A stretch of 64,000 bases of DNA from Halomarina ordinaria (GCF_030553305.1 NZ_JARRAH010000001.1:992001-1056000), one strand, 5' to 3'; numbered from the stretch's first letter, positions 1 through 64,000 are shown. Notes: generated by a model from the sequence alone, not told the origin. Numbers and translations are program-made.

Positions 1-249
1 CGGACGCCCGCGCTGTCGTACAACTTCGTCGTCCGCAACGACGCCGACTACGACACCATCTACACCTACCTGGAGACCGTCTACGGGAACCGCGAGGCGC
101 TCCAGGAGCGCAACCAGCTGATGGCGCCGCTCGCCGAGGGCGAACAGTTCCTCGCGAACCCCTACGAGATGCCGTTCCACCCCGCCGCCGCTGACTTCTA
201 CGAGGAGCAAGGGGTCTGGAGCGACGAGTACGAACGCGGCGATGAGTGA
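1..249 (+). CDS. TAXI-family TRAP transporter solute-binding protein, C-terminal fragment
   Basis: Partial at the 5' end; 82 residues are readable in frame 1 up to TGA at 247-249. The tail holds a His-Pro-Ala-Ala-Ala segment followed by FYEEQGVW, matching the end of TAXI-type extracytoplasmic binding proteins, where a HPGA-like segment precedes a Tyr-x-Glu-x-Gly tail. Family knowledge: such proteins capture organic acids outside the membrane and hand them to a fused TRAP permease. The permease start codon overlaps the last 8 bases, which supports an operon. The substrate cannot be read from the fragment. Confidence 0.8.
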   Translation, partial: RTPALSYNFVVRNDADYDTIYTYLETVYGNREALQERNQLMAPLAEGEQFLANPYEMPFHPAAADFYEEQGVWSDEYERGDE

Positions 250-2293
250 GACGGCCCACGCCGGCGGGATGGCGCGCGTACGGGCGACGTTCCGCGGCGT
301 CGTGGAGGGCCGGAGCGCCGGCGAGTTGGCCCTGTGGCTGCTCATCGGCCTCCTCGGCGTCGGCCTCACGGTCTACACCCTGTACCACGCGCGGTTCCAG
401 ACGCTCGTCAGGACGCGCCACTCGAACGTCTTCCTCGGCGTCGGCCTCGCGCTGTTCTACCTCTACGAGACCCAGAAACACCTGTACGGGACCGAGGACG
501 TGACGGCCTACCGCGAACGCGACCCGACGCCCGAGGGGAGCGCCCTCTCGGGGCTGCGGAGCGTCGGGCGCTTCGACTGGCTGCTGACGCTCGTCTCGGC
601 CGTCGTCACCCTGCTCGCGGCGGCGTACGTCGAGACGAACTTCGACCGCCTGCTGGAGGACGCCGTCGTCGTGGGGTACACCCAGATGGACCACCTCGTG
701 GGGCTGGTCATCGTCGCGCTCGTCGTCGACGCCACCCGGCGCGCCTACGGATGGGCCATCACATCGGTGGTGCTCGCCGCCATCGCCTACGCGCTGGTCG
801 GCCCCTGGCTCCCGGGCTTTCTCGGCCACACCGGCATGGACCTGACCGACGTCGCCCGGTACGGGGCCATCGGGCTGTCCGGCACCTACGGGTTCATCCT
901 CGGCGTCGGGACGACCTGGGTGGCCGTCTTCATCATGTTCGCCGGCCTCGCGCAGGCGTACGGCGCGCTCGATTACGTCCTCGACGTGGGCGAGGAGGCC
1001 GGCTCCAGACTCAAGACCGGCGTCGTCCAGATGGCCGTCGTCTCCAGCATGGCGATGGGCTCCATCACGGGGAGCGCGGCGGCCAACACCGCGACGACGG
1101 GGAGTTTCACCATCCCGATGATGCAGCGCCAGGGCGTCCGCGACGACTTCGCGGCCGCCATCGAGAGCGTCGCCTCCTCGGGCGGCCAGATGATGCCGCC
1201 CGTGATGGGCGTCGCGGCGTTCCTGATGGCCGACCTGCTCGGCATCAGCTACGTCGACGTGCTGCAGGCGGCGCTGATACCCGCGATACTGTTCTACTTC
1301 AGCGTCGGCGTCGCCGTCCAGTTCGCCGTCCTCCGGTACGGCTGGACCACCGAGCGGACGGGGTCGTTCGACCCGCGGGTCCTCCTGAAGGGCGTCCACT
1401 TCGCGGTCCCGCTGGCTGTACTGGTGGTGACGCTCGTCTACTACCGGTTGACGCCGCTGAGCGCCGGGCTCTACACGACGCTGGTGATGGTACCGACGGT
1501 CTTCGTCCGCGACCTCGCGGTCGAGGGCGCGAGCCTCGGGACGCTCTGGGGGACGCTGGTGGACACGGTCGCCGGGTTGCGCGACGGCGCGCTCGACATG
1601 GCGCCGCTGGTGGGCGTGCTCGCGGCGATGGGTATCATCATCGAGATGCTCACCCAGACGGGGTTGGCGAACAAGGTGAGCTTCCGGATGGTCGGGCTGG
1701 CCGGCGGGGTGTTCGTCGCCGTCCTGCTGATGGCGATGGTGCTCAGCATCGTCTTCGGGCTGGGGATGCCGACGCCCGCGGCGTACATCCTCGTCGTCAT
1801 CCTCGTCGCGCCGGGCATCATCGAGGTGGGCGTCCCGGAACTCGTCGCCCACCTGTTCGTGTTCTACTTCGCGATGCTGTCGGCCATCACCCCGCCCGTG
1901 GCGGTGGCGGTGGCCGTCGGCGCGCGCATCGCCGACGCGGACTTCCTCCGGACGGGGAAGCAGGCGATGCGCCTCGGCGCGGCGGGGTTCTTCATCCCCT
2001 TCGCGTTCGTCACGAACGAGAGCCTCATCATCTGGTCGTTCCCCGCGACGCCGATACACGCGGCCGTCGTCGCCATCGGCGTCGTCGCGCTCGTCGCAGC
2101 CACCATCGGCTACGACGGCGCGAACACCCTCGGGGGCGCGCCGCGACTCGCCTACCTCGCGCTCGCGGTCGGTGCGCTCTACGCCCCGATGCTGATGGTC
2201 CAGGCCGGGTGCGCGCTGCTCGTCGTCCTCGCCCTCGGGTTGGCCCAGCAGGGTCGCCTGCCCGCGGTGGCGACGTCGACGCGCGAGCGCTGA
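242..2293 (+). CDS. TRAP transporter fused 4TM/12TM permease
   Basis: 683 residues, almost entirely hydrophobic segments. The N-terminal quarter (to about residue 200) resembles the small DctQ subunit and the rest the DctM subunit, fused as in TAXI-type systems. Typical DctM motifs are visible: GLGMPTPAAYILVV near residue 505 and AITPPVAVAVAVGARIA near 555. It would use the cation gradient to import a carboxylate delivered by the binding protein. The ATG at 242 overlaps the upstream stop, indicating translational coupling. The next gene downstream has its own TATA-like box, so it may be a separate transcript. Confidence 0.93.
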   Translation: MSETAHAGGMARVRATFRGVVEGRSAGELALWLLIGLLGVGLTVYTLYHARFQTLVRTRHSNVFLGVGLALFYLYETQKHLYGTEDVTAYRERDPTPEGSALSGLRSVGRFDWLLTLVSAVVTLLAAAYVETNFDRLLEDAVVVGYTQMDHLVGLVIVALVVDATRRAYGWAITSVVLAAIAYALVGPWLPGFLGHTGMDLTDVARYGAIGLSGTYGFILGVGTTWVAVFIMFAGLAQAYGALDYVLDVGEEAGSRLKTGVVQMAVVSSMAMGSITGSAAANTATTGSFTIPMMQRQGVRDDFAAAIESVASSGGQMMPPVMGVAAFLMADLLGISYVDVLQAALIPAILFYFSVGVAVQFAVLRYGWTTERTGSFDPRVLLKGVHFAVPLAVLVVTLVYYRLTPLSAGLYTTLVMVPTVFVRDLAVEGASLGTLWGTLVDTVAGLRDGALDMAPLVGVLAAMGIIIEMLTQTGLANKVSFRMVGLAGGVFVAVLLMAMVLSIVFGLGMPTPAAYILVVILVAPGIIEVGVPELVAHLFVFYFAMLSAITPPVAVAVAVGARIADADFLRTGKQAMRLGAAGFFIPFAFVTNESLIIWSFPATPIHAAVVAIGVVALVAATIGYDGANTLGGAPRLAYLALAVGALYAPMLMVQAGCALLVVLALGLAQQGRLPAVATSTRER

Positions 2294-2311
2294 CCCCCCT
2301 CCCGCGCACAG

Positions 2312-2319
2312 CTTTATCA
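2312..2319 (+). promoter_or_regulatory. TATA-like box of the ThDP enzyme gene
   Basis: CTTTATCA is centred about 27 nt before the ATG at 2343 in an otherwise GC-rich 49-bp gap, the standard spacing for a leaderless haloarchaeal transcript. Confidence 0.5.
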
Positions 2320-2342
2320 CCGCCACGCGACCACCACAGTCA

Positions 2343-4043
2343 ATGACAGACACAGACGGCTACACCGGCGCGGACCTGTTCGTCGACACGCTCGAATCCT
2401 ACGGCGTCACGCACGTCTTCGGCAACCCCGGCACCACCGAACTCCCGGTGCTGGAGGCGCTGTCGGGGAGCGACCTCGAGTACATCCTGGGCCTCCACGA
2501 GGACGTCGCCGTGGGGATGGCCTCGGGCTACGCCCAGACCAGGCGCTATCACTCCCACCACGACGAGGACGTCCTCCCGGCGGGCGTCGTCAACCTCCAC
2601 ATCACCCCCGGTCTGGCCCACGGCCTCGGCAACGTCTACGCCGCCCGGTGGGTCGGCGCCCCCATCGTCGTCACCGCGGGCAACCACGAACTCGACTTCC
2701 GCCACGAGGAACCCCTGCTGTCGGGGGAGCTCCGGGAGATGGTGAAACAGTTCACGAAGTTCGACGCCGAGGTGACGGACGTGCGCGCCCTGCCGGGGCT
2801 GCTCCGGCGGGCGTTCCGCATCGCGCTGACGCCGCCGACCGGGCCCGTCTTCCTCGGCCTCCCGATGGACGTGATGCTCGCGGAGACGGACCTCGACCCC
2901 GAACCGCTCGGGCCGATTCCGACCGGCGGCCGTGGCGACGCGGCGCAGATAGCCGAGGCGGCCGACCTGCTGGCCGACGCCGAGGCACCCGTGTTCGTCC
3001 TCGGCGACGAGGTCGCCCGCTCCGGCCACGAGGCGGTGGCGGCGGCGGTCGACCTCGCCGAGGCGTGCGGCGCGCGCGTCCACGGCGAGATGCTCGCCTG
3101 CGAGGTGAACTTCCCGACCGACCACGAGCAGTGGGTGTCCCACATCCCGCCCCAGGAGGGGTTCGCCTCCATGCTGATGAACAGCGACACGCTCGCGTTC
3201 GTCGGCTGTTCGACCAACACGACGCTCCTGCGCCACGAGGACCCGCTGGTCCCCGAGAGCGCGACGTGCGTCCACGTCGGGACGAACGCCCGCGACCTCG
3301 CGAAGCACCACCCGGCCGACGCCGCCGTCATCGGCGACCCCGGCGCCGTCCTCGCGGACCTCGCCGACCGGGTCGGCGAACGCGTCGACGAGGCGACCCG
3401 CGAGGAGCGCGTCGAGCAGGTCCGGCAGGTCAAGGAGTCGCTCGCGGGGACGATGGACAAGATCGGCCGAGGGGACGCCGACCCGGACGACCCGCGGGCG
3501 TCGAAGGCGGAACTCGTCGACGCGCTGAAGTCCGTCGCGCCGGACGCGTTCGTCGTCGACGAGGGCATCACCGCGAAGTACCCACTCCTCCTGCGGTGGC
3601 CGATGCAGGCCGAGGGGTTGCTCTCGAACAAGGGTGGCGGCCTCGGCTACGGTCTCCCCGCCTCTGTGGGCGCCGCCATCGCCGAGCGGGAGGCCGGCTC
3701 CGACCGCCGGGTCGTCGGCTACGTCGGCGACGGGTCGTACCTCTACTATCCCCACACGCTCTACTCGGCCGCCCGCCACGACGTCGACCTCACCGTCGTC
3801 GTCCCGGACAACCGCAACTACCGCATCCTGAAGGACAACACGAACGCCATCTTCGGCGGCGACGACGCGGACCACGACTACGTCGGCATGGACTTCGAGC
3901 CGCCGGTGGACATCCCGAAGAACGCCGAGAGCCACGGCGCGACGGGCGTCCTCGTCGAGGAGCGCGACGACATCGAGGCGGCCTTCGAGGAGGCGCTCTC
4001 GACGGAGGGGCCCGTCGTACTGGACGTGCTGGTCCACGACTGA
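2343..4043 (+). CDS. Thiamine diphosphate-dependent enzyme, 2-oxoacid decarboxylase / acetolactate-synthase type
   Basis: 566 residues with the three-domain ThDP fold. The N-terminal PYR domain has FGNPGTTELPVLEAL (about 28-42) and the catalytic Glu in GLHEDVAVGMA (about 53). The C-terminal PP domain has the Mg/ThDP motif GDGS near 462 followed by PDNRN about 25 residues later. The overall pattern is closest to benzoylformate decarboxylase and related enzymes rather than biosynthetic acetolactate synthase. Position next to an organic-acid TRAP importer and convergent with a 2-hydroxyacid oxidase suggests a role in 2-oxoacid breakdown (inference). The substrate is unknown. Confidence 0.85.
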   Translation: MTDTDGYTGADLFVDTLESYGVTHVFGNPGTTELPVLEALSGSDLEYILGLHEDVAVGMASGYAQTRRYHSHHDEDVLPAGVVNLHITPGLAHGLGNVYAARWVGAPIVVTAGNHELDFRHEEPLLSGELREMVKQFTKFDAEVTDVRALPGLLRRAFRIALTPPTGPVFLGLPMDVMLAETDLDPEPLGPIPTGGRGDAAQIAEAADLLADAEAPVFVLGDEVARSGHEAVAAAVDLAEACGARVHGEMLACEVNFPTDHEQWVSHIPPQEGFASMLMNSDTLAFVGCSTNTTLLRHEDPLVPESATCVHVGTNARDLAKHHPADAAVIGDPGAVLADLADRVGERVDEATREERVEQVRQVKESLAGTMDKIGRGDADPDDPRASKAELVDALKSVAPDAFVVDEGITAKYPLLLRWPMQAEGLLSNKGGGLGYGLPASVGAAIAEREAGSDRRVVGYVGDGSYLYYPHTLYSAARHDVDLTVVVPDNRNYRILKDNTNAIFGGDDADHDYVGMDFEPPVDIPKNAESHGATGVLVEERDDIEAAFEEALSTEGPVVLDVLVHD

Positions 4044-4079
4044 CGCGAGGAGCGGTCTCCCCCGGGGGCACTCGCCCGC

Positions 4080-5501
4080 TCAGTCGTCGGCCGGGTCGAC
4101 TCGCACGCGCCCGCCGTCGACCGTCTCGGGGAACATCTTCCCGGGGTTGAGCGTGTCGTTCGGGTCGAACGCGCGCTTGACGCGGCGCATCGCCTCCACG
4201 CCCTCGACGCCGTGTTCGAGTTCGAGGAACTCGCGCTTGCCGAGGCCGACGCCGTGTTCCCCGGTGGCGGTGCCGCCGAGTTCGATGGCCCTGACGACCA
4301 CCTTCTCGTACACCGCTTTCGCGTCCGCGACCATCTCGGGGTCGGTCGGGTCGGCGAACGCCGAGTAGTGGACGTTGCCGTCGCCGGCGTGGCCGAACGT
4401 GGGGACGAGCAGGTCGTACTCGTCCGCGAGCGACTTCGCGTAGCGGACGATGTCCGGGTACTTCCCGATGGGGACGGTGACGTCGCCCGGCGCGAGCGGC
4501 GTCAGCACCTCGTCGTAGCTGCGGAGCGCGAGCGCGAGTTCCCGGCGGGCGCGCCAGAGCGTCGCCATCTCCGCCTCGTCCGCGGCCGCCTCGAAGCGCT
4601 CGACGCCGTGGGCCTCGAACGCCTCCCGGCAGCGCCGGAGTTCCTCCTCGATACCGTGGTCGGCGTGAATCTCGAAGAAGACCATCGGGGCGTCGGGGAG
4701 GTCGGTCCCGACGTAGGCGTTGGCCATCGCCGCGCTGAGTTCGTCGACGAGTTCGATGGTCGCCACGTCGACGCCGGCGCGGACGGTCGCCGAGATGGCC
4801 TCGGTGGCGTCGTCGAGCGTCGGGAAGACGGCGCGCCCGCCCCGTACCTGCTCGGGGAGGCGCGCGAGGCGGAGCGTCGCGCGCGTGACGACCGCGAGGG
4901 TTCCCTCGCTCCCGACGAGGAGGTCCTTCAGGTTGTAGCCCGCCGACGTCTTCACGGCCTTGCTCCCGACCTCGAGGACCGTCCCGTCGGCGAGGACGGC
5001 CTCGAGTTCGAGCACCCAGTCGCCCACCTCGCCGTACCGGACCGTCTTCATCCCGCTCGCGTCGTTGATTATCATGCCGCCGATGGTCGAGATGTCGGCG
5101 GAGGCGGGCATCGGGGGGAAGAACAGGCCGTGTTCCGCGACGGCCTCGTCGATGCGCTGGCCGACGAGTCCGGGCCGGACGTCTACCTGGAAGTCCTCTG
5201 GTCGCACGTCGAGGACGGCGTCCATCCGGGTGACGTTCATGCTGATGCCCCGGCGCGCGGGGACGGCGTTGCCCTCCAGGCTCGTCCCCGCAGCGTAGGG
5301 CGTGACGGGGACGCCCCGCTCGTCGGCGCTGGCGAGGACCGTCGCCACCTCGTCGGTCGACGCCGGCCAGACGACGGCGTCCGGCGTCACCCCCTCGTCG
5401 CCCTCGGCGGTCCCCCAGTCGGTCGCGTGACTCTCGCGGTCGTCGTCGTCGAACGAGCACGCCACGTCGAGGTCGGCGAGGAACGAGCAGTCGTACGTCA
5501 T
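4080..5501 (-). CDS. FAD-binding oxidase, GlcD type (2-hydroxyacid / D-lactate or glycolate oxidase)
   Basis: 473 residues from the ATG at 5501; in-frame upstream codons lack haloarchaeal character and were not used. An N-terminal PCMH-type FAD domain (about 40-220, with TPYAAGTSLEGNAVP) is followed by a C-terminal FAD oxidase domain with HAGDGNVH near 370 and TGEHGVGLGKREFL near 413. Family role: oxidation of D-2-hydroxyacids to 2-oxoacids with FAD, passing electrons to the respiratory chain. It converges on the ThDP enzyme gene, so a joint hydroxyacid to oxoacid to aldehyde route is possible (inference). Confidence 0.88.
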   Translation of the reverse strand: MTYDCSFLADLDVACSFDDDDRESHATDWGTAEGDEGVTPDAVVWPASTDEVATVLASADERGVPVTPYAAGTSLEGNAVPARRGISMNVTRMDAVLDVRPEDFQVDVRPGLVGQRIDEAVAEHGLFFPPMPASADISTIGGMIINDASGMKTVRYGEVGDWVLELEAVLADGTVLEVGSKAVKTSAGYNLKDLLVGSEGTLAVVTRATLRLARLPEQVRGGRAVFPTLDDATEAISATVRAGVDVATIELVDELSAAMANAYVGTDLPDAPMVFFEIHADHGIEEELRRCREAFEAHGVERFEAAADEAEMATLWRARRELALALRSYDEVLTPLAPGDVTVPIGKYPDIVRYAKSLADEYDLLVPTFGHAGDGNVHYSAFADPTDPEMVADAKAVYEKVVVRAIELGGTATGEHGVGLGKREFLELEHGVEGVEAMRRVKRAFDPNDTLNPGKMFPETVDGGRVRVDPADD

Positions 5502-5628
5502 GTGTCGACAGGGCAGACCGCGGGGGATAAGTGTATCCCGCGGCGCGGCCGGCGGCCGGCGCGCGGCGGTCTCCGTGCCCACGCACGCGCGGGCACCGCT
5601 TATGTGTCCGCCGTCGGATGGTGGAACC

Positions 5629-6600
5629 ATGCAGACCATCGAGGTGACCGAGTTCGGTGACGCGAGCACTATCGAGACGGTCGAGCGCGACGTCCCCGAC
5701 CCCCGCGAGGGACAGGTCCGTATCGAGGTGAAGGCGGCGGGTGTCAACTTCGCCGACATCATGCAGCGCCGGGGGCACTACCAGGGCGGCCCGACGCCCC
5801 CCTACTCGCCGGGGATGGAGGCCGCGGGCGTCGTCGACGCCGTCGGCGAGGGCGTCGACCGCGAGGAGGGCGAGCGCGTGGTCGCCATGGTCGGCCGCGG
5901 CGGGTACGCCGAGTACGCCGTCGCCGATGCGGGCGGGTTGTTCGACGTCCCCGAGGGGATGAGCTTCGAGGAGGCCGCCGGCTTCCCGGTGCAGTTCCTC
6001 ACCGCCCACAACTGCCTGTTCGAGTGGGGCGGGTTGGAGGACGGCGACCGCGTCCTCGTCCACGCCGCGGCCGGCGGTGTCGGCACCGCCGCCGTCCAGC
6101 TGGCCAGCGAGGCGGGCGCCGAGGTGTTCGGGACGGCCAGCACGGCCGAAAAGCTCGACCTCGCGGCCGAGCTGGGCTGTGACCACCCCATCAACTACAC
6201 CGAGACGGACTTCGCCGAGGAGGTGAACGACCTGACCGACGGCGAGGGCGTCGACCTCGTCCTCGACGGCGTCGGCGGCGAGACGACCCAGCGGAGTCTC
6301 GACTGCCTGACGCACTTCGGTCGGATGGTCGTCTACGGCGCGGCGAGCGGTGAACCGGGCCACCCGGACACGGCGACGCTCCTGTTCAACAACGTCGAGG
6401 TCGTCGGCTACCACCTCGGCCAGGGGATGCAGCGCGCCCCCCAGCGCGTCATGCAGGCCGTCCCCCACCTGACCGAACTGCTCGCCGACGGGTCGCTCTC
6501 GGTGCAGGTCGGCCACACCTTCCCCCTCGACGAGGCCGCGGACGCCCACCGCGCCATCGAGAACCGCGAGACGAGCGGGAAGGTCGTCCTCGTCCCGTAG
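5629..6600 (+). CDS. NADPH:quinone oxidoreductase, medium-chain dehydrogenase family
   Basis: 323 residues from ATG 5629; the AT patch CTTATG at 5599-5604 lies about 27 nt upstream and supports this start. GroES-like N-terminal half (PYSPGMEAAGVVDAVGEGV) and Rossmann half with the nucleotide loop HAAAGGVGTAAVQLA near 144. It lacks the Cys/His set of zinc-binding alcohol dehydrogenases, as expected for the quinone oxidoreductase branch. Divergent from the GlcD-type oxidase with a 127-bp gap. Exact electron acceptor unknown. Confidence 0.87.
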   Translation: MQTIEVTEFGDASTIETVERDVPDPREGQVRIEVKAAGVNFADIMQRRGHYQGGPTPPYSPGMEAAGVVDAVGEGVDREEGERVVAMVGRGGYAEYAVADAGGLFDVPEGMSFEEAAGFPVQFLTAHNCLFEWGGLEDGDRVLVHAAAGGVGTAAVQLASEAGAEVFGTASTAEKLDLAAELGCDHPINYTETDFAEEVNDLTDGEGVDLVLDGVGGETTQRSLDCLTHFGRMVVYGAASGEPGHPDTATLLFNNVEVVGYHLGQGMQRAPQRVMQAVPHLTELLADGSLSVQVGHTFPLDEAADAHRAIENRETSGKVVLVP

Positions 6601-6621
6601 GAGGGCGCCGTCGGCGCAGAG

Positions 6622-7317
6622 CTACTTTTCGACCGGGAGCGCGCTCGTGTCGATCCCCTCCCGGCGGCCGTCGAGGAGGGCGAACCGTTCGTCGCGGCGC
6701 AGTTCCAGCCACCGCAGGAGGCGTTCGGCCCACACGAGCTTTCGGCGTTTCATCGCGTCTACGGACGGGTCGTCGAGGTCCCACCCGGCGAAGGTGAGCG
6801 TCCGGGCGCCGAGGTGGTCGGCGAGGAACGCCGCCCGGTCGCCGTCGGTGAACCCCCCGAAGTTCACCACGGAGCCGACGGGTTCGGCCTGCGTCGTGGG
6901 CAGGACGTTCTCGGTGCGCATCCGCGGCACCCACTCCTCGATTTCGGGGCGGTTGTCGCCGTGGGCGGCCACCGCCACGGGCGTCCCCTCCCGTGTGAGC
7001 GAGACGGCCGCCGCGGGGACCTTGTCGAGGTCGGTCACCATCAGGTCGACGTCGAGACCGGCGTCGCGACAGACGGCGGCGGCGTTCGACGCCGCGACGA
7101 CCACGTCCGCCCGCCGGACGTCCGCGAGGTCGCGGTCGAGCGAGGGCCCCCCGCCGGCGATGGCGACTGACGCTCCTTCGAACCCCGCGAGGCGGTCGAG
7201 GTCGAAGGGGTCGGTGAGGGCGGCGAGGCGGTCGCGGACGCGCTCGTCGCCGGCCCGGTCGAAGCCGAAGTCGTCGAGGATGGCCTCGTAGACGGGGAGC
7301 CAGTCGCTCACGAGCAC
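6622..7317 (-). CDS. mptE: 6-hydroxymethyl-7,8-dihydropterin pyrophosphokinase, MptE/DUF115 type
   Basis: 231 residues. The pattern fits the archaeal MptE family: a glycine-rich loop IAGGGPSLD, LMVTDLDKVP, a conserved His in VAAHGDNRPEI, and TFAGWDLDDP. Family role: transfer of pyrophosphate to 6-hydroxymethyl-dihydropterin in the tetrahydrofolate/methanopterin pathway. folP lies just upstream on the same strand, consistent with folate synthesis. The start is GTG; 7317 is used, but a second GTG at 7311 is equally compatible with the TATA-like GTATTTAC (reverse strand, about 7332-7339) for a leaderless message. Confidence 0.85.
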   Translation of the reverse strand: MLVSDWLPVYEAILDDFGFDRAGDERVRDRLAALTDPFDLDRLAGFEGASVAIAGGGPSLDRDLADVRRADVVVAASNAAAVCRDAGLDVDLMVTDLDKVPAAAVSLTREGTPVAVAAHGDNRPEIEEWVPRMRTENVLPTTQAEPVGSVVNFGGFTDGDRAAFLADHLGARTLTFAGWDLDDPSVDAMKRRKLVWAERLLRWLELRRDERFALLDGRREGIDTSALPVEK

Positions 7318-7394
7318 GAGTCCACCTCGGAGTAAATACCGGTGGGCCAGACAGCCACTGAAGTACCCCTACCCGCGTGGCCGTCTGGCTCGCA

Positions 7395-7412
7395 TCCGTT
7401 CATATTTACGGA
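7395..7412. promoter_or_regulatory. AT-centred palindrome TCCGT-N8-ACGGA
   Basis: A perfect 5-bp inverted repeat around CATATTT lies in the 168-bp gap between folP and mptE. It is not at the right distance to be the mptE TATA box, which sits nearer at about 7332-7339. It may be a regulator site or the promoter of an unannotated transcript. Confidence 0.3.
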
Positions 7413-7485
7413 CATGACATAAGCTTTCTCGTACTAGAAGTCCGCCACGGCGCTCGTGGGTCACGGTTTCGTGCCTTCGAACGCC

Positions 7486-8676
7486 TCATTCGACGGCCTC
7501 CCCGACCGCGTCGAGGACCGGCCGGAGGTCGGCCGAGGCGTCGCTCTCGCCCGCCGCGAGGGCGGTCAGCGACGATTCCGTCCCGACGAGGACGCCCGCC
7601 GGCGCGCCCGTCCCGGACTCGAAGTGTGCGCCGGCGTCGCGCGCTCGGGTGACGAGCGCCGCCGTGGACTCGGGGGGGAGGCCGGTCACCTCGAAGACCC
7701 GGACGACGGCGTCGGTCGCCGCTATCCCCTCGCAGTCGAGGCGGCCGAAGTGTCGCCGGGCCTCGCGAGCGGTCGTCACGTCGAGTTCCTCGACGCCGAC
7801 CGCGGCGTCGCGGTGGCGCTGGCGGGTGAACGCCCGTCCGACGAGCGCCGCGTCGCGCGTCTGGGCGACGTCGTGGGTCCGGACGACGTGCGCGCCGCGC
7901 TCGACGGCCATCGCCGTCGCCGCGAGGCTCACCGGGAGCGCCTCGGCCGTCGAGCGACCGGCCACCTCGCGCAGGAAGTTCTTCCGGTTGATGGAGACGA
8001 GAAGGGGCCGTCCGAGGCCGCGGAACTCCCGGAGGCGACGGAACGTCTCGCGGTCGTCCGCCAGCGTCTTCTCGGCCGACCAGCCGCCGAAGGCGGGGTC
8101 GACGATGGTCTTGTCGGTGAACCCGTTCAGCGAGAGCGCCTCGTAGACGTCGTCGACGTAGCTCCAGTCGTCCGTCGCGCGGTCACTGCGGGCCGCCCAG
8201 TCGACGGCCTCGACGGCCCCGGGGCGGTCGAGGTCGGGGGGACTCGCCATCTTGGCGACGGCGACGTCGTACTCCGCACAGACGCGCGGCATCTCGGGGT
8301 CGGCGAACCCGCAGACGTCGTTGACCATCTCGAACCCGCGCGCGAGCGCCGCCTCCGCGACCTCGTGGTAACGCGTCTCGATGGAGAAGACGGCGTCGCC
8401 GGAGACGCTCTCGATGGTCTCGACGGCGGTGTCGAGGCGGGCGAGTTCCTCGCTCGCCGAGAGGACCGAGAGGTCCTTGTTGGCCGATTCGAGGCCGACG
8501 TCGACGATGTCGGCCCCCTCGTCGACGAGGTGTTCGTCGACGTAGGCGGCGGCCTCGCCCGGGTCGTCGAACACGCTCGGCTCGTACGGCGACTCCTCGC
8601 TGACGTTCAGGACGCCCATGATGCGCGGGGGGTAGTCGTCCCCGATACCGAGGCCTGCCGCGTCTACGTTCCGCAT
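7486..8676 (-). CDS. folP: Dihydropteroate synthase with C-terminal extension
   Basis: 396 residues from ATG 8676. The DHPS TIM-barrel covers about residues 15-285: IMGVLNVSEESPY (strand 1), GADIVDVGLES (pterin-binding Asp), NDVCGF, and HVVRTHDVAQTRDA where other DHPS enzymes have an Arg-x-His motif. Family role: joins pterin pyrophosphate to p-aminobenzoate. About 110 residues follow the barrel (from about VGVEELDV) with no motif I recognise; bacterial FolP is usually near 280 residues. It probably forms a folate operon with mptE, although the 168-bp gap allows a second promoter. Confidence 0.87.
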   Translation of the reverse strand: MRNVDAAGLGIGDDYPPRIMGVLNVSEESPYEPSVFDDPGEAAAYVDEHLVDEGADIVDVGLESANKDLSVLSASEELARLDTAVETIESVSGDAVFSIETRYHEVAEAALARGFEMVNDVCGFADPEMPRVCAEYDVAVAKMASPPDLDRPGAVEAVDWAARSDRATDDWSYVDDVYEALSLNGFTDKTIVDPAFGGWSAEKTLADDRETFRRLREFRGLGRPLLVSINRKNFLREVAGRSTAEALPVSLAATAMAVERGAHVVRTHDVAQTRDAALVGRAFTRQRHRDAAVGVEELDVTTAREARRHFGRLDCEGIAATDAVVRVFEVTGLPPESTAALVTRARDAGAHFESGTGAPAGVLVGTESSLTALAAGESDASADLRPVLDAVGEAVE

Positions 8677-8796
8677 ACCGTCACGAGGGGCGGCGCGCCA
8701 AAAGCCCAACCGGTCCGGGCAGATGCGGAGGACGGCTCGCGTCCCGTCACCCGTCATCGACGGTACACTTTAGTTCGAAGATACTAACAAGCCGAC

Positions 8797-9798
8797 ATGG
8801 ACTGGTCCCTCGACCGCCGTCTCCAGGCGCGCATGGCCCTCACCCTCGTCGCGCTCGCGGCCCTCACCGTGGCGCTCGGCGCCGGCGTCGCCGTCGGTAT
8901 CGGGTTCCTGTTGACCCTCGGTGCCGGCGTCGTCGACCTCTCGCTCTCGTGGACGACCGCCACCGTCGTCGGCGTCCCGGTCACGCTCGTCGCCGGTGCC
9001 GTCGTCCTCCGGCGGACGCTCGCCGACCCGCCGGCGGAGGCGTTCGACGCCGACGAGGTCGACGCGAGCGAGTACCCCCTCCTCTACGCGACGGTCACGC
9101 GGGTGGCACAGGCCGCGGACCTCCCCGTCCCGGCGATTCACGTCGCCGAGCGCGAGACACCACTGGCGATGACGACCGGTCTGCGGACCGACGGCGCGCA
9201 ACTGGTCGTCTCGACGGGGCTCCTCGACGTCCTCGACACACAGGAGCTGGAGGCCGTCGTCGCCCACGAACTCGCGCACGTGAAGAACCGCGACGCCGCC
9301 GTCATGACGCTCGTCGAACTGCCGCTCTCCAGCGCGCGGACGCTCGGTGCGGCGCTCCGCAGCAGCGCTGGCGTCCACCCGGTCCTCCTCGCCGGCAGCG
9401 CCGCGACGTACGTCGTGTGGGGGACCGGGCGAACGCTCGTCGCCTCGCTGTCGCGGAGCCGCGAACTCGCCGCCGACCGGGGGGCCACGGCGTTGCTCGG
9501 CGACCCCTCGGCGCTCGCGAGCGCGCTCGACGCGCTGGCCGACGACGTCAGCGCGACCCCCGAGACGGACGCGCGGGCGCGCGGCCTCGCGGCGCTGTCG
9601 GTCGTCCCGTCCCCCCGGGGCGACCCCGGCCCCGCGCTCACCTACGAGAAACGCCGGCCCATCCTCTGGAGTCTCCGTCTCCCCGTCAGGCGGTTCCGCC
9701 GGCGGCTGAACGTCCGCGTCCTCCGCCCGCTGCTGGCGACCCACCCGGCGACCGACGAGCGCGTCGAGCGCCTGCGCGAGTTCACCCGCTCGTCGTGA
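8797..9798 (+). CDS. M48-family membrane zinc metalloprotease (HtpX-like)
   Basis: 333 residues. Two N-terminal membrane helices (about 15-38 and 45-70) are followed by the zinc motif HELAH near 157 and the third-ligand motif SRELAADRGA near 219, with another hydrophobic stretch between them. Family role: membrane-protein quality control or stress proteolysis, cutting on the cytoplasmic side. The AT patch CACTTTAG about 27 nt before ATG 8797 supports a leaderless start. It is a single gene, divergent from folP. Confidence 0.9.
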   Translation: MDWSLDRRLQARMALTLVALAALTVALGAGVAVGIGFLLTLGAGVVDLSLSWTTATVVGVPVTLVAGAVVLRRTLADPPAEAFDADEVDASEYPLLYATVTRVAQAADLPVPAIHVAERETPLAMTTGLRTDGAQLVVSTGLLDVLDTQELEAVVAHELAHVKNRDAAVMTLVELPLSSARTLGAALRSSAGVHPVLLAGSAATYVVWGTGRTLVASLSRSRELAADRGATALLGDPSALASALDALADDVSATPETDARARGLAALSVVPSPRGDPGPALTYEKRRPILWSLRLPVRRFRRRLNVRVLRPLLATHPATDERVERLREFTRSS

Positions 9799-9975
9799 GA
9801 GTGAGTCGTTCCAGTTCGTCCGTGAACCCACGACTGGCGGCCACCGAAGAGGGGTCGGGGCACGTTCGCGGGGCGCTATCTCACCGTTTGAGGCTTCTGT
9901 AGGGGGTGAATTCCGTCCGCCGACCCGGTCGCTTCGGACCGTGTGGTTCTGGGTCCGCTCGGTCCCGGTCGCTAC

Positions 9976-11634
9976 CTACATCTCTCGGGGGTCGAACAGC
10001 GCCCCCAGTAGTTTGCCGAGGCCCACCTGGAGGTGCTGGTGGAACGTCGGTGCGGAGATGTCGAACGACGACGCCACCTCCGTCCCGGCGCTCTCGCGCG
10101 GCCACGAGAAGTAGCCCGCCCGGTAGGCACCTTCCACGATGGAGCGCTGGCGGTCGGTGAGGTCCGCGAGGAGGTCCACGCCGGCGTTCGTCCCCGGGAC
10201 GCCGCGGCGGTCGACCTCGCGTTTCGCGAGCAACTCGACGGCAGGGTAGCGAAGCTCCAGCCCCTCGACGAACGCCCTGACGTCCGTTCCGACGGCGACC
10301 TCGGCGACGACGACGAGGCGGCCGTCCTCGGTGGTGGCACCCGACACGTCCGCGCCGAGGGCGACGAGCGAGCGGGCGACCGAGCGCTTCGAGACGGTCG
10401 CCTCGAAGCGGTGCGCCCCGTCGGTCCCGGAGACGTGCGCGATGCGGTCGACCGCGGGCGACGATTCGGCGAACGCGAGGACCGCCCCCGGGTCCGCCCC
10501 CTCGACGGTGACGTACTCGAGGAGCGTTCCGTCGGTCACCGGAACGAAGCCGTCGAGGGCGACGCGCCCGCCGGTGTACGTCGAGAGGTCGGCGAGGAAG
10601 GTGTCCGAGCCATCGAAGGCGAGTTCGAGTTCGACGACGCTGTCGCCGTAGAGGAGCGTTCGCTGCTCGATGGCGCTGCTCGCGTAGCCCATCGTCTCGC
10701 CGAGGGTGGCGAGCGCGGCGCACTCGCGGTCGCTGAAGGCACGCTGACGCGTCGACTCGACCACGAGCGCGCCGTACCGGCAGTCGCGGTACGTGATGGG
10801 GACGACGACGTACGAAACGGGGCCGGACGCGGCGATGGCCCGCTCGACGGGGTCCTCGGGGGGCGACCCCGGGTCGCGTCGGACCCGGGGCGTCCGGGTG
10901 GCGATGGCGTCCCGGATGACCCATCCACCCTCCGCACCCCGGTCCGCGAGCGCGTCGCGGAACGCGTCGTCGACCCCCGCCGCCGTCCGGAGGGCGACGC
11001 CCTCGTCGAGACGGTGCTCGACGGTCCAGACCGACCGGTAGAACGGCGACTCGACGAGTTCGCGACAGACCGTCGCCTCCAGGTCGGCGCGGGAGGAGCG
11101 GTCGAACACCGCGTGGACGAGTTCGTGGACCAGCCCCCCGATGCTGGTGAGCGTCTCCAGTTCGTCGTTCTGCCGTCTGACACGGAGTTCCGCGAGTTTC
11201 TGCTCGGTCACGTTCAGATGCAAGACGAGCGCGAACCGCTCGGCGGCGCGGCTGAACCCGATGGCACGCATCGTGAACCAGCGACGTTCCTCCGGGCTGT
11301 GACACGGGTAGTCGACGGCGAACTCCTCCCGGTCGCCGGAGAGCACCGCCCGGATGCCCGTCGCGGCCGTGCGGGCGGTCCCGTCGTCGCTCGTCGCACA
11401 GACCGAGAGGTAGTTCTCGCCCAGGCAGTCGACCTCCCCGACGAACCCGTTGTCCGTGGCGAACGCACGCCAGGTCTCGTTCGTGTAGACGACGGTGCCG
11501 GTCGCGTCGAGGATGGCTATCTGCGCCGGGAGGACGTCGAACCCCGCGCTCGTGAGCGGACTCGGTGCGTGGACTGTCAGCGCACCGTCGACCCCCGCCG
11601 CCGCGTCGACGCTCGTGTCGTGCGAATCGGTCAT
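9976..11634 (-). CDS. Bacterio-opsin-activator-like regulator (PAS, GAF and HTH_10 domains)
   Basis: 552 residues from ATG 11634. Residues about 30-140 form a PAS domain (ILDATGTVVYTNETWRAF, then WFTMRAIGF). About 150-300 form a GAF domain. The middle matches the bat dimer region, and the last about 60 residues are the HTH_10 domain, beginning LTDRQRSIVEGAYRAGYFSW. Family role: soluble sensor-regulator that may sense redox state or ligands and bind DNA. No cognate target can be assigned. An AT-rich stretch at 11678-11700 is its likely promoter. Confidence 0.88.
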   Translation of the reverse strand: MTDSHDTSVDAAAGVDGALTVHAPSPLTSAGFDVLPAQIAILDATGTVVYTNETWRAFATDNGFVGEVDCLGENYLSVCATSDDGTARTAATGIRAVLSGDREEFAVDYPCHSPEERRWFTMRAIGFSRAAERFALVLHLNVTEQKLAELRVRRQNDELETLTSIGGLVHELVHAVFDRSSRADLEATVCRELVESPFYRSVWTVEHRLDEGVALRTAAGVDDAFRDALADRGAEGGWVIRDAIATRTPRVRRDPGSPPEDPVERAIAASGPVSYVVVPITYRDCRYGALVVESTRQRAFSDRECAALATLGETMGYASSAIEQRTLLYGDSVVELELAFDGSDTFLADLSTYTGGRVALDGFVPVTDGTLLEYVTVEGADPGAVLAFAESSPAVDRIAHVSGTDGAHRFEATVSKRSVARSLVALGADVSGATTEDGRLVVVAEVAVGTDVRAFVEGLELRYPAVELLAKREVDRRGVPGTNAGVDLLADLTDRQRSIVEGAYRAGYFSWPRESAGTEVASSFDISAPTFHQHLQVGLGKLLGALFDPREM

Positions 11635-11757
11635 GGACCACCCGGGGCTGGCATCGTTGTCAGCCGTACATGACACTCACATATAAATATATGTCAAATT
11701 CGAAAGGACGGCGTCGAGAGCACGCCGCTTTTGCCCCAGCGACGGGTACGCTCGGGT

Positions 11758-12282
11758 ATGTCGAAGGTGAGCATCGGGCTTCGCGGGTGGCGGTTCGACG
11801 AGGAGAGCGTCCTCGACGAGGACGGCGACCTGAAGCCGATGGCACGGATTCCGGAGGACGACCGCGAACGCGTCGCGCGCCTCGCGCTGCTGGTGACCAA
11901 GCCGTGCGACGGCTGCTGGCTGGTCCACGGCGACGAGGAGCGCCGGCGGGCCCGTCAGGCGCAGGTCGTCTACGGCGAACCGCTCGGCGAGGTGCTCCTG
12001 TGTGACCGCCACGAGGTGGACTTCCTCTACTGGTTCCGCGAGGAGATGGGTCACGAACTCGCCGGCAGTCGACACATGCAGAACGCCTTCCACCAGTGGT
12101 TCGCCGACGGCGGACGCGCGCCCGATGGGTACGAGGGGACCGAGCACGTCGACACCGACCCGGAGGACGTGAAACAGCCGGGCCCGAACCCCGAACTCGA
12201 CGCGCTGGAGGAGGAACTGGCGGCGATGAGCGAGGAGGAGCGCGAGGCGCTCGGTATCGACCTCTCGGACCTCGACGTATGA
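11758..12282 (+). CDS. Conserved haloarchaeal-type protein with CxxC and Cys-Asp-Arg-His motifs, function unknown
   Basis: 174 residues from ATG 11758; an upstream in-frame start would add nine residues of atypical, basic composition. Residues about 55-60 contain KPCDGCW and about 85-90 LLCDRHE, so a Cys/His metal site is plausible but unproven. The C-terminus is highly acidic and helical (ELDALEEELAAMSEEE). Its TGA overlaps the next ATG by four bases (ATGA), so it is translationally coupled to the TrmJ-like methyltransferase and may work with it. I do not recognise a named family. Confidence 0.8.
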   Translation: MSKVSIGLRGWRFDEESVLDEDGDLKPMARIPEDDRERVARLALLVTKPCDGCWLVHGDEERRRARQAQVVYGEPLGEVLLCDRHEVDFLYWFREEMGHELAGSRHMQNAFHQWFADGGRAPDGYEGTEHVDTDPEDVKQPGPNPELDALEEELAAMSEEEREALGIDLSDLDV

Positions 12283-12992
12283 TTTCGGTCGCGGTCGTCG
12301 ACGCGAAGACGCCGGGCAACGTCGGCACCATCGCCCGCGCGATGAAGAACTTCGGGCTCACCGACCTCTACCTCGTCGACCCGCCGGACCTCGACCCCGA
12401 CGGCGAGGCGTACGGCTTCGCCGGCCAGGCCCGCGAGGACGTCCTCCCGAACGCACGGGAGGTGTCGTTCGACTACCTCGTCGAGCACTTCCACACCGTC
12501 GGCTGTACCGCCGTGACCAACGAGGACGCCCGCCACCACGTCCGCTACCCCTTCCGGACGCCCCGGAACCTCGCCGACTCCCTCGCCGGCGTCGACGCGG
12601 ACACCTGCGTCGTCTTCGGACGCGAGCGCGTCGGCCTCACGAACGAGGAACTCGAGCGCCTCGACGAGGTGTGTTCCATCCCCGCGAGCGCCGAGTACCC
12701 CGTTCTCAACCTCGGACAGGCAGCGACGGTCGTGCTCTACGAACTCCGGACGCTCACCGTCGAGGAGACGCAACTCCCGACAGACATCGACCGCGCGCCG
12801 GAGTCGGACGTCGAGGCACTCCACGAGCAGTTCGCCTCGCTCGTCGACCGGGCGCTCGTCGAGGAGAAGCGCCCGAAGACGCTGCGCCTCTGGCGGCGCC
12901 TCCTCGGGCGCGCCCACCCGACCACCCGCGAGGTGAGCACGCTCCACGGCGTGTTCCGCCGCGCGGAGTCGCTGATGGGTGACCGGGAGTAG
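12279..12992 (+). CDS. trmJ: SPOUT-class RNA 2'-O-methyltransferase, TrmJ-like
   Basis: 237 residues from ATG 12279, which overlaps the preceding stop. SpoU/TrmH motifs are visible: motif 1 as TPGNVGTIARAMKNFG (about 11-26), motif 2 FGRERVGLTNEEL near 110, motif 3 LNLGQAATVVLYEL near 140. The order and spacing resemble TrmJ, which methylates the 2'-OH of nucleotide 32 in tRNA. Assignment to TrmJ rather than another SPOUT methyltransferase is by motif resemblance only. Confidence 0.82.
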   Translation: MISVAVVDAKTPGNVGTIARAMKNFGLTDLYLVDPPDLDPDGEAYGFAGQAREDVLPNAREVSFDYLVEHFHTVGCTAVTNEDARHHVRYPFRTPRNLADSLAGVDADTCVVFGRERVGLTNEELERLDEVCSIPASAEYPVLNLGQAATVVLYELRTLTVEETQLPTDIDRAPESDVEALHEQFASLVDRALVEEKRPKTLRLWRRLLGRAHPTTREVSTLHGVFRRAESLMGDRE

Positions 12993-13027
12993 CGGGCGAG
13001 GAAGCGGCGGGTGGAGACCGACTCGAT

Positions 13028-14926
13028 TCAGGCGCGTTTCTGTATCTCCTCGCGGAGGACGGTGCTCACGACCTCGCCGTCGGCCTTCCCGCGCAGGGCG
13101 CCCATCGCCTCGCCCATGAGCGCGGAGAAGGCGCCCATCCCCTGTTCGTCGACCTGCTCCTCGTTCCGTTCGACAACCTCGGCGACCGTCTCGCGGACCG
13201 CCGACTCGTCGACGCCGGCGAGGCCGGCCTCCTCGGCGGCCGCTTCCGCACCGAGTTCGGGGCGCTCCGCCAGCGTCCGGAGGACGTCGCCGACGCCCTC
13301 CTTCGCGAGGTCGCCCGAATCGACGAGCGCGAGGACGCCGAGGAAGTGCTCGCGCCGGAGGCGGTCGACGGGCACGTCGTCGCGGCGCAGTTCCGTGACG
13401 GTGGACTCGACGGTGCCCGCCGCGAGCGTCGCGTCGATGCCGTCCGCGACGGCGGCCTCGAAGACGGGCATCCGTCGTCCGAAGGCGACCTGCTCCGCGA
13501 GGCCGGGGTCGAGGCCGTACTCCTCGGCGTAGCGGTCGACCTTCTCGGTGAGCAGTTCCGGCGTCTCGACCGCCGTCGGGTCGAGCGAGACGGGCGGGAC
13601 GTCCGTCTCCGGGTACATCCGGGCCGCGCCGGGGAGCGGCCGGAGGTACCGCGAGGTGCCGTCGGGGTTCGCGTCGCGCGTCTCCTCGGGGACGCCCTCG
13701 ACGGCGTCGCGCGCGCGCACCGCGACGGCGTCGATGGCCTGCTCGGCGACCGTGCGGGAGGCGGCGACCAGCGCGACGGCGTCGTCCTCGCCCGCTCGCG
13801 GCTGACCGCCGCTCGCGTCGGCTTCACCCTCGCCGACGGCCTCGCGGAGCGCCGCCACCTCCTCGTCGGTGACGCCGTAGGCGGGCAGTTCGTCGGTGTG
13901 GAAGATGCCCCCCGCACCGGAGCGCGTGGCGTGGTCGGAGAACTCCGTCCCGAGGCGGCGGTCGGGCTGAATCTCCCGGCCGACCAGCCCGTCGAAGCCG
14001 TAGAGGGGGAGGGCGACGACGGCGTCCGCGCCCGCGATGACGCCGCTGTCGGTGTCCGCGAACACGTCGGTAACGTCGACGGGCGCGCCGACGCTCGCTT
14101 CGCGCTCCCGGAGGGTTTCGGCGATGTCGACGAGTTCCACCTGCCGGCCCACCTCCTCGCGGACGATGTCGTCGATGTCGTCGAGGCTCTGGACGCCCTT
14201 CAGTTCCACGCGCGCGCCCTCCGCGATGGAGATGTTGACGTCCTGGCGGATGGTACCCAGTCCGCGCTTGACGTGGCCGGTCGAGCGCAGGAGCATCCCG
14301 ATTCGTGCGGCGGCGGCGCGGGCCTGCTCGGGCGAGCGGATGTCGGGTTTCGTGCCGATCTCGACCAGCGGGATGCCGAGGCGGTCGAGGCCGTAGACGA
14401 CGCCCGCGTCGGTCTCCTCGACGCGCCCGGCGCTCTCCTCTTCGAGCAGCAGGTCGGCGATGCCGACCGGCCCCGCCTCCGTCGCTATCTCGCCGTCGGT
14501 GGCGACGAGCGTCGAGCGCTGGAAGCCGGAGGTGTTCGAGCCGTCGACCACTATCTTGCGCATGACGTGGCCGGTGTCGACCGGCGTCGCGTCGAGCAAC
14601 TGCGCGATTTCGAGCGTCACGTCGAGCGCCTCGTCGTCGATGCGGTGGGGGGGTTCGTCGTCCTCCTCGACGAGGCAGGTGGTGTCGAACGCGAGGTACT
14701 CGAACTCGCGCTCGACGCGACTCTCCTCCAGGGCGGCGTCGTCTATCTCCCCGAGTTCGCTGCGCGTGGGGTGGAGGTAGCGGGAGACGGTGCGGACGGC
14801 CTCTTCGGGTTCGCGGCGCTCCGTGGGACAGTGACAGAAGAGCTTCGTTTCGGTGTCGAGTTGCTGGTGTATCTCCAGCCCCGCCACGAGGCCGAGGTCC
14901 TCGTAGTCGTAGTCGGCGTCGCTCAT
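13028..14926 (-). CDS. gatE: Glutamyl-tRNA(Gln) amidotransferase subunit E
   Basis: 632 residues, the usual length of archaeal GatE. The signature GLEIHQQLDTETKLFC lies at 16-31, with SNTSGFQRSTLVATDG near 110 and a C-terminal YqeY/GatB tail. It contains the AspRS-like insertion typical of GatE (about 260-400). With GatD it converts Glu-tRNA(Gln) to Gln-tRNA(Gln); gatD is not in this window. An acidic/Gly-rich loop near 375 (EGEADASGG) looks like halophile expansion. Confidence 0.96.
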   Translation of the reverse strand: MSDADYDYEDLGLVAGLEIHQQLDTETKLFCHCPTERREPEEAVRTVSRYLHPTRSELGEIDDAALEESRVEREFEYLAFDTTCLVEEDDEPPHRIDDEALDVTLEIAQLLDATPVDTGHVMRKIVVDGSNTSGFQRSTLVATDGEIATEAGPVGIADLLLEEESAGRVEETDAGVVYGLDRLGIPLVEIGTKPDIRSPEQARAAAARIGMLLRSTGHVKRGLGTIRQDVNISIAEGARVELKGVQSLDDIDDIVREEVGRQVELVDIAETLREREASVGAPVDVTDVFADTDSGVIAGADAVVALPLYGFDGLVGREIQPDRRLGTEFSDHATRSGAGGIFHTDELPAYGVTDEEVAALREAVGEGEADASGGQPRAGEDDAVALVAASRTVAEQAIDAVAVRARDAVEGVPEETRDANPDGTSRYLRPLPGAARMYPETDVPPVSLDPTAVETPELLTEKVDRYAEEYGLDPGLAEQVAFGRRMPVFEAAVADGIDATLAAGTVESTVTELRRDDVPVDRLRREHFLGVLALVDSGDLAKEGVGDVLRTLAERPELGAEAAAEEAGLAGVDESAVRETVAEVVERNEEQVDEQGMGAFSALMGEAMGALRGKADGEVVSTVLREEIQKRA

Positions 14927-14979
14927 TGGGCGTGGATGGGAGGGCGAGCGATAAAAATCCGGCCGATGTGCGGAGCGGT

Positions 14980-16389
14980 TCAGTCCTGCCCGAGGATGCC
15001 GCGCTCGGTCATGGCGCGGGGGTCGAGGATTTCGTCGGCCTCCGCCTCGCTGACGTAGCCCTTCTCGATGGCGACCTGACGGACGGTCTTGTCCTCCTTG
15101 AGCGCGGTCTTGCCCACCTCGGCGGCCTTGTCGTAGCCGATGTGGGGGTTGAGCGCGGTGGCGAGCGCCATCGAGCGCTCGACCTGCGTCTCGCAGTGCT
15201 CCCGGTCGGCCTCCAGTTTGGCGACGAAGCGCTCGCCGAAGACCTCGCTCGCGTTGGTCAGCAGGTGGGCCGATTCGAGGAAGTTGTGCGCGACGACGGG
15301 CTTGTAGAGGTTGAGGTCTATCTGCCCCTCCGCGGCGCCCGCGGCGACCGTGGCGTCGTTGCCGACGACCTGCTTGTGGACCTGGTTGACCGCCTCGGCG
15401 ACGACCGGGTTGATCTTCCCGGGCATGATGGACGAGCCGGGCTGGTTCTCCGGCTGGTCGATTTCGCCGAGGCCGTTACGGGGGCCGGAGGCGAGCAGGC
15501 GGAGGTCGTTGGCGATCTTGTTCAGCGACCCGGCGACGGTCCGGAGCGCGCCGTGACCCTCCGCCATCGCGTCGTGGGCGGCCTGCGCCTCGAAGTGGTC
15601 GTCGGCCTCGCGGAACGGGAGGTCCGTCTCGGCGGCGATGTACTCGGCGGCCACCTCGGGGAACGCGGGGTCGGTGTTCAGCCCCGTGCCGACGGCGGTG
15701 CCGCCGAGGGCGAGTTCGGCGAGGTGGTCGGTCGTCGTCTGCACGCGCTCGATGCCCTTCTCGACCTGCGCGCGGTAGCCGCCGAACTCCTGGCCCAGGC
15801 GGACGGGCGTGGCGTCCTGCAGGTGTGTGCGACCGGTCTTGACGATGTCGTCGAACTCCTCCTCCTTGGCGGCGAGGTCGTCGCGGAGCGCCCCGAGCGC
15901 GGGGACGAGGTCCTTCTCGACGGCTTCGAGCGCGCTCACGTGCATCGCCGTCGGGACGACGTCGTTCGACGACTGGCCGAAGTTGACGTGGTCGTTCGGG
16001 TGGACCGCCCGCGAGCCGACGTCCTCGCCCATCATCTCGGCCGCCCGGTTGGCGATGACCTCGTTGGCGTTCATGTTCGAGGACGTGCCCGACCCCGTCT
16101 GGAAGACGTCGACGGGGAACTGGTCGTCGTGGTCGCCCGCGATGACCTCGTCCGCGGCGGCGACGACGGCCTGACCGATTTCCTCGTCGAGGTGGCCGAG
16201 TTCGACGTTCGCCTGCGCGGCGGCCTTCTTCACGATACCGAGCGCGCGGACGAACCGGCGGCTGAACCTGATACCCGAGATGGGGAAGTTCTCGACGGCC
16301 CGCTGGGTCTGGGCGCCCCAGTAGGCGTCGGCCGGTACCTGCATCTCCCCGAGACTGTCGCGCTCCGTCCGATACTCGTTGTCGCTCAT
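14980..16389 (-). CDS. fumC: Class II fumarate hydratase
   Basis: 469 residues. The superfamily signature GSSIMPGKINP lies near 317, and TGRTHLQDATPVRLGQEF near 183 carries the conserved Thr-His. It catalyses the reversible fumarate to malate step of the citric acid cycle in the cytoplasm. The TATA-like GTTTTACC on the minus strand near 16412-16419 sits about 25 nt before the ATG. The 127-bp divergent gap to the MoaD-like gene also holds a TrmB-like site. Confidence 0.96.
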   Translation of the reverse strand: MSDNEYRTERDSLGEMQVPADAYWGAQTQRAVENFPISGIRFSRRFVRALGIVKKAAAQANVELGHLDEEIGQAVVAAADEVIAGDHDDQFPVDVFQTGSGTSSNMNANEVIANRAAEMMGEDVGSRAVHPNDHVNFGQSSNDVVPTAMHVSALEAVEKDLVPALGALRDDLAAKEEEFDDIVKTGRTHLQDATPVRLGQEFGGYRAQVEKGIERVQTTTDHLAELALGGTAVGTGLNTDPAFPEVAAEYIAAETDLPFREADDHFEAQAAHDAMAEGHGALRTVAGSLNKIANDLRLLASGPRNGLGEIDQPENQPGSSIMPGKINPVVAEAVNQVHKQVVGNDATVAAGAAEGQIDLNLYKPVVAHNFLESAHLLTNASEVFGERFVAKLEADREHCETQVERSMALATALNPHIGYDKAAEVGKTALKEDKTVRQVAIEKGYVSEAEADEILDPRAMTERGILGQD

Positions 16390-16466
16390 CGCGTGAGGCG
16401 TCTCGCGGAGGCGGGGTAAAACCCACCGAAACCCGCCGAACCACGGCGCGGACGGGGCGAGCGATA

Positions 16467-16485
16467 TTATTTCGAGAGTGAGTAA
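16467..16485 (+). promoter_or_regulatory. Imperfect TrmB-like site in fumC/MoaD-like divergent region
   Basis: The left arm TTATT, a 9-base spacer and the right arm AGTAA leave TATT-N8-GAGTA inside. One base and one spacer length differ from the TACT-N7-GAGTA form seen at 20685 and 22357. It lies just upstream of the TATA-like CTTTTTAC at 16488-16495 of the plus-strand gene, a place where an activator could act. Confidence 0.3.
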
Positions 16486-16516
16486 ACCTTTTTACCCCGC
16501 GTGCCAAGGAGTACCC

Positions 16517-16840
16517 ATGAGCACCGGACTGCGAACGACGAGCGGGGAGAGAGAAGCGGTCGCCGACGTGGGGGTCGGCGTCGAGTTCGCGGGGTGGCTG
16601 GTCGCGCGGACGGGCGTCCAGCGCTCGCGGATGGCGCTCGGACCGAACCCGACCGTCGTCGACCTCGTCGAGGAACTGACCGACCGACACGGCGTGCAGG
16701 TCCGACCCGCGCTCCTCGAGGGCGACCGCCTCCGGGGCGACACCGTCGCACTCCGACAGGACGACGGCCGCTGGGAGCGAGTGTTCGGCGACACCCGCCT
16801 CTCGAACGGCGACCGCGTCCGCTTCGAGTTCCGCGAGTAA
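16517..16840 (+). CDS. MoaD/ThiS-like beta-grasp protein lacking the C-terminal diglycine
   Basis: 107 residues from ATG 16517, with CTTTTTAC about 25 nt upstream. From about residue 17 the pattern follows MoaD/SAMP proteins: VGVEFAGWLVARTG, TVVDLVEELTDRHG, then VALRQDDGRW and a final LSNGDRVRFEF strand. MoaD, ThiS and SAMPs end in Gly-Gly for adenylation and thiolation or conjugation; this one stops at Phe-Arg-Glu. It therefore probably cannot act as a sulfur carrier or protein modifier. Family placement is by eye and moderately certain. Confidence 0.6.
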   Translation: MSTGLRTTSGEREAVADVGVGVEFAGWLVARTGVQRSRMALGPNPTVVDLVEELTDRHGVQVRPALLEGDRLRGDTVALRQDDGRWERVFGDTRLSNGDRVRFEFRE

Positions 16841-16844
16841 CGAC

Positions 16845-16862
16845 TACTCTCTCTCTCTCTCC
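16845..16862. repeat. CT dinucleotide run between convergent genes
   Basis: About eight consecutive CT units, followed by C- and T-rich sequence, fill the gap between the convergent MoaD-like and HAD genes. On the plus strand the pyrimidine tract directly after the stop codon could assist transcript release. Confidence 0.6.
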
Positions 16863-16932
16863 CCTTCCTTTCCGCTCGTTCGATGCTCCCTCCCCCGAGC
16901 GTGTCGTGTCGGTCACCCTCGGCCGACACGCC

Positions 16933-18156
16933 TCACGAGAGGTTCGCCAGTCGGTCGAGCACGTACGTCATCCGGAGCATCGAGGCGGCGTCGTTGCGGT
17001 CGAAGACGAGTTCGTCGGTCGAGAGCACGTGTTCGAGGACCACCTCGGAGGCGTGTTCGGGGGCGGCGGCGATGCCGGCGTCGGCCTCCTCGACCCACTC
17101 CATGACGCGCAGGTCGCTCTTCGAGTCGCCCATCACGAGGGCGAACGGGTCGTCGATGCCGAGGACCTCGAAGGCGGCGCGCACGCCGGCCACCTTGTCG
17201 AGTTCGAGGCTCCCCAGTTCCGCGGCGTCGCCCTCGTAGTACCCGACGTCGAGACGTTCGAAGGTGTCGACGACGGCGGGTGAGAGGTCGCCGGCGTCGA
17301 CCTCGGGGACGCCGCCGCGGCGTTCGAGCACCGCGCGAATCTCGGGGTCGGCGTCGGCGTAGAACGCCCGCGCCTGCCCGGACGTGGCGTCCTCGACGGC
17401 CTCGCCGAGCAGGTCGAGCAGGTGACAGAGCGCGTGGTCGATGACGTCGACGGCCGGCGCGCTCCCGGTCTGGTAGTTCGGTTTGAGCGTGACGTTGAAC
17501 TCGTTGCCCTGCAGGTGACAGCCCCGCCGGATGTCCTCGGGGGCGTCGGAGACGACCCGCGAGCGGACCTCGTCGAAGACCGCGCGCACGTCGTCGTCGA
17601 GGTCCTCGTACAGCAGGCGTTTGGTGTCCGCGCCGTGACCGGGCGTGAACGCGCCGTTACCGGCCTCGTAGACGATGCTCAGCGTCCCCGAGTGGACGAG
17701 TTCGTTGCCCAGCCCCTGAGTGATGAACCCCTTGACGTTCTCCAGGGTCTGGCCGGTACAGATGACGACCGGCATGCCGTCCTCGTGGAGTTCGGTCATG
17801 AGGTGGAGCGTCTCGCGGGGGATCTCGTTGTCCGTCTGGCCGGCCGAGCGGAGCGTCTCGTCCACGTCGAGGACGAGGACGTTGACGGCCCGGTCGTACT
17901 TGCCGTGGAGGTCGAGGGCGGTGAACGCCTCGTCGCGGGTGGCGTGGGCGGCGATGGCGGCGAACGTCTCGCCGGCGGGGAAGGCGCCCCGAATCTCGTC
18001 CTTGCGCGCCTCCAGTTCGTCGCTGGCGCGACGCCAGTGTTCGAGCGCGACGCGCGACCCCACCGCGGGGAAGACGTCGACGAAGCGCTGGTACTCGAAC
18101 AGCGTCGCGGCGTCGAACTCGTCGTACAGGTCGTAGAGGCGGTCGTAGTTGTTCAT
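16933..18156 (-). CDS. HAD-superfamily hydrolase
   Basis: 407 residues. HAD motif I is LVLDVDETLRSAG (near 92-104; nucleophile and acid Asp), motif II is VVICTGQT near 130, and motif IV is VMGDSKSDLRVMEW near 355. The large insert between motifs II and IV suggests a type-II cap, as in sugar-phosphate phosphatases. The ATG overlaps the stop of the TrmB-type regulator (ATGA), so the two are co-translated; a role in sugar-phosphate metabolism is inferred. Substrate unknown. About 90 helical residues precede the HAD core. Confidence 0.82.
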   Translation of the reverse strand: MNNYDRLYDLYDEFDAATLFEYQRFVDVFPAVGSRVALEHWRRASDELEARKDEIRGAFPAGETFAAIAAHATRDEAFTALDLHGKYDRAVNVLVLDVDETLRSAGQTDNEIPRETLHLMTELHEDGMPVVICTGQTLENVKGFITQGLGNELVHSGTLSIVYEAGNGAFTPGHGADTKRLLYEDLDDDVRAVFDEVRSRVVSDAPEDIRRGCHLQGNEFNVTLKPNYQTGSAPAVDVIDHALCHLLDLLGEAVEDATSGQARAFYADADPEIRAVLERRGGVPEVDAGDLSPAVVDTFERLDVGYYEGDAAELGSLELDKVAGVRAAFEVLGIDDPFALVMGDSKSDLRVMEWVEEADAGIAAAPEHASEVVLEHVLSTDELVFDRNDAASMLRMTYVLDRLANLS

Positions 18157-19199
18157 TCGAGTGGCTCCGTGTCGACGACGATCTCGTGGGCCTCCATGTC
18201 CTCCAGCGCGGCGACGCGCCCGCCCACGGTCACCTCGTCGTCGTCGGTGACGAGCGTCAGCGTCGCGAGTTCGGCGGTCGGTTCGAGCGCGAGGTCGGCG
18301 ATGCGCCCGACGGCGACCCGCGGGTCGCCCGTGACGACGTCCCGGCCCCGGATGCGCGCGTGGAGCGCTCGCGTCTCGTCCTCCAGGTCGGCCAGACAGC
18401 GCCGTATCGAGGCGTACTGGCGGGGGAACGGTCGCCGACCGGCGTGCTCGACGAGCGGTTCGGCCGTCGTCCAGAGGACGGTGCTGAAGAAGCCCGAGAC
18501 GAGGAAGCCGAGCGACGACCGGTTGAAGATGACGCCGTAGCGCTCCTCGCCCCCGTCGAGGGCGTCCTGCGTGGCGTAGACGGAGCGCTGGCCGTCCGCG
18601 ACGGCCATCACGGGCGTCGTGAGGCCGCGACGGGCGCGGGCGACCGTCGCGACGGCCGCGTAGTCGTACTCCTCGGGCGAGGGCGTGTCGGCGGCGGGCG
18701 TCACGAGCAGTTCGACGGTCACGTCGTCCTCGATGGCCGTCGCGAGCAACCCCTCGAAGCGCTCCAGGAGGTCCGGCGTCAGCGAACAGGTCAGTTCGTA
18801 CTCCGCGCTCTCGATGACCGACTCGAGGTAGCGGAGGATGCTCGGGCGTGACTTCACCAGCGAGACCGCCTCCGTGTCGCGGGCGGGGGCGGTGTAGCGC
18901 GTCGCCAGTTCCTCGACCATCACGTCGAGCGAGCGCTTCACGTCCGGGAACACGTCGGCGGGGTCGAGCGCGACCACCCGCATGGGGCGGGACTCGCGCA
19001 GTTCGACCATCCCGCGGTCGCTCAGCTTTCGGACCGTGTCGTACACCCGCGGCTGCGGGATGCTCGTGTAGTCGGCGATGTCGCTCGCGGTGACCTCGCC
19101 GTGGTCGAGGACGGCGAGGTACGCCTCGATCTCGTACTCGCCGAAGTCGAAACGGTCGCCCATGGCCTCCATCCGTCCCCGGAGGTCGTCTGAACCCAT
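18153..19199 (-). CDS. TrmB-family sugar-responsive transcriptional regulator
   Basis: 348 residues from ATG 19199, with a TATA-like AAATATTTT on the minus strand about 25 nt upstream. The N-terminal winged helix (about 15-85) has SIPQPRVYDTVRKLSDRGMVE, and the rest matches the TrmB sugar-binding domain. Family knowledge: in Halobacterium TrmB binds TACT-N7/8-GAGTA and controls sugar and cofactor genes in response to glucose. It is divergent from KDG kinase, with two near-perfect matches to that motif within 3.5 kb, so it probably controls this cluster. Confidence 0.88.
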   Translation of the reverse strand: MGSDDLRGRMEAMGDRFDFGEYEIEAYLAVLDHGEVTASDIADYTSIPQPRVYDTVRKLSDRGMVELRESRPMRVVALDPADVFPDVKRSLDVMVEELATRYTAPARDTEAVSLVKSRPSILRYLESVIESAEYELTCSLTPDLLERFEGLLATAIEDDVTVELLVTPAADTPSPEEYDYAAVATVARARRGLTTPVMAVADGQRSVYATQDALDGGEERYGVIFNRSSLGFLVSGFFSTVLWTTAEPLVEHAGRRPFPRQYASIRRCLADLEDETRALHARIRGRDVVTGDPRVAVGRIADLALEPTAELATLTLVTDDDEVTVGGRVAALEDMEAHEIVVDTEPLE

Positions 19200-19271
19200 G
19201 GACGGTGGTCCGACGTCCGTGGCAAAATATTTACCCCACGTCGAATTGTACGTTCCTCGGAATACCGTACT

Positions 19272-20237
19272 ATGCCCGCAGACGCCCCCGAAGCCGTGAC
19301 GGTCGGCGAGACGATGGTGCTGATGAACCCCGAGGAGACCGGCCCGCTCCAGTACGTCTCGTCGTTCGGGAAGCGCGTCGGCGGCGCCGAGAGCAACGTC
19401 GCCGTCGGCCTCGCGCGCCTCGGCCACGACGCCGCGTGGGCCAGCCGACTCGGCGACGACCCCCACGGCCGGTACGTGCGCGACACGGTCCGCGGCGCGG
19501 GCGTCGACACGCGGTGGGTCACCTTCGACCCGGACGCCCCGACCGGCGTGATGTTCAAGGAACGGCGCGCGACGGGTGAGGGGGGCGTCTTCTACTACCG
19601 CCACGGCTCCGCCGCGAGCCGACTCGAACCCGCGGACCTCCCCGACGAACTCCTCGACGGCGCGACGTACCTCCACCTGACCGGCATCACCCCCGCGCTC
19701 TCGTCGTCGTGTCGCGACCTCTGTTTCGACCTCGTCGAGCGGGCGGCCGACGCCGGCGTGCACGTCTCCTTCGACCCGAACCTCCGGTTCACGCTGTGGT
19801 CGGTCGAGGAGATGCGCGAGACGCTCCTCCCGCTCGCCGGGAGTGCGGACGTCGTCCTCCCCGGTGTCGAGGAGGGGGAGGTGCTGCTCGGTACCGACGA
19901 CCCCGAGGAGATAGCGCGGGGGTTCCGCGAGCGGGGGGCGGGCGAGGTGGTCGTCAAACTCGGCGCCGAGGGAGCGTACGTCGACGCGGGCGACGGCGGC
20001 GAACGCGTCCCCGGCGTCCCCGTCGAGCGGGTCGTCGACCCCGTCGGTGCGGGCGACGGGTTCGCTGCGGGCTACCTCTCGGGGCGACTCGACGGGCGCG
20101 ACCCGGTCGCGGCGGCCGAGCGCGCCAACGGCGTCGGCGCGCTGGCGACGCAGGTGACCGGCGACGTAGAGGGACTTCCGACGCGCGAGGAACTCGCGGC
20201 GTTCCTCGACGGAGGCGAGCGCGACGTGCGGCGCTGA
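19272..20237 (+). CDS. kdgK: 2-keto-3-deoxygluconate kinase (PfkB family)
   Basis: 321 residues. PfkB signatures: GGAESNVAVGLARLG near 37-51 and the C-terminal DPVGAGDGFAAGY near 255 with the catalytic Asp. FDPNLRFTLWS near 172 is the variant typical of KDG kinases. It phosphorylates KDG to KDPG in the semi-phosphorylative Entner-Doudoroff pathway. The gene is divergent from TrmB and belongs with the dehydratase, aldolase and glucose dehydrogenase genes downstream. The 72-bp intergenic gap must hold both promoters. Confidence 0.9.
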   Translation: MPADAPEAVTVGETMVLMNPEETGPLQYVSSFGKRVGGAESNVAVGLARLGHDAAWASRLGDDPHGRYVRDTVRGAGVDTRWVTFDPDAPTGVMFKERRATGEGGVFYYRHGSAASRLEPADLPDELLDGATYLHLTGITPALSSSCRDLCFDLVERAADAGVHVSFDPNLRFTLWSVEEMRETLLPLAGSADVVLPGVEEGEVLLGTDDPEEIARGFRERGAGEVVVKLGAEGAYVDAGDGGERVPGVPVERVVDPVGAGDGFAAGYLSGRLDGRDPVAAAERANGVGALATQVTGDVEGLPTREELAAFLDGGERDVRR

Positions 20238-20314
20238 GAGAAGTGGGTCCCACCATACGAGACGACCGCATCGCTCCGGGCCCGGACACGGACGAGCGAC
20301 GGTCGTAGGAGTGT

Positions 20315-20605
20315 TCAGTCGTCGGCGTGGGCGGGAAACGCCGTCGCACTCGGCGCGTCGTTGAACCGGTGTGGGGACCGGAACGCCCCGATGAGCGTCC
20401 ACATCGCGCCGGCGACGAGCGACCCGACGGCCGAGAAGGACATGCCGAGGGTGAAGAACGTCACCGCGTAGACGACGCCGAGGACCGCCGAGGGGGCCGT
20501 CGTCGCGAGCGGGATACGCGAGGTCGTGTCACGGAGCGTCGGCGCGAGCGTCACGATGGAGAGCGTGCTCCCACACAGGAACACGAGGTCTTGCCATATC
20601 ATCAT
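20315..20605 (-). CDS. Small membrane protein, two to three predicted helices
   Basis: 96 residues from ATG 20605 (ATG 20602 also possible), with a GGTGAG motif just upstream. Hydrophobic stretches at about 5-22, 40-62 and 64-80 alternate with LRDTTSRIP. The pattern LAPTLRDTTSR followed by FFTLGMSFSAVG recurs in small haloarchaeal membrane proteins of unknown role, resembling half of a SWEET/PQ-loop transporter, though too weakly to name. Its promoter region contains the TrmB-like palindrome at 20685, so it may be sugar-regulated. Confidence 0.7.
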   Translation of the reverse strand: MMIWQDLVFLCGSTLSIVTLAPTLRDTTSRIPLATTAPSAVLGVVYAVTFFTLGMSFSAVGSLVAGAMWTLIGAFRSPHRFNDAPSATAFPAHADD

Positions 20606-21117
20606 CTCACCGCCCGTGAAACCCGTCGGATGTGCTGGAGGGAAATCATCACGCTGAGGTGCTCGTCGGCGGGTAAATATTTTCTTACTTATAAGTGAGT
20701 AAAAGTGTAGCACGTGTCACCGTCGGCGGGGAGGTATCCCGATCGTGTGGAGCTGTTCGGAGGGCGGTGTGGACCGGCAACGGCGGCGCTCGTCGCCGTG
20801 CCGTCGACGGGGAGCCAATCGCCCGGTGTCGTCGCACGGCGTGTCGGTTTGTCGCCGCGTAGTCACGACGGCGTCGATGCTGGCGTCGGCCAGTCGCCGG
20901 CGGTCGGGGAGCCGTCGGCTCGCGTGCACGAGACGGCGAAAACGGAGACGACCGGAGACTACCCAGATGCCACGATGGCGTGCGTCCACACTCCTGGTGA
21001 AGCCGCCTCCAGTTACTTCAGTCGGATGCGGGAGCAAAAATCAAACGGTTTACCTTTACTCTGACAGCGAGCCGACAATCGGTGTGCCGGGCGCGTGCGC
21101 GTTCGACCTCGCCTGGC
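20606..21117. other. 512-bp intergenic region with AT-rich promoter and operator
   Basis: No convincing gene: open frames on both strands lack the acidic composition of neighbouring proteins. The left end holds AAATATTTTC (20675-20684) and the TACT-N7-GAGTA palindrome. The right end has another AT-rich patch (about 21037-21062, AAAAATCAAACGG then TTTACCTTTACT). A short noncoding RNA or small ORF starting at the GTG near 20714 cannot be excluded. Confidence 0.5.
20685..20702 (+). promoter_or_regulatory. TrmB-type operator TTACT-N8-AGTAA (TACT-N7-GAGTA)
   Basis: Exact match to the published Halobacterium TrmB consensus TACT-N7/8-GAGTA, extended by outer T and A to a perfect 5-8-5 inverted repeat. 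It lies 80-97 nt upstream of the small membrane protein start (minus strand), just beyond that gene's TATA-like stretch. Assignment to the TrmB gene at 18153 is inference. Confidence 0.55.
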
Positions 21118-22347
21118 TCAGTCGAACAACTCCTCACCCTCGACCATGTGTTCCTCGACGGTGTCGAGGTCGAGCGTGACGCCCAGTCCGGGAGCCTCGG
21201 GTATCTCGATGTAGCCGTCCTCGATGACGTCCTCCTCGACGAGGTCGCTCCACCAGTCGAGTTCGTAGGAGTGGTACTCGACCGCCAGGGAGTTCGAGAT
21301 GGCGGCGCCGACGTGGGCGCTCGCCATCGTCGCGATGGGCGAGGAGACGTTGTGCATCGCCACCGGGACGTAGTAGGTGTCGGCCATGTCGGCGATCTTC
21401 CGCGTCTCGCGCATCCCGCCGACCTTCGGCATGTCGGGAGCGACGATGTCGACGGCCTGTTCCTCGAGGAGGCGGCGCATGCCGTGCTTGCGGTAGACGT
21501 TCTCCCCGGCGGTGATGGGCGTCGTGGTGCTCTGGGTCACCGCCCGCTGGACGTCGTGGTTCTCGGGTGGGACGGGGTCCTCCAGCCACCAGACGTCGTA
21601 CTCCTCGATGGCGCGCGCGAGGCGTTTCGCGCTGTTGGAGGAGAACGTCCAGTGACAGTCGAACGCGGCGTCCGCGCGGTCCTTCACGCGTTCGGTGACC
21701 GCCTCGACGATGTCGGCCTTGTGCCGAATCTCGCCGGGACGCAGGTGGCGGTTGGCGCGGTCCTTCTCCAGCCCCGATGGGACGTCGAGGTCGAACTTCA
21801 GTGCGTCGTAGCCCAGGTCCTCGACGACGCGCTCGGCCTCGTCGGCGCACGCCTCGGGGTCGGCCTCGTCGGCGGTGTGACAGTCGCAGTACACCCGCAC
21901 CCGGTCGCGGTACTTGCCGCCGAGGAGCTGGTAGGCGGGCACGTCGAGGAGTTTCCCGGCCAGGTCGTGCAGGGCGATCTCGATGCCCGAGATGGCGGTG
22001 ACGGTGACGCCCTCGATGGAGCCCTCGCCGGACATCTTCTGGACGAGGTGCTCGAACAGGCGGTCGACGTCGAGGGGGTTCTCGCCGACGACGAACGGCG
22101 TCATCCGCTCGATGAGTTCGGGGACGCCCGCGCCCCAGTAGGCCTCCCCGGTGCCGACGACGCCCGCGTCGGTGTAGACGCGCACCAGCGTCCACGGGAA
22201 GTTGCCGTCGACCATCGTCGTCTGGACGTCGGTTATCTCGACGTCGCGCCGTCCGCGGTCGGTCGAGACACCCATCGACTCGCGGGAGAGGTCCCGCATC
22301 GTGTACTCCGCGTTCGGGTCGTGGAGCGAGGCGTAGTCGCGCGTCAT
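21118..22347 (-). CDS. Enolase-superfamily sugar-acid dehydratase, probable gluconate dehydratase
   Basis: 409 residues with mandelate-racemase/enolase features: lysine motif ALKFDLDVPSG near 197, metal ligands in FDCHWTF, WLEDPVPPEN and ITAGENVY, and catalytic His in VAMHNVSSP near 320. Its neighbours are KDG kinase, a KDG/KDPG aldolase-like gene and glucose dehydrogenase, which fits D-gluconate to 2-keto-3-deoxygluconate; galactonate or xylonate dehydratase are alternatives. An 18-20 bp palindrome lies 10-29 nt before the ATG, overlapping the expected TATA position, so regulation at the promoter is likely. Confidence 0.83.
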   Translation of the reverse strand: MTRDYASLHDPNAEYTMRDLSRESMGVSTDRGRRDVEITDVQTTMVDGNFPWTLVRVYTDAGVVGTGEAYWGAGVPELIERMTPFVVGENPLDVDRLFEHLVQKMSGEGSIEGVTVTAISGIEIALHDLAGKLLDVPAYQLLGGKYRDRVRVYCDCHTADEADPEACADEAERVVEDLGYDALKFDLDVPSGLEKDRANRHLRPGEIRHKADIVEAVTERVKDRADAAFDCHWTFSSNSAKRLARAIEEYDVWWLEDPVPPENHDVQRAVTQSTTTPITAGENVYRKHGMRRLLEEQAVDIVAPDMPKVGGMRETRKIADMADTYYVPVAMHNVSSPIATMASAHVGAAISNSLAVEYHSYELDWWSDLVEEDVIEDGYIEIPEAPGLGVTLDLDTVEEHMVEGEELFD

Positions 22348-22356
22348 AGCCGCCTA

Positions 22357-22376
22357 TTTACTCGCACGTTAGTAAA
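22357..22376 (-). promoter_or_regulatory. TrmB-type operator TTTACT-N8-AGTAAA upstream of the dehydratase gene
   Basis: Perfect 6-8-6 inverted repeat; on the minus strand it reads TACT-AACGTGC-GAGTA, an exact TACT-N7-GAGTA. It begins 10 nt before the ATG at 22347 and covers the place where a TATA box would sit for a leaderless transcript, which favours a competition or repression mode (inference). Confidence 0.6.
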
Positions 22377-22393
22377 GGTTTGAGGCTCGCCGC

Positions 22394-22960
22394 CTACGAC
22401 CCGCACTCGACCGTCAGTTCCCGCGTCGCGTCTATCTCCAGTCCGTCGCCCGCGGCGACGATGTCGACGGTCAGGTCGTACTCCCCCCGTTCGCCGCCGC
22501 AGACGACCGTCCCCTCGACGGGCACTCGTTCACCGGCGTCGAGGGTGTCCGGAGCCTGAAGCCCCTGGACGGTCGGTTCGTCGTCCCCGCCCCCTGCCAC
22601 GTCGACGGACACGTCGAGCGCGCCGGGCGCGTTGTTCGTGAGCGTGAGCAGGGTGGTCCGGTCGGCACCGGACGCGTCGCTCGCGTTCGAGGCGTTCCGA
22701 CCGGGAGCGTCACCTGAGTTCCCGGGCGCGTCGTCAGCGTTGCCGTTCTCCCCGCCGTCGTTCGAGTCGGAGTCGCCACCCCTGTCGGCTGGCGGCGCAC
22801 TGACGACCACCCCCTCGGTCTCGATGCCGAGGAGGGCGTCCTCGTCGTCGGCGACCTGGACCGAGACGCCCCGGTCGGCGGTCGTACTCGACATCGCCCC
22901 CGTCCCGGCCACGAGCGCGAGCGCCCCGAGTGCGAGCAGGACGAGACGTAAGCGACGCAT
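22394..22960 (-). CDS. Exported TasA/DUF1102-like protein with acidic low-complexity insert
   Basis: 188 residues from ATG 22960. Signal peptide RLVLLALGALALVAGTGAM, then TTADRGVSVQVADDEDALLGIE, the same layout as the DUF1102 protein at 23843 (GTGAF, then DRSISVNVAGDSSAYLGL). Residues about 58-95 are a Gly/Asn/Asp/Ser-rich linker with possible N-glycosylation sites (NASNAS). The rest is beta-rich (LLTLTNNAPGALDVSVDV), the kind of segment seen in TasA/camelysin-like fibre subunits. It is coupled (TGATG) to the DUF7344 gene. Function is inferred from layout only. Confidence 0.68.
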   Translation of the reverse strand: MRRLRLVLLALGALALVAGTGAMSSTTADRGVSVQVADDEDALLGIETEGVVVSAPPADRGGDSDSNDGGENGNADDAPGNSGDAPGRNASNASDASGADRTTLLTLTNNAPGALDVSVDVAGGGDDEPTVQGLQAPDTLDAGERVPVEGTVVCGGERGEYDLTVDIVAAGDGLEIDATRELTVECGS

Positions 22961-23544
22961 CAGCGCGCTCGCTCCGCCGGGTCGTCGGCCCCGAGGTCGA
23001 GGCGACGGGTGTAGTAGGTGTGGACGAGCGCCGAGACGAGTAGCGACGCGACGGCGAAGGCGAACCACGAGACGACCGGAAGCGCGCCGAACGGCGCGAC
23101 CCCAGCCGCGGTGCCGAGCAGCACGACCGCGTTGACCCCCGCCAGCCCCAGGTAGTACCGGCTCCACGGGACGTCCCGCCCGGGCACGACGTCGACGTAC
23201 ACCTCCAGGTCGCTCGCGGAGGGGGAGAGCGCCACCTCCCCGCGCCGCGCGTCGTACTCGACGAACCCGCAGTCGTCCATCTTCGGCAGGTGGAACTGGT
23301 GGAGCGCCGTCGAGACGCGGTTGCGCTCCGTCGCGGTGAGCGCCTCCGGCGGCTTGTCGTACTCCCGCGCGGTGACGTGGTCGGTCAGTTCCCGGATGTC
23401 CACCTCCTCGCCCGCCTGCTTCAGGTAGTGGTAGGCGTAGCGCCGCCGCCCGTTGCTCAACACCTCGAACACGTCGTCCTCCGAGAGCGATTCGCCCGAA
23501 TCGTCAGGCCCCGCGGAGCGAGTCGAGGAGAGCGACTCGCTCAT
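22960..23544 (-). CDS. DUF7344-type winged-helix protein with two C-terminal membrane helices
   Basis: 194 residues. About 20-110 form the HTH domain: VFEVLSNGRRRYAYHYLKQ, then LTATERNRVSTALHQFHLPKMDDCGFVEYD, as in DUF7344 regulators. Two hydrophobic segments (about 132-152 and 155-177) tether it to the membrane. Such membrane-bound HTH proteins often accompany exported-protein genes and may regulate them. It sits upstream of and overlaps the small exported protein gene by one base and is divergent from the DUF1102 gene. Target and signal unknown. Confidence 0.82.
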   Translation of the reverse strand: MSESLSSTRSAGPDDSGESLSEDDVFEVLSNGRRRYAYHYLKQAGEEVDIRELTDHVTAREYDKPPEALTATERNRVSTALHQFHLPKMDDCGFVEYDARRGEVALSPSASDLEVYVDVVPGRDVPWSRYYLGLAGVNAVVLLGTAAGVAPFGALPVVSWFAFAVASLLVSALVHTYYTRRLDLGADDPAERAR

Positions 23545-23842
23545 CGGCGACCCCCCGCCGTCACAGTCATGAACGACGGATATCGTCGAGTAGACGGACT
23601 TAATTATAGAGATAATTACAGCAGAGGTACAGTTTCACCGTCAATGGGTTGAAATTATTGTCGGACTTACTCGATTCGACGACGATTGCGGACCGAGGAC
23701 TGTTCTGCAAGCGGTCGTTTAATCGCAGACGGGGTGTGTTTTGTCCTCTCATGGCGGTCATTGGACGTCGCCGGGGTCTGTATACCTAATCCGGTGGGTG
23801 AGAGGGTGTGTGGTGGACGCGAGGGGCGTCCGATGACAGACT
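23545..23842. other. AT-rich divergent intergenic region of the surface-protein module
   Basis: About 300 bp with no credible gene. It contains TAATTATAGAGATAATTA (23601-23618), a perfect 7-4-7 palindrome that probably overlaps the minus-strand promoter of the DUF7344 gene, and CTGTATACC near 23777-23785 as a possible promoter for the DUF1102 gene. Confidence 0.55.
23601..23618. promoter_or_regulatory. Palindrome TAATTAT-N4-ATAATTA
   Basis: Perfect 7-4-7 inverted repeat 57-74 nt upstream of the DUF7344 gene start on the minus strand. Its AT content also makes it a possible TATA element; the symmetry suggests a dimeric regulator, perhaps the DUF7344 protein itself. Confidence 0.4.
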
Positions 23843-24466
23843 ATGCAACGGAGAAAATTCCTGATCGGTGCGGGTTCGCTCGCCGCTGCGGGGGCGGCTG
23901 CAATGGGTACGGGTGCGTTCACAACAGCACGAGTCGACCGTTCAATTAGCGTGAACGTCGCTGGTGATAGTTCAGCTTACCTTGGGTTGGATGCATCAAT
24001 TAGCGATTACGCTACCGAAAATGGTAACAAACTACAACTTGTATTTGATGGATCGAATGATCAGAATGGAGAGGGTCTGAATCCTGATTCAGATACAGCA
24101 TTCCACAACGTTTTTCGTATCCAAAACAACGGTACTAACACTATTCGAGTTACTCTACAAGATATCCCGGGAGACTCGCCGATGGTGTTTAAGTACAGCG
24201 AGGATACAGACGACACCACGAACTTAGGTGACCAGACATATTTCCCGAACTCACCACAACCCCTTGCAGATACCGGGTACGGTCCGAGCGGCAGTCCGAA
24301 CTCGGGATACCTTGACCTTGACCCTGGGAACGACGCATACGTCCACATAAGCTTCTTCCTCAGAGATGAAGGAGACGCTGCTGATGATGTGACGACGGAT
24401 ATTAGCGCGGTTCCGGACGAATTCGGAATCTACGCTGGTGCTGTTCCTGACACGGACGGACTGTAA
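23843..24466 (+). CDS. DUF1102 family exported protein, TasA/camelysin-like
   Basis: 207 residues. The N-terminus QRRKFLIGAGSLAAAGAAAM resembles a twin-arginine signal, followed by the GTGAFTTARVDRSISVNVAG start typical of DUF1102. The body is predicted beta, with VFRIQNNGTNTIRVTLQDI, the same arrangement as the NNG strand of TasA-family fibre proteins. Codon use is unlike its neighbours: two 60-base lines counted by eye (23941 and 24001) hold 27 and 22 G+C against 45 in the line at 22921. That suggests recent transfer or unusual selection. A SipW-like peptidase gene follows. Confidence 0.8.
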   Translation: MQRRKFLIGAGSLAAAGAAAMGTGAFTTARVDRSISVNVAGDSSAYLGLDASISDYATENGNKLQLVFDGSNDQNGEGLNPDSDTAFHNVFRIQNNGTNTIRVTLQDIPGDSPMVFKYSEDTDDTTNLGDQTYFPNSPQPLADTGYGPSGSPNSGYLDLDPGNDAYVHISFFLRDEGDAADDVTTDISAVPDEFGIYAGAVPDTDGL

Positions 24467-24491
24467 CCTATAACGCTGCGTGTTCGTTGTA

Positions 24492-24497
24492 TTTTTT
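24492..24497 (+). terminator. T-tract after the DUF1102 gene
   Basis: A run of six T within GTATTTTTTAC 26 nt after the stop codon. Archaeal intrinsic termination commonly uses short U-tracts without a strong hairpin. Confidence 0.4.
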
Positions 24498-24560
24498 ACA
24501 CATCTGTAATAAAGTTGACGACCAGTTCTTACGACCCCTATCCGGCGAACAATGATGTCA

Positions 24561-24613
24561 AAATATATACAAGAAAGAGAGTCTATCTTAAATCAAGGTA
24601 CGTCAATAGTACC
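24561..24613 (+). promoter_or_regulatory. Promoter region and GGTAC-N7-GTACC palindrome of the signal peptidase gene
   Basis: A TATA-like AAATATATAC (24561-24570) precedes a perfect 5-7-5 inverted repeat GGTAC-GTCAATA-GTACC at 24597-24613, 24 nt before the ATG at 24637. A related GGTATT...AATACC repeat precedes the DUF5305 gene. Confidence 0.4.
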
Positions 24614-24636
24614 AAACATACCTACAATCACGAATT

Positions 24637-25803
24637 ATGAACGTCCGTAGAACCCTCGGCCAATCGCTTACCCTCGTACTCATCGTCGTCGCCGCGCTCC
24701 TCCTTGCGGGACCGGCCCTCGGCCAACCGCTCCTCCTCAGCTACGTCGAAACCGGAAGCATGGAGCCGACGATGGAGCCCGGCGACGGGTTCGTCGCCGT
24801 CCCCACGGAACTCACCGGACCGGTCGAGCAGGGCGACGTGGTCACCTACGAGGCCGAGGAGATCGAGGGCGGCGGCCTGACCACCCACCGCGTCGTCGGC
24901 GAGACCGACCGAGGGTACACGACACAGGGCGACGCGAACCCGTTCACCGACCAGGACGACGCCGAACCCCCGGTGCAGGACGCTCAAATCGTCGCCAAAG
25001 CCCTCCAGGTGAACGGCGAGGTGGTCGTCATCCCCTACCTCGGGACCGCCGTGATGGGTTTCCAGGACCTCCTCGTCACGATGCAGACGACGCTCGCCTC
25101 CCTGCTGGGCACCCGGTCGCTGCTCGGCGCGCAGGGCCTCGGGTACCTCGTCTTCGCTCTCACGGCCGTCTACTACGTCGTCGACTGGTACAGAGAGGGC
25201 GAGACGAAGCGCCGCGAGCGGACGCGCGAGCGCGAGACGGGTGTCTCGACGCGCGTCGTTCTGGTGGGATTCGCCGCGGTGCTCGTCGTGGGCGCGACGG
25301 CGGCGATGGTCGGCCCCTCGGGGACCCAGGAGTTCGGCGTGGTGAGCGCCGAGTTCGACTCCGAGCGCCCGGACGTGATTCCGGCGGGCGAGTCGAAGAC
25401 CCAGCCCTACGCGGTGCCGAACGCCGGCCTCGTCCCCACCGACGTCTACCTCGAACCGGCGAGCGACGGGGTGCGCGTCGCGGACTCCGAGTTGCGGGTG
25501 GGCGGGGGCGAGACGGCGGAGACGGAGGTGACGCTCTCCGCTCCCCCCGAGACGGGCTACTACCGGCAGTACGTCGTCGAGTACCGCTACCTCGCGGTGC
25601 TGCCGGCGTCGGTGGTCGGGGGGCTGTACGCGGTCCACCCGTGGCTGCCCGTCGTCGTCATCGACGCGCTGCTCGCCGGCGGGTTCCTCGCGCTGACGCT
25701 CCCGTTCGTCGACGGCGGGCGGGTGCGGCGTCGGTCGCGGCCGACACGCGGGCGCTCGCTGGTCGGACGCCTCCTCGGGTCTTCCAGGCGCCGTGAGCGG
25801 TGA
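24637..25803 (+). CDS. SipW-like signal peptidase I (S26B) with C-terminal extension
   Basis: 388 residues. N-terminal helix (about 8-30), then catalytic SMEPTMEPGDGFVAVP with the nucleophile Ser near 46, and THRVVGETDRGYTTQGDANPFTDQDD with the His that replaces bacterial Lys in archaeal/ER-type enzymes. After another helix (about 165-185) comes a roughly 190-residue extension containing a beta-rich exposed part and further membrane helices near 205-225 and 330-352. Ordinary archaeal signal peptidases are near 200-250 residues. Placement between exported DUF1102-like proteins and DUF5305 parallels bacterial SipW beside TasA. Confidence 0.87.
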   Translation: MNVRRTLGQSLTLVLIVVAALLLAGPALGQPLLLSYVETGSMEPTMEPGDGFVAVPTELTGPVEQGDVVTYEAEEIEGGGLTTHRVVGETDRGYTTQGDANPFTDQDDAEPPVQDAQIVAKALQVNGEVVVIPYLGTAVMGFQDLLVTMQTTLASLLGTRSLLGAQGLGYLVFALTAVYYVVDWYREGETKRRERTRERETGVSTRVVLVGFAAVLVVGATAAMVGPSGTQEFGVVSAEFDSERPDVIPAGESKTQPYAVPNAGLVPTDVYLEPASDGVRVADSELRVGGGETAETEVTLSAPPETGYYRQYVVEYRYLAVLPASVVGGLYAVHPWLPVVVIDALLAGGFLALTLPFVDGGRVRRRSRPTRGRSLVGRLLGSSRRRER

Positions 25804-25810
25804 GTAATCG

Positions 25811-25834
25811 GGTATTAACTAACCGGACAATACC
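25811..25834. promoter_or_regulatory. Inverted repeat GGTATT-N12-AATACC before the DUF5305 gene
   Basis: Six-base arms in the 45-bp gap between the signal peptidase stop and the DUF5305 ATG. The repeat overlaps the likely promoter (GTATTAAC) and may be a regulator site, indicating separate control of this gene. Confidence 0.35.
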
Positions 25835-25848
25835 GAACGTACTGACAG

Positions 25849-26913
25849 ATGGGAGACTGGGAACTTCGCGCGCGCAGACTGGTCGGGGCGAACCTCGCGG
25901 TGGTCGTCGCCCTGCTGGTCGTGCTCGCGCTCCTTGGCGGGTGGCTCACGTACGACGCGCACGCCGGACCGGAGACCGAACAGCGAGAGGAGGTGGTCTC
26001 GTCGTGGGAGACGACCGCCGCCTTCGACCACGGGGCGACCGTCACCCGCGAGAACCCCGTCTACGACGTGGGGACGCGCCTCGACAACCGCTCGGTGTAC
26101 TTCACGAACGTCGCCCCGGTGATGAACGGGAGCTTCGACTACGGGTACACTGCGACCGGGGAGGGTGAGCTCGACGTCGACGCGGAGACGGAACTCGTGA
26201 TCCGGTCGGTGGAGTCGCCCGGCGAGGCCGACACGACGGTGTACTGGCAGCAGCGCCGCGACCGCACGTCGGCCAACGCGAGCGGCCTCGAACCGGGGGA
26301 GAGCGTCTCGGTCCCGTTCTCCGTCGACCTCGCGGCGGCGGCCAACGAGACGGCCGACATCGACGAGCAACTCGGCGGGTCGCCCGGCCAGTCGGAGGTC
26401 GTCGTCGAGGCGACCGTCACCCTCTCGGGCACCGTCGACGGCGAAGCCGTCGAACGGACGGAGCGGTACACCCTCCCGGTCGAACTGGGCGAGACGGCCG
26501 CCGTCGACGCGACCGGTCCGACGACCGAGCGCTACGAGCGGACCGAGACGGTGCGCGACCCCGTCGACTCCTCGCCGCTGCAGGCGGCCGGTGGGCCGTT
26601 GCTGTTGCTCGGGTCGGTGCTCGTCCTCGGCGGCGTCGGAGCGATGGCCTCGCGCGACGAACTGGGTCTCTCCTCGACCGAGCGCGCCTCCCTCGCCCAC
26701 CGGCGCGAGCGCGCCGAGTTCGACGACTGGATAACGCGCATCAGGTTGCCCGAGAGCGTCCTCGCGCGCGAGCGCGCCCACGCCGAGTCGCTCGCTGACC
26801 TCGTGGACTTCGCCATCGACACGGACAACGCCGTCGTCGAGTCGCCCGACGCGTCGGCGTACTACGTCGTCCACGACGACCTGCTGTACGTCTACGAACC
26901 GCCGGAACGGTGA
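25849..26913 (+). CDS. DUF5305 membrane protein
   Basis: 354 residues. An N-terminal helix (about 17-36) leads to a long extracellular beta-rich domain (DHGATVTRENPVYDVGTRLDNRSVYFTNVAP...) of about 210 residues with several N-x-S/T sites, then a second helix (about 245-265) and an acidic cytoplasmic tail of about 90 residues. DUF5305 proteins are common next to SipW-like peptidases in haloarchaea; function unknown, possibly an assembly or anchoring factor for the fibre-like proteins (inference). Confidence 0.82.
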   Translation: MGDWELRARRLVGANLAVVVALLVVLALLGGWLTYDAHAGPETEQREEVVSSWETTAAFDHGATVTRENPVYDVGTRLDNRSVYFTNVAPVMNGSFDYGYTATGEGELDVDAETELVIRSVESPGEADTTVYWQQRRDRTSANASGLEPGESVSVPFSVDLAAAANETADIDEQLGGSPGQSEVVVEATVTLSGTVDGEAVERTERYTLPVELGETAAVDATGPTTERYERTETVRDPVDSSPLQAAGGPLLLLGSVLVLGGVGAMASRDELGLSSTERASLAHRRERAEFDDWITRIRLPESVLARERAHAESLADLVDFAIDTDNAVVESPDASAYYVVHDDLLYVYEPPER

Positions 26914-26949
26914 GGGAGAAGGGGCGTCGGGAGGGACGAGGCGCGCGAC

Positions 26950-27861
26950 TCAGAGCAGGTCGAGGTCCCGCAGGTCCGCTTCGAGCGCCTCGCGGTCGTC
27001 CTCGTCCATGCTCCGGAGGGGGCTTCTGAGCGGGCCGGCGTCGAACCCCTGTAGCGAGAGCGCGGCCTTCACGCCGGCCATGTACGGCCCGCGCTTGATG
27101 GCGTCTCTCACCCGGTAGACGGTTCGCTGGTGTTCCCTCGCCGTGTCCCGGTCGCCGTCGACGTACGCCTCGTAGAGGTCGACGACGAGGCCGGGGAAGG
27201 CGTTGGCGACGGCGCTGACGGCGCCCGCGCAGCCGAGGTCGAGACCGGGGACGAGCAGCGAGTCCGACCCGGCGAGGAAGGTGAGGTCGGGCGTCTCGGC
27301 GACGACCTGGCCGAGCCACGGGACGTCCTTGCTGGAGTCCTTCAGGCCGGCGACCCCGTCGAGGGCGGCGATGCCGGCGACGGCCTCGCGCGAGAGGGCG
27401 TTGCCGGTCTTGCTCGGGATGTGGTAGACGTAGACGGGTTTCTCGACCGCCTCGCAGACCCGGCGGTAGTGTTCGACGGCACCGGTATCGTCCACCGGGT
27501 AGTAGTAGGGGGTGACGACGACGAGGCCGTCGGCGCCCGCGCTCGCGGCGCGTTCCGCGTGCTGGACCGTCTGGTGGGTACTCGGCGCGCCGACGCCGGC
27601 GATGACGGGTACCTCGCCACCCACCTCGTCGGCGACGCTCGCGACGACCCGCTCGCGTTCGTCGGGGGTGAGCAGGGCGAACTCGCCGTTGGTGCCGAGC
27701 GGGAAGACGCCGTGGGCGCCCCGGTCGACGACGAAGCGGGCGTGGGCGGCGGTCGTCTCGGCGTCGAGCGATTCGTCGGCGTCGAACGCCGTCACCGTCG
27801 GTGGGACGACGCCGTGGACGGAGAGCGGGTCGGCGCTGCCGGTCTGCGGTGGTCGGTCCAT
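26950..27861 (-). CDS. kdgA: DapA-family aldolase, probable KDG/KDPG aldolase
   Basis: 303 residues from ATG 27861. DHDPS-family TIM barrel with the GTNGE loop (56-60), YHIPSKTG with the catalytic Tyr near 146 and the Schiff-base Lys174 in AGLKDSSKD. In haloarchaea a DapA-type enzyme cleaves KDPG to pyruvate and glyceraldehyde 3-phosphate. Neighbouring glucose dehydrogenase, dehydratase and KDG kinase genes favour this over lysine synthesis; N-acetylneuraminate lyase-like activity cannot be excluded. Divergent from gdh over a 111-bp gap. Confidence 0.83.
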   Translation of the reverse strand: MDRPPQTGSADPLSVHGVVPPTVTAFDADESLDAETTAAHARFVVDRGAHGVFPLGTNGEFALLTPDERERVVASVADEVGGEVPVIAGVGAPSTHQTVQHAERAASAGADGLVVVTPYYYPVDDTGAVEHYRRVCEAVEKPVYVYHIPSKTGNALSREAVAGIAALDGVAGLKDSSKDVPWLGQVVAETPDLTFLAGSDSLLVPGLDLGCAGAVSAVANAFPGLVVDLYEAYVDGDRDTAREHQRTVYRVRDAIKRGPYMAGVKAALSLQGFDAGPLRSPLRSMDEDDREALEADLRDLDLL

Positions 27862-27945
27862 GGACGGGGGTCGGTCGCCGTGGACGTAACGGTGTGGTTC
27901 GGGGGCGCGGCGACCGCGACGCAAAGATTTAACTCGGATTAGAAT

Positions 27946-27955
27946 AAGTATTTTT
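27946..27955 (+). promoter_or_regulatory. TATA-like box of gdh
   Basis: AAGTATTTTT is centred about 23 nt before the gdh ATG. Just upstream on the minus strand TATT-N7-GAGTT (about 27931-27947) is a degenerate TrmB-like match. Confidence 0.4.
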
Positions 27956-27972
27956 GAATAGAGAGGACGTCC

Positions 27973-29034
27973 ATGCGAGCCATCACCATCACCCGAGACG
28001 GTACCGGTCCAGAACTGCGTGAGCGACCGCTCCCGTCACCCGACGAGGGTGAAGTGCTCGTCAGGACGCTGCGCGTCGGTGTCGACGGTACCGACCGCGA
28101 GGTCGTCGCGGGCGAGCACGGCGACCTCCCCGCGGGCGAGGACGACCTCGTCCTGGGCCACGAGGCGGTCGGCGTAGTCGCCGACGCGAACGGGACGGCG
28201 CTGCCGGAGGGGACCGTCGTGGCACCGACGGTCCGCCGCCCCCCGAACGGAACCAACGAGTACTTCGAGCGCGGAGAACCGGACATGGCGCCGGAGGGAG
28301 AGTACCTGGAGCGGGGCATCGTCGGTGCCCACGGCTACATGGCCGAGTACTTCACCAGCCCCCCCGAGTACCTCGTCGCGCTCCCGCGCGCGCTCGCGGA
28401 GTGGGGCTTCCTCGTCGAGCAGGCGAGCATCACCGAGAAGGCGCTCTCGACCGCCTACGCCTCGCGCTCGACGTTCACCTGGGAACCGGAGAGCGCGCTC
28501 GTCCTCGGGAACGGGTCGCTCGGCCTGCTCTCGCTCGCGATGCTCGACGACCGCGTCGAGCGGACCTACTGCCTCGGCCGACGCGAGCGTCCCGACCCGA
28601 CCATCGACTTCATCGAGGACCTCGGCGCGACGTACGTCGACTCGCGCACGACGCCCGTGCCCGAGATACCCAAGACCTACGAGGGGATGGACCTCGTCTA
28701 CGAGGCGACGGGGTACGCGAAGCACGCCTTCGAGACGATAGAGACGCTCGCTCCCAACGGGGTCGGCGCGCTGGTCGGCGTCCCGGGCGACTGGACGTTC
28801 GAGGTCGACGGGGGACGCCTCCACCGCGAACTCGTCCTCCACAACAAGGCGCTCGTCGGAACGGTCAACTCCAACCGCGACCACTTCGAACGCGCCGTCG
28901 AGACGCTCTCGTCGCTCCCGGAGGGGGTCCTCGACGCCCTCGTCACCCACGTCGTCCCCCCGGAGGAGTACGACCGCGCCTTCGCGGACGACGACACCGC
29001 ACTCAAGACCGCAATCGAGTTCGACACGCTATGA
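27973..29034 (+). CDS. gdh: Glucose 1-dehydrogenase, haloarchaeal type
   Basis: 353 residues. It matches the Haloferax-type enzyme throughout: LRVGVDGTDREVVAGEHG (39-residue region with metal/substrate Asp), LVLGHEAVGVV (His and Glu metal ligands), PTVRRPPNGTNEYFERGEPDMAP, Rossmann LVLGNGSLGLLSLAML, and VLHNKALVGTVNSN near the C-terminus. It oxidises glucose to gluconolactone with NAD(P)+, the first step of the Entner-Doudoroff branch. Its TGA overlaps the gfcR ATG (ATGA), coupling the enzyme to its probable regulator. Confidence 0.95.
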   Translation: MRAITITRDGTGPELRERPLPSPDEGEVLVRTLRVGVDGTDREVVAGEHGDLPAGEDDLVLGHEAVGVVADANGTALPEGTVVAPTVRRPPNGTNEYFERGEPDMAPEGEYLERGIVGAHGYMAEYFTSPPEYLVALPRALAEWGFLVEQASITEKALSTAYASRSTFTWEPESALVLGNGSLGLLSLAMLDDRVERTYCLGRRERPDPTIDFIEDLGATYVDSRTTPVPEIPKTYEGMDLVYEATGYAKHAFETIETLAPNGVGALVGVPGDWTFEVDGGRLHRELVLHNKALVGTVNSNRDHFERAVETLSSLPEGVLDALVTHVVPPEEYDRAFADDDTALKTAIEFDTL

Positions 29035-29639
29035 AGAACGTAGACGACCTCATCGAGAACGCAGCAACGCTCGCCGAACGCGGCCTCTCCAAGGGCGAAA
29101 TCGCGGACGAACTGAACGTCTCGCGAGAGACCGCCCGCTGGCTGGTCGAACGCGGCGACACGCCGACCACCTCGCGACGTGAACCGGACGACATCCACGT
29201 CGACTGGAGCGCCATCGGCACCGACTCCGGGCGCATGTCGCAGGTGAGCGCCGCGCTCGCCGACCTCCTGGTCGACACGAACGGCCCCGCCGACGTCACC
29301 GTCGGTATCGAGAAGGCGGGCGTGCCGCTCGCCACCGCCGTCTCGCGCGAACTGGAGACCGACCTGGCGACGTACACCCCCCGAAAGCACCAGTGGGAAG
29401 AGGGCGACATCGAGGACCTCGGGGGGAGTTTCTCGCGCAACTTCGCCGGCGTCGACGGTCGCGACTGCTACGTCGTCGACGACACCGTCACCAGCGGGAC
29501 CACGCTCACCGAGACCATCGACGCCGTCCGCGACCGGGGGGGCAACCCGGTCGCCTGCGCCGTTCTCGTCGACAAGCAAGGCGTCGACGAGGTCGAGGGG
29601 GTCCCCGTCCACTCGCTCGTCCAGGTCATCCGCGTCTGA
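29031..29639 (+). CDS. gfcR: GfcR-type transcriptional regulator (HTH plus phosphoribosyltransferase-like domain)
   Basis: 202 residues from ATG 29031, overlapping gdh by four bases. The N-terminal HTH (GLSKGEIADELNVSRETARWLVERG) is followed by a PyrE-like PRT fold with the PRPP loop VVDDTVTSGTTLTETI near 148. Despite its resemblance to orotate phosphoribosyltransferases, the Haloferax orthologue GfcR has been reported to activate glucose, fructose and galactose catabolism genes. Its position between gdh and the sugar ABC operon fits that role. The ligand may be a phosphorylated ED intermediate (family knowledge, not visible here). Confidence 0.88.
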   Translation: MKNVDDLIENAATLAERGLSKGEIADELNVSRETARWLVERGDTPTTSRREPDDIHVDWSAIGTDSGRMSQVSAALADLLVDTNGPADVTVGIEKAGVPLATAVSRELETDLATYTPRKHQWEEGDIEDLGGSFSRNFAGVDGRDCYVVDDTVTSGTTLTETIDAVRDRGGNPVACAVLVDKQGVDEVEGVPVHSLVQVIRV

Positions 29640-29681
29640 CGGTCGACCGACCCTCGTTACGCGATTCTAGACGTGGAAAAA

Positions 29682-29701
29682 TTAACTCGCCCACCAGTTA
29701 A
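29682..29701. promoter_or_regulatory. Palindrome TTAACT-N8-AGTTAA upstream of the sugar ABC operon
   Basis: Perfect 6-8-6 inverted repeat directly downstream of, and partly overlapping, an AT stretch (GGAAAAATTAACT) that may be the operon promoter. It keeps the 8-bp spacing of the TrmB-like sites but has AACT/AGTT cores, so the binding protein may be GfcR or TrmB. Confidence 0.5.
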
Positions 29702-29717
29702 CACTGGAAAGTGTTAA
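29698..29717. promoter_or_regulatory. Palindrome TTAACACT-N4-AGTGTTAA upstream of the sugar ABC operon
   Basis: Perfect 8-4-8 inverted repeat sharing the TTAA at 29698-29701 with the preceding palindrome, 48-67 nt before the ATG. It covers the expected transcription start, so a bound protein should block transcription; in RNA the lower part could also form an 8-bp hairpin. Confidence 0.55.
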
Positions 29718-29764
29718 GTGAATCGTCCGATACTGTCCGAGTGACCGTCACAGGTGGCAATATA

Positions 29765-31084
29765 ATGACAAAGGATGACACATCGCGATTCTCCCGTCGA
29801 ACCGTTCTGAAAGGTGCCGGCACCGCCGGTATGGCTGGCCTCGCCGGCTGTCTCGGTGGCGGTGGCGGAAACGGGGGTGGGAACGGGTCGGGCGGTGGCG
29901 GCTCCGAGGGCACACTCGAAATCGCCCACTGGTGGGCGGACGGCGACGGCAACGAGGCCATCAACGCGCTCGTCGAGGGCTTCCAGGAGGAGTACCCGGA
30001 CGTCGAACTCGACAACAACCTCGTCGCCGGCGGGGCCGGCGAGAACCTCCAGACCGAAATCAAGACCCGCATCCAGAACGACGAGGCGCCGAGCACGTGG
30101 CAGACGTGGCCGGGTGCCGCCCTCCAGGAGTACGTCGAGGCCGACCTGCTCGAGGACCTCTCGGACTCCGTCTGGAGCGAGAACGGCATGGAGGACGCCT
30201 ACCTCGAGGGACCGAAACAGGCTGCCAAGCCCGACGGCACCTACGTCACCGTCCCGCTCAACATCCACCGCCTCAACAACCTCTTCTACAACGTCGAGGT
30301 CGTCGAGGAGGCCGGCGCGGACCCGACGTCGGTGTCGACGCCGAGCGAACTCGTCGAGGTCATGCAGCAGATAAGCGACGCCGGGATGGTCGGGATGGCG
30401 AATCAGACCGCGACGCCGTGGTCGACCCTTCAGCTCTGGGCGCAGGTGCTCATGGGCGAGTACGGCGTCGACGCCTACACCGCCTTCACCGAGGGCGAGG
30501 TCGAGGCCAACGAGGACGCCGTCAAGGGGTCGCTCGATATCGTCAAGCAGTACAGCGAGTTCTTCAACGAGGACGCCTCCTCGCTCGAGTGGACGGAGGC
30601 CAACGCCATGGTCATCGACGGCGAGGCCGGTCTGTTCCACCAGGGCGACTGGGCCGCCGGCGCCTACGGCAACGCCGACGACTTCGAGTTCGAGGAGCAC
30701 TGGAACCACGTCCCGTTCCCGGGGACCGAGGGCGCCTACGCGCTGAACATGGACTCGTTCCCGTTCCCGGCGAACAACCCGAGCCCCGACGCCACCGAGA
30801 AGTTCCTCCGGTACGTCGGCACCGTCGACGCCCAGGAGCGATTCAACCCGCTGAAGGGGTCGATTCCGCCCCGGACGGACGTCTCCACCGACGGGTTCGG
30901 GCCGTTCCTCACCAAGCAGATCGAGGACTTCCAGGACTCCTCGGACCAGCCGCCCTCCATCGCCCACGGGCTCGCGGTCCGTCCCGGGATTCAGACGAGC
31001 CTCGAGGAGGCGACGAAGGCGTTCACGACCAACTGGAACGTCGACGACGCCTACTCCGGGTTCGTCTCGGCGTTCGACCAGTAG
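29765..31084 (+). CDS. Sugar ABC transporter substrate-binding lipoprotein
   Basis: 439 residues from ATG 29765. A Tat signal with SRRTVLKG and lipobox LAGC (Cys29) are followed by a Gly/Asn-rich spacer, so it is a folded-exported lipoprotein on the outer face. The body is a family-1 type (MalE/UgpB-like) binding protein with LEIAHWWADGDGNEAINALVEGF at its start. It delivers sugar to the two permeases downstream. The adjacent gdh, kdgA and gfcR genes suggest glucose. The GTG at 29711 was rejected as a start because the palindrome lies across it. Confidence 0.92.
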   Translation: MTKDDTSRFSRRTVLKGAGTAGMAGLAGCLGGGGGNGGGNGSGGGGSEGTLEIAHWWADGDGNEAINALVEGFQEEYPDVELDNNLVAGGAGENLQTEIKTRIQNDEAPSTWQTWPGAALQEYVEADLLEDLSDSVWSENGMEDAYLEGPKQAAKPDGTYVTVPLNIHRLNNLFYNVEVVEEAGADPTSVSTPSELVEVMQQISDAGMVGMANQTATPWSTLQLWAQVLMGEYGVDAYTAFTEGEVEANEDAVKGSLDIVKQYSEFFNEDASSLEWTEANAMVIDGEAGLFHQGDWAAGAYGNADDFEFEEHWNHVPFPGTEGAYALNMDSFPFPANNPSPDATEKFLRYVGTVDAQERFNPLKGSIPPRTDVSTDGFGPFLTKQIEDFQDSSDQPPSIAHGLAVRPGIQTSLEEATKAFTTNWNVDDAYSGFVSAFDQ

Positions 31085-31112
31085 ACGAGCACACGATTTC
31101 GACACACTACGC

Positions 31113-32105
31113 ATGTCTACCAGATTGCGGAAACTCGTCGACCGCGCGCGGCGGGCGGTCGGACGTGGGGGGGAGGAGGCGGTCCGTCCGGACGGGGGGA
31201 CCGTCGCCGAAGGAACGCGGAGCCGCTGGGCCCGCTCGGACTTCGTCTCGTCGCTCCCCTTCTGGCTCCCGCCCGCGCTCCTCGTCGGACTGTTCGTCTA
31301 CGGCGCCATCGGCTGGAACTTCCTGCTCTCGCTGACCGACGCCCAGGGGTTCGTCGACCCGGACTACGGGAACCTCGACTTCGATATGTACGCGCGGCTG
31401 CTCGGGGACCCCACGTTCTGGACCGCCGCTCGCAACACCCTCGTCCTGCTCGTGGCGTTCACGGGCATCTGCCTCGTCGGCGGCCTGTTGCTCGCCATCC
31501 TCGTCGACCAGCAGATACGCTTCGAGGAGGGTATCCGGACCATCTACCTCCTCCCGATGAGCCTCTCGTTCGTCGTGACGGCGAAGTTCTGGGCGTGGAT
31601 ATACAACGCCCAGTCGGGGGTGGTGAACGTCACGCTGGAGCGACTCGGTCTCGGCTGGCTCGCACAGGACTGGCTCGGCGACCCGCAGTTCACGCTGGGA
31701 GCGGTCATCTTCGCGCTGCTGTGGCAGTACAGCGGCTACGCGATGGTCGTCTACCTCGCGGGCCTGCGGGCGATACCGACCGAGCACTTCGAGGCGGCGC
31801 GCGTCGACGGCGCGAGCACGTTCCGGATGTACCGTCGCGTCGTCGTCCCGCAGCTCCGGGCCTCGACGGTGAGCGCCGCCGTCGTCCTGATGGTGTTCGC
31901 ACTCAAGGCGTTCGACTTCCTCTACACCCTGTTCGGGAAGACGCCAGGGCCCGCGGCCGACATCCTGGCGACGATGATGTACCGCGTCGCGTTCGACTCG
32001 AGCGAGTGGGCGTACGGCTCCGCGGTCGCCGTCGTGCTGTTCCTGATGGCGCTCGCCGTGGTCGGACCGTACCTCTACTCCGAGTACCGGCGGGGTGCGC
32101 TGTGA
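31113..32105 (+). CDS. Sugar ABC transporter permease 1
   Basis: 330 residues, six predicted helices from about residue 45 after an Arg-rich cytoplasmic start. The EAA loop that contacts the ATPase is EHFEAARVDGASTFRMYRRVVVPQL near 225. MalF/UgpA type. It follows the binding protein by 28 bp and overlaps the second permease by four bases (GTGA), so the operon order is binding protein, permease, permease, ATPase. Confidence 0.93.
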   Translation: MSTRLRKLVDRARRAVGRGGEEAVRPDGGTVAEGTRSRWARSDFVSSLPFWLPPALLVGLFVYGAIGWNFLLSLTDAQGFVDPDYGNLDFDMYARLLGDPTFWTAARNTLVLLVAFTGICLVGGLLLAILVDQQIRFEEGIRTIYLLPMSLSFVVTAKFWAWIYNAQSGVVNVTLERLGLGWLAQDWLGDPQFTLGAVIFALLWQYSGYAMVVYLAGLRAIPTEHFEAARVDGASTFRMYRRVVVPQLRASTVSAAVVLMVFALKAFDFLYTLFGKTPGPAADILATMMYRVAFDSSEWAYGSAVAVVLFLMALAVVGPYLYSEYRRGAL

Positions 32106-33013
32106 GCGACGCGCCCGCGGACCCCGCGACGACCGGCGACACACCCGACGACGGGATGGAACGACAGACCGAGCGCCGTCGGCCGACCGCCCGACGAATC
32201 GGTCTCTACACGGTGCTCGGGGCACTCGTCGCGTTCTACCTCCTGCCCCTGGAGGCGGGCATCATGACGTCCATCAAGACGAGCGACGCCTTCGCCCGGA
32301 CCGTCCCGTTCGCACCGCCGGGGCCGGACGGGTTCACCCTCTCGGCGTGGGGGACGGCGTGGGAGACGCTGCGGCCGATGCTCGTCGACAGCGTGCTGCT
32401 GGCGGTACCGGCGGCCCTGCTCTCGGCGCTGTTCGGGAGTCTCGCGGCCTACGGCCTGACGAACGTCGACTGGCGTGGCCAGGTAGCTGTCGTCGTGCTG
32501 TTCGTCGCCGGCATCTTCATCCCGTATCAGGCCGTGCTGGTGCCGCTCGCACGCTTCTGGCGCGCGATAGAGCTGTTCGGCGTCTTCGGCGGCTACGAGT
32601 CGCTCGTCCACCTCATCATCACCCACACGGCGTACGGCATCCCCATCACGACGTTGCTGTTCAGGGCGTACTACAAGAACTTCTCGTCGGAGATGCTGGA
32701 GGCCGCCCGACTGGACGGCGCGAGCACGTTCGGCGTCTACCGCAGCATCGTCCTCCCGCTGTCGACACCGATGTTCGCGGTGACGCTCATCTACCAGTTC
32801 ACGCAGGTCTGGAACGACCTGCTGTTCGCGCTCATCCTCCTCTCCGGTGCCGACTCGTCGGTCGTCACGCTCGGCCTGGCGCAACTGGGTGGAGGGCTCG
32901 TCAGCACGTTCAACACGGAGATGGCGGGGGCGTTCATCGCGGCGTTCCCGACGCTTCTGGTGTACATCATCTTCGGCGACAAGTTCGCACGAGGAGTCGC
33001 AGGACAGACATGA
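32102..33013 (+). CDS. Sugar ABC transporter permease 2
   Basis: 303 residues from GTG 32102, which overlaps the upstream stop; an in-frame ATG at 32156 is an alternative. MalG/UgpE type with six helices and EAA loop EMLEAARLDGASTFGVYRSIVLPL near 200. The first 35 residues are polar and acidic. Together with permease 1 it forms the membrane channel for the sugar bound by the upstream lipoprotein. Confidence 0.92.
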   Translation: MSDAPADPATTGDTPDDGMERQTERRRPTARRIGLYTVLGALVAFYLLPLEAGIMTSIKTSDAFARTVPFAPPGPDGFTLSAWGTAWETLRPMLVDSVLLAVPAALLSALFGSLAAYGLTNVDWRGQVAVVVLFVAGIFIPYQAVLVPLARFWRAIELFGVFGGYESLVHLIITHTAYGIPITTLLFRAYYKNFSSEMLEAARLDGASTFGVYRSIVLPLSTPMFAVTLIYQFTQVWNDLLFALILLSGADSSVVTLGLAQLGGGLVSTFNTEMAGAFIAAFPTLLVYIIFGDKFARGVAGQT

Positions 33014-33039
33014 CACGACACGAACCGAGGTACCAGTAG

Positions 33040-34167
33040 ATGGCAGGACTCACGCTCAACCACGTCACGAAACGCTTCGAGGACGTCGTCGCCGTCGACG
33101 ACGTCTCGATGGACATCGACGACGGCGAGTTCCTCGTCCTCGTCGGCCCCTCCGGCTGCGGGAAGTCGACCACCCTGCGGATGATCGCGGGACTGGAGAC
33201 CCTCACCGAGGGCGACATCGACCTCGGCGAGCGCTCTATCGCGCACGCGAAGCCCGCCGACCGGGACATCGCGATGGTGTTCCAGTCGTACGCGCTCTAC
33301 CCCCACATGACCGTCCGGGGGAACATGCGCTTCGGCCTCGAGGAGTCGACCGACCTCTCGGACGAGGAGATAGACGCGCGCGTCGAGGAGACGGCGGCGA
33401 AACTCGACATCGAGGAACTGCTCGACCGCCGCCCCGGCGAGCTCTCGGGCGGCCAGCAACAGCGCGTCGCGCTCGGGCGGGCCATCGTCCGCGACCCGGC
33501 GGTGTTCCTCATGGACGAACCGCTCAGTAACCTGGACGCGAAACTCCGCTCGCAGATGCGGACGGAACTCCAGCGCCTCCAGGAGGAACTGGCCGTGACC
33601 ACGGTGTACGTCACCCACGACCAGACGGAGGCGATGACGATGGGCGACCGCATCGCGGTACTCAACGACGGGGAACTGATGCAGGTCGGCACGCCGCTCG
33701 AGTGCTATCACGCCCCCGCCAACGAGTTCGTCGCGGGGTTCATCGGCGAACCGTCGATGAACTTCTTCGCGGTCGAGCGCGAGGGGGACACCCTCACGGG
33801 CGACGGGTTCGAGTATCCCCTCTCGAACGACGTCGCGACGGACCTCGGCGAGACGCGCCGTCTCACCCTCGGCGTCCGGCCCGAAGACGTCTCGTTCGTC
33901 CCGTCGGCCGACGGGCCGCACGACCTCCCCGCCGTCACCGGCGTCGTCGAACCGATGGGTAACGAGAACAACGTCCACCTCACGTTCCCCGACGGGAGCG
34001 AGGAGTTCGTCGCTACCGTCGACGGGATGGAACACGTCGAGCGCGACCAGCACGTCGTCGCGCGCGTCCCCGAGGCGGCGATTCACCTCTTCGACCGCGA
34101 GACGGGGCGGACGCTCCGCAATCGCTCGCTTGCAGAAATGGAGCGCGCCCGGGCGCGGGCGGACTGA
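33040..34167 (+). CDS. Sugar ABC transporter ATP-binding protein (MalK/UgpC type)
   Basis: 375 residues. Walker A GPSGCGKST (about 37-45), Q-loop VFQSYALYPHM, signature LSGGQQQR near 136, Walker B VFLMDEPLSNLD, switch His in VYVTHDQTEAM near 192. The C-terminal about 130 residues form the TOBE/MalK regulatory domain. It energises the sugar importer. Last gene of the four-gene operon, starting 26 bp after permease 2; the small UPF-like gene after it is on the other strand. Confidence 0.95.
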   Translation: MAGLTLNHVTKRFEDVVAVDDVSMDIDDGEFLVLVGPSGCGKSTTLRMIAGLETLTEGDIDLGERSIAHAKPADRDIAMVFQSYALYPHMTVRGNMRFGLEESTDLSDEEIDARVEETAAKLDIEELLDRRPGELSGGQQQRVALGRAIVRDPAVFLMDEPLSNLDAKLRSQMRTELQRLQEELAVTTVYVTHDQTEAMTMGDRIAVLNDGELMQVGTPLECYHAPANEFVAGFIGEPSMNFFAVEREGDTLTGDGFEYPLSNDVATDLGETRRLTLGVRPEDVSFVPSADGPHDLPAVTGVVEPMGNENNVHLTFPDGSEEFVATVDGMEHVERDQHVVARVPEAAIHLFDRETGRTLRNRSLAEMERARARAD

Positions 34168-34171
34168 GCGA

Positions 34172-34420
34172 CTACTGTTCTGCGTACTCCTCGGGCGTGT
34201 AGGTCTTCAGTTCGAGCGCGTGGATGTCGCGCGTCATGTGGTCGCCGAGGGCGTCGTATACGCGCTGGTGCTGGGCGACGAGCGTCTCGCCCTCGAAAGC
34301 GGGCGAGACGACCACCGCGGCGAGGTGCGTGTCGTCGTCCGGGTTCCGCGGGCGTGTCACGGTCGCGTCGGCGTCCTCGATACCCTCCTCGATGAGTCGT
34401 TCGACCTCTTCGGGCGTCAT
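34172..34420 (-). CDS. BolA/IbaG family protein
   Basis: 82 residues from ATG 34420. The BolA fold is recognisable: VERLIEEGIEDADATV at the start, SPAFEGETLVAQHQRVYDALGD with the conserved His, and IHALELKTYTPEEY at the end. BolA proteins partner with monothiol glutaredoxins in iron-sulfur handling or regulate transcription. It converges on the ABC ATPase with a 4-bp gap and is 40 bp downstream of the dodecin gene on the same strand. Confidence 0.88.
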   Translation of the reverse strand: MTPEEVERLIEEGIEDADATVTRPRNPDDDTHLAAVVVSPAFEGETLVAQHQRVYDALGDHMTRDIHALELKTYTPEEYAEQ

Positions 34421-34460
34421 CACCCCACACTGGGGCACCGCGGGGGAAAAGCGCGAGGAC

Positions 34461-34730
34461 TCACTCCGACTGCGACGGCCGCAGTCGCTGGATGACCCCC
34501 CGACCGGTCGACTCGCTCGTGTGCAGTTCCGGGCGGACCGGGAACGCCACCTCGACGGTCGTCTTGTATCGGACGATCTCCCCGTCGTCGACCTCCGCGG
34601 TCCAGTCTTCGACTTCGACGCCGGAGATGTCCTGTATCGTCTCGCTCGCCTCCGCGACCGCTTCCTCCGCGGCGGCCTCCCACGACTCCGTCGACGTGCC
34701 GAGCACCTTGATGATTTTTACAGCCGTCAT
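34461..34730 (-). CDS. Dodecin family flavin-binding protein
   Basis: 89 residues. Dodecin core at 1-67: VKIIKVLGTSTESWEAAAEEAVAEA, then ISGVEVEDWTAEVDDGEIVRYKTTVEVAFPV, containing the Trp that stacks on the flavin in haloarchaeal dodecin and the downstream Gln/Tyr region. Family role: dodecameric storage of riboflavin or lumichrome. A 22-residue C-terminal tail (LHTSESTGRGVIQRL...) is longer than usual (68-77 residues in total). Confidence 0.88.
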   Translation of the reverse strand: MTAVKIIKVLGTSTESWEAAAEEAVAEASETIQDISGVEVEDWTAEVDDGEIVRYKTTVEVAFPVRPELHTSESTGRGVIQRLRPSQSE

Positions 34731-34859
34731 GGCCTGCTCGACTACGCTCCCCGCCCACTTCGTTCGTTCGTCTGACAGTTTCGGAGACGAACAGCGACGC
34801 GGGACACTCTCCGACCCGGGGCGGGTGGGGAGACGGTCGGCTCCTCGGAGGGTCGCCGG

Positions 34860-35840
34860 TCAGACCCAGTCGTCGAGTCCGGTCTGGGCCGCCGACGCCT
34901 CGATGCGGTCGAAGCCGCGCTCGACCTCTTCGTTGGGGACCTCCCACTCCTCGCAGACGTACGCCCGGGCCGCCTCGACGTCGGGCGAGAGCGACGTCTC
35001 GAAGTCGTAGTCGTCCGTGACGGTCGGGTCGAGGAACAGTTCGCGGATGAGGTCCGCGTGTTCGACGTAGGCGTCGCGGGCGTCGAGGACCCCCCAGAGG
35101 TCGCCGTGTTCGCGGACGAGTTTCACCGCCGTCTTCGGGCCGATGCCGGGGACGCCCTCGTTGAAGTCCGTCCCGCAGAGGATGCCGACGTCGACGAGTT
35201 GCTCCCACGTCAGGTCGTGTTCGGCGAGCGTGGCCTCGAAGTCCATCAGTTCGGGGTCGCCCGAACTCGTCAGCTGACGGAGCGTGTAGGGCGCGCCGAG
35301 CAGGAGGGTGTCGTAGTCCTCGCTGCCGACGTAGTCGACGGCCCCCTGCCGGGCCATGTACGCCGCCTGCGCCTCCCCCTCCGCGGGCGCCTCGACGACG
35401 GGGACGTCGAGGTGTCGGAGCAGGTCGCGCGTCGTCTCCTGGATGAGCGGGGTGAGGCGCTGGGTGCGCGATTCGAGCGTCGATATCTCGGCCGCGTCGC
35501 CTGATTCGCGGGCCTCCGCCAGTAGCTCCTCGTAGCGCTCGCGCTGTTCGCGGCGCTCGTCGACCTCCGCCTCTTTCAGGTCGGTGACGCCGCCGTCGAA
35601 GACGAACACCGGCGTCAGGTCGTGCTCGAAGAACTTCGGGAGCCCCTGGACGACGCCGACGAGGTTCGCCACCTCCTCGCCGTCGCTCGTCGTGTAGGCG
35701 CGACTGCGCGTGAACCGGACGGTGGTGGTGAGGTAGCGATAGAGCCAGTTGTGCGCGTCCACGGCGACGACGCTCCCCCCGAGCGAGGAGAGGGGGACGT
35801 CCTCCAGGGCCGCGAGCTGTCGGAGGTCTGCGTTTCCCAT
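34860..35840 (-). CDS. fen1: Flap endonuclease 1
   Basis: 326 residues from ATG 35840, the standard archaeal length. N-terminal nuclease motifs [13 protein letters not shown] and [12 protein letters not shown], internal motif [28 protein letters not shown] with the metal-binding acids, and the helix-hairpin-helix [14 protein letters not shown]. The C-terminus ends QTGLDDWV, a PCNA-interacting PIP-like box. It removes RNA-DNA flaps in Okazaki-fragment processing and long-patch repair. The start Met-Gly-Asn is the usual N-terminus since Gly2 is catalytic in FEN1. Confidence 0.95.
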
Positions 35841-35958
35841 TGCCGGGGGGACGAGCGTGCGAGGCTTGAATCTCCCGAGAGGCGCGCGTCCCGTCGACCG
35901 GTCGCCGTCGCGGGGCCGGCGGGACGTTTTTGCGAGCCGATTCGTAACGACCGGGCGT

Positions 35959-36402
35959 ATGGTCCCCTCGCTCCGCCCCGCGCTCCTCGGTCGCCCGGAC
36001 GCCCGGTCGGGTCGGCGGTTCGACCTCCTCCTGGTCGTCACCGCCGGCCTCGTCTCGTTTCTCGGGTACGCCGGCGACGTCGTCGCCGTCTCCGGAGGTG
36101 TGGTCGTCCTCCCCGGTGCGGCGACGGTCATCGGCGTCGTCGCGGCGGCCGTCGCCGGCTATCGCCGGGCCGGGCTGGTGGTGGGGTGGCTGGCGGCGTT
36201 CGCGCCGCTGTTCGCGTTCAACGCCGAGTGGGGCCTGCTCGGCCTCTCCGGGCACACCATCCCGGGACGACTGGCGTTCGTGTTCGACCCGGTCACGCTG
36301 TCGGTGCTGGCGGTCGCCGCCGTCGTGGCCGGGACGGCGGGGTACTTCGCGGGGGAGTTCCTGCGGTGGGACGTCGAGTACCTCTGGGGCGAGGGGGCCT
36401 GA
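35959..36402 (+). CDS. Integral membrane protein, function unknown
   Basis: 147 residues from ATG 35959. Four hydrophobic segments at about 24-42, 47-67, 70-90 and 110-130, ending with an acidic tail ([11 protein letters not shown]). No catalytic or transport motif recognised. It stands alone between divergent fen1 and the convergent SMR gene. Confidence 0.7.
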
Positions 36403-36415
36403 GGGCAGTGGCGGT

Positions 36416-36733
36416 CTACGCCGTCGTCTCCAGTCCGACGATACCGACGACGATGACGGCGACGAAGACGCCGCGCAGCACCGTCGCGGGTTCGTCGAAC
36501 AGGAGGACGCCGCCGACGGCCGCGCCGACCGCGCCGATACCGGTCCAGACGGCGTAGGCGGTACCGATGGGTAGCGACTGGACGGCGCGCGCGAGCAACA
36601 CCATACTGACGAACAGCGCGACGACGGTGGCGGCGGTCGGCAGGGGCTTCGAGAGGCCGTCGGAGGCGGCCAGCGACAGCGCCCAGACCACCTCGAACAG
36701 GCCGGCGACCAGCAACACGAGCCACGGGTTCAT
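36416..36733 (-). CDS. Small multidrug resistance (SMR) family exporter, SugE/Gdx-like
   Basis: 105 residues, four helices. The membrane-embedded Glu14 lies in LFEVVWALSL, and SLPIGTAYAVWTGIGAVG is the SMR signature; the Trp-Ala-Leu and later residues fit the SugE/Gdx (guanidinium exporter) subtype better than EmrE. It would function as a dual-topology dimer exchanging protons for a small cation. Only one SMR gene is seen, so a homodimer is expected. Confidence 0.9.
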   Translation of the reverse strand: MNPWLVLLVAGLFEVVWALSLAASDGLSKPLPTAATVVALFVSMVLLARAVQSLPIGTAYAVWTGIGAVGAAVGGVLLFDEPATVLRGVFVAVIVVGIVGLETTA

Positions 36734-36800
36734 ACCGCCGGTCGTGGCGCGCGCGAGGAAAGCGCGCCGGTTCGAGTTCGCGGAGGAGTCGCCGCGGGAG

Positions 36801-37361
36801 TCACCCCGACGGGAGGACCGGTGGGGGGCCGGCGGCGCGCTTCGCCTCGACGAACGCCGCCTCCTCCGGTGTGAGGTCGCGCGCCGCGTAGACGGCGAGG
36901 CCCTCGTCGTAGCGTCCCCGGTCGCTCGGGTGTTCGAGGACGAGTTCCGCGAGGCCGGTTTCGCGGCCGGTGAACCCGAAGCCCGCTTTCGACAGCGCGT
37001 GGTAGGCGTAGGGGTTGTTCACGGCGATGCGGACGCGCTCGTAGCCACGGTCGCGGAGGCGGTCGGCGGTGAAGGCGGCGAGTCGGGCCCCGAGGCCCTC
37101 CCCGCGTCGGTCCCGCCGGGTGGTGACGTAGCGAATCCAGGCGGTGTCGGGGTCGGTGCGGTCCTCGTTGAACGAACAGACCGCGAGCAGCCCCCTGGCG
37201 TACCCCTCGCGGGCGCTCGGCTGGTCGACGGGGGCGTCCTCGGCGAGCACGGCAGCCTTCCCGGTGGCGGCGGTGACGAACTTCCCGGCGTAGGCGTACT
37301 CGCGGTGGTCGAGGCGCAGCGTCGGCCCCTCGTCGGGCCAGCCGAGGACCGCGTGTTCCAT
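36801..37361 (-). CDS. GNAT family N-acetyltransferase
   Basis: 186 residues from ATG 37361. Acetyl-CoA motif A appears as RRDRRGEGLGARLAAFTADRL near 88-108, followed by ERVRIAVNNPYAYHALSKAGFGFTGRE (motif B). The N-terminal 60 residues are less conserved. The substrate is unknown; it may be a small molecule or a protein N-terminus. Divergent from the DUF3054 gene with 113 bp between. Confidence 0.83.
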   Translation of the reverse strand: MEHAVLGWPDEGPTLRLDHREYAYAGKFVTAATGKAAVLAEDAPVDQPSAREGYARGLLAVCSFNEDRTDPDTAWIRYVTTRRDRRGEGLGARLAAFTADRLRDRGYERVRIAVNNPYAYHALSKAGFGFTGRETGLAELVLEHPSDRGRYDEGLAVYAARDLTPEEAAFVEAKRAAGPPPVLPSG

Positions 37362-37474
37362 GCGCGCCGGTTCTCGCCGCTCGGGTTTGTACCCGGCGGT
37401 GGAGCGGGGTCGGAGCGAGGACGGGGGACGACTCGAACGGGGCACTCAAGCCGACGGCGCCCCGAACGTGGAGC

Positions 37475-37897
37475 ATGAGCACGCGGACCGCCACCTCGCG
37501 GGGTCGCATCGACCTCTCCCGGACGACGCTCGCGCTCGCGGCGGGCGACCTGCTCCTCATCGCCGCGTTCGTCGTCCTCGGGGAGTTCAGTCACATCGGT
37601 GTCGAACGGACGTTCGCGAACCCGGGCTACGTCTTCGAGGCGTTCCTCCCGTTCCTCCTCGGGTGGCTCGTCGTCGCTCCGCTGGTCGGGGCGTACGGCC
37701 GCGAGGCGCGCGAGACGGTCCGTTCGGCGGTCGGCTACGCCCTCTTCGCGTGGGGCGGAGCGGTCGTCGTGGGACAGGCGCTCCGGGCGACGCCGCTCTT
37801 TCGCGGGGACTTCGCGGTGACGTTCTTCCTCGTCTCGCTCGGGGTGGGTGCCGTCCTGCTGGTACCGTGGCGGGTCGTGGTCAGCGTCCTCGACTGA
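37475..37897 (+). CDS. DUF3054 family membrane protein
   Basis: 140 residues with four hydrophobic segments. The arrangement LAAGDLLLIAAFVVLGEFSH, PFLLGWLVVAPLVGAYG and FFLVSLGVGAVLLVPWR is the DUF3054 pattern, found in archaea and actinobacteria. Function unknown. Its last 17 bases overlap the end of the MFS transporter gene on the other strand. Confidence 0.83.
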   Translation: MSTRTATSRGRIDLSRTTLALAAGDLLLIAAFVVLGEFSHIGVERTFANPGYVFEAFLPFLLGWLVVAPLVGAYGREARETVRSAVGYALFAWGGAVVVGQALRATPLFRGDFAVTFFLVSLGVGAVLLVPWRVVVSVLD

Positions 37898-39131
37898 ACA
37901 GGAACACGCCGAGCGCGCACGCGAGGCCGGCGAAACCGGCGAGGATGACGAACAGCGCACCCGCGTCGAGGTACTGGAGCGCGGTGCCCGCCAGCGGAGC
38001 GCCGAGCGCGCCGACGCCGAAGACGCCGAGGTAGGTGTAGCCGTAGGAGAGCCCCCGGGCGTCGGGGGAGGTGTACTCGGCGACGGTCGCCTGGTAGAAC
38101 GGCTGGACGAGGAAGACGAAGAAGCCGAGGACGGCGCTCAGCGCGAGCAGGGGGACGACGCCGACGGCGGCGACGGGCAGGTAGGCGACGGCGATGAGGG
38201 CGAGTCCTCCGTAGCCGACCGCCAGCCCGAGTTCGAGGGGGATGCGGTCGGTGAGTTTGCCGCCGACGTACTGGCCGAAGACGCCGACGCCCAGGAGGAA
38301 CGTGTAGATGTAGTTCGCGGGCGTGAACTCCTGGCCGAACAGGGAGACGGGTTCGATGACGTCGAAGCCACCGAGCAGTTCGGGCAGGAACGTGAGGATG
38401 CCGCGGTAGTAGACCCCCGAGAGCATGACGATGGCGAAGACGACGACGAAGGCGCCGACGAAGAGTTTCTTCGACGTGGCGAGGAACTCGCCGACGGAGT
38501 CGACGCCGGGGTTGGCCTTGCTCGTGCCGCCGTCGGCGGCCACCGCGGCCGTCTCGTTGACGTCGACGCGGACGGCGTACACCGCGCCGACCAGCGCCGG
38601 GAGCGCGAGCAGCGCGACGGCGACCTGCCAGTTGTCCCCCGAGAGGAAGAGGAGGACCGTCGTGAGGAAGGGGCCGAGGGCGGTGCCGACGTTCCCCGCC
38701 GTCCCGTGGTAGGCGAAGGCGGTCCCCCGCTCCTCGACGCCTCGCGTGATGAGCGAGAGCCCCGCCGGGTGGTAGACGCTCGCCGCGGCACCCCAGAGGA
38801 CGAGCGCGGCGGCGACGACGACGAGGTTGGGCGCGACGCTCAGCAGGAGGAACGACCCCCCCATCCCGACGAGGCTGGCGACGATGAGCGACTGCGAGCC
38901 GATGCGGTCGGCCAGGACGCCGGCCGGGAGCGCCCCGAGGCCGAACAGCGCCAGCCCAGCGCCGACGATGCCCCCGAGGACCGCGCTGGTCGTGTCGAAC
39001 TGCACGAGCCAGACGGTGATGAGGACGGGGAACGCGAACTCGTAGGTGTGGACCATCGAGTGCGCGAGCATCACGAGCCCGGTTATCGATCGGTCGTTGT
39101 GATTCACAGTACCACTCTCGATACGACCCAT
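37881..39131 (-). CDS. Major facilitator superfamily transporter
   Basis: 416 residues from ATG 39131; 32 in-frame residues upstream are basic and lie in an AT-rich promoter-like stretch, so they were excluded. Twelve hydrophobic segments; the loop 2-3 motif is GVLADRIGSQSLIV and a charged middle loop (VNETAAVAADGGTSKANPGVDS) separates the two six-helix halves. SMVHTYEFAFPVLI in helix 1 resembles the fosmidomycin-resistance-like branch. Substrate not predictable. Confidence 0.85.
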   Translation of the reverse strand: MGRIESGTVNHNDRSITGLVMLAHSMVHTYEFAFPVLITVWLVQFDTTSAVLGGIVGAGLALFGLGALPAGVLADRIGSQSLIVASLVGMGGSFLLLSVAPNLVVVAAALVLWGAAASVYHPAGLSLITRGVEERGTAFAYHGTAGNVGTALGPFLTTVLLFLSGDNWQVAVALLALPALVGAVYAVRVDVNETAAVAADGGTSKANPGVDSVGEFLATSKKLFVGAFVVVFAIVMLSGVYYRGILTFLPELLGGFDVIEPVSLFGQEFTPANYIYTFLLGVGVFGQYVGGKLTDRIPLELGLAVGYGGLALIAVAYLPVAAVGVVPLLALSAVLGFFVFLVQPFYQATVAEYTSPDARGLSYGYTYLGVFGVGALGAPLAGTALQYLDAGALFVILAGFAGLACALGVFLFSRGR

Positions 39132-39332
39132 TTCAAGCCGTCGTTCCCCGCAGTCAAGCGTCGCCGACACCGATGAGTACATATACTGGTAGACGACCCG
39201 TCGCAGTGGTGCGATTTTTACGAACAAGCAGCCGATAACTTATGAGGAACACACTTCAGAGTTCATGTGACGTGTTCGTTAGCTACCTCCGAAGGTATCG
39301 GGAACTATACCAAAATTTATTAGTAAGAGAAC

Positions 39333-39347
39333 ACCCTACGTTAGGGT
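39333..39347. promoter_or_regulatory. Palindrome ACCCTA-N3-TAGGGT before a small membrane protein gene
   Basis: Perfect 6-3-6 inverted repeat ending 5 nt before ATG 39353 and lying downstream of AAATTTATTAG (39313-39323), the likely TATA region. At this place it could block initiation of transcription or occlude the 5' end of the mRNA. Confidence 0.45.
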
Positions 39348-39352
39348 ATATT

Positions 39353-39562
39353 ATGACTGGGTACTACGATATCGTTCTGGGAGTCATTCCGGTCGCGCTC
39401 GCTGGCATCACCGCCCTTCTCACGCTCGCGGGGGTCGCGCTCACGACGGCGGTTCCGCTCGCGGCGCTCGTCGCCGTGGGAATCATCGGTCACGCGCTGT
39501 TCGTCAACGGCCCGACCGACGACGCACCGACCGCGGACCAGTCGACGTACAGCGCCGACTGA
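39353..39562 (+). CDS. Small two-helix membrane protein
   Basis: 69 residues starting MTGYYDIVLGVIPVALAG at ATG 39353. The in-frame ATG at 39242 would add 37 residues encoded by AT-rich sequence that contains the promoter, so it was not used. Two helices (about 8-30 and 33-52) and an acidic tail with PTDDAPTADQ. The layout recurs in small haloarchaeal proteins of unknown role. Confidence 0.75.
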   Translation: MTGYYDIVLGVIPVALAGITALLTLAGVALTTAVPLAALVAVGIIGHALFVNGPTDDAPTADQSTYSAD

Positions 39563-39651
39563 CCGCGTCGCGTCGCAGTTCGCGGACCAGTCGCGGTCTC
39601 GCCGTTCGTCGTATCACCAACGCTAAGCCGTAGCCCTCTCTTGTCCCGGGC

Positions 39652-40641
39652 ATGACGGAGACGCTGTTTCTGACGAGCGACGAGGTGGCGGGGCTCGCGA
39701 CGCCCGCGGAGTTCGTCGACGCCGTCCGCCAGGGATATCGCCAGCAGGGACCGGCCGAACCGCGGACGAAACTGCTCAACGACGCCCCGCAGGGGATGCT
39801 CACGGGCTACCTCGCCATCCTCCCCGAGACGGGTGCGATGGGGGGTTACACCTACGCCGCGGGGTTCGAGGGCGGCGACGTCCACTTCGTGCTCCCGCTG
39901 TTCGACGCCCGTTCGGGCGACCCGCTCGCACTCATCGACGGGGCGAGCCTCAACCCGTTCAAGACGGGCGCGACGGGTGCCGTCGGCGTCGACGCCCTCG
40001 CCCGCGAGGACGCGACGACGCTCTCGATCATCGGGACGGGTGCGCAGGCGCGCGGACAGCTCCGGGCGACGATGACCGTCCGTGACTTCGAGACCGTGAA
40101 CGTCTACTCCCCCACCAAGGAGCACCGCGAGGCGTTCGCCAGCGAGATGAACGGCGAGTACGACGCCAGCGTCGGCGCCGTCGCCTCCAGGGACGCGGCC
40201 GTCGAGGGCGCGGACGTGGTCGTCACGGCGACGACGGCGGACGAACCGGTCTTCGACGGCGGCCTCCTCGAACCGGGGACGCACGTCACCGCGATGGGCC
40301 AGTACGACCGGGTGAAGCGCGAACTCGACGCCCGGACCGTCGAGCGCGCGACGTACGTCCTCGACCTCCGCGCGCGCGCCGAGCAGGACGCCGGCGCGCT
40401 CATCCAGGCTATCGAGGAGGGCGTCGTCGGTGCGGACCACCTCCACGGCGACCTCGGGGAGGTGCTGGCCGGGGACGTCCCGGGGCGACAGAGCGACGAG
40501 GAGATAACCGTCTTCGACAGCGGCGGGACCGGCATCGAGACGGTCGCCGCGGCGTACCTGCTCTACCGGAAGGCCGAGGAGGAAGGCCTCGGCGAGCCCA
40601 TCGACTTCGCGCCGGGGAGTCAGGCGCTGACCGGGCGGTAA
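39652..40641 (+). CDS. Ornithine cyclodeaminase / mu-crystallin family dehydrogenase
   Basis: 329 residues. GASLNPFKTGATGAVGVDALA near 102 is the family substrate/NAD region, the Rossmann loop is IIGTGAQARGQLRA near 125-138, and FDSGGTGIETVAAAYL is near 285. Members act as ornithine cyclodeaminases, alanine dehydrogenases or imine reductases; the Lys and Arg of the active site (EPRTKLL) are present. The precise reaction is not decidable. The stop is adjacent to the convergent protease gene with no gap. Confidence 0.87.
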   Translation: MTETLFLTSDEVAGLATPAEFVDAVRQGYRQQGPAEPRTKLLNDAPQGMLTGYLAILPETGAMGGYTYAAGFEGGDVHFVLPLFDARSGDPLALIDGASLNPFKTGATGAVGVDALAREDATTLSIIGTGAQARGQLRATMTVRDFETVNVYSPTKEHREAFASEMNGEYDASVGAVASRDAAVEGADVVVTATTADEPVFDGGLLEPGTHVTAMGQYDRVKRELDARTVERATYVLDLRARAEQDAGALIQAIEEGVVGADHLHGDLGEVLAGDVPGRQSDEEITVFDSGGTGIETVAAAYLLYRKAEEEGLGEPIDFAPGSQALTGR

Positions 40642-41640
40642 TCAGAGCCCGAACGCGGTCGCGAGCGGAACGCCGGCGGCCAGCGCACCGACGAGGTAGC
40701 CGCCGATGGCGCCGCCGTTGAGCAGGGGGAGGCCGGCGTGCGCCCGCCCCGCCATCACCATCCTGACGAGCACCAGCAGGCCGCAGAGCGTGCCCACCAT
40801 CGCGGTGAGCGCCGGGAGGGTCAGCGCCGGGAGGCCGGGGACGCCGAGCGACGGGGTGTCGAGGAAGAACGCCGCGCTGGCGACGATGACCGTCGGGATG
40901 ACGGCGTCGCCCAGGCCGATGAAGAAGGCGTCGCGCTCGGGGGCGCTCGCGGGTTCGTCGTCCCCGGTGGGACCGTCCTCGCGTCCCTCGACCGACGAGT
41001 CGCCCCCGTCGGTCGCCCCCTCGACGCGCTCGCTCCCGCTCTCCTCCAGGAAGGAGTAGTCGAGCGAGAGCGGGACGACGAGGACGACGGGGACGCGCAG
41101 GTCCATCACGCCGGAGGCGAGGGTGAGCATGTGCTCGGTGCCGTAGACGCTGACGGCGTCGTACACCGCGAGCACGGTGAGCAGGACGATGGCGGGCAAC
41201 AGCCCGAAACTGATGCCGAACAGGGCGGCCCCCCCGATGCCCATCACGACGCCGGCCGCGTCGATGACGTACCACTCGGGGTGGACGAGGAGGGCGACGA
41301 CGAGCAGGCCGGAGGCGACGACGGCGAGGGCGCTCGCACCGCCGACCACCGCGACGGGCGGCAGGAGGACGGAGAAGACGTAGTACGAGAGCAGGCCGCC
41401 GGAGAAGACGACCAGCAGGCGGATGAGCGCGTCGACGCCGAACTTGAACGCGGCGAGCATCACGCCCGTCGCGACGAGGATGGCACCGAGGTAGAGGAGG
41501 CTGTTCGTCGGGTCGCTCGGGTCCTCGACGGTCTGGTAGCCGGCGTCGACGAACGGCCCGACCAGCGCCACCGCCCCGACCTGTACCAGGAGGAAGATGA
41601 GTACCGTCGCGCCCGCGGCGACGGCGGCCCGTCTGTTCAT
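40642..41640 (-). CDS. Presenilin-like intramembrane aspartyl protease (PSH, family A22)
   Basis: 332 residues with nine predicted helices. Active-site motifs are Tyr160-Asp161 in VLAVYDAVSVYG and GLGD at 242-245 (Asp245). The third conserved site is LPLLNGG at 304-310, where presenilins have PAL. A long acidic hydrophilic loop (about 200-236, rich in Asp, Glu, Ser) lies between the catalytic helices, as in presenilin. Family role: cleavage of single-pass membrane proteins or signal-peptide remnants within the membrane. Confidence 0.9.
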   Translation of the reverse strand: MNRRAAVAAGATVLIFLLVQVGAVALVGPFVDAGYQTVEDPSDPTNSLLYLGAILVATGVMLAAFKFGVDALIRLLVVFSGGLLSYYVFSVLLPPVAVVGGASALAVVASGLLVVALLVHPEWYVIDAAGVVMGIGGAALFGISFGLLPAIVLLTVLAVYDAVSVYGTEHMLTLASGVMDLRVPVVLVVPLSLDYSFLEESGSERVEGATDGGDSSVEGREDGPTGDDEPASAPERDAFFIGLGDAVIPTVIVASAAFFLDTPSLGVPGLPALTLPALTAMVGTLCGLLVLVRMVMAGRAHAGLPLLNGGAIGGYLVGALAAGVPLATAFGL

Positions 41641-41710
41641 ACACGATGCGAGGGAGAGGTGTCGTTTGTGCGTTGTGTTTCCCCGTCCCCTCCAGTGCGC
41701 TCCGCCCCCG

Positions 41711-41938
41711 TCAGCGGGTGTACAGCGCGTCGCCGAGCAGCAACGCCGGCGTGACGTCCGACTCGGGGGTGACGGCGACGTAGGGCCGCGAGACCGGGCC
41801 GAACACGTCGACGACGCGGCCGACGCTGTCGAGGTTCTCGTCGAGGACGCCGGCGCCGATGCCGGGGTGAGAGTCGTCCGGCGACCGGACGACGAGCAGT
41901 CCCTGCGCGGTCCGGACCACCTCGCCGACGCGCTTCAT
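41711..41938 (-). CDS. Gar1-like H/ACA RNP subunit
   Basis: 75 residues. A compact beta protein with [50 protein letters not shown], the pattern of archaeal Gar1. In H/ACA RNPs it supports guide-directed pseudouridylation. Its ATG overlaps the srp19 stop (ATGA), a pairing often seen in haloarchaea. Confidence 0.88.
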
Positions 41939-42213
41939 GCCCGGAGGGCACCGACGTAGGCGGCGACGGCCTGCAGGAGGTCGCTCTTGCCCGCGTCGTC
42001 GGCGTTCTGGACCAGTACGCGTCCGCGGGGTTCGTACTCGCGGGAGTAGGTCTTGTTCCGCTCGATGACGGCGTCGTAGCCGACCTGTTTGACGGCGCGG
42101 GCTATCTCGTCGACCGTCGGGTCCTCGACGGCGAGTTCGAGCGAGACGCGCCGCCCCTCACTCCGGGAGCAGTTCGCGTCGAGGGCGGCGGGCCAGATGA
42201 CGTTCTCGACCAT
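41935..42213 (-). CDS. srp19: Signal recognition particle 19 kDa protein
   Basis: 92 residues, the usual archaeal length. [19 protein letters not shown] at the start is the SRP19 signature (Trp-Pro followed by the SRxxGR RNA-binding loop), and [28 protein letters not shown] continues the fold. It binds 7S RNA and helps SRP54 assemble for co-translational targeting. It leads a two-gene unit with gar1. Confidence 0.95.
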
Positions 42214-42368
42214 GAATGCGATAGCCCGCGGGGGAGTGAACTAGCTTTCGAAGGCCACGGGGCCCGGTTCCGCGGCGCGAGCGCACGGAACGACTCGACC
42301 GACGCGGGACCGGACCGTCGGCGTCGAGGCGAGCGGGGTGAAAGCGGTCGGCGGACGGAGGTGTCGTG

Positions 42369-43469
42369 TTACGACCGCCGGAGCGTCAACAGCGCGCCGG
42401 CGACGAGCGCCACGGCGGCGGCAGCGACGCCGAAGCCGGGACCGAACGCGCCGGACCCGTCCTCGCCGTCGCTCTCGTTCGCGCCGGACTCGTTGGCGGT
42501 GTCGTTCGTCGCGTTCGCGTCGGTGCCGTTCGTGTCGGTGGCGTTCGCGTCACCCGCCTGCGCCATCGCCTCGGGGTGGAACGCCTCGGCGAGTTCGCCC
42601 ATGGGTTGGACCACGCGCGGGCCGGCCTGGTTCATCAGGTTGGCGTCGACGGTGAGCGTCTGGTTCTCCTGGTAGGCGGTGGTGCTCTCGTAGGCCGTCC
42701 CGTTGGGGAGGGGCGCGTCGCTCGGCACCACGACCCACTCGGGGTCCTGGTCGACGACCTGTTCCTCGCTGATCTCCTGGTACCCCTCGACACCGGCCTC
42801 GGCGGCGACGTTCTGGCCGCCTGCGGCCGTGATGACGTTGTCGATGAAGGTGCCGTTGCCGGCGGTGAAGCCGTAGAACGTGTAGAGGACGGAGGGCCGG
42901 TCCTCGTCCGCGACGGCGTCCTCGATACGCTCGACCTCCTCCTGCATCTCGGTAGCCGTCTCGTCGGCGCCCTCGCACTCGCCGCTCAGTTGCCCGACGA
43001 GGCGAATCTGGTCGTAGATGCTCTCGACGCTGTTGTCGGAGGCGAACTTGTAGACGGTGACGTCCGCGTCGCGCAGTTGTTCTATCTGCTCGTCGGCGAT
43101 GGCCCCCGGGGCGATGACGACGTCCGGTTCGAGCGCGACGACCTGTTCGACGTCGACGGCGCCCTCCTCGGTGGTGACGTCGGTTCGCTCCTCGGAGCCG
43201 TTCAGGTAGGCCGTGTAGGGCTGGACGGGCATCCCGACGACCTTCTCCTTCGCGCCGATGTCCCAGAGGATCTGGGCGGTGCTCGCTTGGAGCGCGACGA
43301 TACGCTCGGGTTCCTCCTCGACGGTCACGTTCGCCCCGGTCGCGTCGGTGGCGCTGAGCGGGAAGGAACACTCGGTCTGGTCCTGCTGGGTCGCGCTCGC
43401 GGGGGCCGCACTCGCCGGGGCCAACCCGACGAGCAGGACCGCGAGCACGACGAAGAGCCGTGTACGCAT
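42369..43469 (-). CDS. btuF: Cobalamin ABC transporter substrate-binding protein with PGF-CTERM anchor
   Basis: 366 residues. A Sec signal peptide (LFVVLAVLLVGLAPASA) is followed by a class III (BtuF-like) binding domain (VEEEPERIVALQASTAQILWDIGAKEKVVGMP), then an Asp/Asn/Thr-rich linker from about 300 and a C-terminal FGPGFG motif plus helix and LRRS, a PGF-CTERM sorting signal. An archaeosortase should cut the tail and attach the protein to lipid. Divergent btuC and btuD support B12/corrinoid uptake; iron-siderophore binding is the alternative. Confidence 0.87.
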   Translation of the reverse strand: MRTRLFVVLAVLLVGLAPASAAPASATQQDQTECSFPLSATDATGANVTVEEEPERIVALQASTAQILWDIGAKEKVVGMPVQPYTAYLNGSEERTDVTTEEGAVDVEQVVALEPDVVIAPGAIADEQIEQLRDADVTVYKFASDNSVESIYDQIRLVGQLSGECEGADETATEMQEEVERIEDAVADEDRPSVLYTFYGFTAGNGTFIDNVITAAGGQNVAAEAGVEGYQEISEEQVVDQDPEWVVVPSDAPLPNGTAYESTTAYQENQTLTVDANLMNQAGPRVVQPMGELAEAFHPEAMAQAGDANATDTNGTDANATNDTANESGANESDGEDGSGAFGPGFGVAAAAVALVAGALLTLRRS

Positions 43470-43529
43470 GACGCCTCACCCTGCGACGGTATTCAATAAG
43501 TATTTGCCTAATCCAACCCGGCTTGTGAT

Positions 43530-44654
43530 ATGGGGCGCTGGGCACGTACCGTCGCGTGGTCGGTCGGGTTAGCGGCCGCGCTCTTCGCGTCCACGGTCGG
43601 CAGCGTGTTGCTCGGCTCGGTCGACCTGAGCGCGCTCGACGTGACGAAGACGATGCTCAACGCGCTCGCGGTCCCCGCCTCCGTCTCGGTGTCGCCCCGG
43701 CCCGCGACGCTCCCGCTGGTCGGCCAGACGACGTGGGTGGCCCTCGACGTGGGCTACCTCCACCCGTTCGCCTTCGAGGTGGACCGCACGACGCGCATCA
43801 TCGTCGTCCAGTTGCGCCTCCCGCGTATCGCGCTGGCGGCCGTCGTCGGGTTCGCGCTGGCGGCCGCCGGCACCGTGATGCAGGGGTTCTTCCGCAACCC
43901 GATGGCCGACCCCTCCATCATCGGCGTCTCCTCCGGCGCGGCCGTCGGCGCGGTGGCCGCCATCGTCCTCGGGACGCCCGCCGTCCTCGGTGTCGTCCCG
44001 GCCGGCGTCCGTATCGCCCTCCTCGCGTTCGCGGGCGCGCTGGCGTCGGCCGCGCTCGTCTATCTCATCGCCTCGAAGGACGGCCGGACCCCGGTAGCGA
44101 CGCTCCTGCTCGCGGGCGTCGCCGTCCAGACGTTCCTCGGTGCGGTGGTGTCGTTCCTGCTGGTACGCGCCGGCGACAGCCTCGAACGCGCGCTCTACTG
44201 GCTGATGGGCCACCTCAACGGGGCATCGTGGAGCGACGTGACACTCACCCTCCCGGTCGTCCTCGCCTGCTTCGCCCTCCTCGCGGTGTACGCCCGCGAC
44301 CTGAACGTCCTCCTGCTGGGCGAGGAGGACGCACGCACGCTCGGCATCGAAGTCGAACGCACCAAGCGCGTCCTGCTCGCCGTCTCGACGCTGATGACCG
44401 CCGTGGCCGTCGCGGTGGTGGGCGTCATCGGGTTCGTCGGCCTCATCGTCCCCCACGTGATGCGCCTGCTCGTCGGCCCGGACCACCGGATACTGCTGCC
44501 GACGAGCGCGCTCGCCGGGAGCGTCTTCCTCGTGCTGACCGACACGCTCGCGCGCTCGGGGCCGGGGGAACTCCCCGTCGGCGTCGTCACCGCGGCGCTC
44601 GGCGCCCCGTTCTTCCTCTTCTTGCTCCGGAGACGGGAGGTGCACGCGCTGTGA
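43530..44654 (+). CDS. btuC: Cobalamin/iron-siderophore ABC transporter permease (FecCD/BtuC family)
   Basis: 374 residues, about ten helices. RLPRIALAAVVGFALAAAGTVMQGFFRNPMADPSIIGVSSGA is the BtuC/FecCD signature near 91-132, and GFVGLIVPHVMRLLVGPDHR lies near 305. It forms the channel for the BtuF ligand. The 60-bp divergent gap to btuF contains TTCAATAAGTATTTGCC, the only AT-rich stretch, so one region must serve both promoters. The stop overlaps the btuD GTG. Confidence 0.9.
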   Translation: MGRWARTVAWSVGLAAALFASTVGSVLLGSVDLSALDVTKTMLNALAVPASVSVSPRPATLPLVGQTTWVALDVGYLHPFAFEVDRTTRIIVVQLRLPRIALAAVVGFALAAAGTVMQGFFRNPMADPSIIGVSSGAAVGAVAAIVLGTPAVLGVVPAGVRIALLAFAGALASAALVYLIASKDGRTPVATLLLAGVAVQTFLGAVVSFLLVRAGDSLERALYWLMGHLNGASWSDVTLTLPVVLACFALLAVYARDLNVLLLGEEDARTLGIEVERTKRVLLAVSTLMTAVAVAVVGVIGFVGLIVPHVMRLLVGPDHRILLPTSALAGSVFLVLTDTLARSGPGELPVGVVTAALGAPFFLFLLRRREVHAL

Positions 44655-45481
44655 TAACCGTCGAGGACCTCTCGGTCAGCCTGGGGGGGACGCCCGTCCT
44701 GGACGGCGTCTCGTTCGAGGTCCCGGAGGGGTCGTTCACGGCCGTCGTCGGGCCGAACGGGGCCGGCAAGACCACGCTCCTGCAGACGCTCAACGGCGTC
44801 CGACGCCCCGACGCCGGGCGGGTGACCGTCGACGGCCGCGAGGTGGGGTCGCTCTCGGCGCGCGAGTGTGCCCGCCTCGTCGCCACCGTCCCGCAGGACA
44901 CCAGCCTCGGGTTCGACTTCGCCGTGCGCGACGTCGTCGCCATGGGCCGGACGCCCCACCGCGGGCGGTTCGACCGGACCGAACCCTCCGACCGCGAGGC
45001 CGTCGAGCGCGCCCTCGAACGGGCCTGCATCGTCCACCTCGCCGACCGGCCGGTGGGCGCGGTCAGCGGCGGCGAGCGCCAGCGCGTCCTCCTCGCGCGC
45101 GCGCTGGCACAGGCCGCCCCCGTCCTCCTGCTCGACGAACCGACGGCGAGCCTCGACATCAACCACCAGGTCGGGACGCTCGAACTCGTCTCCGGACTCG
45201 TCGAGGACGGCCGGACCGCGCTCGCGGCCATCCACGACCTCGACCTCGCGGCCCGCTACTGCGACGCGCTGGTCGTCCTCTCCGAGGGGCGCGTGCTCGC
45301 CGCCGGCCCGCCCGACGACGTGCTCTCGACGGAGGTGGTCGAACGCGCGTTCGACGTCCGGGTCGCCGTCCGCTCGAACCCCGTGACGGGCACGCCCGCC
45401 GTCACGGCGCTGGGCGAGCGCGACCACCGGCGGGACGGGGGGGAGGAGCAACCCGACCCGCGTCGAGACCCTCGACAGTAA
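44651..45481 (+). CDS. btuD: Cobalamin ABC transporter ATP-binding protein
   Basis: 276 residues from GTG 44651, overlapping btuC by four bases. Walker A GPNGAGKTT (about 35-43), signature VSGGERQR near 140, Walker B VLLLDEPTASLD, switch His in AIHDLDLAARYCD. It energises corrinoid import. Some haloarchaeal BtuD proteins are about 400 residues with an extra C-terminal domain; this one is a bare ATPase with a charged tail. Confidence 0.9.
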   Translation: MITVEDLSVSLGGTPVLDGVSFEVPEGSFTAVVGPNGAGKTTLLQTLNGVRRPDAGRVTVDGREVGSLSARECARLVATVPQDTSLGFDFAVRDVVAMGRTPHRGRFDRTEPSDREAVERALERACIVHLADRPVGAVSGGERQRVLLARALAQAAPVLLLDEPTASLDINHQVGTLELVSGLVEDGRTALAAIHDLDLAARYCDALVVLSEGRVLAAGPPDDVLSTEVVERAFDVRVAVRSNPVTGTPAVTALGERDHRRDGGEEQPDPRRDPRQ

Positions 45482-45514
45482 TAGTCAGAATTAATAACAG
45501 TATCCAAAACTTAG

Positions 45515-46216
45515 ATGTATCTGGACCGCCAGGTACGGACGATGGTGAACAAGGTACTGCTCGGCGTCCTCGGCGGCATCGTCCTCCTGTCGGTGGCCGT
45601 CGGCGGCTTTCTGGGCTGGCAACTCTCGGCCGACACTCCTGTGGAAGGGGCCGAGGAGGCGGACGACGTGGAGGAGGTGACCCCGGCCGACGACGGGGAG
45701 ACGAACGCGAGCGACGACGGAGACCGGAACGAGACGGCCGCGTCGTTCAACGCGAGCGAGGTGGACACGGTCGCGATAGAGGACGGAATCGTCGCCGCGG
45801 TGAACGCGGGCCGGGCGGAGTCGGACCGGGACCCCCTCTCGGAGTACGACGCGCTCACAGAGATGGCCCGGTTCCACAGCGCGGGGATGGCCGACCAGGG
45901 GTACCCCTCGCACGCCGCCGCGGGCTACGACACCGTCGAGCGCTACGAGGAGTTCGACCTCTACGACCAGTGTCGCGTCCCCGACGACACCCGCTCGGGC
46001 GTCAGGGAGGGCCGCGAGCTGGAGACGATTACGCGCGTGACGCTGAACACGACCGAGGCCCCCGACGAACGGGAGGTCGCGAAGACCGTCGCCACGCAGT
46101 GGGCCGCGGACGAGGAGGCACGCACCAAACTCACGTACCGCTACGCGAGCCGTCTCGGCGTCGGCGTCGAGGTCACCGACTCGGGGTACGTCTACGCGAC
46201 GCTCGACCTCTGCTGA
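45515..46216 (+). CDS. Membrane-anchored CAP/SCP-like domain protein
   Basis: 233 residues from ATG 45515 (ATG 45542 is also possible); GAATTAATAAC about 25 nt upstream supports the first. A single helix (about 14-34) is followed by an acidic Asp/Glu/Asn linker and then a CAP-like domain: IVAAVNAGRAESDRDPLSEYDALTEMARFHSAGMADQGYPSH, with Tyr-x-Gln-Cys-Arg-Val-Pro later. This matches haloarchaeal CAP-family (SCP/PR-1) proteins, which are extracellular and of unclear role. The domain is short and may be a divergent form. Confidence 0.73.
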   Translation: MYLDRQVRTMVNKVLLGVLGGIVLLSVAVGGFLGWQLSADTPVEGAEEADDVEEVTPADDGETNASDDGDRNETAASFNASEVDTVAIEDGIVAAVNAGRAESDRDPLSEYDALTEMARFHSAGMADQGYPSHAAAGYDTVERYEEFDLYDQCRVPDDTRSGVREGRELETITRVTLNTTEAPDEREVAKTVATQWAADEEARTKLTYRYASRLGVGVEVTDSGYVYATLDLC

Positions 46217-46254
46217 CCGGTGCCGGTCGCTGATTTTCGGTTCACCGCGAAGGG

Positions 46255-46270
46255 TTTAGGAGTGCCTAAA
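46255..46270. promoter_or_regulatory. Palindrome TTTAGG-N4-CCTAAA before the UPF0058 gene
   Basis: Perfect 6-4-6 inverted repeat 18-33 nt before ATG 46288, covering the expected TATA position. The TTAGG/CCTAA cores recall metal-responsive DtxR-type operators, but no such regulator gene lies nearby. Confidence 0.5.
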
Positions 46271-46287
46271 TCCTAGAGGGAGACACG

Positions 46288-46545
46288 ATGCGCAAACGGG
46301 AACTCGTCCACTACCACGCGTTGCTCGACCGCGTCTCGCGGTACATGCGGAGGCGCGAGGACCTCCCGGCGGACGCACTCGAGGCGTACGAGGAACTCGG
46401 CGTGTCGCCGGCCGCGGTCTACCGCTCGAAGCGAGACCACGAGGTGGCGGTCACCACGCTGACCGAACGCCTCGCCGACGCCGCGAGGCAGGCCGACGCC
46501 GTCGAGGAGCACGACGACCAGCAGGCCAGCGCACACGGCGACTGA
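46288..46545 (+). CDS. UPF0058 family protein
   Basis: 85 residues. The N-terminal pattern RKRELVHYHALLDRVSRYMRRRED, then YEELGVSPAAVYRSKRDHEVAV, is that of the archaeal UPF0058 family. The conserved His and acids suggest a helical bundle that could bind metal; function unknown. A tight palindrome covers its promoter, so it is probably regulated. Confidence 0.83.
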   Translation: MRKRELVHYHALLDRVSRYMRRREDLPADALEAYEELGVSPAAVYRSKRDHEVAVTTLTERLADAARQADAVEEHDDQQASAHGD

Positions 46546-46588
46546 GGGAGGAGCGGGTTTTAATATCGCGACGGACGCTGACGGAGAC

Positions 46589-46678
46589 ATGAACGCAGCC
46601 GACCGGTTCTTCCTGTTCGTCACGGTCGTCATCTTCGTCCTCATCCTCCTCGGAGTCGTGCTCGCGCTGGTGCTGTAG
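46589..46678 (+). CDS. 29-residue single-helix membrane protein
   Basis: ATG 46589 to TAG 46676-46678. The product is MNAADRFFLFVTVVIF then VLILLGVVLALVL: a polar start and one uninterrupted hydrophobic helix. TTTAATATC (46558-46566) lies about 26 nt upstream, the spacing expected for a leaderless transcript. It is too short for routine gene finding. No function is known; small proteins of this type often modulate larger membrane complexes. Confidence 0.55.
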   Translation: MNAADRFFLFVTVVIFVLILLGVVLALVL

Positions 46679-47091
46679 AGAGCGACGGCACCGCGCGAGC
46701 GACGGGAAAGAGCTGAACGGCCGCGCCACCAGGGGGGGGACGACGCGGCCACGGAATAAGTTACCACGGTCGGACGGACCGGAGTCGGTCTCACGAGGGG
46801 ACGTTACGTCGCGACCACCCCCAGTTGCGTCGCGTCCTCGGGGACGCGCGCCGCGCGCGCCGCGGCGACCGACGAGCGCGAGCACCGTGTCGTATCGTGT
46901 ATCGAACCCTGAGCACACATCGCATACGTACCGAGACCGAGCCGATACTTAGCAGTTCGCTATTAGGCGTATAATCGGCCTCAAAGAGTACTGAAGAGGC
47001 ATCGAGTGGTGGAATTTTCAGGTGAATCTCGAATAGTTCGGGGTATTATGAAACGGTACTGCTGTTCTATCGCCAGCACCCCGACCGGACC
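46679..47091. other. 413-bp intergenic region
   Basis: No credible gene; open frames here are basic and Arg/Gly-rich, unlike the neighbours. A GC-rich hairpin (GGCCGCG ... CGCGGCC, 46719-46750, with a G-rich loop) may terminate the small-protein transcript. From 46920 to 47080 the sequence becomes AT-rich without an obvious RNA gene. Confidence 0.5.
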
Positions 47092-48240
47092 CTACACTCG
47101 TTCGACGATGGTCGCGATACCCTGACCGAACCCGATGCACATCGTACAGAGGCCGACCCTCTCGCCGGTTCGTTCGAGGTCGTGGACGAGTTTCGTCACG
47201 AGGGCGGCCCCGGTCGCACCCAGGGGGTGTCCGTGGGCGATGGCGCCGCCGCCGACGTTGGTCCGCGCGTGGTCCGCACCCGTCTCCGCCAGCCAGGCGA
47301 GGACGACGGAGGCGAACGCCTCGTTCACCTCGAACCGGTCGACGTCGTCGACGGTCATGTCCGCGCGCGCCAGCACCTCCTCGGTCGCGGGGATGGGACC
47401 GGTGAGCATCGTCACGGGGTCGACGCCGACGACGGCCGTCTCGACGACGCGGGCTTTCGGCTCCCAGCCGTGGGCCGTCGCGGCCTCCTCGCTGGCGACG
47501 ACGAGCGCGCTCGCCCCGTCGACGATACCCGAGGAGTTCCCCGCGTGGAGGACGCCCTCGCCCTCCTCGCGGAACGCGAGCGGCAGCGAACCGAGCGTCT
47601 CCTCGTCGGTCCCGGGGCGGGGGTGGCCGTCCTCGCGCACGACGACGTCCTCGCCGTCGAGCGTCGTCTCGACGGGGACGAGCTGGTCGTCGTAGTGGCC
47701 CGCCTCGCGCGCCTCGCCGTACCGACGCTGGCTCTCGACGGCGTAGGCGTCGACCGCCTCGCGGGTCAGGTCGTACGCCTCGGCGATGCGCTCGGCGCCC
47801 TCGCCCTGCGTCGTCAGCTCCTCGAAGTGCTCGAAGTAGGTGTCCGTGACGCTCGACCCGTCGCTACCCATCGGCACGCGGGTCATGTGCTCGACGCCGC
47901 CGGCGACGAGCACGTCGTGCTGGCCGGCCACGACGGTCGCGGCGGCGACGTTGACCGCCTGCTGGCCCGACCCGCACATCCGGTTGAGCTGGACGCCCGG
48001 CACGCCGTCGCCCCAGCCCGCGACCATCGGCGCGAGGCGCGCGACGTTCAAGCCCTGCTCGTCCACCGGCGTCACACAGCCGTAGACGACGTCCTCGACG
48101 GTGTCCGGGGAGAACCCGAGGCGCGCTTCGAGCGCCGACAGGGGGGCGGCCGCGAGGTCCTGCGGGTGGGTGTCGCGGAACTCGCCGCCGCGCTTTCCGA
48201 AGGGCGTCCGTACCGCGTCGACGATGACGGCATCTCTCAT
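47092..48240 (-). CDS. Thiolase family acetyl-CoA acyltransferase
   Basis: 382 residues. Catalytic Cys in QLNRMCGSGQQAVN near 87, His in GGGAIAHGHPLGATGAAL near 337 and Cys in LCTMCIGFGQG near 367. Family role: last step of beta-oxidation or acetoacetyl-CoA formation. No other fatty-acid genes are adjacent, so its physiological direction is open. Confidence 0.93.
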   Translation of the reverse strand: MRDAVIVDAVRTPFGKRGGEFRDTHPQDLAAAPLSALEARLGFSPDTVEDVVYGCVTPVDEQGLNVARLAPMVAGWGDGVPGVQLNRMCGSGQQAVNVAAATVVAGQHDVLVAGGVEHMTRVPMGSDGSSVTDTYFEHFEELTTQGEGAERIAEAYDLTREAVDAYAVESQRRYGEAREAGHYDDQLVPVETTLDGEDVVVREDGHPRPGTDEETLGSLPLAFREEGEGVLHAGNSSGIVDGASALVVASEEAATAHGWEPKARVVETAVVGVDPVTMLTGPIPATEEVLARADMTVDDVDRFEVNEAFASVVLAWLAETGADHARTNVGGGAIAHGHPLGATGAALVTKLVHDLERTGERVGLCTMCIGFGQGIATIVERV

Positions 48241-48316
48241 GAATTATGCTCGACGATTCGCGACATATAGCTTCGGACCGTGCGAAACCGCCACGCCGCG
48301 ACGGCACTCCGCAACC

Positions 48317-48324
48317 CTTATACT
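48317..48324 (+). promoter_or_regulatory. TATA-like box of tRNA-Thr
   Basis: CTTATACT lies about 28 nt before the tRNA 5' end, in a GC-rich context. Confidence 0.5.
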
Positions 48325-48348
48325 GTTCTTCGCACCAGTATCAGGTGC

Positions 48349-48421
48349 GCCGGTGTAGCTCAGCTGGCAGAGCGAATCCTTCGTAAGGATTAGGTCGAGG
48401 GTTCAAATCCCCCCACCGGCT
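48349..48421 (+). tRNA. tRNA-Thr (anticodon CGU)
   Basis: Cloverleaf of 73 nt with no intron. Acceptor stem GCCGGTG/CACCGGC (7 bp), D-arm GCTC...GAGC, anticodon stem AATCC/GGATT with loop TTCGTAA (anticodon CGU, codon ACG), T-arm GAGGG-TTCAAAT-CCCCC, discriminator U (T at 48421). The 3' CCA is not encoded. It precedes the formamidase gene by 107 bp. Confidence 0.97.
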
Positions 48422-48528
48422 CTCCTCTCGATTCTTCCTCCAGAGCGGGCGGTATCGCTCACATACGCTGCAGTTCGGTTCGTCCCCTGCCGAAGTTATT
48501 TCACCGCCATCGGAGAGTGTGTGTACGT

Positions 48529-49452
48529 ATGGCGAGTCACGAGTTGACGGAGGCCGACCAGGGCGAGTACCACTACACCGTCGGGCCGTACCCCGACCCC
48601 GTCCTCCACATCGAGTCGGGCGACACGGTGACCGTCGAGACGCACGACGCGTTCGAGGGGGCCATCGAGACGGAGGACGACGCCCCGAGCGAGGTGCTCG
48701 GCGACTATCTCAACCCGCAGAACGGACCGATATACGTCGAGGGGGCGACGCCGGGCGACGCGCTCGCGGTCACCATCGAGGACATCGTCCCGCGGGGTGA
48801 CCAGCCCCGGGGCACGACGTGCATGATAGCCGAGTTCGGGGGTCTGACCGGGACGGACCGGACGGCGCTGTTGAACGACCCGCTCCCCGAGGTCGTGAAG
48901 AAACTCGACGTGACGACGGACGGCGTCAGGTGGGACGACGAGCGGGTGATACCCTACGAGCCGTTCGTCGGGACCATCAGCACGGCGCCGGAACTGAACT
49001 CCGTCGACGCGCTGACGCCCGACGACCACGGAGGGAACATGGACCTGCCGGACGTCTGTCCGGGGAACACGGTGTACCTCCCGGTGAACACGGAGGGGGC
49101 GTACCTCTACCTGGGCGACTGCCACGCGAACCAGGGCGACGGCGAACTCTGTGGCGTCGCCATCGAGCACCCGACGGAGACGACCATCACCGTCGACGTC
49201 GTCGAGGACTGGGACCTGTCGTGGCCGCGCGTCGAGAGCGACGAGTTCGTCATGAGCGTCGGGAGCGCCCGCCCGATGGAGGACGCCGCCCGCATCGCCT
49301 ACCGCGACCTCGTCGACTGGCTCGTCGAGGACTACGGTTTCGAGACGTGGGACGCCTACCTCTTCCTCACACAGGTCGGGAGCGTCCGTCTGGGGAACAT
49401 GGTCGACCCGAACTACACCATCGGGGCGAGCGTCTCGAAGGAGTACCTGTAA
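48529..49452 (+). CDS. Acetamidase/formamidase family protein
   Basis: 307 residues from ATG 48529, preceded by GAAGTTATTTC at about 27 nt. Family pattern: YTVGPYPDPVLHIESGDTV, a central GNMDLPDVCPGNTVYLPV and the metal/active-site stretch YLGDCHANQGDGELCGVAIE with conserved His and Cys. It hydrolyses short amides to ammonia and an acid; the substrate may be formamide or acetamide. No neighbouring nitrogen genes are seen. Confidence 0.9.
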   Translation: MASHELTEADQGEYHYTVGPYPDPVLHIESGDTVTVETHDAFEGAIETEDDAPSEVLGDYLNPQNGPIYVEGATPGDALAVTIEDIVPRGDQPRGTTCMIAEFGGLTGTDRTALLNDPLPEVVKKLDVTTDGVRWDDERVIPYEPFVGTISTAPELNSVDALTPDDHGGNMDLPDVCPGNTVYLPVNTEGAYLYLGDCHANQGDGELCGVAIEHPTETTITVDVVEDWDLSWPRVESDEFVMSVGSARPMEDAARIAYRDLVDWLVEDYGFETWDAYLFLTQVGSVRLGNMVDPNYTIGASVSKEYL

Positions 49453-49819
49453 CGGCCGAACGTTCGCGACCGAAGCGGAAGAACACGAGGACGCGAACGC
49501 GGACGCGGACGCGAGGGTCGACGCCGACGGTCGCGCTCCGCCGTCGCGCGCTCGGTCGCTGGCGCGCTGCTCGTCGAACTTCTCGCCGACGTGCGAGGGC
49601 ATGAGGGGCGCTTGCTCCTCGCGGAGCGCCTCCTCCAGCGTGTCGGCCAGTCCCTCGACCGTCCGGGTACCCACCCCGAGTCGAGCCAGCAGCGTCCGGT
49701 CGCCGTCGGTGAGCGTGAGTCGGGACACGGCGGTGGCGACGGGTCCGACCCGGTTCAGTGTGTGCCCGCGTTCGACCGGTCGGCGGCGAGCGCACCTCGA
49801 AAACGAGAGCCGTACCGGG
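49453..49819. other. 367-bp gap with a GACGCG short-repeat tract and a possible decayed gene
   Basis: A GACGCG/GAACGC hexamer repeat runs about 49489-49514. On the minus strand a frame from GTG 49728 reads about 60 plausible acidic, helical residues (LTLTDGDRTLLARLGVGTRTV, then ADTLEEALREE). It then enters the repeat, turns into Ser/Ala low complexity and runs antisense through formamidase. It looks like a small gene whose 3' part has been lost or frameshifted. Confidence 0.4.
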
Positions 49820-50080
49820 TTACATCATCCGTCGGATGCGGTCCATCCGGTCGGACATGTCCGTCTGCTTGTAGTAGCTCGCGAACGCGAGGATGGTCGG
49901 CGGCCACAGGCCGACGAACACGCCGCGCGCCGCGTCGCCCCGAACGTAGAACTGGTACCAGGAGAACAGCACCGACCCGGCCGCCGCGAGCAGTACCGGG
50001 TCGGTCCCTGCGTCCTCCGCCTGTTTCGTCTCTTCGCGCTCCGCGGAACGACCCCGCTTATTCTGTTGGAACAATTCCAT
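49820..50080 (-). CDS. Small membrane protein
   Basis: 86 residues from ATG 50080 (GTG 50098 would add six residues). A charged N-terminus (QQNKRGRSAEREETKQAED) is followed by two hydrophobic segments (DPVLLAAAGSVLFSWYQFYV and GVFVGLWPPTILAFASYY) and a Met/Arg-rich tail. No recognised family. TATA-like AAATACTTTA near 50110-50119. Confidence 0.68.
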   Translation of the reverse strand: MELFQQNKRGRSAEREETKQAEDAGTDPVLLAAAGSVLFSWYQFYVRGDAARGVFVGLWPPTILAFASYYKQTDMSDRMDRIRRMM

Positions 50081-50216
50081 CACAACCTTCCGTTGCACCG
50101 TCAGTCGTTAAAGTATTTGGTTAGTTGACACGATATAGTTAGTCCGCGACGTGTCCGTAGTATCTGACGTATCGTCGGTTCGTCCCCTCGTGACGGTCGA
50201 CCGGTGGGGAGGGCCG

Positions 50217-50543
50217 TCAGTCCTCGCGCCAGTACATGAGTTCCTCCTTTTCGGCGCCGCAGTTCGGACACTCCTCCGGGAGGCCGCCCCGTATCTCGCC
50301 CATCTCCCCGCAGGTCGTACACCGCCAGACCAGTTCCGCGCTGCCGAACTCGTGGCCCGACCGGGCGTGTTCGACGGAGAGCCCCGTCGCTCCCTCGCGG
50401 GTGGTCACGAAGACGCCCCCCTCCTCGAAACTCCGGACGTGACCGACGGCGATTCCGTCGTCGGTGTAGAGCGTCTGGCCGACCGCGAGCGATTCGGCCT
50501 CGCGCTCCTCCGTGTCGGTCGGCTTCTCACCGTATCCACTCAT
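50217..50543 (-). CDS. Zinc-ribbon protein of rubredoxin/rubrerythrin-like type (DUF7130-like)
   Basis: 108 residues from ATG 50543. The C-terminus carries two CxxC pairs, WRCTTCGEMG and EECPNCGA, about 17 residues apart, with the usual Trp and Tyr near them. The N-terminal half (VGQTLYTDDGIAVGHVRSFEEGGVFVTT) resembles a PRC-barrel-like beta domain. Role unknown; perhaps a redox or nucleic-acid accessory protein. Confidence 0.77.
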   Translation of the reverse strand: MSGYGEKPTDTEEREAESLAVGQTLYTDDGIAVGHVRSFEEGGVFVTTREGATGLSVEHARSGHEFGSAELVWRCTTCGEMGEIRGGLPEECPNCGAEKEELMYWRED

Positions 50544-50890
50544 CGAACCTCCTTCGGTGCGTTCCCACATCAGTCTCGACGCTTCACTGGCAGGCCCCCG
50601 ACGGGGCCAGCGCTCCTTCGGCGGCCGGCCCTGCGACGTCGATAGCCTCGATTCGCCGGGGAGGGGCATCGAGCGGCCGGTCGAGTTCGCCGGCCCTCCG
50701 CTTATCACCCAGTACGCGAGTGTCGAGAACGGGACCCGCTGACGCCCCCCGACCGCCGGGGCTCGGAATCAGTCCGCCGGAGAGACGGACAGACGGCGTC
50801 CTCACTCCCGTTCGTACGAACTCTCTCGACGAGTTTATTTCCGGAACGACGGCCAGAAACGTTACTTGCGCGCGTTGTCTCGATGATGCT

Positions 50891-51598
50891 ATGGCTACGC
50901 TGGTGACGGGTGACATCGACGTCGCGGACGTGGCACTCGCGGAGACGTTCACTGCGGTCCCAGACCTGGTCGTGACCGCCGAGGAGACGGCAGCGGCCCG
51001 GTCGGTGGCGACGCCGCTTCTCCACCTGGAATCGCAGTACGAGGAGGACCTCGAAGAGACCATCGCCGCGGATTCGAGCGTCGAGACGGCCACCGAAATC
51101 GCTCGGACCGGCGACCGCCGCCTCTATCACGTTTCGTGGGGGCCGAAACCCCGCGTCACGTTCCAGACGCTCACCCGCGAGGGGGGGACGCTGCTCGGGT
51201 TTCGCGGGACCGCGGAGGGCTGGCACGTCAACCTGCTGTACCCGACGCGCCAGGAGTGCTCGGAGGCCGTCGAGACCTTCCGGAGCGCGGACATCGACTT
51301 CACCGTCGACTCCGTCTCGGACGTGGCGACGGCCGAGGGCGTCTCGCCGACGCACCTCACCGACGACCAGTGCGACACGCTTCGCCTGGCCTACCGACGC
51401 GGCTACTTCGACATCCCGCGCAAGGTCAACCTCGAGGAACTGGCCGAAGAACTCGGCATCTCTCACCAGGCCTGTTCCGAACGGATCCGCCGGGCCCTCG
51501 ACAGCACCCTCGGCCGCATCTACCCGGGCGAGGCCGGACAGCGCCCGGTCGATGGAGCGACGAACTCGTCGAGTCGCGGTGCTCAGGGGAAGTCGTAG
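50891..51598 (+). CDS. HTH_10 (bacterio-opsin activator type) transcriptional regulator
   Basis: 235 residues from ATG 50891; 57 in-frame residues upstream are atypical. The N-terminal part is a bat-like sensor domain (ADVALAETFTAVPDLVVTAEE...). The C-terminal HTH_10 domain starts at LTDDQCDTLRLAYRRGYFDIPRKVNLEELAEELGISHQACSERIRRAL near 157. Related to the C-terminus of the 9976 protein but without PAS and GAF domains. Target genes unknown. Confidence 0.87.
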   Translation: MATLVTGDIDVADVALAETFTAVPDLVVTAEETAAARSVATPLLHLESQYEEDLEETIAADSSVETATEIARTGDRRLYHVSWGPKPRVTFQTLTREGGTLLGFRGTAEGWHVNLLYPTRQECSEAVETFRSADIDFTVDSVSDVATAEGVSPTHLTDDQCDTLRLAYRRGYFDIPRKVNLEELAEELGISHQACSERIRRALDSTLGRIYPGEAGQRPVDGATNSSSRGAQGKS

Positions 51599-52031
51599 GC
51601 CGAGAACGGGGAGGGGTCGCCGGGTCGGCGCGGGCCGTCGACCCACCTGTGACCGTGAGGTCCACACCGGCGTCGACACGGGACCGGTGGACGCCTCGCG
51701 CCGACCCTGTCCCTCCACGAGGACGAGTCGACGTATCGGGGTGTGTCTTGGGCCTGCACAGGTAACGACGGCCGGAGCCCCGGCGCGTACTCCCCCGTCT
51801 CTCACCCCGACCTGTGCGCCGGTGAGTTCCCCGGCGTGTACACGGAGCGGTACGGCGGGTCCCCATCGAACGTCGCAGGCCCGCCGTCCAGAATGGTGTG
51901 GCTAGTTACGAACCGTAAATAACGGACGTCGGCGACGGACCGAGCGACGAACAGCCAACCCACGCGGGGGAAGACGACACGCGCGTGAACAGGCACGAGA
52001 TTTTATATATTCTCGAGCCGAACGTTTCGGT
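51599..52031. other. 433-bp intergenic region
   Basis: No credible gene seen; frames are Arg-, Pro- and Thr-rich. The right end has the promoter palindrome at 51996-52015 that serves the small gene at 52032. Confidence 0.5.
51996..52015. promoter_or_regulatory. TATA box enclosed by palindrome CGAGA-N10-TCTCG
   Basis: TTTTATATAT is flanked by perfect 5-bp arms, centred about 26 nt before ATG 52032. The TATA element inside a symmetrical site suggests a regulator that competes with TBP. Confidence 0.45.
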
Positions 52032-52211
52032 ATGGACACGTGGTCGGTCAGCGGACGGGGGGCGACAGTCACCCCACCGTCGCGTGAGGTGTCCGTCACG
52101 GTGGAGGCACTGGGCGACGACTGGTTCCGAATCGAATCGCTGACCGAGGGGACGTACTCCCTCGAAGTGTGTCGCTCGCCGTCGGACCTGGCCGCCCTCT
52201 ATCAGGCGTGA
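52032..52211 (+). CDS. 59-residue protein, HalOD1-neighbour, function unknown
   Basis: ATG 52032 to TGA 52209-52211. The product is acidic with alternating beta-type residues (SVTVEALGDDWFRIESLTEGT, then YSLEVCRSPSDLAALYQA). Supported by the strong TATA element at the leaderless distance and by haloarchaeal codon use. The only cysteine is in LEVCRSP. It converges on a HalOD1 gene and may belong to the same family of small output-domain proteins (weak). Confidence 0.6.
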   Translation: MDTWSVSGRGATVTPPSREVSVTVEALGDDWFRIESLTEGTYSLEVCRSPSDLAALYQA

Positions 52212-52239
52212 GGGCGTCGACCCGTGGTCCTCTTTCGCC

Positions 52240-52563
52240 TCAGCAGTTACTCGCCGAGGTCGGTTCGAGGATGACCACCTCCTCGGGGTAGACGGTGACG
52301 GCGTAGCCACAGAAGCGAAACGAGAGCGACGGACGTCCGTCGGGCGAGACGGTATCCGGAGGGAAGATGCTGTCCAGCGCGTCGACGTCGACGACGTCGT
52401 AGAGCAGTTCCGGGAGCGCCAGCGGGTCACAGCCGGCGACGTCCGCGATAGCGGTCACGATGCCGACGCTTCGGGGGTCGTCGTTCGGGAGCTCGCGCGT
52501 GTAGTGATTCGTCTCCGGGTCGTCCCCCCGATACGCGCCGGTATCGTCGACGGGCCGGGTCAT
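52240..52563 (-). CDS. HalOD1 output-domain protein
   Basis: 107 residues from ATG 52563, with GAATTTATC on the minus strand about 25-33 nt upstream. Typical HalOD1 pattern: SVGIVTAIADVAGCDPLALPELLYDVVDVDALDSIF and then SLSFRFCGYAVTVYPEEVVIL. HalOD1 proteins occur alone or as output domains of haloarchaeal signalling proteins; the mechanism is not established. Divergent from the DUF7344 HTH gene. Confidence 0.88.
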   Translation of the reverse strand: MTRPVDDTGAYRGDDPETNHYTRELPNDDPRSVGIVTAIADVAGCDPLALPELLYDVVDVDALDSIFPPDTVSPDGRPSLSFRFCGYAVTVYPEEVVILEPTSASNC

Positions 52564-52649
52564 GTGTAAGTGACCGGCAGCCCACCAGATAAATTCTTTC
52601 CCGTGAAGTGAGCACAAAACTAAATATCTGGACGCTGTATCTCCCGAGT

Positions 52650-52970
52650 ATGGACCGGTTCCAGCCGGAGGAACTGTCGAGAGACGACGCGTTCGAGGCC
52701 CTCGCGAGCGAGCGCCGTCGAGCGGTCGTCGACCTCCTGTTAGCGGACCCCGATGAGTACACGCTCGACGCGCTGGTGGACGAACTGACCGACAGGGACG
52801 CCGTCGAACGCGCCGACCCGCCCGACGCCGACCCCCGGGACCACCTGCAGGTAGTGCTGATGCACCGCGACCTCCCCCGGCTCGACGAGGACGACGTCGT
52901 CGACTTCGACCCCGACGAGCGAACCGTCGAGCCCGGCGAACACATCGACGACCTCGACGCGCTGGTCTGA
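52650..52970 (+). CDS. DUF7344-type winged-helix protein
   Basis: 106 residues from ATG 52650; CTAAATATC about 27 nt upstream supports it. Sequence begins ELSRDDAFEALASERRRAVVDLLLA, then a recognition region ending HRDLPRLDEDDVVDFDPDERTV, the layout of DUF7344 DNA-binding domains. It has no membrane helices, unlike the relative at 22960. Function unknown; a soluble regulator is likely. Confidence 0.83.
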   Translation: MDRFQPEELSRDDAFEALASERRRAVVDLLLADPDEYTLDALVDELTDRDAVERADPPDADPRDHLQVVLMHRDLPRLDEDDVVDFDPDERTVEPGEHIDDLDALV

Positions 52971-53091
52971 GTACCGGCGTCGAGGGGGACGCTCGCCGGA
53001 CGGCGGCCAGTACCGGGGACGACGTGAGCAGGGACACGCTCCGACCGGAGCCGTCGGTATCGTTAACAGGGAACAGTCGTCACCTTCCGGC

Positions 53092-53595
53092 GTGTCCCCG
53101 GATTTCAGCATCTCCATCGGTGGTAGAGAACTCGACCCGGTTCGCGGCGGTGCGCTGGCGCTGGTCGTCGGCCTCCTCGTCACCGGGGTCGGTGCGTACG
53201 ACTACACACAGCAGTCGGACGCGGTGGCGAACGCGGTCGAGGTCGACGCGACGGTCACCGAGACCGGAACGGAGTCCGTCTCCCAGCGCCGGGGCGGTCC
53301 CGAGTACAGGCCGACGGTGAGTTTCGACTACCGGTACGAGGGAACGGCCTACACGAGCGACGACGTCTTCCCGAGCGCGGTCACCTCGACGTACGACACG
53401 AGGTCCGCGGCCGAGTCGGCCCTGCAGGGGTACGAGACGGGCGACACGGTCACCGCGTACGTGGACCCCGACTCGCCGAGCGAGGCGTTCCTGACGGACC
53501 GGCGGTCGAACGGCCCGCTGAAGTTCGTCGCCATCGGCGGCCTGTTCGTCCTCGTCGGCGGCGCGTCCGTGGTCAGAGGACTCGCAGGCAGGTAG
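53092..53595 (+). CDS. DUF3592 domain protein
   Basis: 167 residues from GTG 53092. Helix 1 at about 18-38 and helix 2 at about 145-165 enclose an exposed beta domain with VDATVTETGTESV, YRPTVSFDYRYEGTAYTSDDVF and GDTVTAYVDPDSPSEAFL, which is the DUF3592 pattern. Role unknown. A GTTAAC element near 53064-53069 may be part of its promoter. Confidence 0.8.
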   Translation: MSPDFSISIGGRELDPVRGGALALVVGLLVTGVGAYDYTQQSDAVANAVEVDATVTETGTESVSQRRGGPEYRPTVSFDYRYEGTAYTSDDVFPSAVTSTYDTRSAAESALQGYETGDTVTAYVDPDSPSEAFLTDRRSNGPLKFVAIGGLFVLVGGASVVRGLAGR

Positions 53596-53665
53596 GCGAC
53601 CGACGCGCGGCGACGCATCCCCGGACGACGGGTCGGTCGAGCGAAGCACTCTCCCCGGCGGTCCC

Positions 53666-54277
53666 TCACCCGGCGGTCAACCCTCGCGCCAGCGACGTGA
53701 CGAGGAGGTCCTGCACCTCCTCGTAGTACCCCTCGCCGTACTCCTCGTACTCCTCCCGATAGAGGACCATCTGGCCGACGGTCCCCATCAGCATGAGCAC
53801 GACGACGGGGTCGCGTCGTGCGAGCGGGCCGTCGGTGCGGGCCTGGAGCCTCTCAACGTGAGGGACGATGTCGGCCAGCGCCTCCCGCTGGACGCGCTCG
53901 ACCGTCTCCGGCGGGACGTTCCGGAACGTCTCCCGGTAGTCGTCGCGCGTGAGCAACCGCTGGACGAGCGGGTTCCCCTCGGCGAAGTCACGATAACAGC
54001 CGAACAGGCGCTCGAGCCCCTCGCACGGGTCCTCGACGTCCGCGAGTTCCTCGTCGATACAGGCGGTCAGCTGGTCGAACTCGCGCTGGACCACCTCCAG
54101 GTACAGCTCGTCTTTCGAGTCGAAGAAGCGATAGAACGTGCTCTTGGCGATGCCGACCGGTTCGGTGATGTCCGCGACGTTCGTCTTCTTCGGGCCGTAC
54201 GTGAGCAGCATCTCGCGGCCCGTCTCCAGGAGCCGCTCGCGAATCCGCACCCGCTCCTCGTCGCTGAACCCGTGCAT
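53666..54277 (-). CDS. TetR/AcrR family repressor
   Basis: 203 residues from ATG 54277. N-terminal HTH: TGREMLLTYGPKKTNVADITEPVGIAKSTFYRFFDSKDELYLEV. The C-terminal ligand domain is variable. An in-frame ATG at 54319 was rejected because the tandem operator and TATA region lie across it; ATG 54277 is about 27 nt from TTTATCG. Divergent from the ABC-2 exporter, so it probably represses both and is released by the exporter's substrate (inference). Confidence 0.87.
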   Translation of the reverse strand: MHGFSDEERVRIRERLLETGREMLLTYGPKKTNVADITEPVGIAKSTFYRFFDSKDELYLEVVQREFDQLTACIDEELADVEDPCEGLERLFGCYRDFAEGNPLVQRLLTRDDYRETFRNVPPETVERVQREALADIVPHVERLQARTDGPLARRDPVVVLMLMGTVGQMVLYREEYEEYGEGYYEEVQDLLVTSLARGLTAG

Positions 54278-54302
54278 GGTCGACGGTTGGTGAGCGAACT
54301 CG

Positions 54303-54339
54303 ATAAACGATACGTTCATCGTTCATGACTTCATAAACG
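54303..54339. promoter_or_regulatory. Tandem TetR-type operator with arms ATAAACG / CGTTCAT
   Basis: Two inverted repeats abut: ATAAACG-N3-CGTTCAT (54303-54319) and CGTTCAT-N6-ATAAACG (54320-54339). Four copies of one 7-mer (two in each orientation, with T/C variation) fill 37 bp between the divergent TetR and ABC genes and overlap the TetR promoter. Confidence 0.65.
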
Positions 54340-54374
54340 AAAGAGATATTTGGTCACGAAGTCGAGTGGGAGGT

Positions 54375-55319
54375 ATGGTGGCTATCGACGTGACCGACCT
54401 GACGAAGGAGTACGGGAGCGTCCTCGGCGTCGACTCGTTGACCTTCGCCGTCGAGGACGGCGAGGTGTTCGGCTTCCTCGGGCCGAACGGGGCGGGCAAG
54501 ACGACGACCATCCGGACGCTGATGGGGTTTCTGTCCCCGACGACGGGCGGGGCCGCCGTCCTGGGCGCCGACGTGACCGACGAGCGTTCGCTCGTCGAGG
54601 TCAAGCGCCGGGTCGGCTACCTCCCGGCGAGTCCGGCGTTCGACGAGACGGCCACGGGACGGGAGATACTCGACCTCCACGCCTCGATAAAGGGGGACGC
54701 GCGTCGCGACGACCTGCTCGACCTGTTCGACCCGCCGCTCGACCGCGAGGTCCGCGAGTACTCGACGGGCAACCGACAGAAGCTGGGAATCGTCCAGGCG
54801 TTCATGCACGACCCGGCGCTCGTGATACTCGACGAACCGACCTCGGGGCTCGACCCGCTGTTACAGCGTCGGTTCGAGGAGTTCGTCCGCGCGGAGCGCG
54901 ACCGCGGCGTCACCGTGTTCTTCTCCTCGCACGTCCTCGGCGAGGTGCGGCGCATCTGTGACCGGGTCGCCATCCTCCGGGACGGCCGACTCGTCACGAC
55001 CGAGCGCGTCGAGGACCTCGTCGACCGGAGCGGGAAGGCCGTCCACGCCCGGAGCGCCGAACCGCTCGCGACGACCGACCTCGCCCTTCCGGGCGTCCAC
55101 GACCTGGAGGTACACGACGGTGACGGCGACGCGGCGACGGAGGTGACGTTCACGTACACCGGCGAGGTCAACGCCCTGACCGACCGCCTGGCCGACTTCG
55201 ACCTGGTCGACCTCGCGGTCGAGGAGGCGCCGCTCGAAGACGTCTTCCTGCGGTTCTACGGCGACACCGAGGACCATCGGGACGCGAGCCGCGCCGAGGA
55301 GGGGACGGCGAATGTTTGA
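54375..55319 (+). CDS. ABC-2 type exporter ATP-binding protein
   Basis: 314 residues from ATG 54375 (GTG 54366 or 54378 possible); AGATATTT lies about 27 nt upstream. Walker A GPNGAGKTT (about 37-45), signature-like YSTGNRQKLGIVQAF near 133, Walker B LVILDEPTSGLDPL, switch His in FFSSHVLGEVRRI. The C-terminal about 80 residues are the extra domain of drug/Na+ exporter ATPases. It partners with the permease that overlaps it by eight bases. Confidence 0.9.
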   Translation: MVAIDVTDLTKEYGSVLGVDSLTFAVEDGEVFGFLGPNGAGKTTTIRTLMGFLSPTTGGAAVLGADVTDERSLVEVKRRVGYLPASPAFDETATGREILDLHASIKGDARRDDLLDLFDPPLDREVREYSTGNRQKLGIVQAFMHDPALVILDEPTSGLDPLLQRRFEEFVRAERDRGVTVFFSSHVLGEVRRICDRVAILRDGRLVTTERVEDLVDRSGKAVHARSAEPLATTDLALPGVHDLEVHDGDGDAATEVTFTYTGEVNALTDRLADFDLVDLAVEEAPLEDVFLRFYGDTEDHRDASRAEEGTANV

Positions 55320-56100
55320 ACTCGCGCGATACGAGGGGCGGCGGCGCCTCACGGGTGCGGCGGCCCTCACCGTCGGGTTGAGCCTGCTCGTCGCGCTCTA
55401 CGTCGGCATCTTCCCGTCGGTCTCCTCGTCGGTCGACCTCGACGAGTACATCGAGGCGTTCCCGCCCGTCTTCCGGGAGGCGTTCGGCATCGCGACGCTG
55501 AACACCATCGAGGGGTTCCTCGCGGTCGAACTGTACGCGTTCGGCTGGGTCGTCCTCCTCGGCCTCTACTTCGCGTACGCCGCCGCCGAGGTGGTCGCGG
55601 ACGACGTCGAGCGCGGCCGGATGGACCTCCTGCTCTCGCTCCCGCTCCGGCGCTCGCGGGTGGTCACGGAGAAGTTCCTCGCGCTGTGCGTCCCGCTGGT
55701 CGTCCTCAACGTCGTCGTCCCGGTGGTCGTCTACGTCGCCACGCTCCTCATCGACGACCTAATCTCGGTGCCGGACCTGCTCGCGGTCCACGCGCTGTCG
55801 ATACCCTACCTCCTGTCGACGGCGGCCGTCGGCCTGCTCGCGTCGGTCGTGTTCGACCGGGCGAGTATCGCCCAGCGCGCCGCGCTCGCCGCCGTCTTCG
55901 GCCTCTACCTCGTCGACACCGTCGTCGCCGGAACCGACTACGCGTGGCTGGGCGCGCTCGCCCCGATGCGCTACTACGACCCGACGGCGGTGCTCGTCGA
56001 GGGCACCTACGACCTCGTCGGCGCGGCAGCACTGCTCGTCGCCACCCTCGTGCTCGTCGGTGTGAGCGAACTGTGGTTCGCGCGCCGCGACGTCAACTGA
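55312..56100 (+). CDS. ABC-2 type exporter permease
   Basis: 262 residues with six predicted helices (about 18-36, 72-95, 115-140, 145-170, 175-195, 230-252). LSLPLRRSRVVTEKFLAL near 108 is the cytoplasmic coupling stretch of ABC-2 permeases. Translation is coupled to the ATPase by the overlap. Together with the TetR repressor this is a typical regulated efflux unit; the substrate is unknown. Confidence 0.88.
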   Translation: MFELARYEGRRRLTGAAALTVGLSLLVALYVGIFPSVSSSVDLDEYIEAFPPVFREAFGIATLNTIEGFLAVELYAFGWVVLLGLYFAYAAAEVVADDVERGRMDLLLSLPLRRSRVVTEKFLALCVPLVVLNVVVPVVVYVATLLIDDLISVPDLLAVHALSIPYLLSTAAVGLLASVVFDRASIAQRAALAAVFGLYLVDTVVAGTDYAWLGALAPMRYYDPTAVLVEGTYDLVGAAALLVATLVLVGVSELWFARRDVN

Positions 56101-56103
56101 GCG

Positions 56104-56316
56104 TCACTCCTCGGGCAGGAGGAGCGAGAGACGCCACGTGGCGACGCTCGGCGTCCGGGCGGCGACGTTCGGGGTCCGCCAGGCGACGCCGGGCGTGCGC
56201 GACGCGACGCCAGGCGTCGCGGCCGCGACACCCGGGGTGCGGGCGGCGGCGTCGGGGAGTCGCACGGCCATGGAGCCGGTGTCGATGCGTTCGGTCCTGC
56301 GTCGGTCGGGTGTCAT
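56104..56316 (-). CDS. Small protein built of heptad repeats (ARTPGVA type)
   Basis: 70 residues from ATG 56316. Residues 25-59 are five seven-residue units following (A/S/W)RTP(G/N/S)VA, then a TWRLSLLLPEE tail. The coding DNA is a 21-bp minisatellite. On the plus strand the repeats are also open, so which strand is expressed is uncertain; the minus strand is favoured because the start has acidic/Arg residues and the tail is not repetitive. No clear TATA box upstream. No homologue known to me. Confidence 0.42.
   Translation of the reverse strand: MTPDRRRTERIDTGSMAVRLPDAAARTPGVAAATPGVASRTPGVAWRTPNVAARTPSVATWRLSLLLPEE
56141..56266. repeat. 21-bp tandem repeat, six units
   Basis: The motif GCGAC (GCGGC in the last copy) recurs at 56141, 56162, 56183, 56204, 56225 and 56246, exactly 21 bp apart, with variable positions between. 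The period is a multiple of three, so the repeat keeps the reading frame on both strands. Confidence 0.85.
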
Positions 56317-56429
56317 GGTCACGCGAACGTCGGTCCAGACACGTTTCCCTCTAGTCCACGATGCGGGAGACCGACAGGGGGCGGAGAACACCGACCGGCG
56401 GTGACCGTTCGGTGAGCAGGTGGGCGCGT

Positions 56430-57071
56430 TCACTCGGTGGCGACCGCCTCGCCCTCGACCTCGACGGTCACCTCGTTGCGCCGGAGGAAGGGAAGCGTCC
56501 ACGGCGCGTCGTACCCCATGAAGAACGGCTCGGCCACCGGGTCGCGGTCGGCGCCGGCCAGCGTCGCGAGCAGGCGGTCGGTCTCGCGGGCGACCCGGCG
56601 GTCGGTCGGTCGCCACGAGAACCGCCGCACGGCGAGGGTCCGCTCGGGGACCGGTACGAGGTCAACCGCGTCGTCGGTGGGTCGTGGCGCGGAGTCGGCG
56701 TCGTACTCGCTCGGGAGGAAGAACGCCATCCGGACCCCCTCGTCGTCCCGTTCCGCCTCGACGGGAGCGGTCATCGGTATCGACTCGCCGCGGCCCTCGA
56801 CGTTCACGGGCGCGGTCATGGCGAGGTCCGTCGACGCCTCGTTCGCCCCGTCGATGTACCGGAACAGCCGCCTGAACGCGGCGTTCTCAGAGGGCGCCAC
56901 CGTCTGCGCCAGGACCGCCGGGGGGTACCGCCGGAGTTCGACGTCGTCGATACGGTCGACGACCGTGTACGGTACCTCCTCGGTCGTGACTCGCTGGTAG
57001 CGGTTCCAGGTGCCGACGGCGGCGACGAGGCCACCGACCGCGCCGACGGCGATGGCTGACGGACGAACCAT
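56430..57071 (-). CDS. SOUL/HBP family haem-binding protein
   Basis: 213 residues from ATG 57071. An N-terminal hydrophobic segment (about 5-22) anchors it. SOUL pattern: VPYTVVDRIDDVELRRYPPAVLAQT, FRRLFRYIDGANEASTDLAMTAPV, IPMTAPVEAERDDEGVRMAFFLPSEYD. Animal SOUL/p22HBP proteins bind haem; archaeal members are uncharacterised, so binding of haem or another tetrapyrrole is a family guess. Stands alone. Confidence 0.86.
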   Translation of the reverse strand: MVRPSAIAVGAVGGLVAAVGTWNRYQRVTTEEVPYTVVDRIDDVELRRYPPAVLAQTVAPSENAAFRRLFRYIDGANEASTDLAMTAPVNVEGRGESIPMTAPVEAERDDEGVRMAFFLPSEYDADSAPRPTDDAVDLVPVPERTLAVRRFSWRPTDRRVARETDRLLATLAGADRDPVAEPFFMGYDAPWTLPFLRRNEVTVEVEGEAVATE

Positions 57072-57129
57072 GGGACGGGTACGCTCCGGAGAGCTATAAC
57101 CAGGGTGTCGGCCGCGGGGACTGACGCCC

Positions 57130-57546
57130 CTAGTCGGTGCTCGTCTCGCGGGAACGCTTCCGGCGGAGGCCGCTCCGCGCGAACAGGAGGAGCAGTCCCC
57201 CTTTCGCGCGAACCGCCGGCCGGACCCACTCGCGCACCTCGGCGTCCTCGGGCGTCTCGAAGAGGAGTCGGACGCCGCACTTCGCCGTCGTGCCGGGCGC
57301 CAGGAGTTCGACGACGCCGAGCAGTCCGACCAGGAGCGCCGCGGGGAGTCGCCCGCGTCGCTCGAACCCCACGGTGACCGCGAGGCTCCCGCCGGCGCGT
57401 GCGACTCGAAACGCCCGCGGGCGCACCGAACACCCCGTCGAATCGACGAACACCCGCTGGAGCCAGAACTCGAACCACCGTTCGAGGACCCACCGCGGCA
57501 GCGCGAGGGAGAGGGCACCGACCGTTCCGAAGAGGCGTGCGAGCAT
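57130..57546 (-). CDS. Hypothetical protein with two hydrophobic segments
   Basis: 138 residues from ATG 57546. It begins with LARLFGTVGALSLALPRWVLERW and has a second hydrophobic stretch LPAALLVGLLGVVELLAPG near 82. The content between is basic, which is unusual here (RPRAFRVARAGG). It ends RRKRSRETSTD. No family recognised; it lies 58 bp upstream of the SOUL gene on the same strand and could be co-transcribed. Confidence 0.62.
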   Translation of the reverse strand: MLARLFGTVGALSLALPRWVLERWFEFWLQRVFVDSTGCSVRPRAFRVARAGGSLAVTVGFERRGRLPAALLVGLLGVVELLAPGTTAKCGVRLLFETPEDAEVREWVRPAVRAKGGLLLLFARSGLRRKRSRETSTD

Positions 57547-57786
57547 GACGGCGGGGAGACGCGGGCGGGAGGCAAACGGTTGTCGCACGTCGCCACGGGA
57601 GAACGTCCCTCGCGACCGGCCACGGGTCGCGCGACGTCGACGGATGGGTCGTACTTTTGACGCGTGATGGGACGGCGACGACCCCCTCCGACGAGTTCGA
57701 AATGTACGCTATGTGTTAGTATGCGCCGTAGCAAGCACTCGGCATATACCCCTCCGTCGCCATGGACCGTAACAGGGTGTGGGTGG

Positions 57787-58191
57787 ATGACAAACCTAAC
57801 GTGTCACAAATGTGGCGTTACGATGGACAGCGAGAAACTGTTACGGCACATCAAGACGTGCTCGGGGGGTGAGGAGGCCGGAGAGGACGTGGCCGTCGTC
57901 GGGAGCGGCGGGTCACAGGCGTATCTCGCGCGGCGCCACGCGGCCCGGACGACCGACCGCGACGAGACGAGCGAGGACCTTCACGAGGAAGTCCGCCGAC
58001 TACGACGGCGCGTCGGCCGCCTGGAACGCGCACTGGGGGAGCGGCCGCCGGCAGGAGGGGCGCAGGTCGCGGCCGGCGACCACCCGTCGCTCACGACCTG
58101 TGACTCCTGCGGTATCGTCCTCCACCGGTTCGGCCCGGATGGGTCGCGCGACTGCCCGAAGTGTCGTCACGGCGTGCTCCGGACGCTGTGA
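57787..58191 (+). CDS. Zinc-finger protein with coiled-coil linker
   Basis: 134 residues from ATG 57787. N-terminal finger CHKCGVTMDSEKLLRHIKTC (C-x2-C...H-x3-C). Residues about 62-85 (EDLHEEVRRLRRRVGRLERAL) are a heptad-like coiled coil. The C-terminus has a C-x2-C pair in TTCDSCGIVLHRF and another in CPKCRHGVL, a zinc ribbon. Two metal sites joined by a coiled coil suggest a dimeric nucleic-acid-binding protein; no known family. It overlaps nothing and lies next to the FG-GAP relic. Confidence 0.75.
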   Translation: MTNLTCHKCGVTMDSEKLLRHIKTCSGGEEAGEDVAVVGSGGSQAYLARRHAARTTDRDETSEDLHEEVRRLRRRVGRLERALGERPPAGGAQVAAGDHPSLTTCDSCGIVLHRFGPDGSRDCPKCRHGVLRTL

Positions 58192-58425
58192 GGTGGTCGA
58201 GCTGGAGGCCGTGTGGGCAGAACGGGTCGTCCGCGACGAGATGAGGGGTCCAGTCGGGGCCGTCGAACCACGCGACGTACCCCGGGTGTCGCCCGTTGGT
58301 CGGGGAGTCCCCCTCGCTCACGACGAACTCGTCCTCGCCGTCGCCGTCGAGGTCCCCCACTGCGAGGTCGTGGTACGTCCCTCGTCGACCGCTTCGTGGA
58401 GGAACACACGACGTATTGAAACGTC
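58192..58425 (-). pseudogene. FG-GAP/VCBS-repeat gene remnant
   Basis: On the minus strand about 60 codons read YHDLAVGDLDGDGEDEFVV and later GYVAWFDGPDWTPHLVADD, an unmistakable FG-GAP calcium-loop repeat (DxDGDGxDE). The frame has no valid start and is cut at its 3' end by the zinc-finger gene stop. The residues upstream (LHEAVDEG-like) continue in a different frame, which indicates a frameshift. Hence a truncated relic of a beta-propeller surface protein. Confidence 0.6.
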
Positions 58426-58621
58426 TAACGGGATAGCAATTCTGACACTACAACTTACTGAAACGACTCGTTGAGTTCAGCCGTCCGTCCCGGAACGAAA
58501 CATCGAGAGGACGTGACACGGGCCGTTCCCCCGAGTAATATCAGCGATTCTGTACGAAAACGGGTGCGAACGCGGATAGTTTGATAACTCGTCGTGTCGT
58601 AGCCGGAAGGGCACATCAGTC
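58426..58621. other. AT-richer gap between the FG-GAP relic and the amphi-Trp gene
   Basis: About 200 bp with no gene. GATAGTTTGATAAC near 58576-58589 is a plausible promoter for the amphi-Trp gene; its distance to ATG 58622 is about 35-45 nt. Confidence 0.4.
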
Positions 58622-58861
58622 ATGACGAGCAAGACATCGTACGACTCGACGATGACGCGCGAGGAGGTCGCTGCGTACCTCCACGCCATCGCCGACGAGT
58701 TCGCGAGCGGGGAGGAGGACGCGACCATCGATCTGGGGAACAAGCAGGTGACGGTCCAGCCGAGCGACAAGGTCAACGTCGACGTGACCGTCACCGAGCG
58801 CGACGCGATGCTCCGGAAGAACCGCCAGAAACTGGACCTGGAACTGAAGTGGAGGCCGTGA
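58622..58861 (+). CDS. Amphi-Trp domain protein
   Basis: 79 residues. SYDSTMTREEVAAYLHAIADEFASG followed by ATIDLGNKQVTVQPSDKVNVDVTV and a Trp near the end (ELKWRP) is the amphi-Trp pattern, common in halophilic archaea and some bacteria. The domain's function is unknown; an amphipathic helix with a terminal Trp suggests membrane-surface contact. One base separates it from the next gene. Confidence 0.87.
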   Translation: MTSKTSYDSTMTREEVAAYLHAIADEFASGEEDATIDLGNKQVTVQPSDKVNVDVTVTERDAMLRKNRQKLDLELKWRP

Positions 58862-58862
58862 C

Positions 58863-59249
58863 GTGACGGGGATACTCCTCCAGAGTACCTCGGGTATCAC
58901 CAGTTCGGTGCTCGCGTTCCTCGTCAGCCTGCTGGTCGGCGCGCTGAGCATCCACATCGGCGCGCGCCTCATCATCGACCGCGACGTCGGCTTCGGCCGG
59001 GCGGTCTTCACGGCGCTCGTCGGTGCGGTCGTCTGGGCGCTGGTGAGCTTCTTCGTCGGGTGGATTCCGCTACTCGGGCCGCTCCTCGCGGTCGTCGCGT
59101 GGATCGGCGTCATCAACTGGCGCTACCCCGGCGGCTGGGGCACGGCCGCGGCCGTCGGCGTCATCGCCGTCATCGCGGCGGCGGTGGTCATCTGGCTCGT
59201 CGGGACGTTCTTCGGCCTCGGCCTGGAGGCGTTCGGCGTCCCCGAGTGA
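58863..59249 (+). CDS. Membrane protein, four helices, function unknown
   Basis: 128 residues from GTG 58863. Hydrophobic segments at about 12-32, 44-66, 68-84 and 90-118; conserved-looking WIPLLGPLLAVVAWIGVINWRYPGG in the middle. It starts one base after the amphi-Trp gene stop, so the two are almost certainly co-expressed and may work together at the membrane. Converges on trm5. Confidence 0.78.
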   Translation: MTGILLQSTSGITSSVLAFLVSLLVGALSIHIGARLIIDRDVGFGRAVFTALVGAVVWALVSFFVGWIPLLGPLLAVVAWIGVINWRYPGGWGTAAAVGVIAVIAAAVVIWLVGTFFGLGLEAFGVPE

Positions 59250-59250
59250 G

Positions 59251-60219
59251 CTAGCGCCGGCGCAGGCGGACGTCGAGGCAGACGTTGAGTTCGTGGGGGG
59301 CGTACGACCGGACCCGGCGGCGGGTCTCGACGCGCACCTCGTAGTCGGGTTCGGCCGCCGCGCGAATCGCTCGCTCGCCCGGGCCGAACGGGTCGTCCTC
59401 GTGCTGGATGTCGTAGTAGTGGAGCGTGCAGTCCTCGCCCGCGAGTCGGACGGCCGTGTCGAGGAACGCGTCGGCGCTGTGGGGCAGGTTCATCACGAGG
59501 CGGTCGGCCCAGTCGTCGTACCCCTCCACGTCGCGCACGTCGCCGGGGATAGCCGTGACGCGTGCTTCGACCCCGTTTCGCGCCGCGTTCCGTTCGAGGA
59601 ACTCGACGGCCGCCTCGTTGAGGTCCGCCCCCACGACCGTCGCGCCGCGGAGCGCCATCGGTATCGCGAACGGGCCGACACCGGCGAACATGTCGAACGC
59701 GCGCTCCCCCGCTTCGACCTGCGAGACGACGCGGTGGCGCTCGGTCGCCAGCCGCGGCGAGAAGTAGACCTGCGCGAGGTCGAGTTCGAACTCGGCGCCG
59801 TACTCGCGGTGGACGGTGCGCGTCGACCCCGCGAGCACGTCCCAGTCGCGGACCCGCAGGTCGCCCTTTATCTTCGACGCCCGGTTCAGGACGCTCTCGA
59901 TGGGGAGGTCCGAGTCCACGAGCGCGTCGGCAATCGCCCGGGCGCGCTCGAGGTCGTCCTCCTCGACGATGGCGATGTCGCCGAGGCGCTCGTAGCTCGG
60001 TTCGAACCCGAGCAGGTCGCCCGGGAGCGTCTGGCCCGCCCGCGAGGGGGCGTCGTGGGCGACGACGTCGTACCCCTCGACTCGGTCGGTCACGGGGATG
60101 TAGAGCCAGCCGTCCTCGACGGTTATCTCGTAGTCGTCGGCCAGGAGGTCCCGCGCAGCGAGCGCCTGTCGGGTCTCCTCGCCCGCCTGCGGCCGAACGC
60201 GCACGCACGGGACGTCCAT
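59251..60219 (-). CDS. trm5: tRNA (guanine37-N1)-methyltransferase Trm5 type
   Basis: 322 residues. The N-terminal D1/D2 part has the acceptor-binding pattern (KIKGDLRVRDWDVLAGS). The Rossmann methyltransferase core has AdoMet motif FDMFAGVGPFAIPMALRG near 174, GADLNEAAVEFLERNAARNG, and the NLP-type motif MNLPHSADAFLDTA near 250. It methylates G37 (archaeal Trm5/aTrm5a-c), preventing frameshifting; it could also take part in wyosine formation. The next gene upstream is 44 bp away. Confidence 0.88.
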   Translation of the reverse strand: MDVPCVRVRPQAGEETRQALAARDLLADDYEITVEDGWLYIPVTDRVEGYDVVAHDAPSRAGQTLPGDLLGFEPSYERLGDIAIVEEDDLERARAIADALVDSDLPIESVLNRASKIKGDLRVRDWDVLAGSTRTVHREYGAEFELDLAQVYFSPRLATERHRVVSQVEAGERAFDMFAGVGPFAIPMALRGATVVGADLNEAAVEFLERNAARNGVEARVTAIPGDVRDVEGYDDWADRLVMNLPHSADAFLDTAVRLAGEDCTLHYYDIQHEDDPFGPGERAIRAAAEPDYEVRVETRRRVRSYAPHELNVCLDVRLRRR

Positions 60220-60263
60220 GTCCGACCCACCCGGTCGAGGCGCTTACCGGCTTCGTTCCCGGC

Positions 60264-61280
60264 TCAGTGTCCCCAGCGGCGCTCGCCCTCCTCGTAGCGG
60301 GCGTCGTCGATACGCTCGCGCCCCTCGGCGGTGAGCGAGAGGTCGGCGGCGCCGACGTTCTCCCGCAACTGCTCTTCGGTCCGCGCGCCGACGATGGGGA
60401 CGCAGGTGAACGCCTCCTGGTCCATCAGCCAGCGCAGCGCGACCTGTGCGGGGGTGGCGTCGGCCTCGTCGGCCACCGCGCGAATCGCGTCGAGGACGTG
60501 CCAGCCGCGCTCGGAGACGTAGAACCCCGAGAAGCGCTCGTCGAAGCTCGCGCGCGACCCGTCGGGCGCCTCCACCGCGTTCGGGTCGTCCGGGTCGGCG
60601 CGCTCGTACTTCCCGGTGAGGAAACCGCCCGCGAGCGGCGAGTAGGGACACACCGCGAGGTCCTGGTCGGCACAGACGTCGAGGTAGTCGGCCACGTCGT
60701 CGCGGTAGGCCGCGTGGAAGAGCGGCTGGGTGACCTCGAACGGCTCGTACCCCTCGACGTCGGACGTCCAGAGCGCCTTCGTCAGTTCCCAGGCGGCCAT
60801 CGTGCTCGCACCGAGGTGGTTCACCCGCCCCTCGCGGACGAGGTCGGTGAGCGCCCCGAGCGTCTCCTCGATGGGGACCTCGTCGTCCCAGCGGTGGATG
60901 TAGTAGACGTCGAGGTAGTCGGTGCCGAGGCGGTCGAGGGTCCCCTCGACCTGCGCGCGGATGTGCTTGCGACCGAGACCCCGCCCGTTCGGGTCGTCCT
61001 CGTCGAACGGGAAGTACACCTTCGAGGCGAGGACGAACTGCTCGCGGTCGTGGTCGTCGAGCCAGTCGCCGATGTACGCCTCGCTCGTACCGTTCGGGTC
61101 GCCGTAGACGTTGGCCGTGTCGATGAAGTTGATACCCGCGTCCCACGCCGCGTCGAGCAGCGCGTGGGCCTCCTCGCGGTCCGTCTCGAGGACGTCGCCC
61201 GTGCGCCGGCCGAAGCGCCACGTCCCGAAACAGAGTTCCGACACCTTCGTCCCGGTCGAGCCGAGGGGAACGTAGTCCAT
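60264..61280 (-). CDS. Aldo/keto reductase
   Basis: 338 residues from ATG 61280. AKR family motifs: LGSTGTKVSELCFGTWRFG, Asp-Ala-Asn-Val-Tyr in FIDTANVYG (catalytic Tyr near 60), Lys in VLASKVYFPFDE, His in DYLDVYYIHRWDDEV, and PYSPLAGGFLTGKY near 215. NADPH-dependent reduction of an aldehyde or ketone; substrate unknown. Same strand as trm5 (44-bp gap), divergent from dphB. Confidence 0.92.
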   Translation of the reverse strand: MDYVPLGSTGTKVSELCFGTWRFGRRTGDVLETDREEAHALLDAAWDAGINFIDTANVYGDPNGTSEAYIGDWLDDHDREQFVLASKVYFPFDEDDPNGRGLGRKHIRAQVEGTLDRLGTDYLDVYYIHRWDDEVPIEETLGALTDLVREGRVNHLGASTMAAWELTKALWTSDVEGYEPFEVTQPLFHAAYRDDVADYLDVCADQDLAVCPYSPLAGGFLTGKYERADPDDPNAVEAPDGSRASFDERFSGFYVSERGWHVLDAIRAVADEADATPAQVALRWLMDQEAFTCVPIVGARTEEQLRENVGAADLSLTAEGRERIDDARYEEGERRWGH

Positions 61281-61370
61281 ACCCGGGGCACGCCCGGCGG
61301 GGGTTAAGCCGTTCTGGGTCGGCGGGACGCGTCTCGGGAGGCTTAACCCGCCCGCGCGGCGAGGGCGGGT

Positions 61371-62150
61371 ATGCTCACGTTCGTCGGACTCGGCCTCTGG
61401 GACGAGCGCTCGATAACCGTCGAGGGGCGCGACGCGCTCCGCGACGCCGACCGCGTCTTCGCCGAGTTCTACACCAGCCGACTCATGGGGACCACCGTCG
61501 AGGCCGTCGAGGCGTACCACGGCGTCGACGTGGAGGTGCGCGACCGCACGGGCGTCGAGCGGGACCCCGACCCCGTCCTCGACGCCGCCGAGGCAGGTGA
61601 CGCCGTCTTCCTCACCGCCGGCGACACGATGATATCGACGACGCACGTCGACCTCCGCCTGCGCGCCGCAGAGCGCGGTGTCGAGACGCGCGTGATTCAC
61701 GGGACGACCGCCGAGGCCGCCGCCGCCTCGCTCACCGGCCTCCAGAACTACCGCTTCGGGAAGGCGACGACGCTCCCCTTCCCCTACGCCCACGGCGCCG
61801 ACGGCGTCCCGGGGAGCGTCCTCGACACCGTCGCCGACAACCGCGAGCGCGGTCTGCACACCCTCGTCTACCTCGACATCAAGCAGGAACGCGGGGAGTA
61901 CATGACCGCGGACGTCGCCGCGAATCTCCTCGCCGAGGACCTGCCCGACGCGCTCGCCGTCGCCGTCTGTCGGGCGGGGAGTCCCGACCCGCTGGTTCGC
62001 GCCGACCGACTCGCCGCGCTCGCGGACCGGGCGTTCGGCGACCCGCTCCACCTGCTCGTCCTGCCGGGCGACCTCCACCTGCTCGAGGCGGAGGCGCTCT
62101 CGGAACTCGCGGGCGCGCCCGCCGACGCGGTGGAGGAACGGACCGTCTGA
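61371..62150 (+). CDS. dphB: Diphthine synthase
   Basis: 259 residues. TP-methylase fold: TFVGLGLWDERSITVEG at the start, VFLTAGDTMISTTHVDLRLRA near 80, GLQNYRFGKATTLPFPY near 122. DphB (eukaryotic Dph5) transfers methyl groups from AdoMet to the modified His of elongation factor 2 in diphthamide synthesis. The AT patch GCTTAACC lies about 25 nt before the ATG. It converges on archaeosortase, ending 3 bp from that gene. Confidence 0.95.
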   Translation: MLTFVGLGLWDERSITVEGRDALRDADRVFAEFYTSRLMGTTVEAVEAYHGVDVEVRDRTGVERDPDPVLDAAEAGDAVFLTAGDTMISTTHVDLRLRAAERGVETRVIHGTTAEAAAASLTGLQNYRFGKATTLPFPYAHGADGVPGSVLDTVADNRERGLHTLVYLDIKQERGEYMTADVAANLLAEDLPDALAVAVCRAGSPDPLVRADRLAALADRAFGDPLHLLVLPGDLHLLEAEALSELAGAPADAVEERTV

Positions 62151-62153
62151 GAG

Positions 62154-63287
62154 TCAGTCGTCGTTGGTGACGCCGCGTGGGGGACGACGACGGCGGTCGT
62201 CGTCGTCGAACGAGTCGGCCAGTTCGTACTCCTTGCCGGTGAGCATGAACAGCGCGTCCTCGATGATGACGAACACCTCCGGGAGTTCCCGGACGACGAG
62301 GTAGGTGATGGCGACGAGGGCGACGACCGAGAGGCTCTGGGCGAGGATGCGGTCGGCGACGAAGTACGACACCCGATAGGGGTCCTCGGCGGCGAACAGC
62401 GAGAGGACGAGGTCCGGGAAGACGTGCAGGCGCTGCTGGCCGAACGTGAGGGAGATGAAGACGTTGCGCACGAGGTTCAGCGCGTAGATGACGGGGATGG
62501 AGACGGCGAAGGCCTTGAACTTCCGCGAGAGGGGTGCCCGGACGGCCGCGATGGCGCCGACGAAGATGCTCATGCTCCCGACGCCCGTGCACGCGAGCAG
62601 GATGGTGTAGGTGATGCGGTGGTCGCCGTCCCAGAAGACGAACGTGCTCTGGAGGTCCTCGCGGCCGACGACGGTGCCGCTCTCGACGGTGAAGTCGGCG
62701 GGCTGGGTCTGGCCGAGCAACTCCATCAGGAACGCCGTCTGGGCGGTGACCGTCTCGATGAGGAACGCCCGGACGACGAACAGCGACTCCACGGGGAGGA
62801 CGACGAGCCCCATCGCGGCCACCGCCCGCGAGAGGACGAACAGCGAGTCGCGCCCGTTCGCGAGGAGGTAGCCCGCGTAGAGGCTGCCGGGGACGGCCAC
62901 GACGGCACCGATACCCTCGACGATACTGCGCTGGGTGACGGCGAAGTGGTGGACGAGCGTCAGCCAGAACACCCCGAAGAGCACCCACGCGCCGACCGAG
63001 AGGTAGCGCGCGCCGTCGGCCCCGCGGGTCCACGCGAGGGTCGCGCCGCCGACCGCGAGGAGCGACAGCAGCGCGGGTGTGAGGAACGCGCTCCAGTCGA
63101 ACGCGACGACGGCCGCCGTCGTCGCGGCCAGCAGGCCGACGTAGGCGAGCGGGAGCGGTCGGAGGCGGGCGTCGCGGTCGGCGGCCTCGAGGAGGGCGCC
63201 GCCGAGGAACGCCGCGACGACGAGCCACGCCAGCGGGTCCGCGAAACGGTGGGCCCACTCCAGCGCGGAGAGCAACGGACCGAACAT
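62154..63287 (-). CDS. artA: Archaeosortase A
   Basis: 377 residues with about 8-9 helices. The exosortase/archaeosortase core has ACTGVGSMSIFVGAIAAVRAP with Cys233, LNLVRNVFISL with Arg274 and ADRILAQ with Arg313. The spacings (41 and 39) equal those of the Haloferax Cys173/Arg214/Arg253 triad reported as essential. It cleaves PGF-CTERM tails and mediates their transfer to membrane lipid. Likely substrates in this window are BtuF and the protein at 63429. A charged C-terminal tail (DDDDRRRRPPRG) is cytoplasmic. Confidence 0.94.
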   Translation of the reverse strand: MFGPLLSALEWAHRFADPLAWLVVAAFLGGALLEAADRDARLRPLPLAYVGLLAATTAAVVAFDWSAFLTPALLSLLAVGGATLAWTRGADGARYLSVGAWVLFGVFWLTLVHHFAVTQRSIVEGIGAVVAVPGSLYAGYLLANGRDSLFVLSRAVAAMGLVVLPVESLFVVRAFLIETVTAQTAFLMELLGQTQPADFTVESGTVVGREDLQSTFVFWDGDHRITYTILLACTGVGSMSIFVGAIAAVRAPLSRKFKAFAVSIPVIYALNLVRNVFISLTFGQQRLHVFPDLVLSLFAAEDPYRVSYFVADRILAQSLSVVALVAITYLVVRELPEVFVIIEDALFMLTGKEYELADSFDDDDRRRRPPRGVTNDD

Positions 63288-63428
63288 ACCAACCGATGGG
63301 CGAGAACCGGGTATAGGTCTTGTCGTCGGTCGTAACGTGCCCGACCGCCGAGCGCTGTCGCTCGCGGGCGTAGCGTTCGAAGAAATGAAACGGGCCGGAC
63401 CGGAGTCCGGTGGTCAGTTACGGTTCAG

Positions 63429-64000
63429 TTAGTCGCGGCGGTGCGCGAGGAGCGCGGCGCCGATGAGCGCGATGAGCGCGGCGATGACGCCGAAGCCGGG
63501 ACCTTCGTTGTCCGTGGAGTCGTCGTCGTCATCGTCGTCGCTGTCGTCGGTTTCGTTGCCGTCGGTCTCGTTACCGTCGGCGTCGTCACCGTCGGTGCCG
63601 TTGTCGCCGTCGGTACCGTTGTCGTCATCGTCGTCGCCGTCGTCGGCGAGCGTGACAGTGGCGTCGGCGGTGACGGCGTCACCGTCGTCGGTGTACGGCG
63701 TGTCCTCGGCGCCGTCGGAGCTACCGAAGTCGTACTCCTCGTTGTCGTTCGTGTCCTCGTGCGCCATCGCGGTGACGCTCGCGGACTCCTCGAGCGGTTC
63801 GTCGAGGGTCACTTCAACGTTGGAGTGGGTGCCGGCGTCGAGGTAGTCGGACGCGCCGATGACGTCGCCGTCAGCGTTGTGGATGACTGCGAAGCCACCG
63901 TCGGGGAGGTCGACCGAGTCGACCGTGACGGTCTCACCGTCGCCCTCCTGGTCCGAGATGCTGACCGAGGCGGTCTCTGCGGGCTGGACGACACCGGCGA
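63429..64000 (-). CDS. PGF-CTERM surface protein with DUF7282-like domain, C-terminal part
   Basis: About 190 residues are readable; the start lies beyond the window edge. The domain has VDLPDGGFAVIHNADGDVIG, LDAGTHSNVEVTLDEPL and EDTNDNEEYDFGSSDG, a DUF7282-type pattern. A long Asp/Asn/Thr/Glu linker follows, then EGPGFG, a helix (VIAALIALIGAALLA) and HRRD, the PGF-CTERM signal. Probably a secreted, N-glycosylated, lipid-anchored protein. It is 141 bp upstream of artA on the same strand. Confidence 0.87.
   Translation of the reverse strand, partial: AGVVQPAETASVSISDQEGDGETVTVDSVDLPDGGFAVIHNADGDVIGASDYLDAGTHSNVEVTLDEPLEESASVTAMAHEDTNDNEEYDFGSSDGAEDTPYTDDGDAVTADATVTLADDGDDDDDNGTDGDNGTDGDDADGNETDGNETDDSDDDDDDDSTDNEGPGFGVIAALIALIGAALLAHRRD

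Follow-up and report, generated by a model that had tools for sequence, protein, structure and literature searches.

Five adjacent genes of a Halomarina-like haloarchaeon very probably constitute a compact cluster of the tafi (Tat-fimbria) type, which would build a thin surface fibre by the scheme proposed below. They lie in a window of 64,000 nt, by which we mean the whole stretch of DNA analysed. We count the cluster as tafi-type in the broad sense, since its candidate pilin, protein C, is homologous over its full length to a proven pilin, carries a Tat-type signal and is accompanied by the same partner genes. The tafi of haloarchaea, for which a structure was also solved in 2025, were described by Galeva et al. 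(2025, iScience 28:111793, as cited in PMC12687288) and are represented here through that citation and the NCBIfam models TafA, TafC, TafE and TafF. The first-pass annotation of this DNA, made from the sequence alone, had interpreted the genes as a TasA-like fibre module with its own SipW-type peptidase; its fibre interpretation was largely right.

Organisation of the cluster

All five open reading frames of that annotation are intact and occupy positions 22394–26913, numbered over the whole window, so that the proposed five-part gene content was borne out (Table 1). B and A are transcribed in this order on the minus strand, divergently from C, D and E. The start codon of A shares one base with the stop of B, so the two may be translationally coupled. 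A separate TafF-type protein was not found within the five-gene cluster. In composition, C has a GC content of 0.508 and a GC3 of 0.476, compared with approximately 0.71 and 0.87–0.94 in its neighbours.

Table 1. Genes of the cluster, with coordinates counted from the first letter of the window.
Gene	Coordinates	Strand	Length (aa)	Assignment
A	22394..22960	-	188	Exported minor subunit, TafC-type (putative); predicted cleavage GTGA/M at residues 22/23
B	22960..23544	-	194	DUF7344 winged-helix-like protein; two C-terminal transmembrane stretches; putative local regulator
C	23843..24466	+	207	Tafi-type pilin, predicted Tat export; predicted cleavage GTGA/F at residues 25/26
D	24637..25803	+	388	S26B signal peptidase with C-terminal extension of ~250 residues; would cleave C and A
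E	25849..26913	+	354	DUF5305 membrane protein; putative assembly factor

The pilin and its structural relatives

The relation to a solved fibre is carried by the sequence of C. A phmmer comparison matched residues 1–199 of its 207 residues to chain C of PDB entry 9P0A ("Structure of Natrinema sp. J7-2 Tafi pilus") with an E-value of 2.6e-16, and a family profile built from 60 sequences reached 2e-32 against the same chain. From an AlphaFold2 model of C (mean pLDDT 72.4, pTM 0.66), 9P0A was likewise obtained as the best fold match (Foldseek 1.3e-4, probability 1.00; VIA Z 8.1), with poor superposition over the whole chain (16.9 Å by Foldseek; 4.1 Å over 121 residues by VIA). A Sulfolobus thread was also among the fold matches (Z 6.3). 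Since unrelated Ig-like and PapD-like domains reach Z 5–7 against this model, whose confidence is middling, the fold ranking is to be read as supporting the sequence match.

C is not assigned as TafA or TafE in the strict NCBIfam sense: it scores 51.4 bits against TafE (1e-13; cut-off 155) and 37.7 bits against TafA (2.1e-9; cut-off 190), and the two types are not separable in this protein. However, the solved J7-2 pilin stays below both cut-offs as well (77.3 bits for TafE, 52.8 bits for TafA). The cut-offs therefore do not bound tafi, and the low scores of C are weak counter-evidence. The identification of C as a DUF1102 protein (PF06510) in the first-pass annotation needs correction: C itself scores 16.9 bits against a gathering score of 22.2, so that a DUF1102 search of its own genome returned nothing, though E ≤ 0.1 is reached by 32 of the 60 sequences in its family, the best at 2.4e-8. 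The Tat-like signal noted earlier was confirmed as MQRRKFLIG, in which R3, R4 and F6 are invariant throughout the 60 sequences; from this signal, C is predicted to be exported by the Tat pathway.

A shared motif at the predicted cleavage site

The two exported proteins share a short stretch, GTGA(F/M) followed by DR-x-VSV, as had been noticed before: A carries AGTGAM-SSTTA-DRGVSV and C carries MGTGAF-TTARV-DRSISV. The similarity is not due to chance: a pairwise BLASTP comparison of this stretch gave E=0.002, and when C was aligned with 59 homologues, all 60 sequences had G24, A25 and R33 and 57 had F at position 26. Chain C of 9P0A comprises 215 residues, 188 of which are modelled up to residue 215; the filament chain would thus start at F28, just past GTGA, a position deduced from these lengths and the chain numbering and not read from the coordinates. 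Together with the invariance of G24 and A25, this implied start leads us to read GTGA(F/M) as best explained by a predicted signal-peptide cleavage site with the N-terminal strand following directly. The donor strand of TasA is also located at the mature N-terminus (residues 28–38; PMC9674648). By analogy, tafi may assemble by donor-strand exchange, with which the position of the predicted mature N-terminus of C is compatible.

Peptidase, membrane protein and the divergent genes

D exceeds the cut-off of the archaeal signal peptidase I model TIGR02228 (1.5e-14, 54.2 bits; cut-off 51.85), and its S26B-type residues Ser41, His84, Asp99 and Asp105 occur in all of 13 aligned sequences, which identifies it as an archaeal signal peptidase I (S26B) on these sequence grounds. 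A profile of its family also matches human SEC11A (9.6e-7). Of the earlier description as a SipW-like peptidase with an extension of roughly 190 residues, the S26B peptidase and its long extension stand, but D scores only 36.8 bits against NCBIfam SipW (2.9e-9; cut-off 190), and the extension is closer to 250 residues, since peptidase profiles end at residue 128–139 of 388. This extension contains transmembrane stretches and a beta-rich segment and is strongly conserved, with a motif close to YYRxYVVExRYLxVLP. We infer that C and A are the substrates of D.

E is a DUF5305 membrane protein, as annotated previously (Pfam PF17231, 3e-52). Its predicted layout comprises a transmembrane helix at residues 16–39, an external beta-sandwich at 43–238, a second transmembrane helix at 243–268 and a small internal domain at 276–350, and its AlphaFold2 model has a mean pLDDT of 92.8. 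A fold search with E retrieved generic Ig-like sandwiches (transglutaminase, arrestin, Spo0M and others; Z 6.5–8.8) and no specific relative, and single-sequence PDB searches gave no match for A, D or E. Constant co-occurrence and membrane topology suggest an assembly role for E and for the peptidase with its extension.

A matches NCBIfam TafC in its C-terminal half (residues 97–186, E=1.3e-16), yet with 60.7 bits against a cut-off of 410 it is not assigned as TafC in the strict sense; its N-terminus matches TafE (5.7e-6). In contrast to C with its QRRKFLIG, the signal of A is leucine-rich and free of a consensus Tat motif, and A is therefore probably exported by Sec. The membrane-tethered DUF7344 protein of the first-pass annotation was recovered as B (Pfam PF24035, 2.3e-28). 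An exported protein follows co-directionally behind 75 of 135 surveyed DUF7344 genes, an arrangement that A shares, and B may act as a regulator of the cluster.

Related loci and peptidase lineage

The genes of the cluster recur together. Among 97 relatives, DUF5305 is found in 67 and TafE-like proteins in 63, TafE being above its cut-off in six. Iterated profiles of TafA/E, TafC and TafF ran together because of the signal and first strand they have in common and were therefore treated as one GTGA superfamily. Anchoring on DUF5305 yielded 77 loci, with GTGA-type exported proteins in 67, the peptidase in 56 (counted under a strict motif filter) and DUF7344 in 52. A second collection, in which the organisms are named, was searched with the peptidase alone, as the DUF5305 alignment was too weakly conserved for a scan of genome contigs. 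It gave 62 full-length loci: DUF5305 is present in 60, GTGA-type exported proteins in 60 and DUF7344 in 57, and 55 loci hold all four families, with random expectations per 15 kb of ~0.004 for DUF5305 and ~0.07 for DUF7344. The co-occurrence with DUF5305 on which the earlier annotation had staked its reading thus holds in 60 of these 62 peptidase loci. DUF5305 follows the peptidase immediately in 55 of the 62 loci and DUF7344 is divergent in 56, so that the window shows the common arrangement, in which the genes for the minor protein and DUF7344 point away from those for pilin, peptidase and DUF5305. These data support one conserved module of a fibre subunit (C), a minor exported subunit (A), a peptidase (D), a regulator-like HTH protein (B) and a membrane protein (E). 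Neither DUF5305 nor the peptidase had relatives in the viral contigs scanned, and in the literature searched no mention of DUF1102, DUF5305 or 9P0A was found. The core of peptidase and DUF5305 proves widespread and largely unstudied.

The solved pilin has the same surroundings. Genome G155, which carries a 100% identical copy of the 9P0A pilin, encodes next to it a 385-aa exported protein, a 392-aa signal peptidase, DUF5305 and DUF7344, with a 348-aa exported protein behind DUF7344; the partners of C are hence those of a filament-forming pilin. Likeness to the J7-2 system thus extends from full-length pilin homology and the GTGA/F site to the long signal peptidase, DUF5305, DUF7344 and the exported protein behind it, while the J7-2-type locus differs in that the 385-aa protein (CARDB/Ig-like) and a 902-aa DUF7289 protein are additional and its peptidase falls in another clade. 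Canonical tafi, as far as represented by the sources named above, share with the window Tat-type GTGA subunits, a TafC-like protein, DUF7344, a long signal peptidase and DUF5305; in one examined cluster TafF, TafE, TafA and TafC are all above their NCBIfam cut-offs and are accompanied by DUF7344, a 380-aa signal peptidase and DUF5305. The window cluster differs in that its proteins stay under the Taf cut-offs, TafF is absent and the peptidase forms a separate clade. Since the same parts are present in published Tat-fimbriae loci and at the J7-2 pilin locus, the earlier claim that no haloarchaeal assembly combines these five parts had to be given up.

A peptidase tree of 103 rows, sampled largely by similarity to D and rooted at its midpoint, so that no direction of change is claimed, resolves these relations further. 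The peptidase of the window groups with those of two congeneric genomes (support 100/99), and a wider set of 78 rows encloses this group (99/98). This set is distinct from the J7-2-type group and from the canonical tafi rows, which stand together against the other labelled groups (100/99). Judged by its peptidase, the window accordingly belongs to a third, larger lineage. A canonical and a window-lineage cluster occur in one genome in three cases, G059 (loci L031 and L060), G039 (L032 and L077) and G045 (L033 and L072); the peptidases of L060, L077 and L072 lie within the 78-row set, and that of L032 is absent from the tree. The two clusters are likely separate systems in one cell.

Discussion

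We propose a model in which C folds in the cytoplasm before Tat export and A is exported separately, probably by Sec. D would cut both after GTGA, leaving F (C) or M (A) at the mature N-terminus, and C would then polymerise outside the membrane into a thin fibre, its N-terminal strand (approximately residues 26–41) most likely inserting into the next subunit as in TasA. A could be a minor subunit placed at the tip or the base or acting as an adapter, the external beta-sandwich of E, held by two membrane helices, could form the membrane-side assembly site together with the external part of D, and B would regulate the cluster.

The closest competitor, a true haloarchaeal TasA/SipW system with a direct TasA-family member and a dedicated SipW peptidase, would account for the SipW match of D, for the corresponding position of the TasA donor strand and for the second place of AbpA from Pyrobaculum calidifontis (PDB 7UEG; Foldseek 3.5e-3, probability 0.77) in the fold list of C, where a TasA fibre (8AUR) also appears at Foldseek rank 22 with E 0.2. 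The Bacillus TasA-TapA-SipW locus is also similar in combining a fibre subunit, a minor subunit and a dedicated signal peptidase (PMC9674648). The VIA match to AbpA (Z 6.9, 4.8 Å over 118 residues) lies in the range where unrelated sandwiches also score and has no detectable counterpart in sequence. The fold comparison suggested earlier gave a resemblance of C to AbpA that ranks above that to TasA. However, a PDB search with the 60-sequence profile of C retrieves no TasA up to E=10, just 9P0A and chance-level matches, and tafi gives by far the stronger match; the score of D clears the general archaeal cut-off but stays far short of that for SipW, C carries a Tat-type signal, and neither DUF5305 nor DUF7344 is named as a part of the tasA operon in PMC9674648. 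TasA likeness of C is absent in sequence and weak in fold, with AbpA closer. We consequently rank this explanation second and consider it very unlikely. What stands of the roles assigned in the first-pass annotation is one conserved module whose subunit C is predicted to fold like archaeal fibre subunits; sequence does not support membership in the TasA or SipW families proper.

That the exported proteins form a surface coat or remain soluble without polymerising into a fibre is similarly improbable, as C is homologous over its full length to a solved filament subunit and the cluster is conserved around that pilin. The small number of genes might point to a tafi cluster that was once larger and has since decayed or fallen silent, since the canonical cluster holds TafA, TafC, TafE and TafF and the window just two GTGA-type proteins, which would imply loss of the TafA and TafF genes. 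Yet all five frames are intact, exactly two GTGA-type proteins are also present in 10 of the 62 peptidase-anchored loci, and two further genomes of the genus have clusters of these families bordered by the same flanking genes; we consider such decay very unlikely. The tafi-type cluster thus remains our preferred reading.

More speculatively, and at a level we would call tentative, the window may represent a third, numerically dominant tafi-type lineage that in some cells builds its own, separate fibre in addition to canonical tafi. The long peptidase and DUF5305 might then form a membrane machine coupling pilin cleavage to strand exchange, and the pilin gene, considering its low GC3, might often be replaced as a cassette, perhaps under pressure from viruses or partner recognition.

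The assignment connects a solved fibre with a widespread haloarchaeal cluster in which most domains are of unknown function. It also singles out DUF5305 and the extended S26B peptidase as the conserved core which any account of tafi assembly must explain. If peptidase and DUF5305 indeed constitute the assembly site, they would show how archaeal TasA/AbpA-like fibres can polymerise without an outer-membrane usher.

Results

Canonical TafC, the minor exported subunit of those haloarchaeal Tat-fimbria (tafi) clusters that pass the NCBIfam TafA/C/E/F cut-offs, carries a Tat-type signal (KKWTRRSALALIG), while its counterparts in the window and several relatives seem to be exported by Sec. This comparison comprised the window protein and the TafC proteins of loci L032, L034, L035 and L036, with Tat labels that were assigned automatically and are crude.

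The window pilin gene has a GC content of 0.508 and a GC3 of 0.476, against about 0.71 and 0.87–0.94 in its neighbours. We compared 106 pilin-type genes from loci L111–L190, each with the peptidase gene of its own locus, and found lower GC in 102 (mean difference −0.11) and lower GC3 in 99 (mean −0.21).

A further layout, in which pilin, a shorter peptidase, a TafC-like protein and DUF5305 are all encoded on the same strand, was observed at L098, L099, L102, L103, L104 and L110, several of which come from the window's own genus. No DUF7344 gene lies near these six clusters, and the peptidases of L098, L103 and L104, the only three of them in the peptidase tree, branch apart from the rest. The window's genome holds 16 DUF7344 matches in all.

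The fimbria cluster is enclosed by sugar-acid catabolism genes, whose HTH-phosphoribosyltransferase protein resembles GfcR. The dehydratase-side flank recurs at L111 and L037, and the aldolase-side flank is the same at L037.

Features in the window
Feature	Position	Content
Minor subunit gene	22394-22960	
Pilin gene	23843-24466	
Sugar-acid catabolism set around fimbria cluster	19272-34167	PfkB kinase, MR_MLE dehydratase, DHDPS-family aldolase, dehydrogenase, HTH-phosphoribosyltransferase protein, ABC transporter
Second DUF7344 gene	about 52.7 kb (G000 C1:1044692-1044931)	short

Discussion

The low GC and GC3 of the pilin genes could reflect either frequent replacement of the gene or special codon use. 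For the minor subunit, the export route seems to have switched within one family, being Sec-like in the window and Tat-type in canonical TafC. Since three genomes contain both a canonical tafi cluster and one of the window's lineage (locus pairs L031/L060, L032/L077 and L033/L072), a single cell may produce two fibres of this type.
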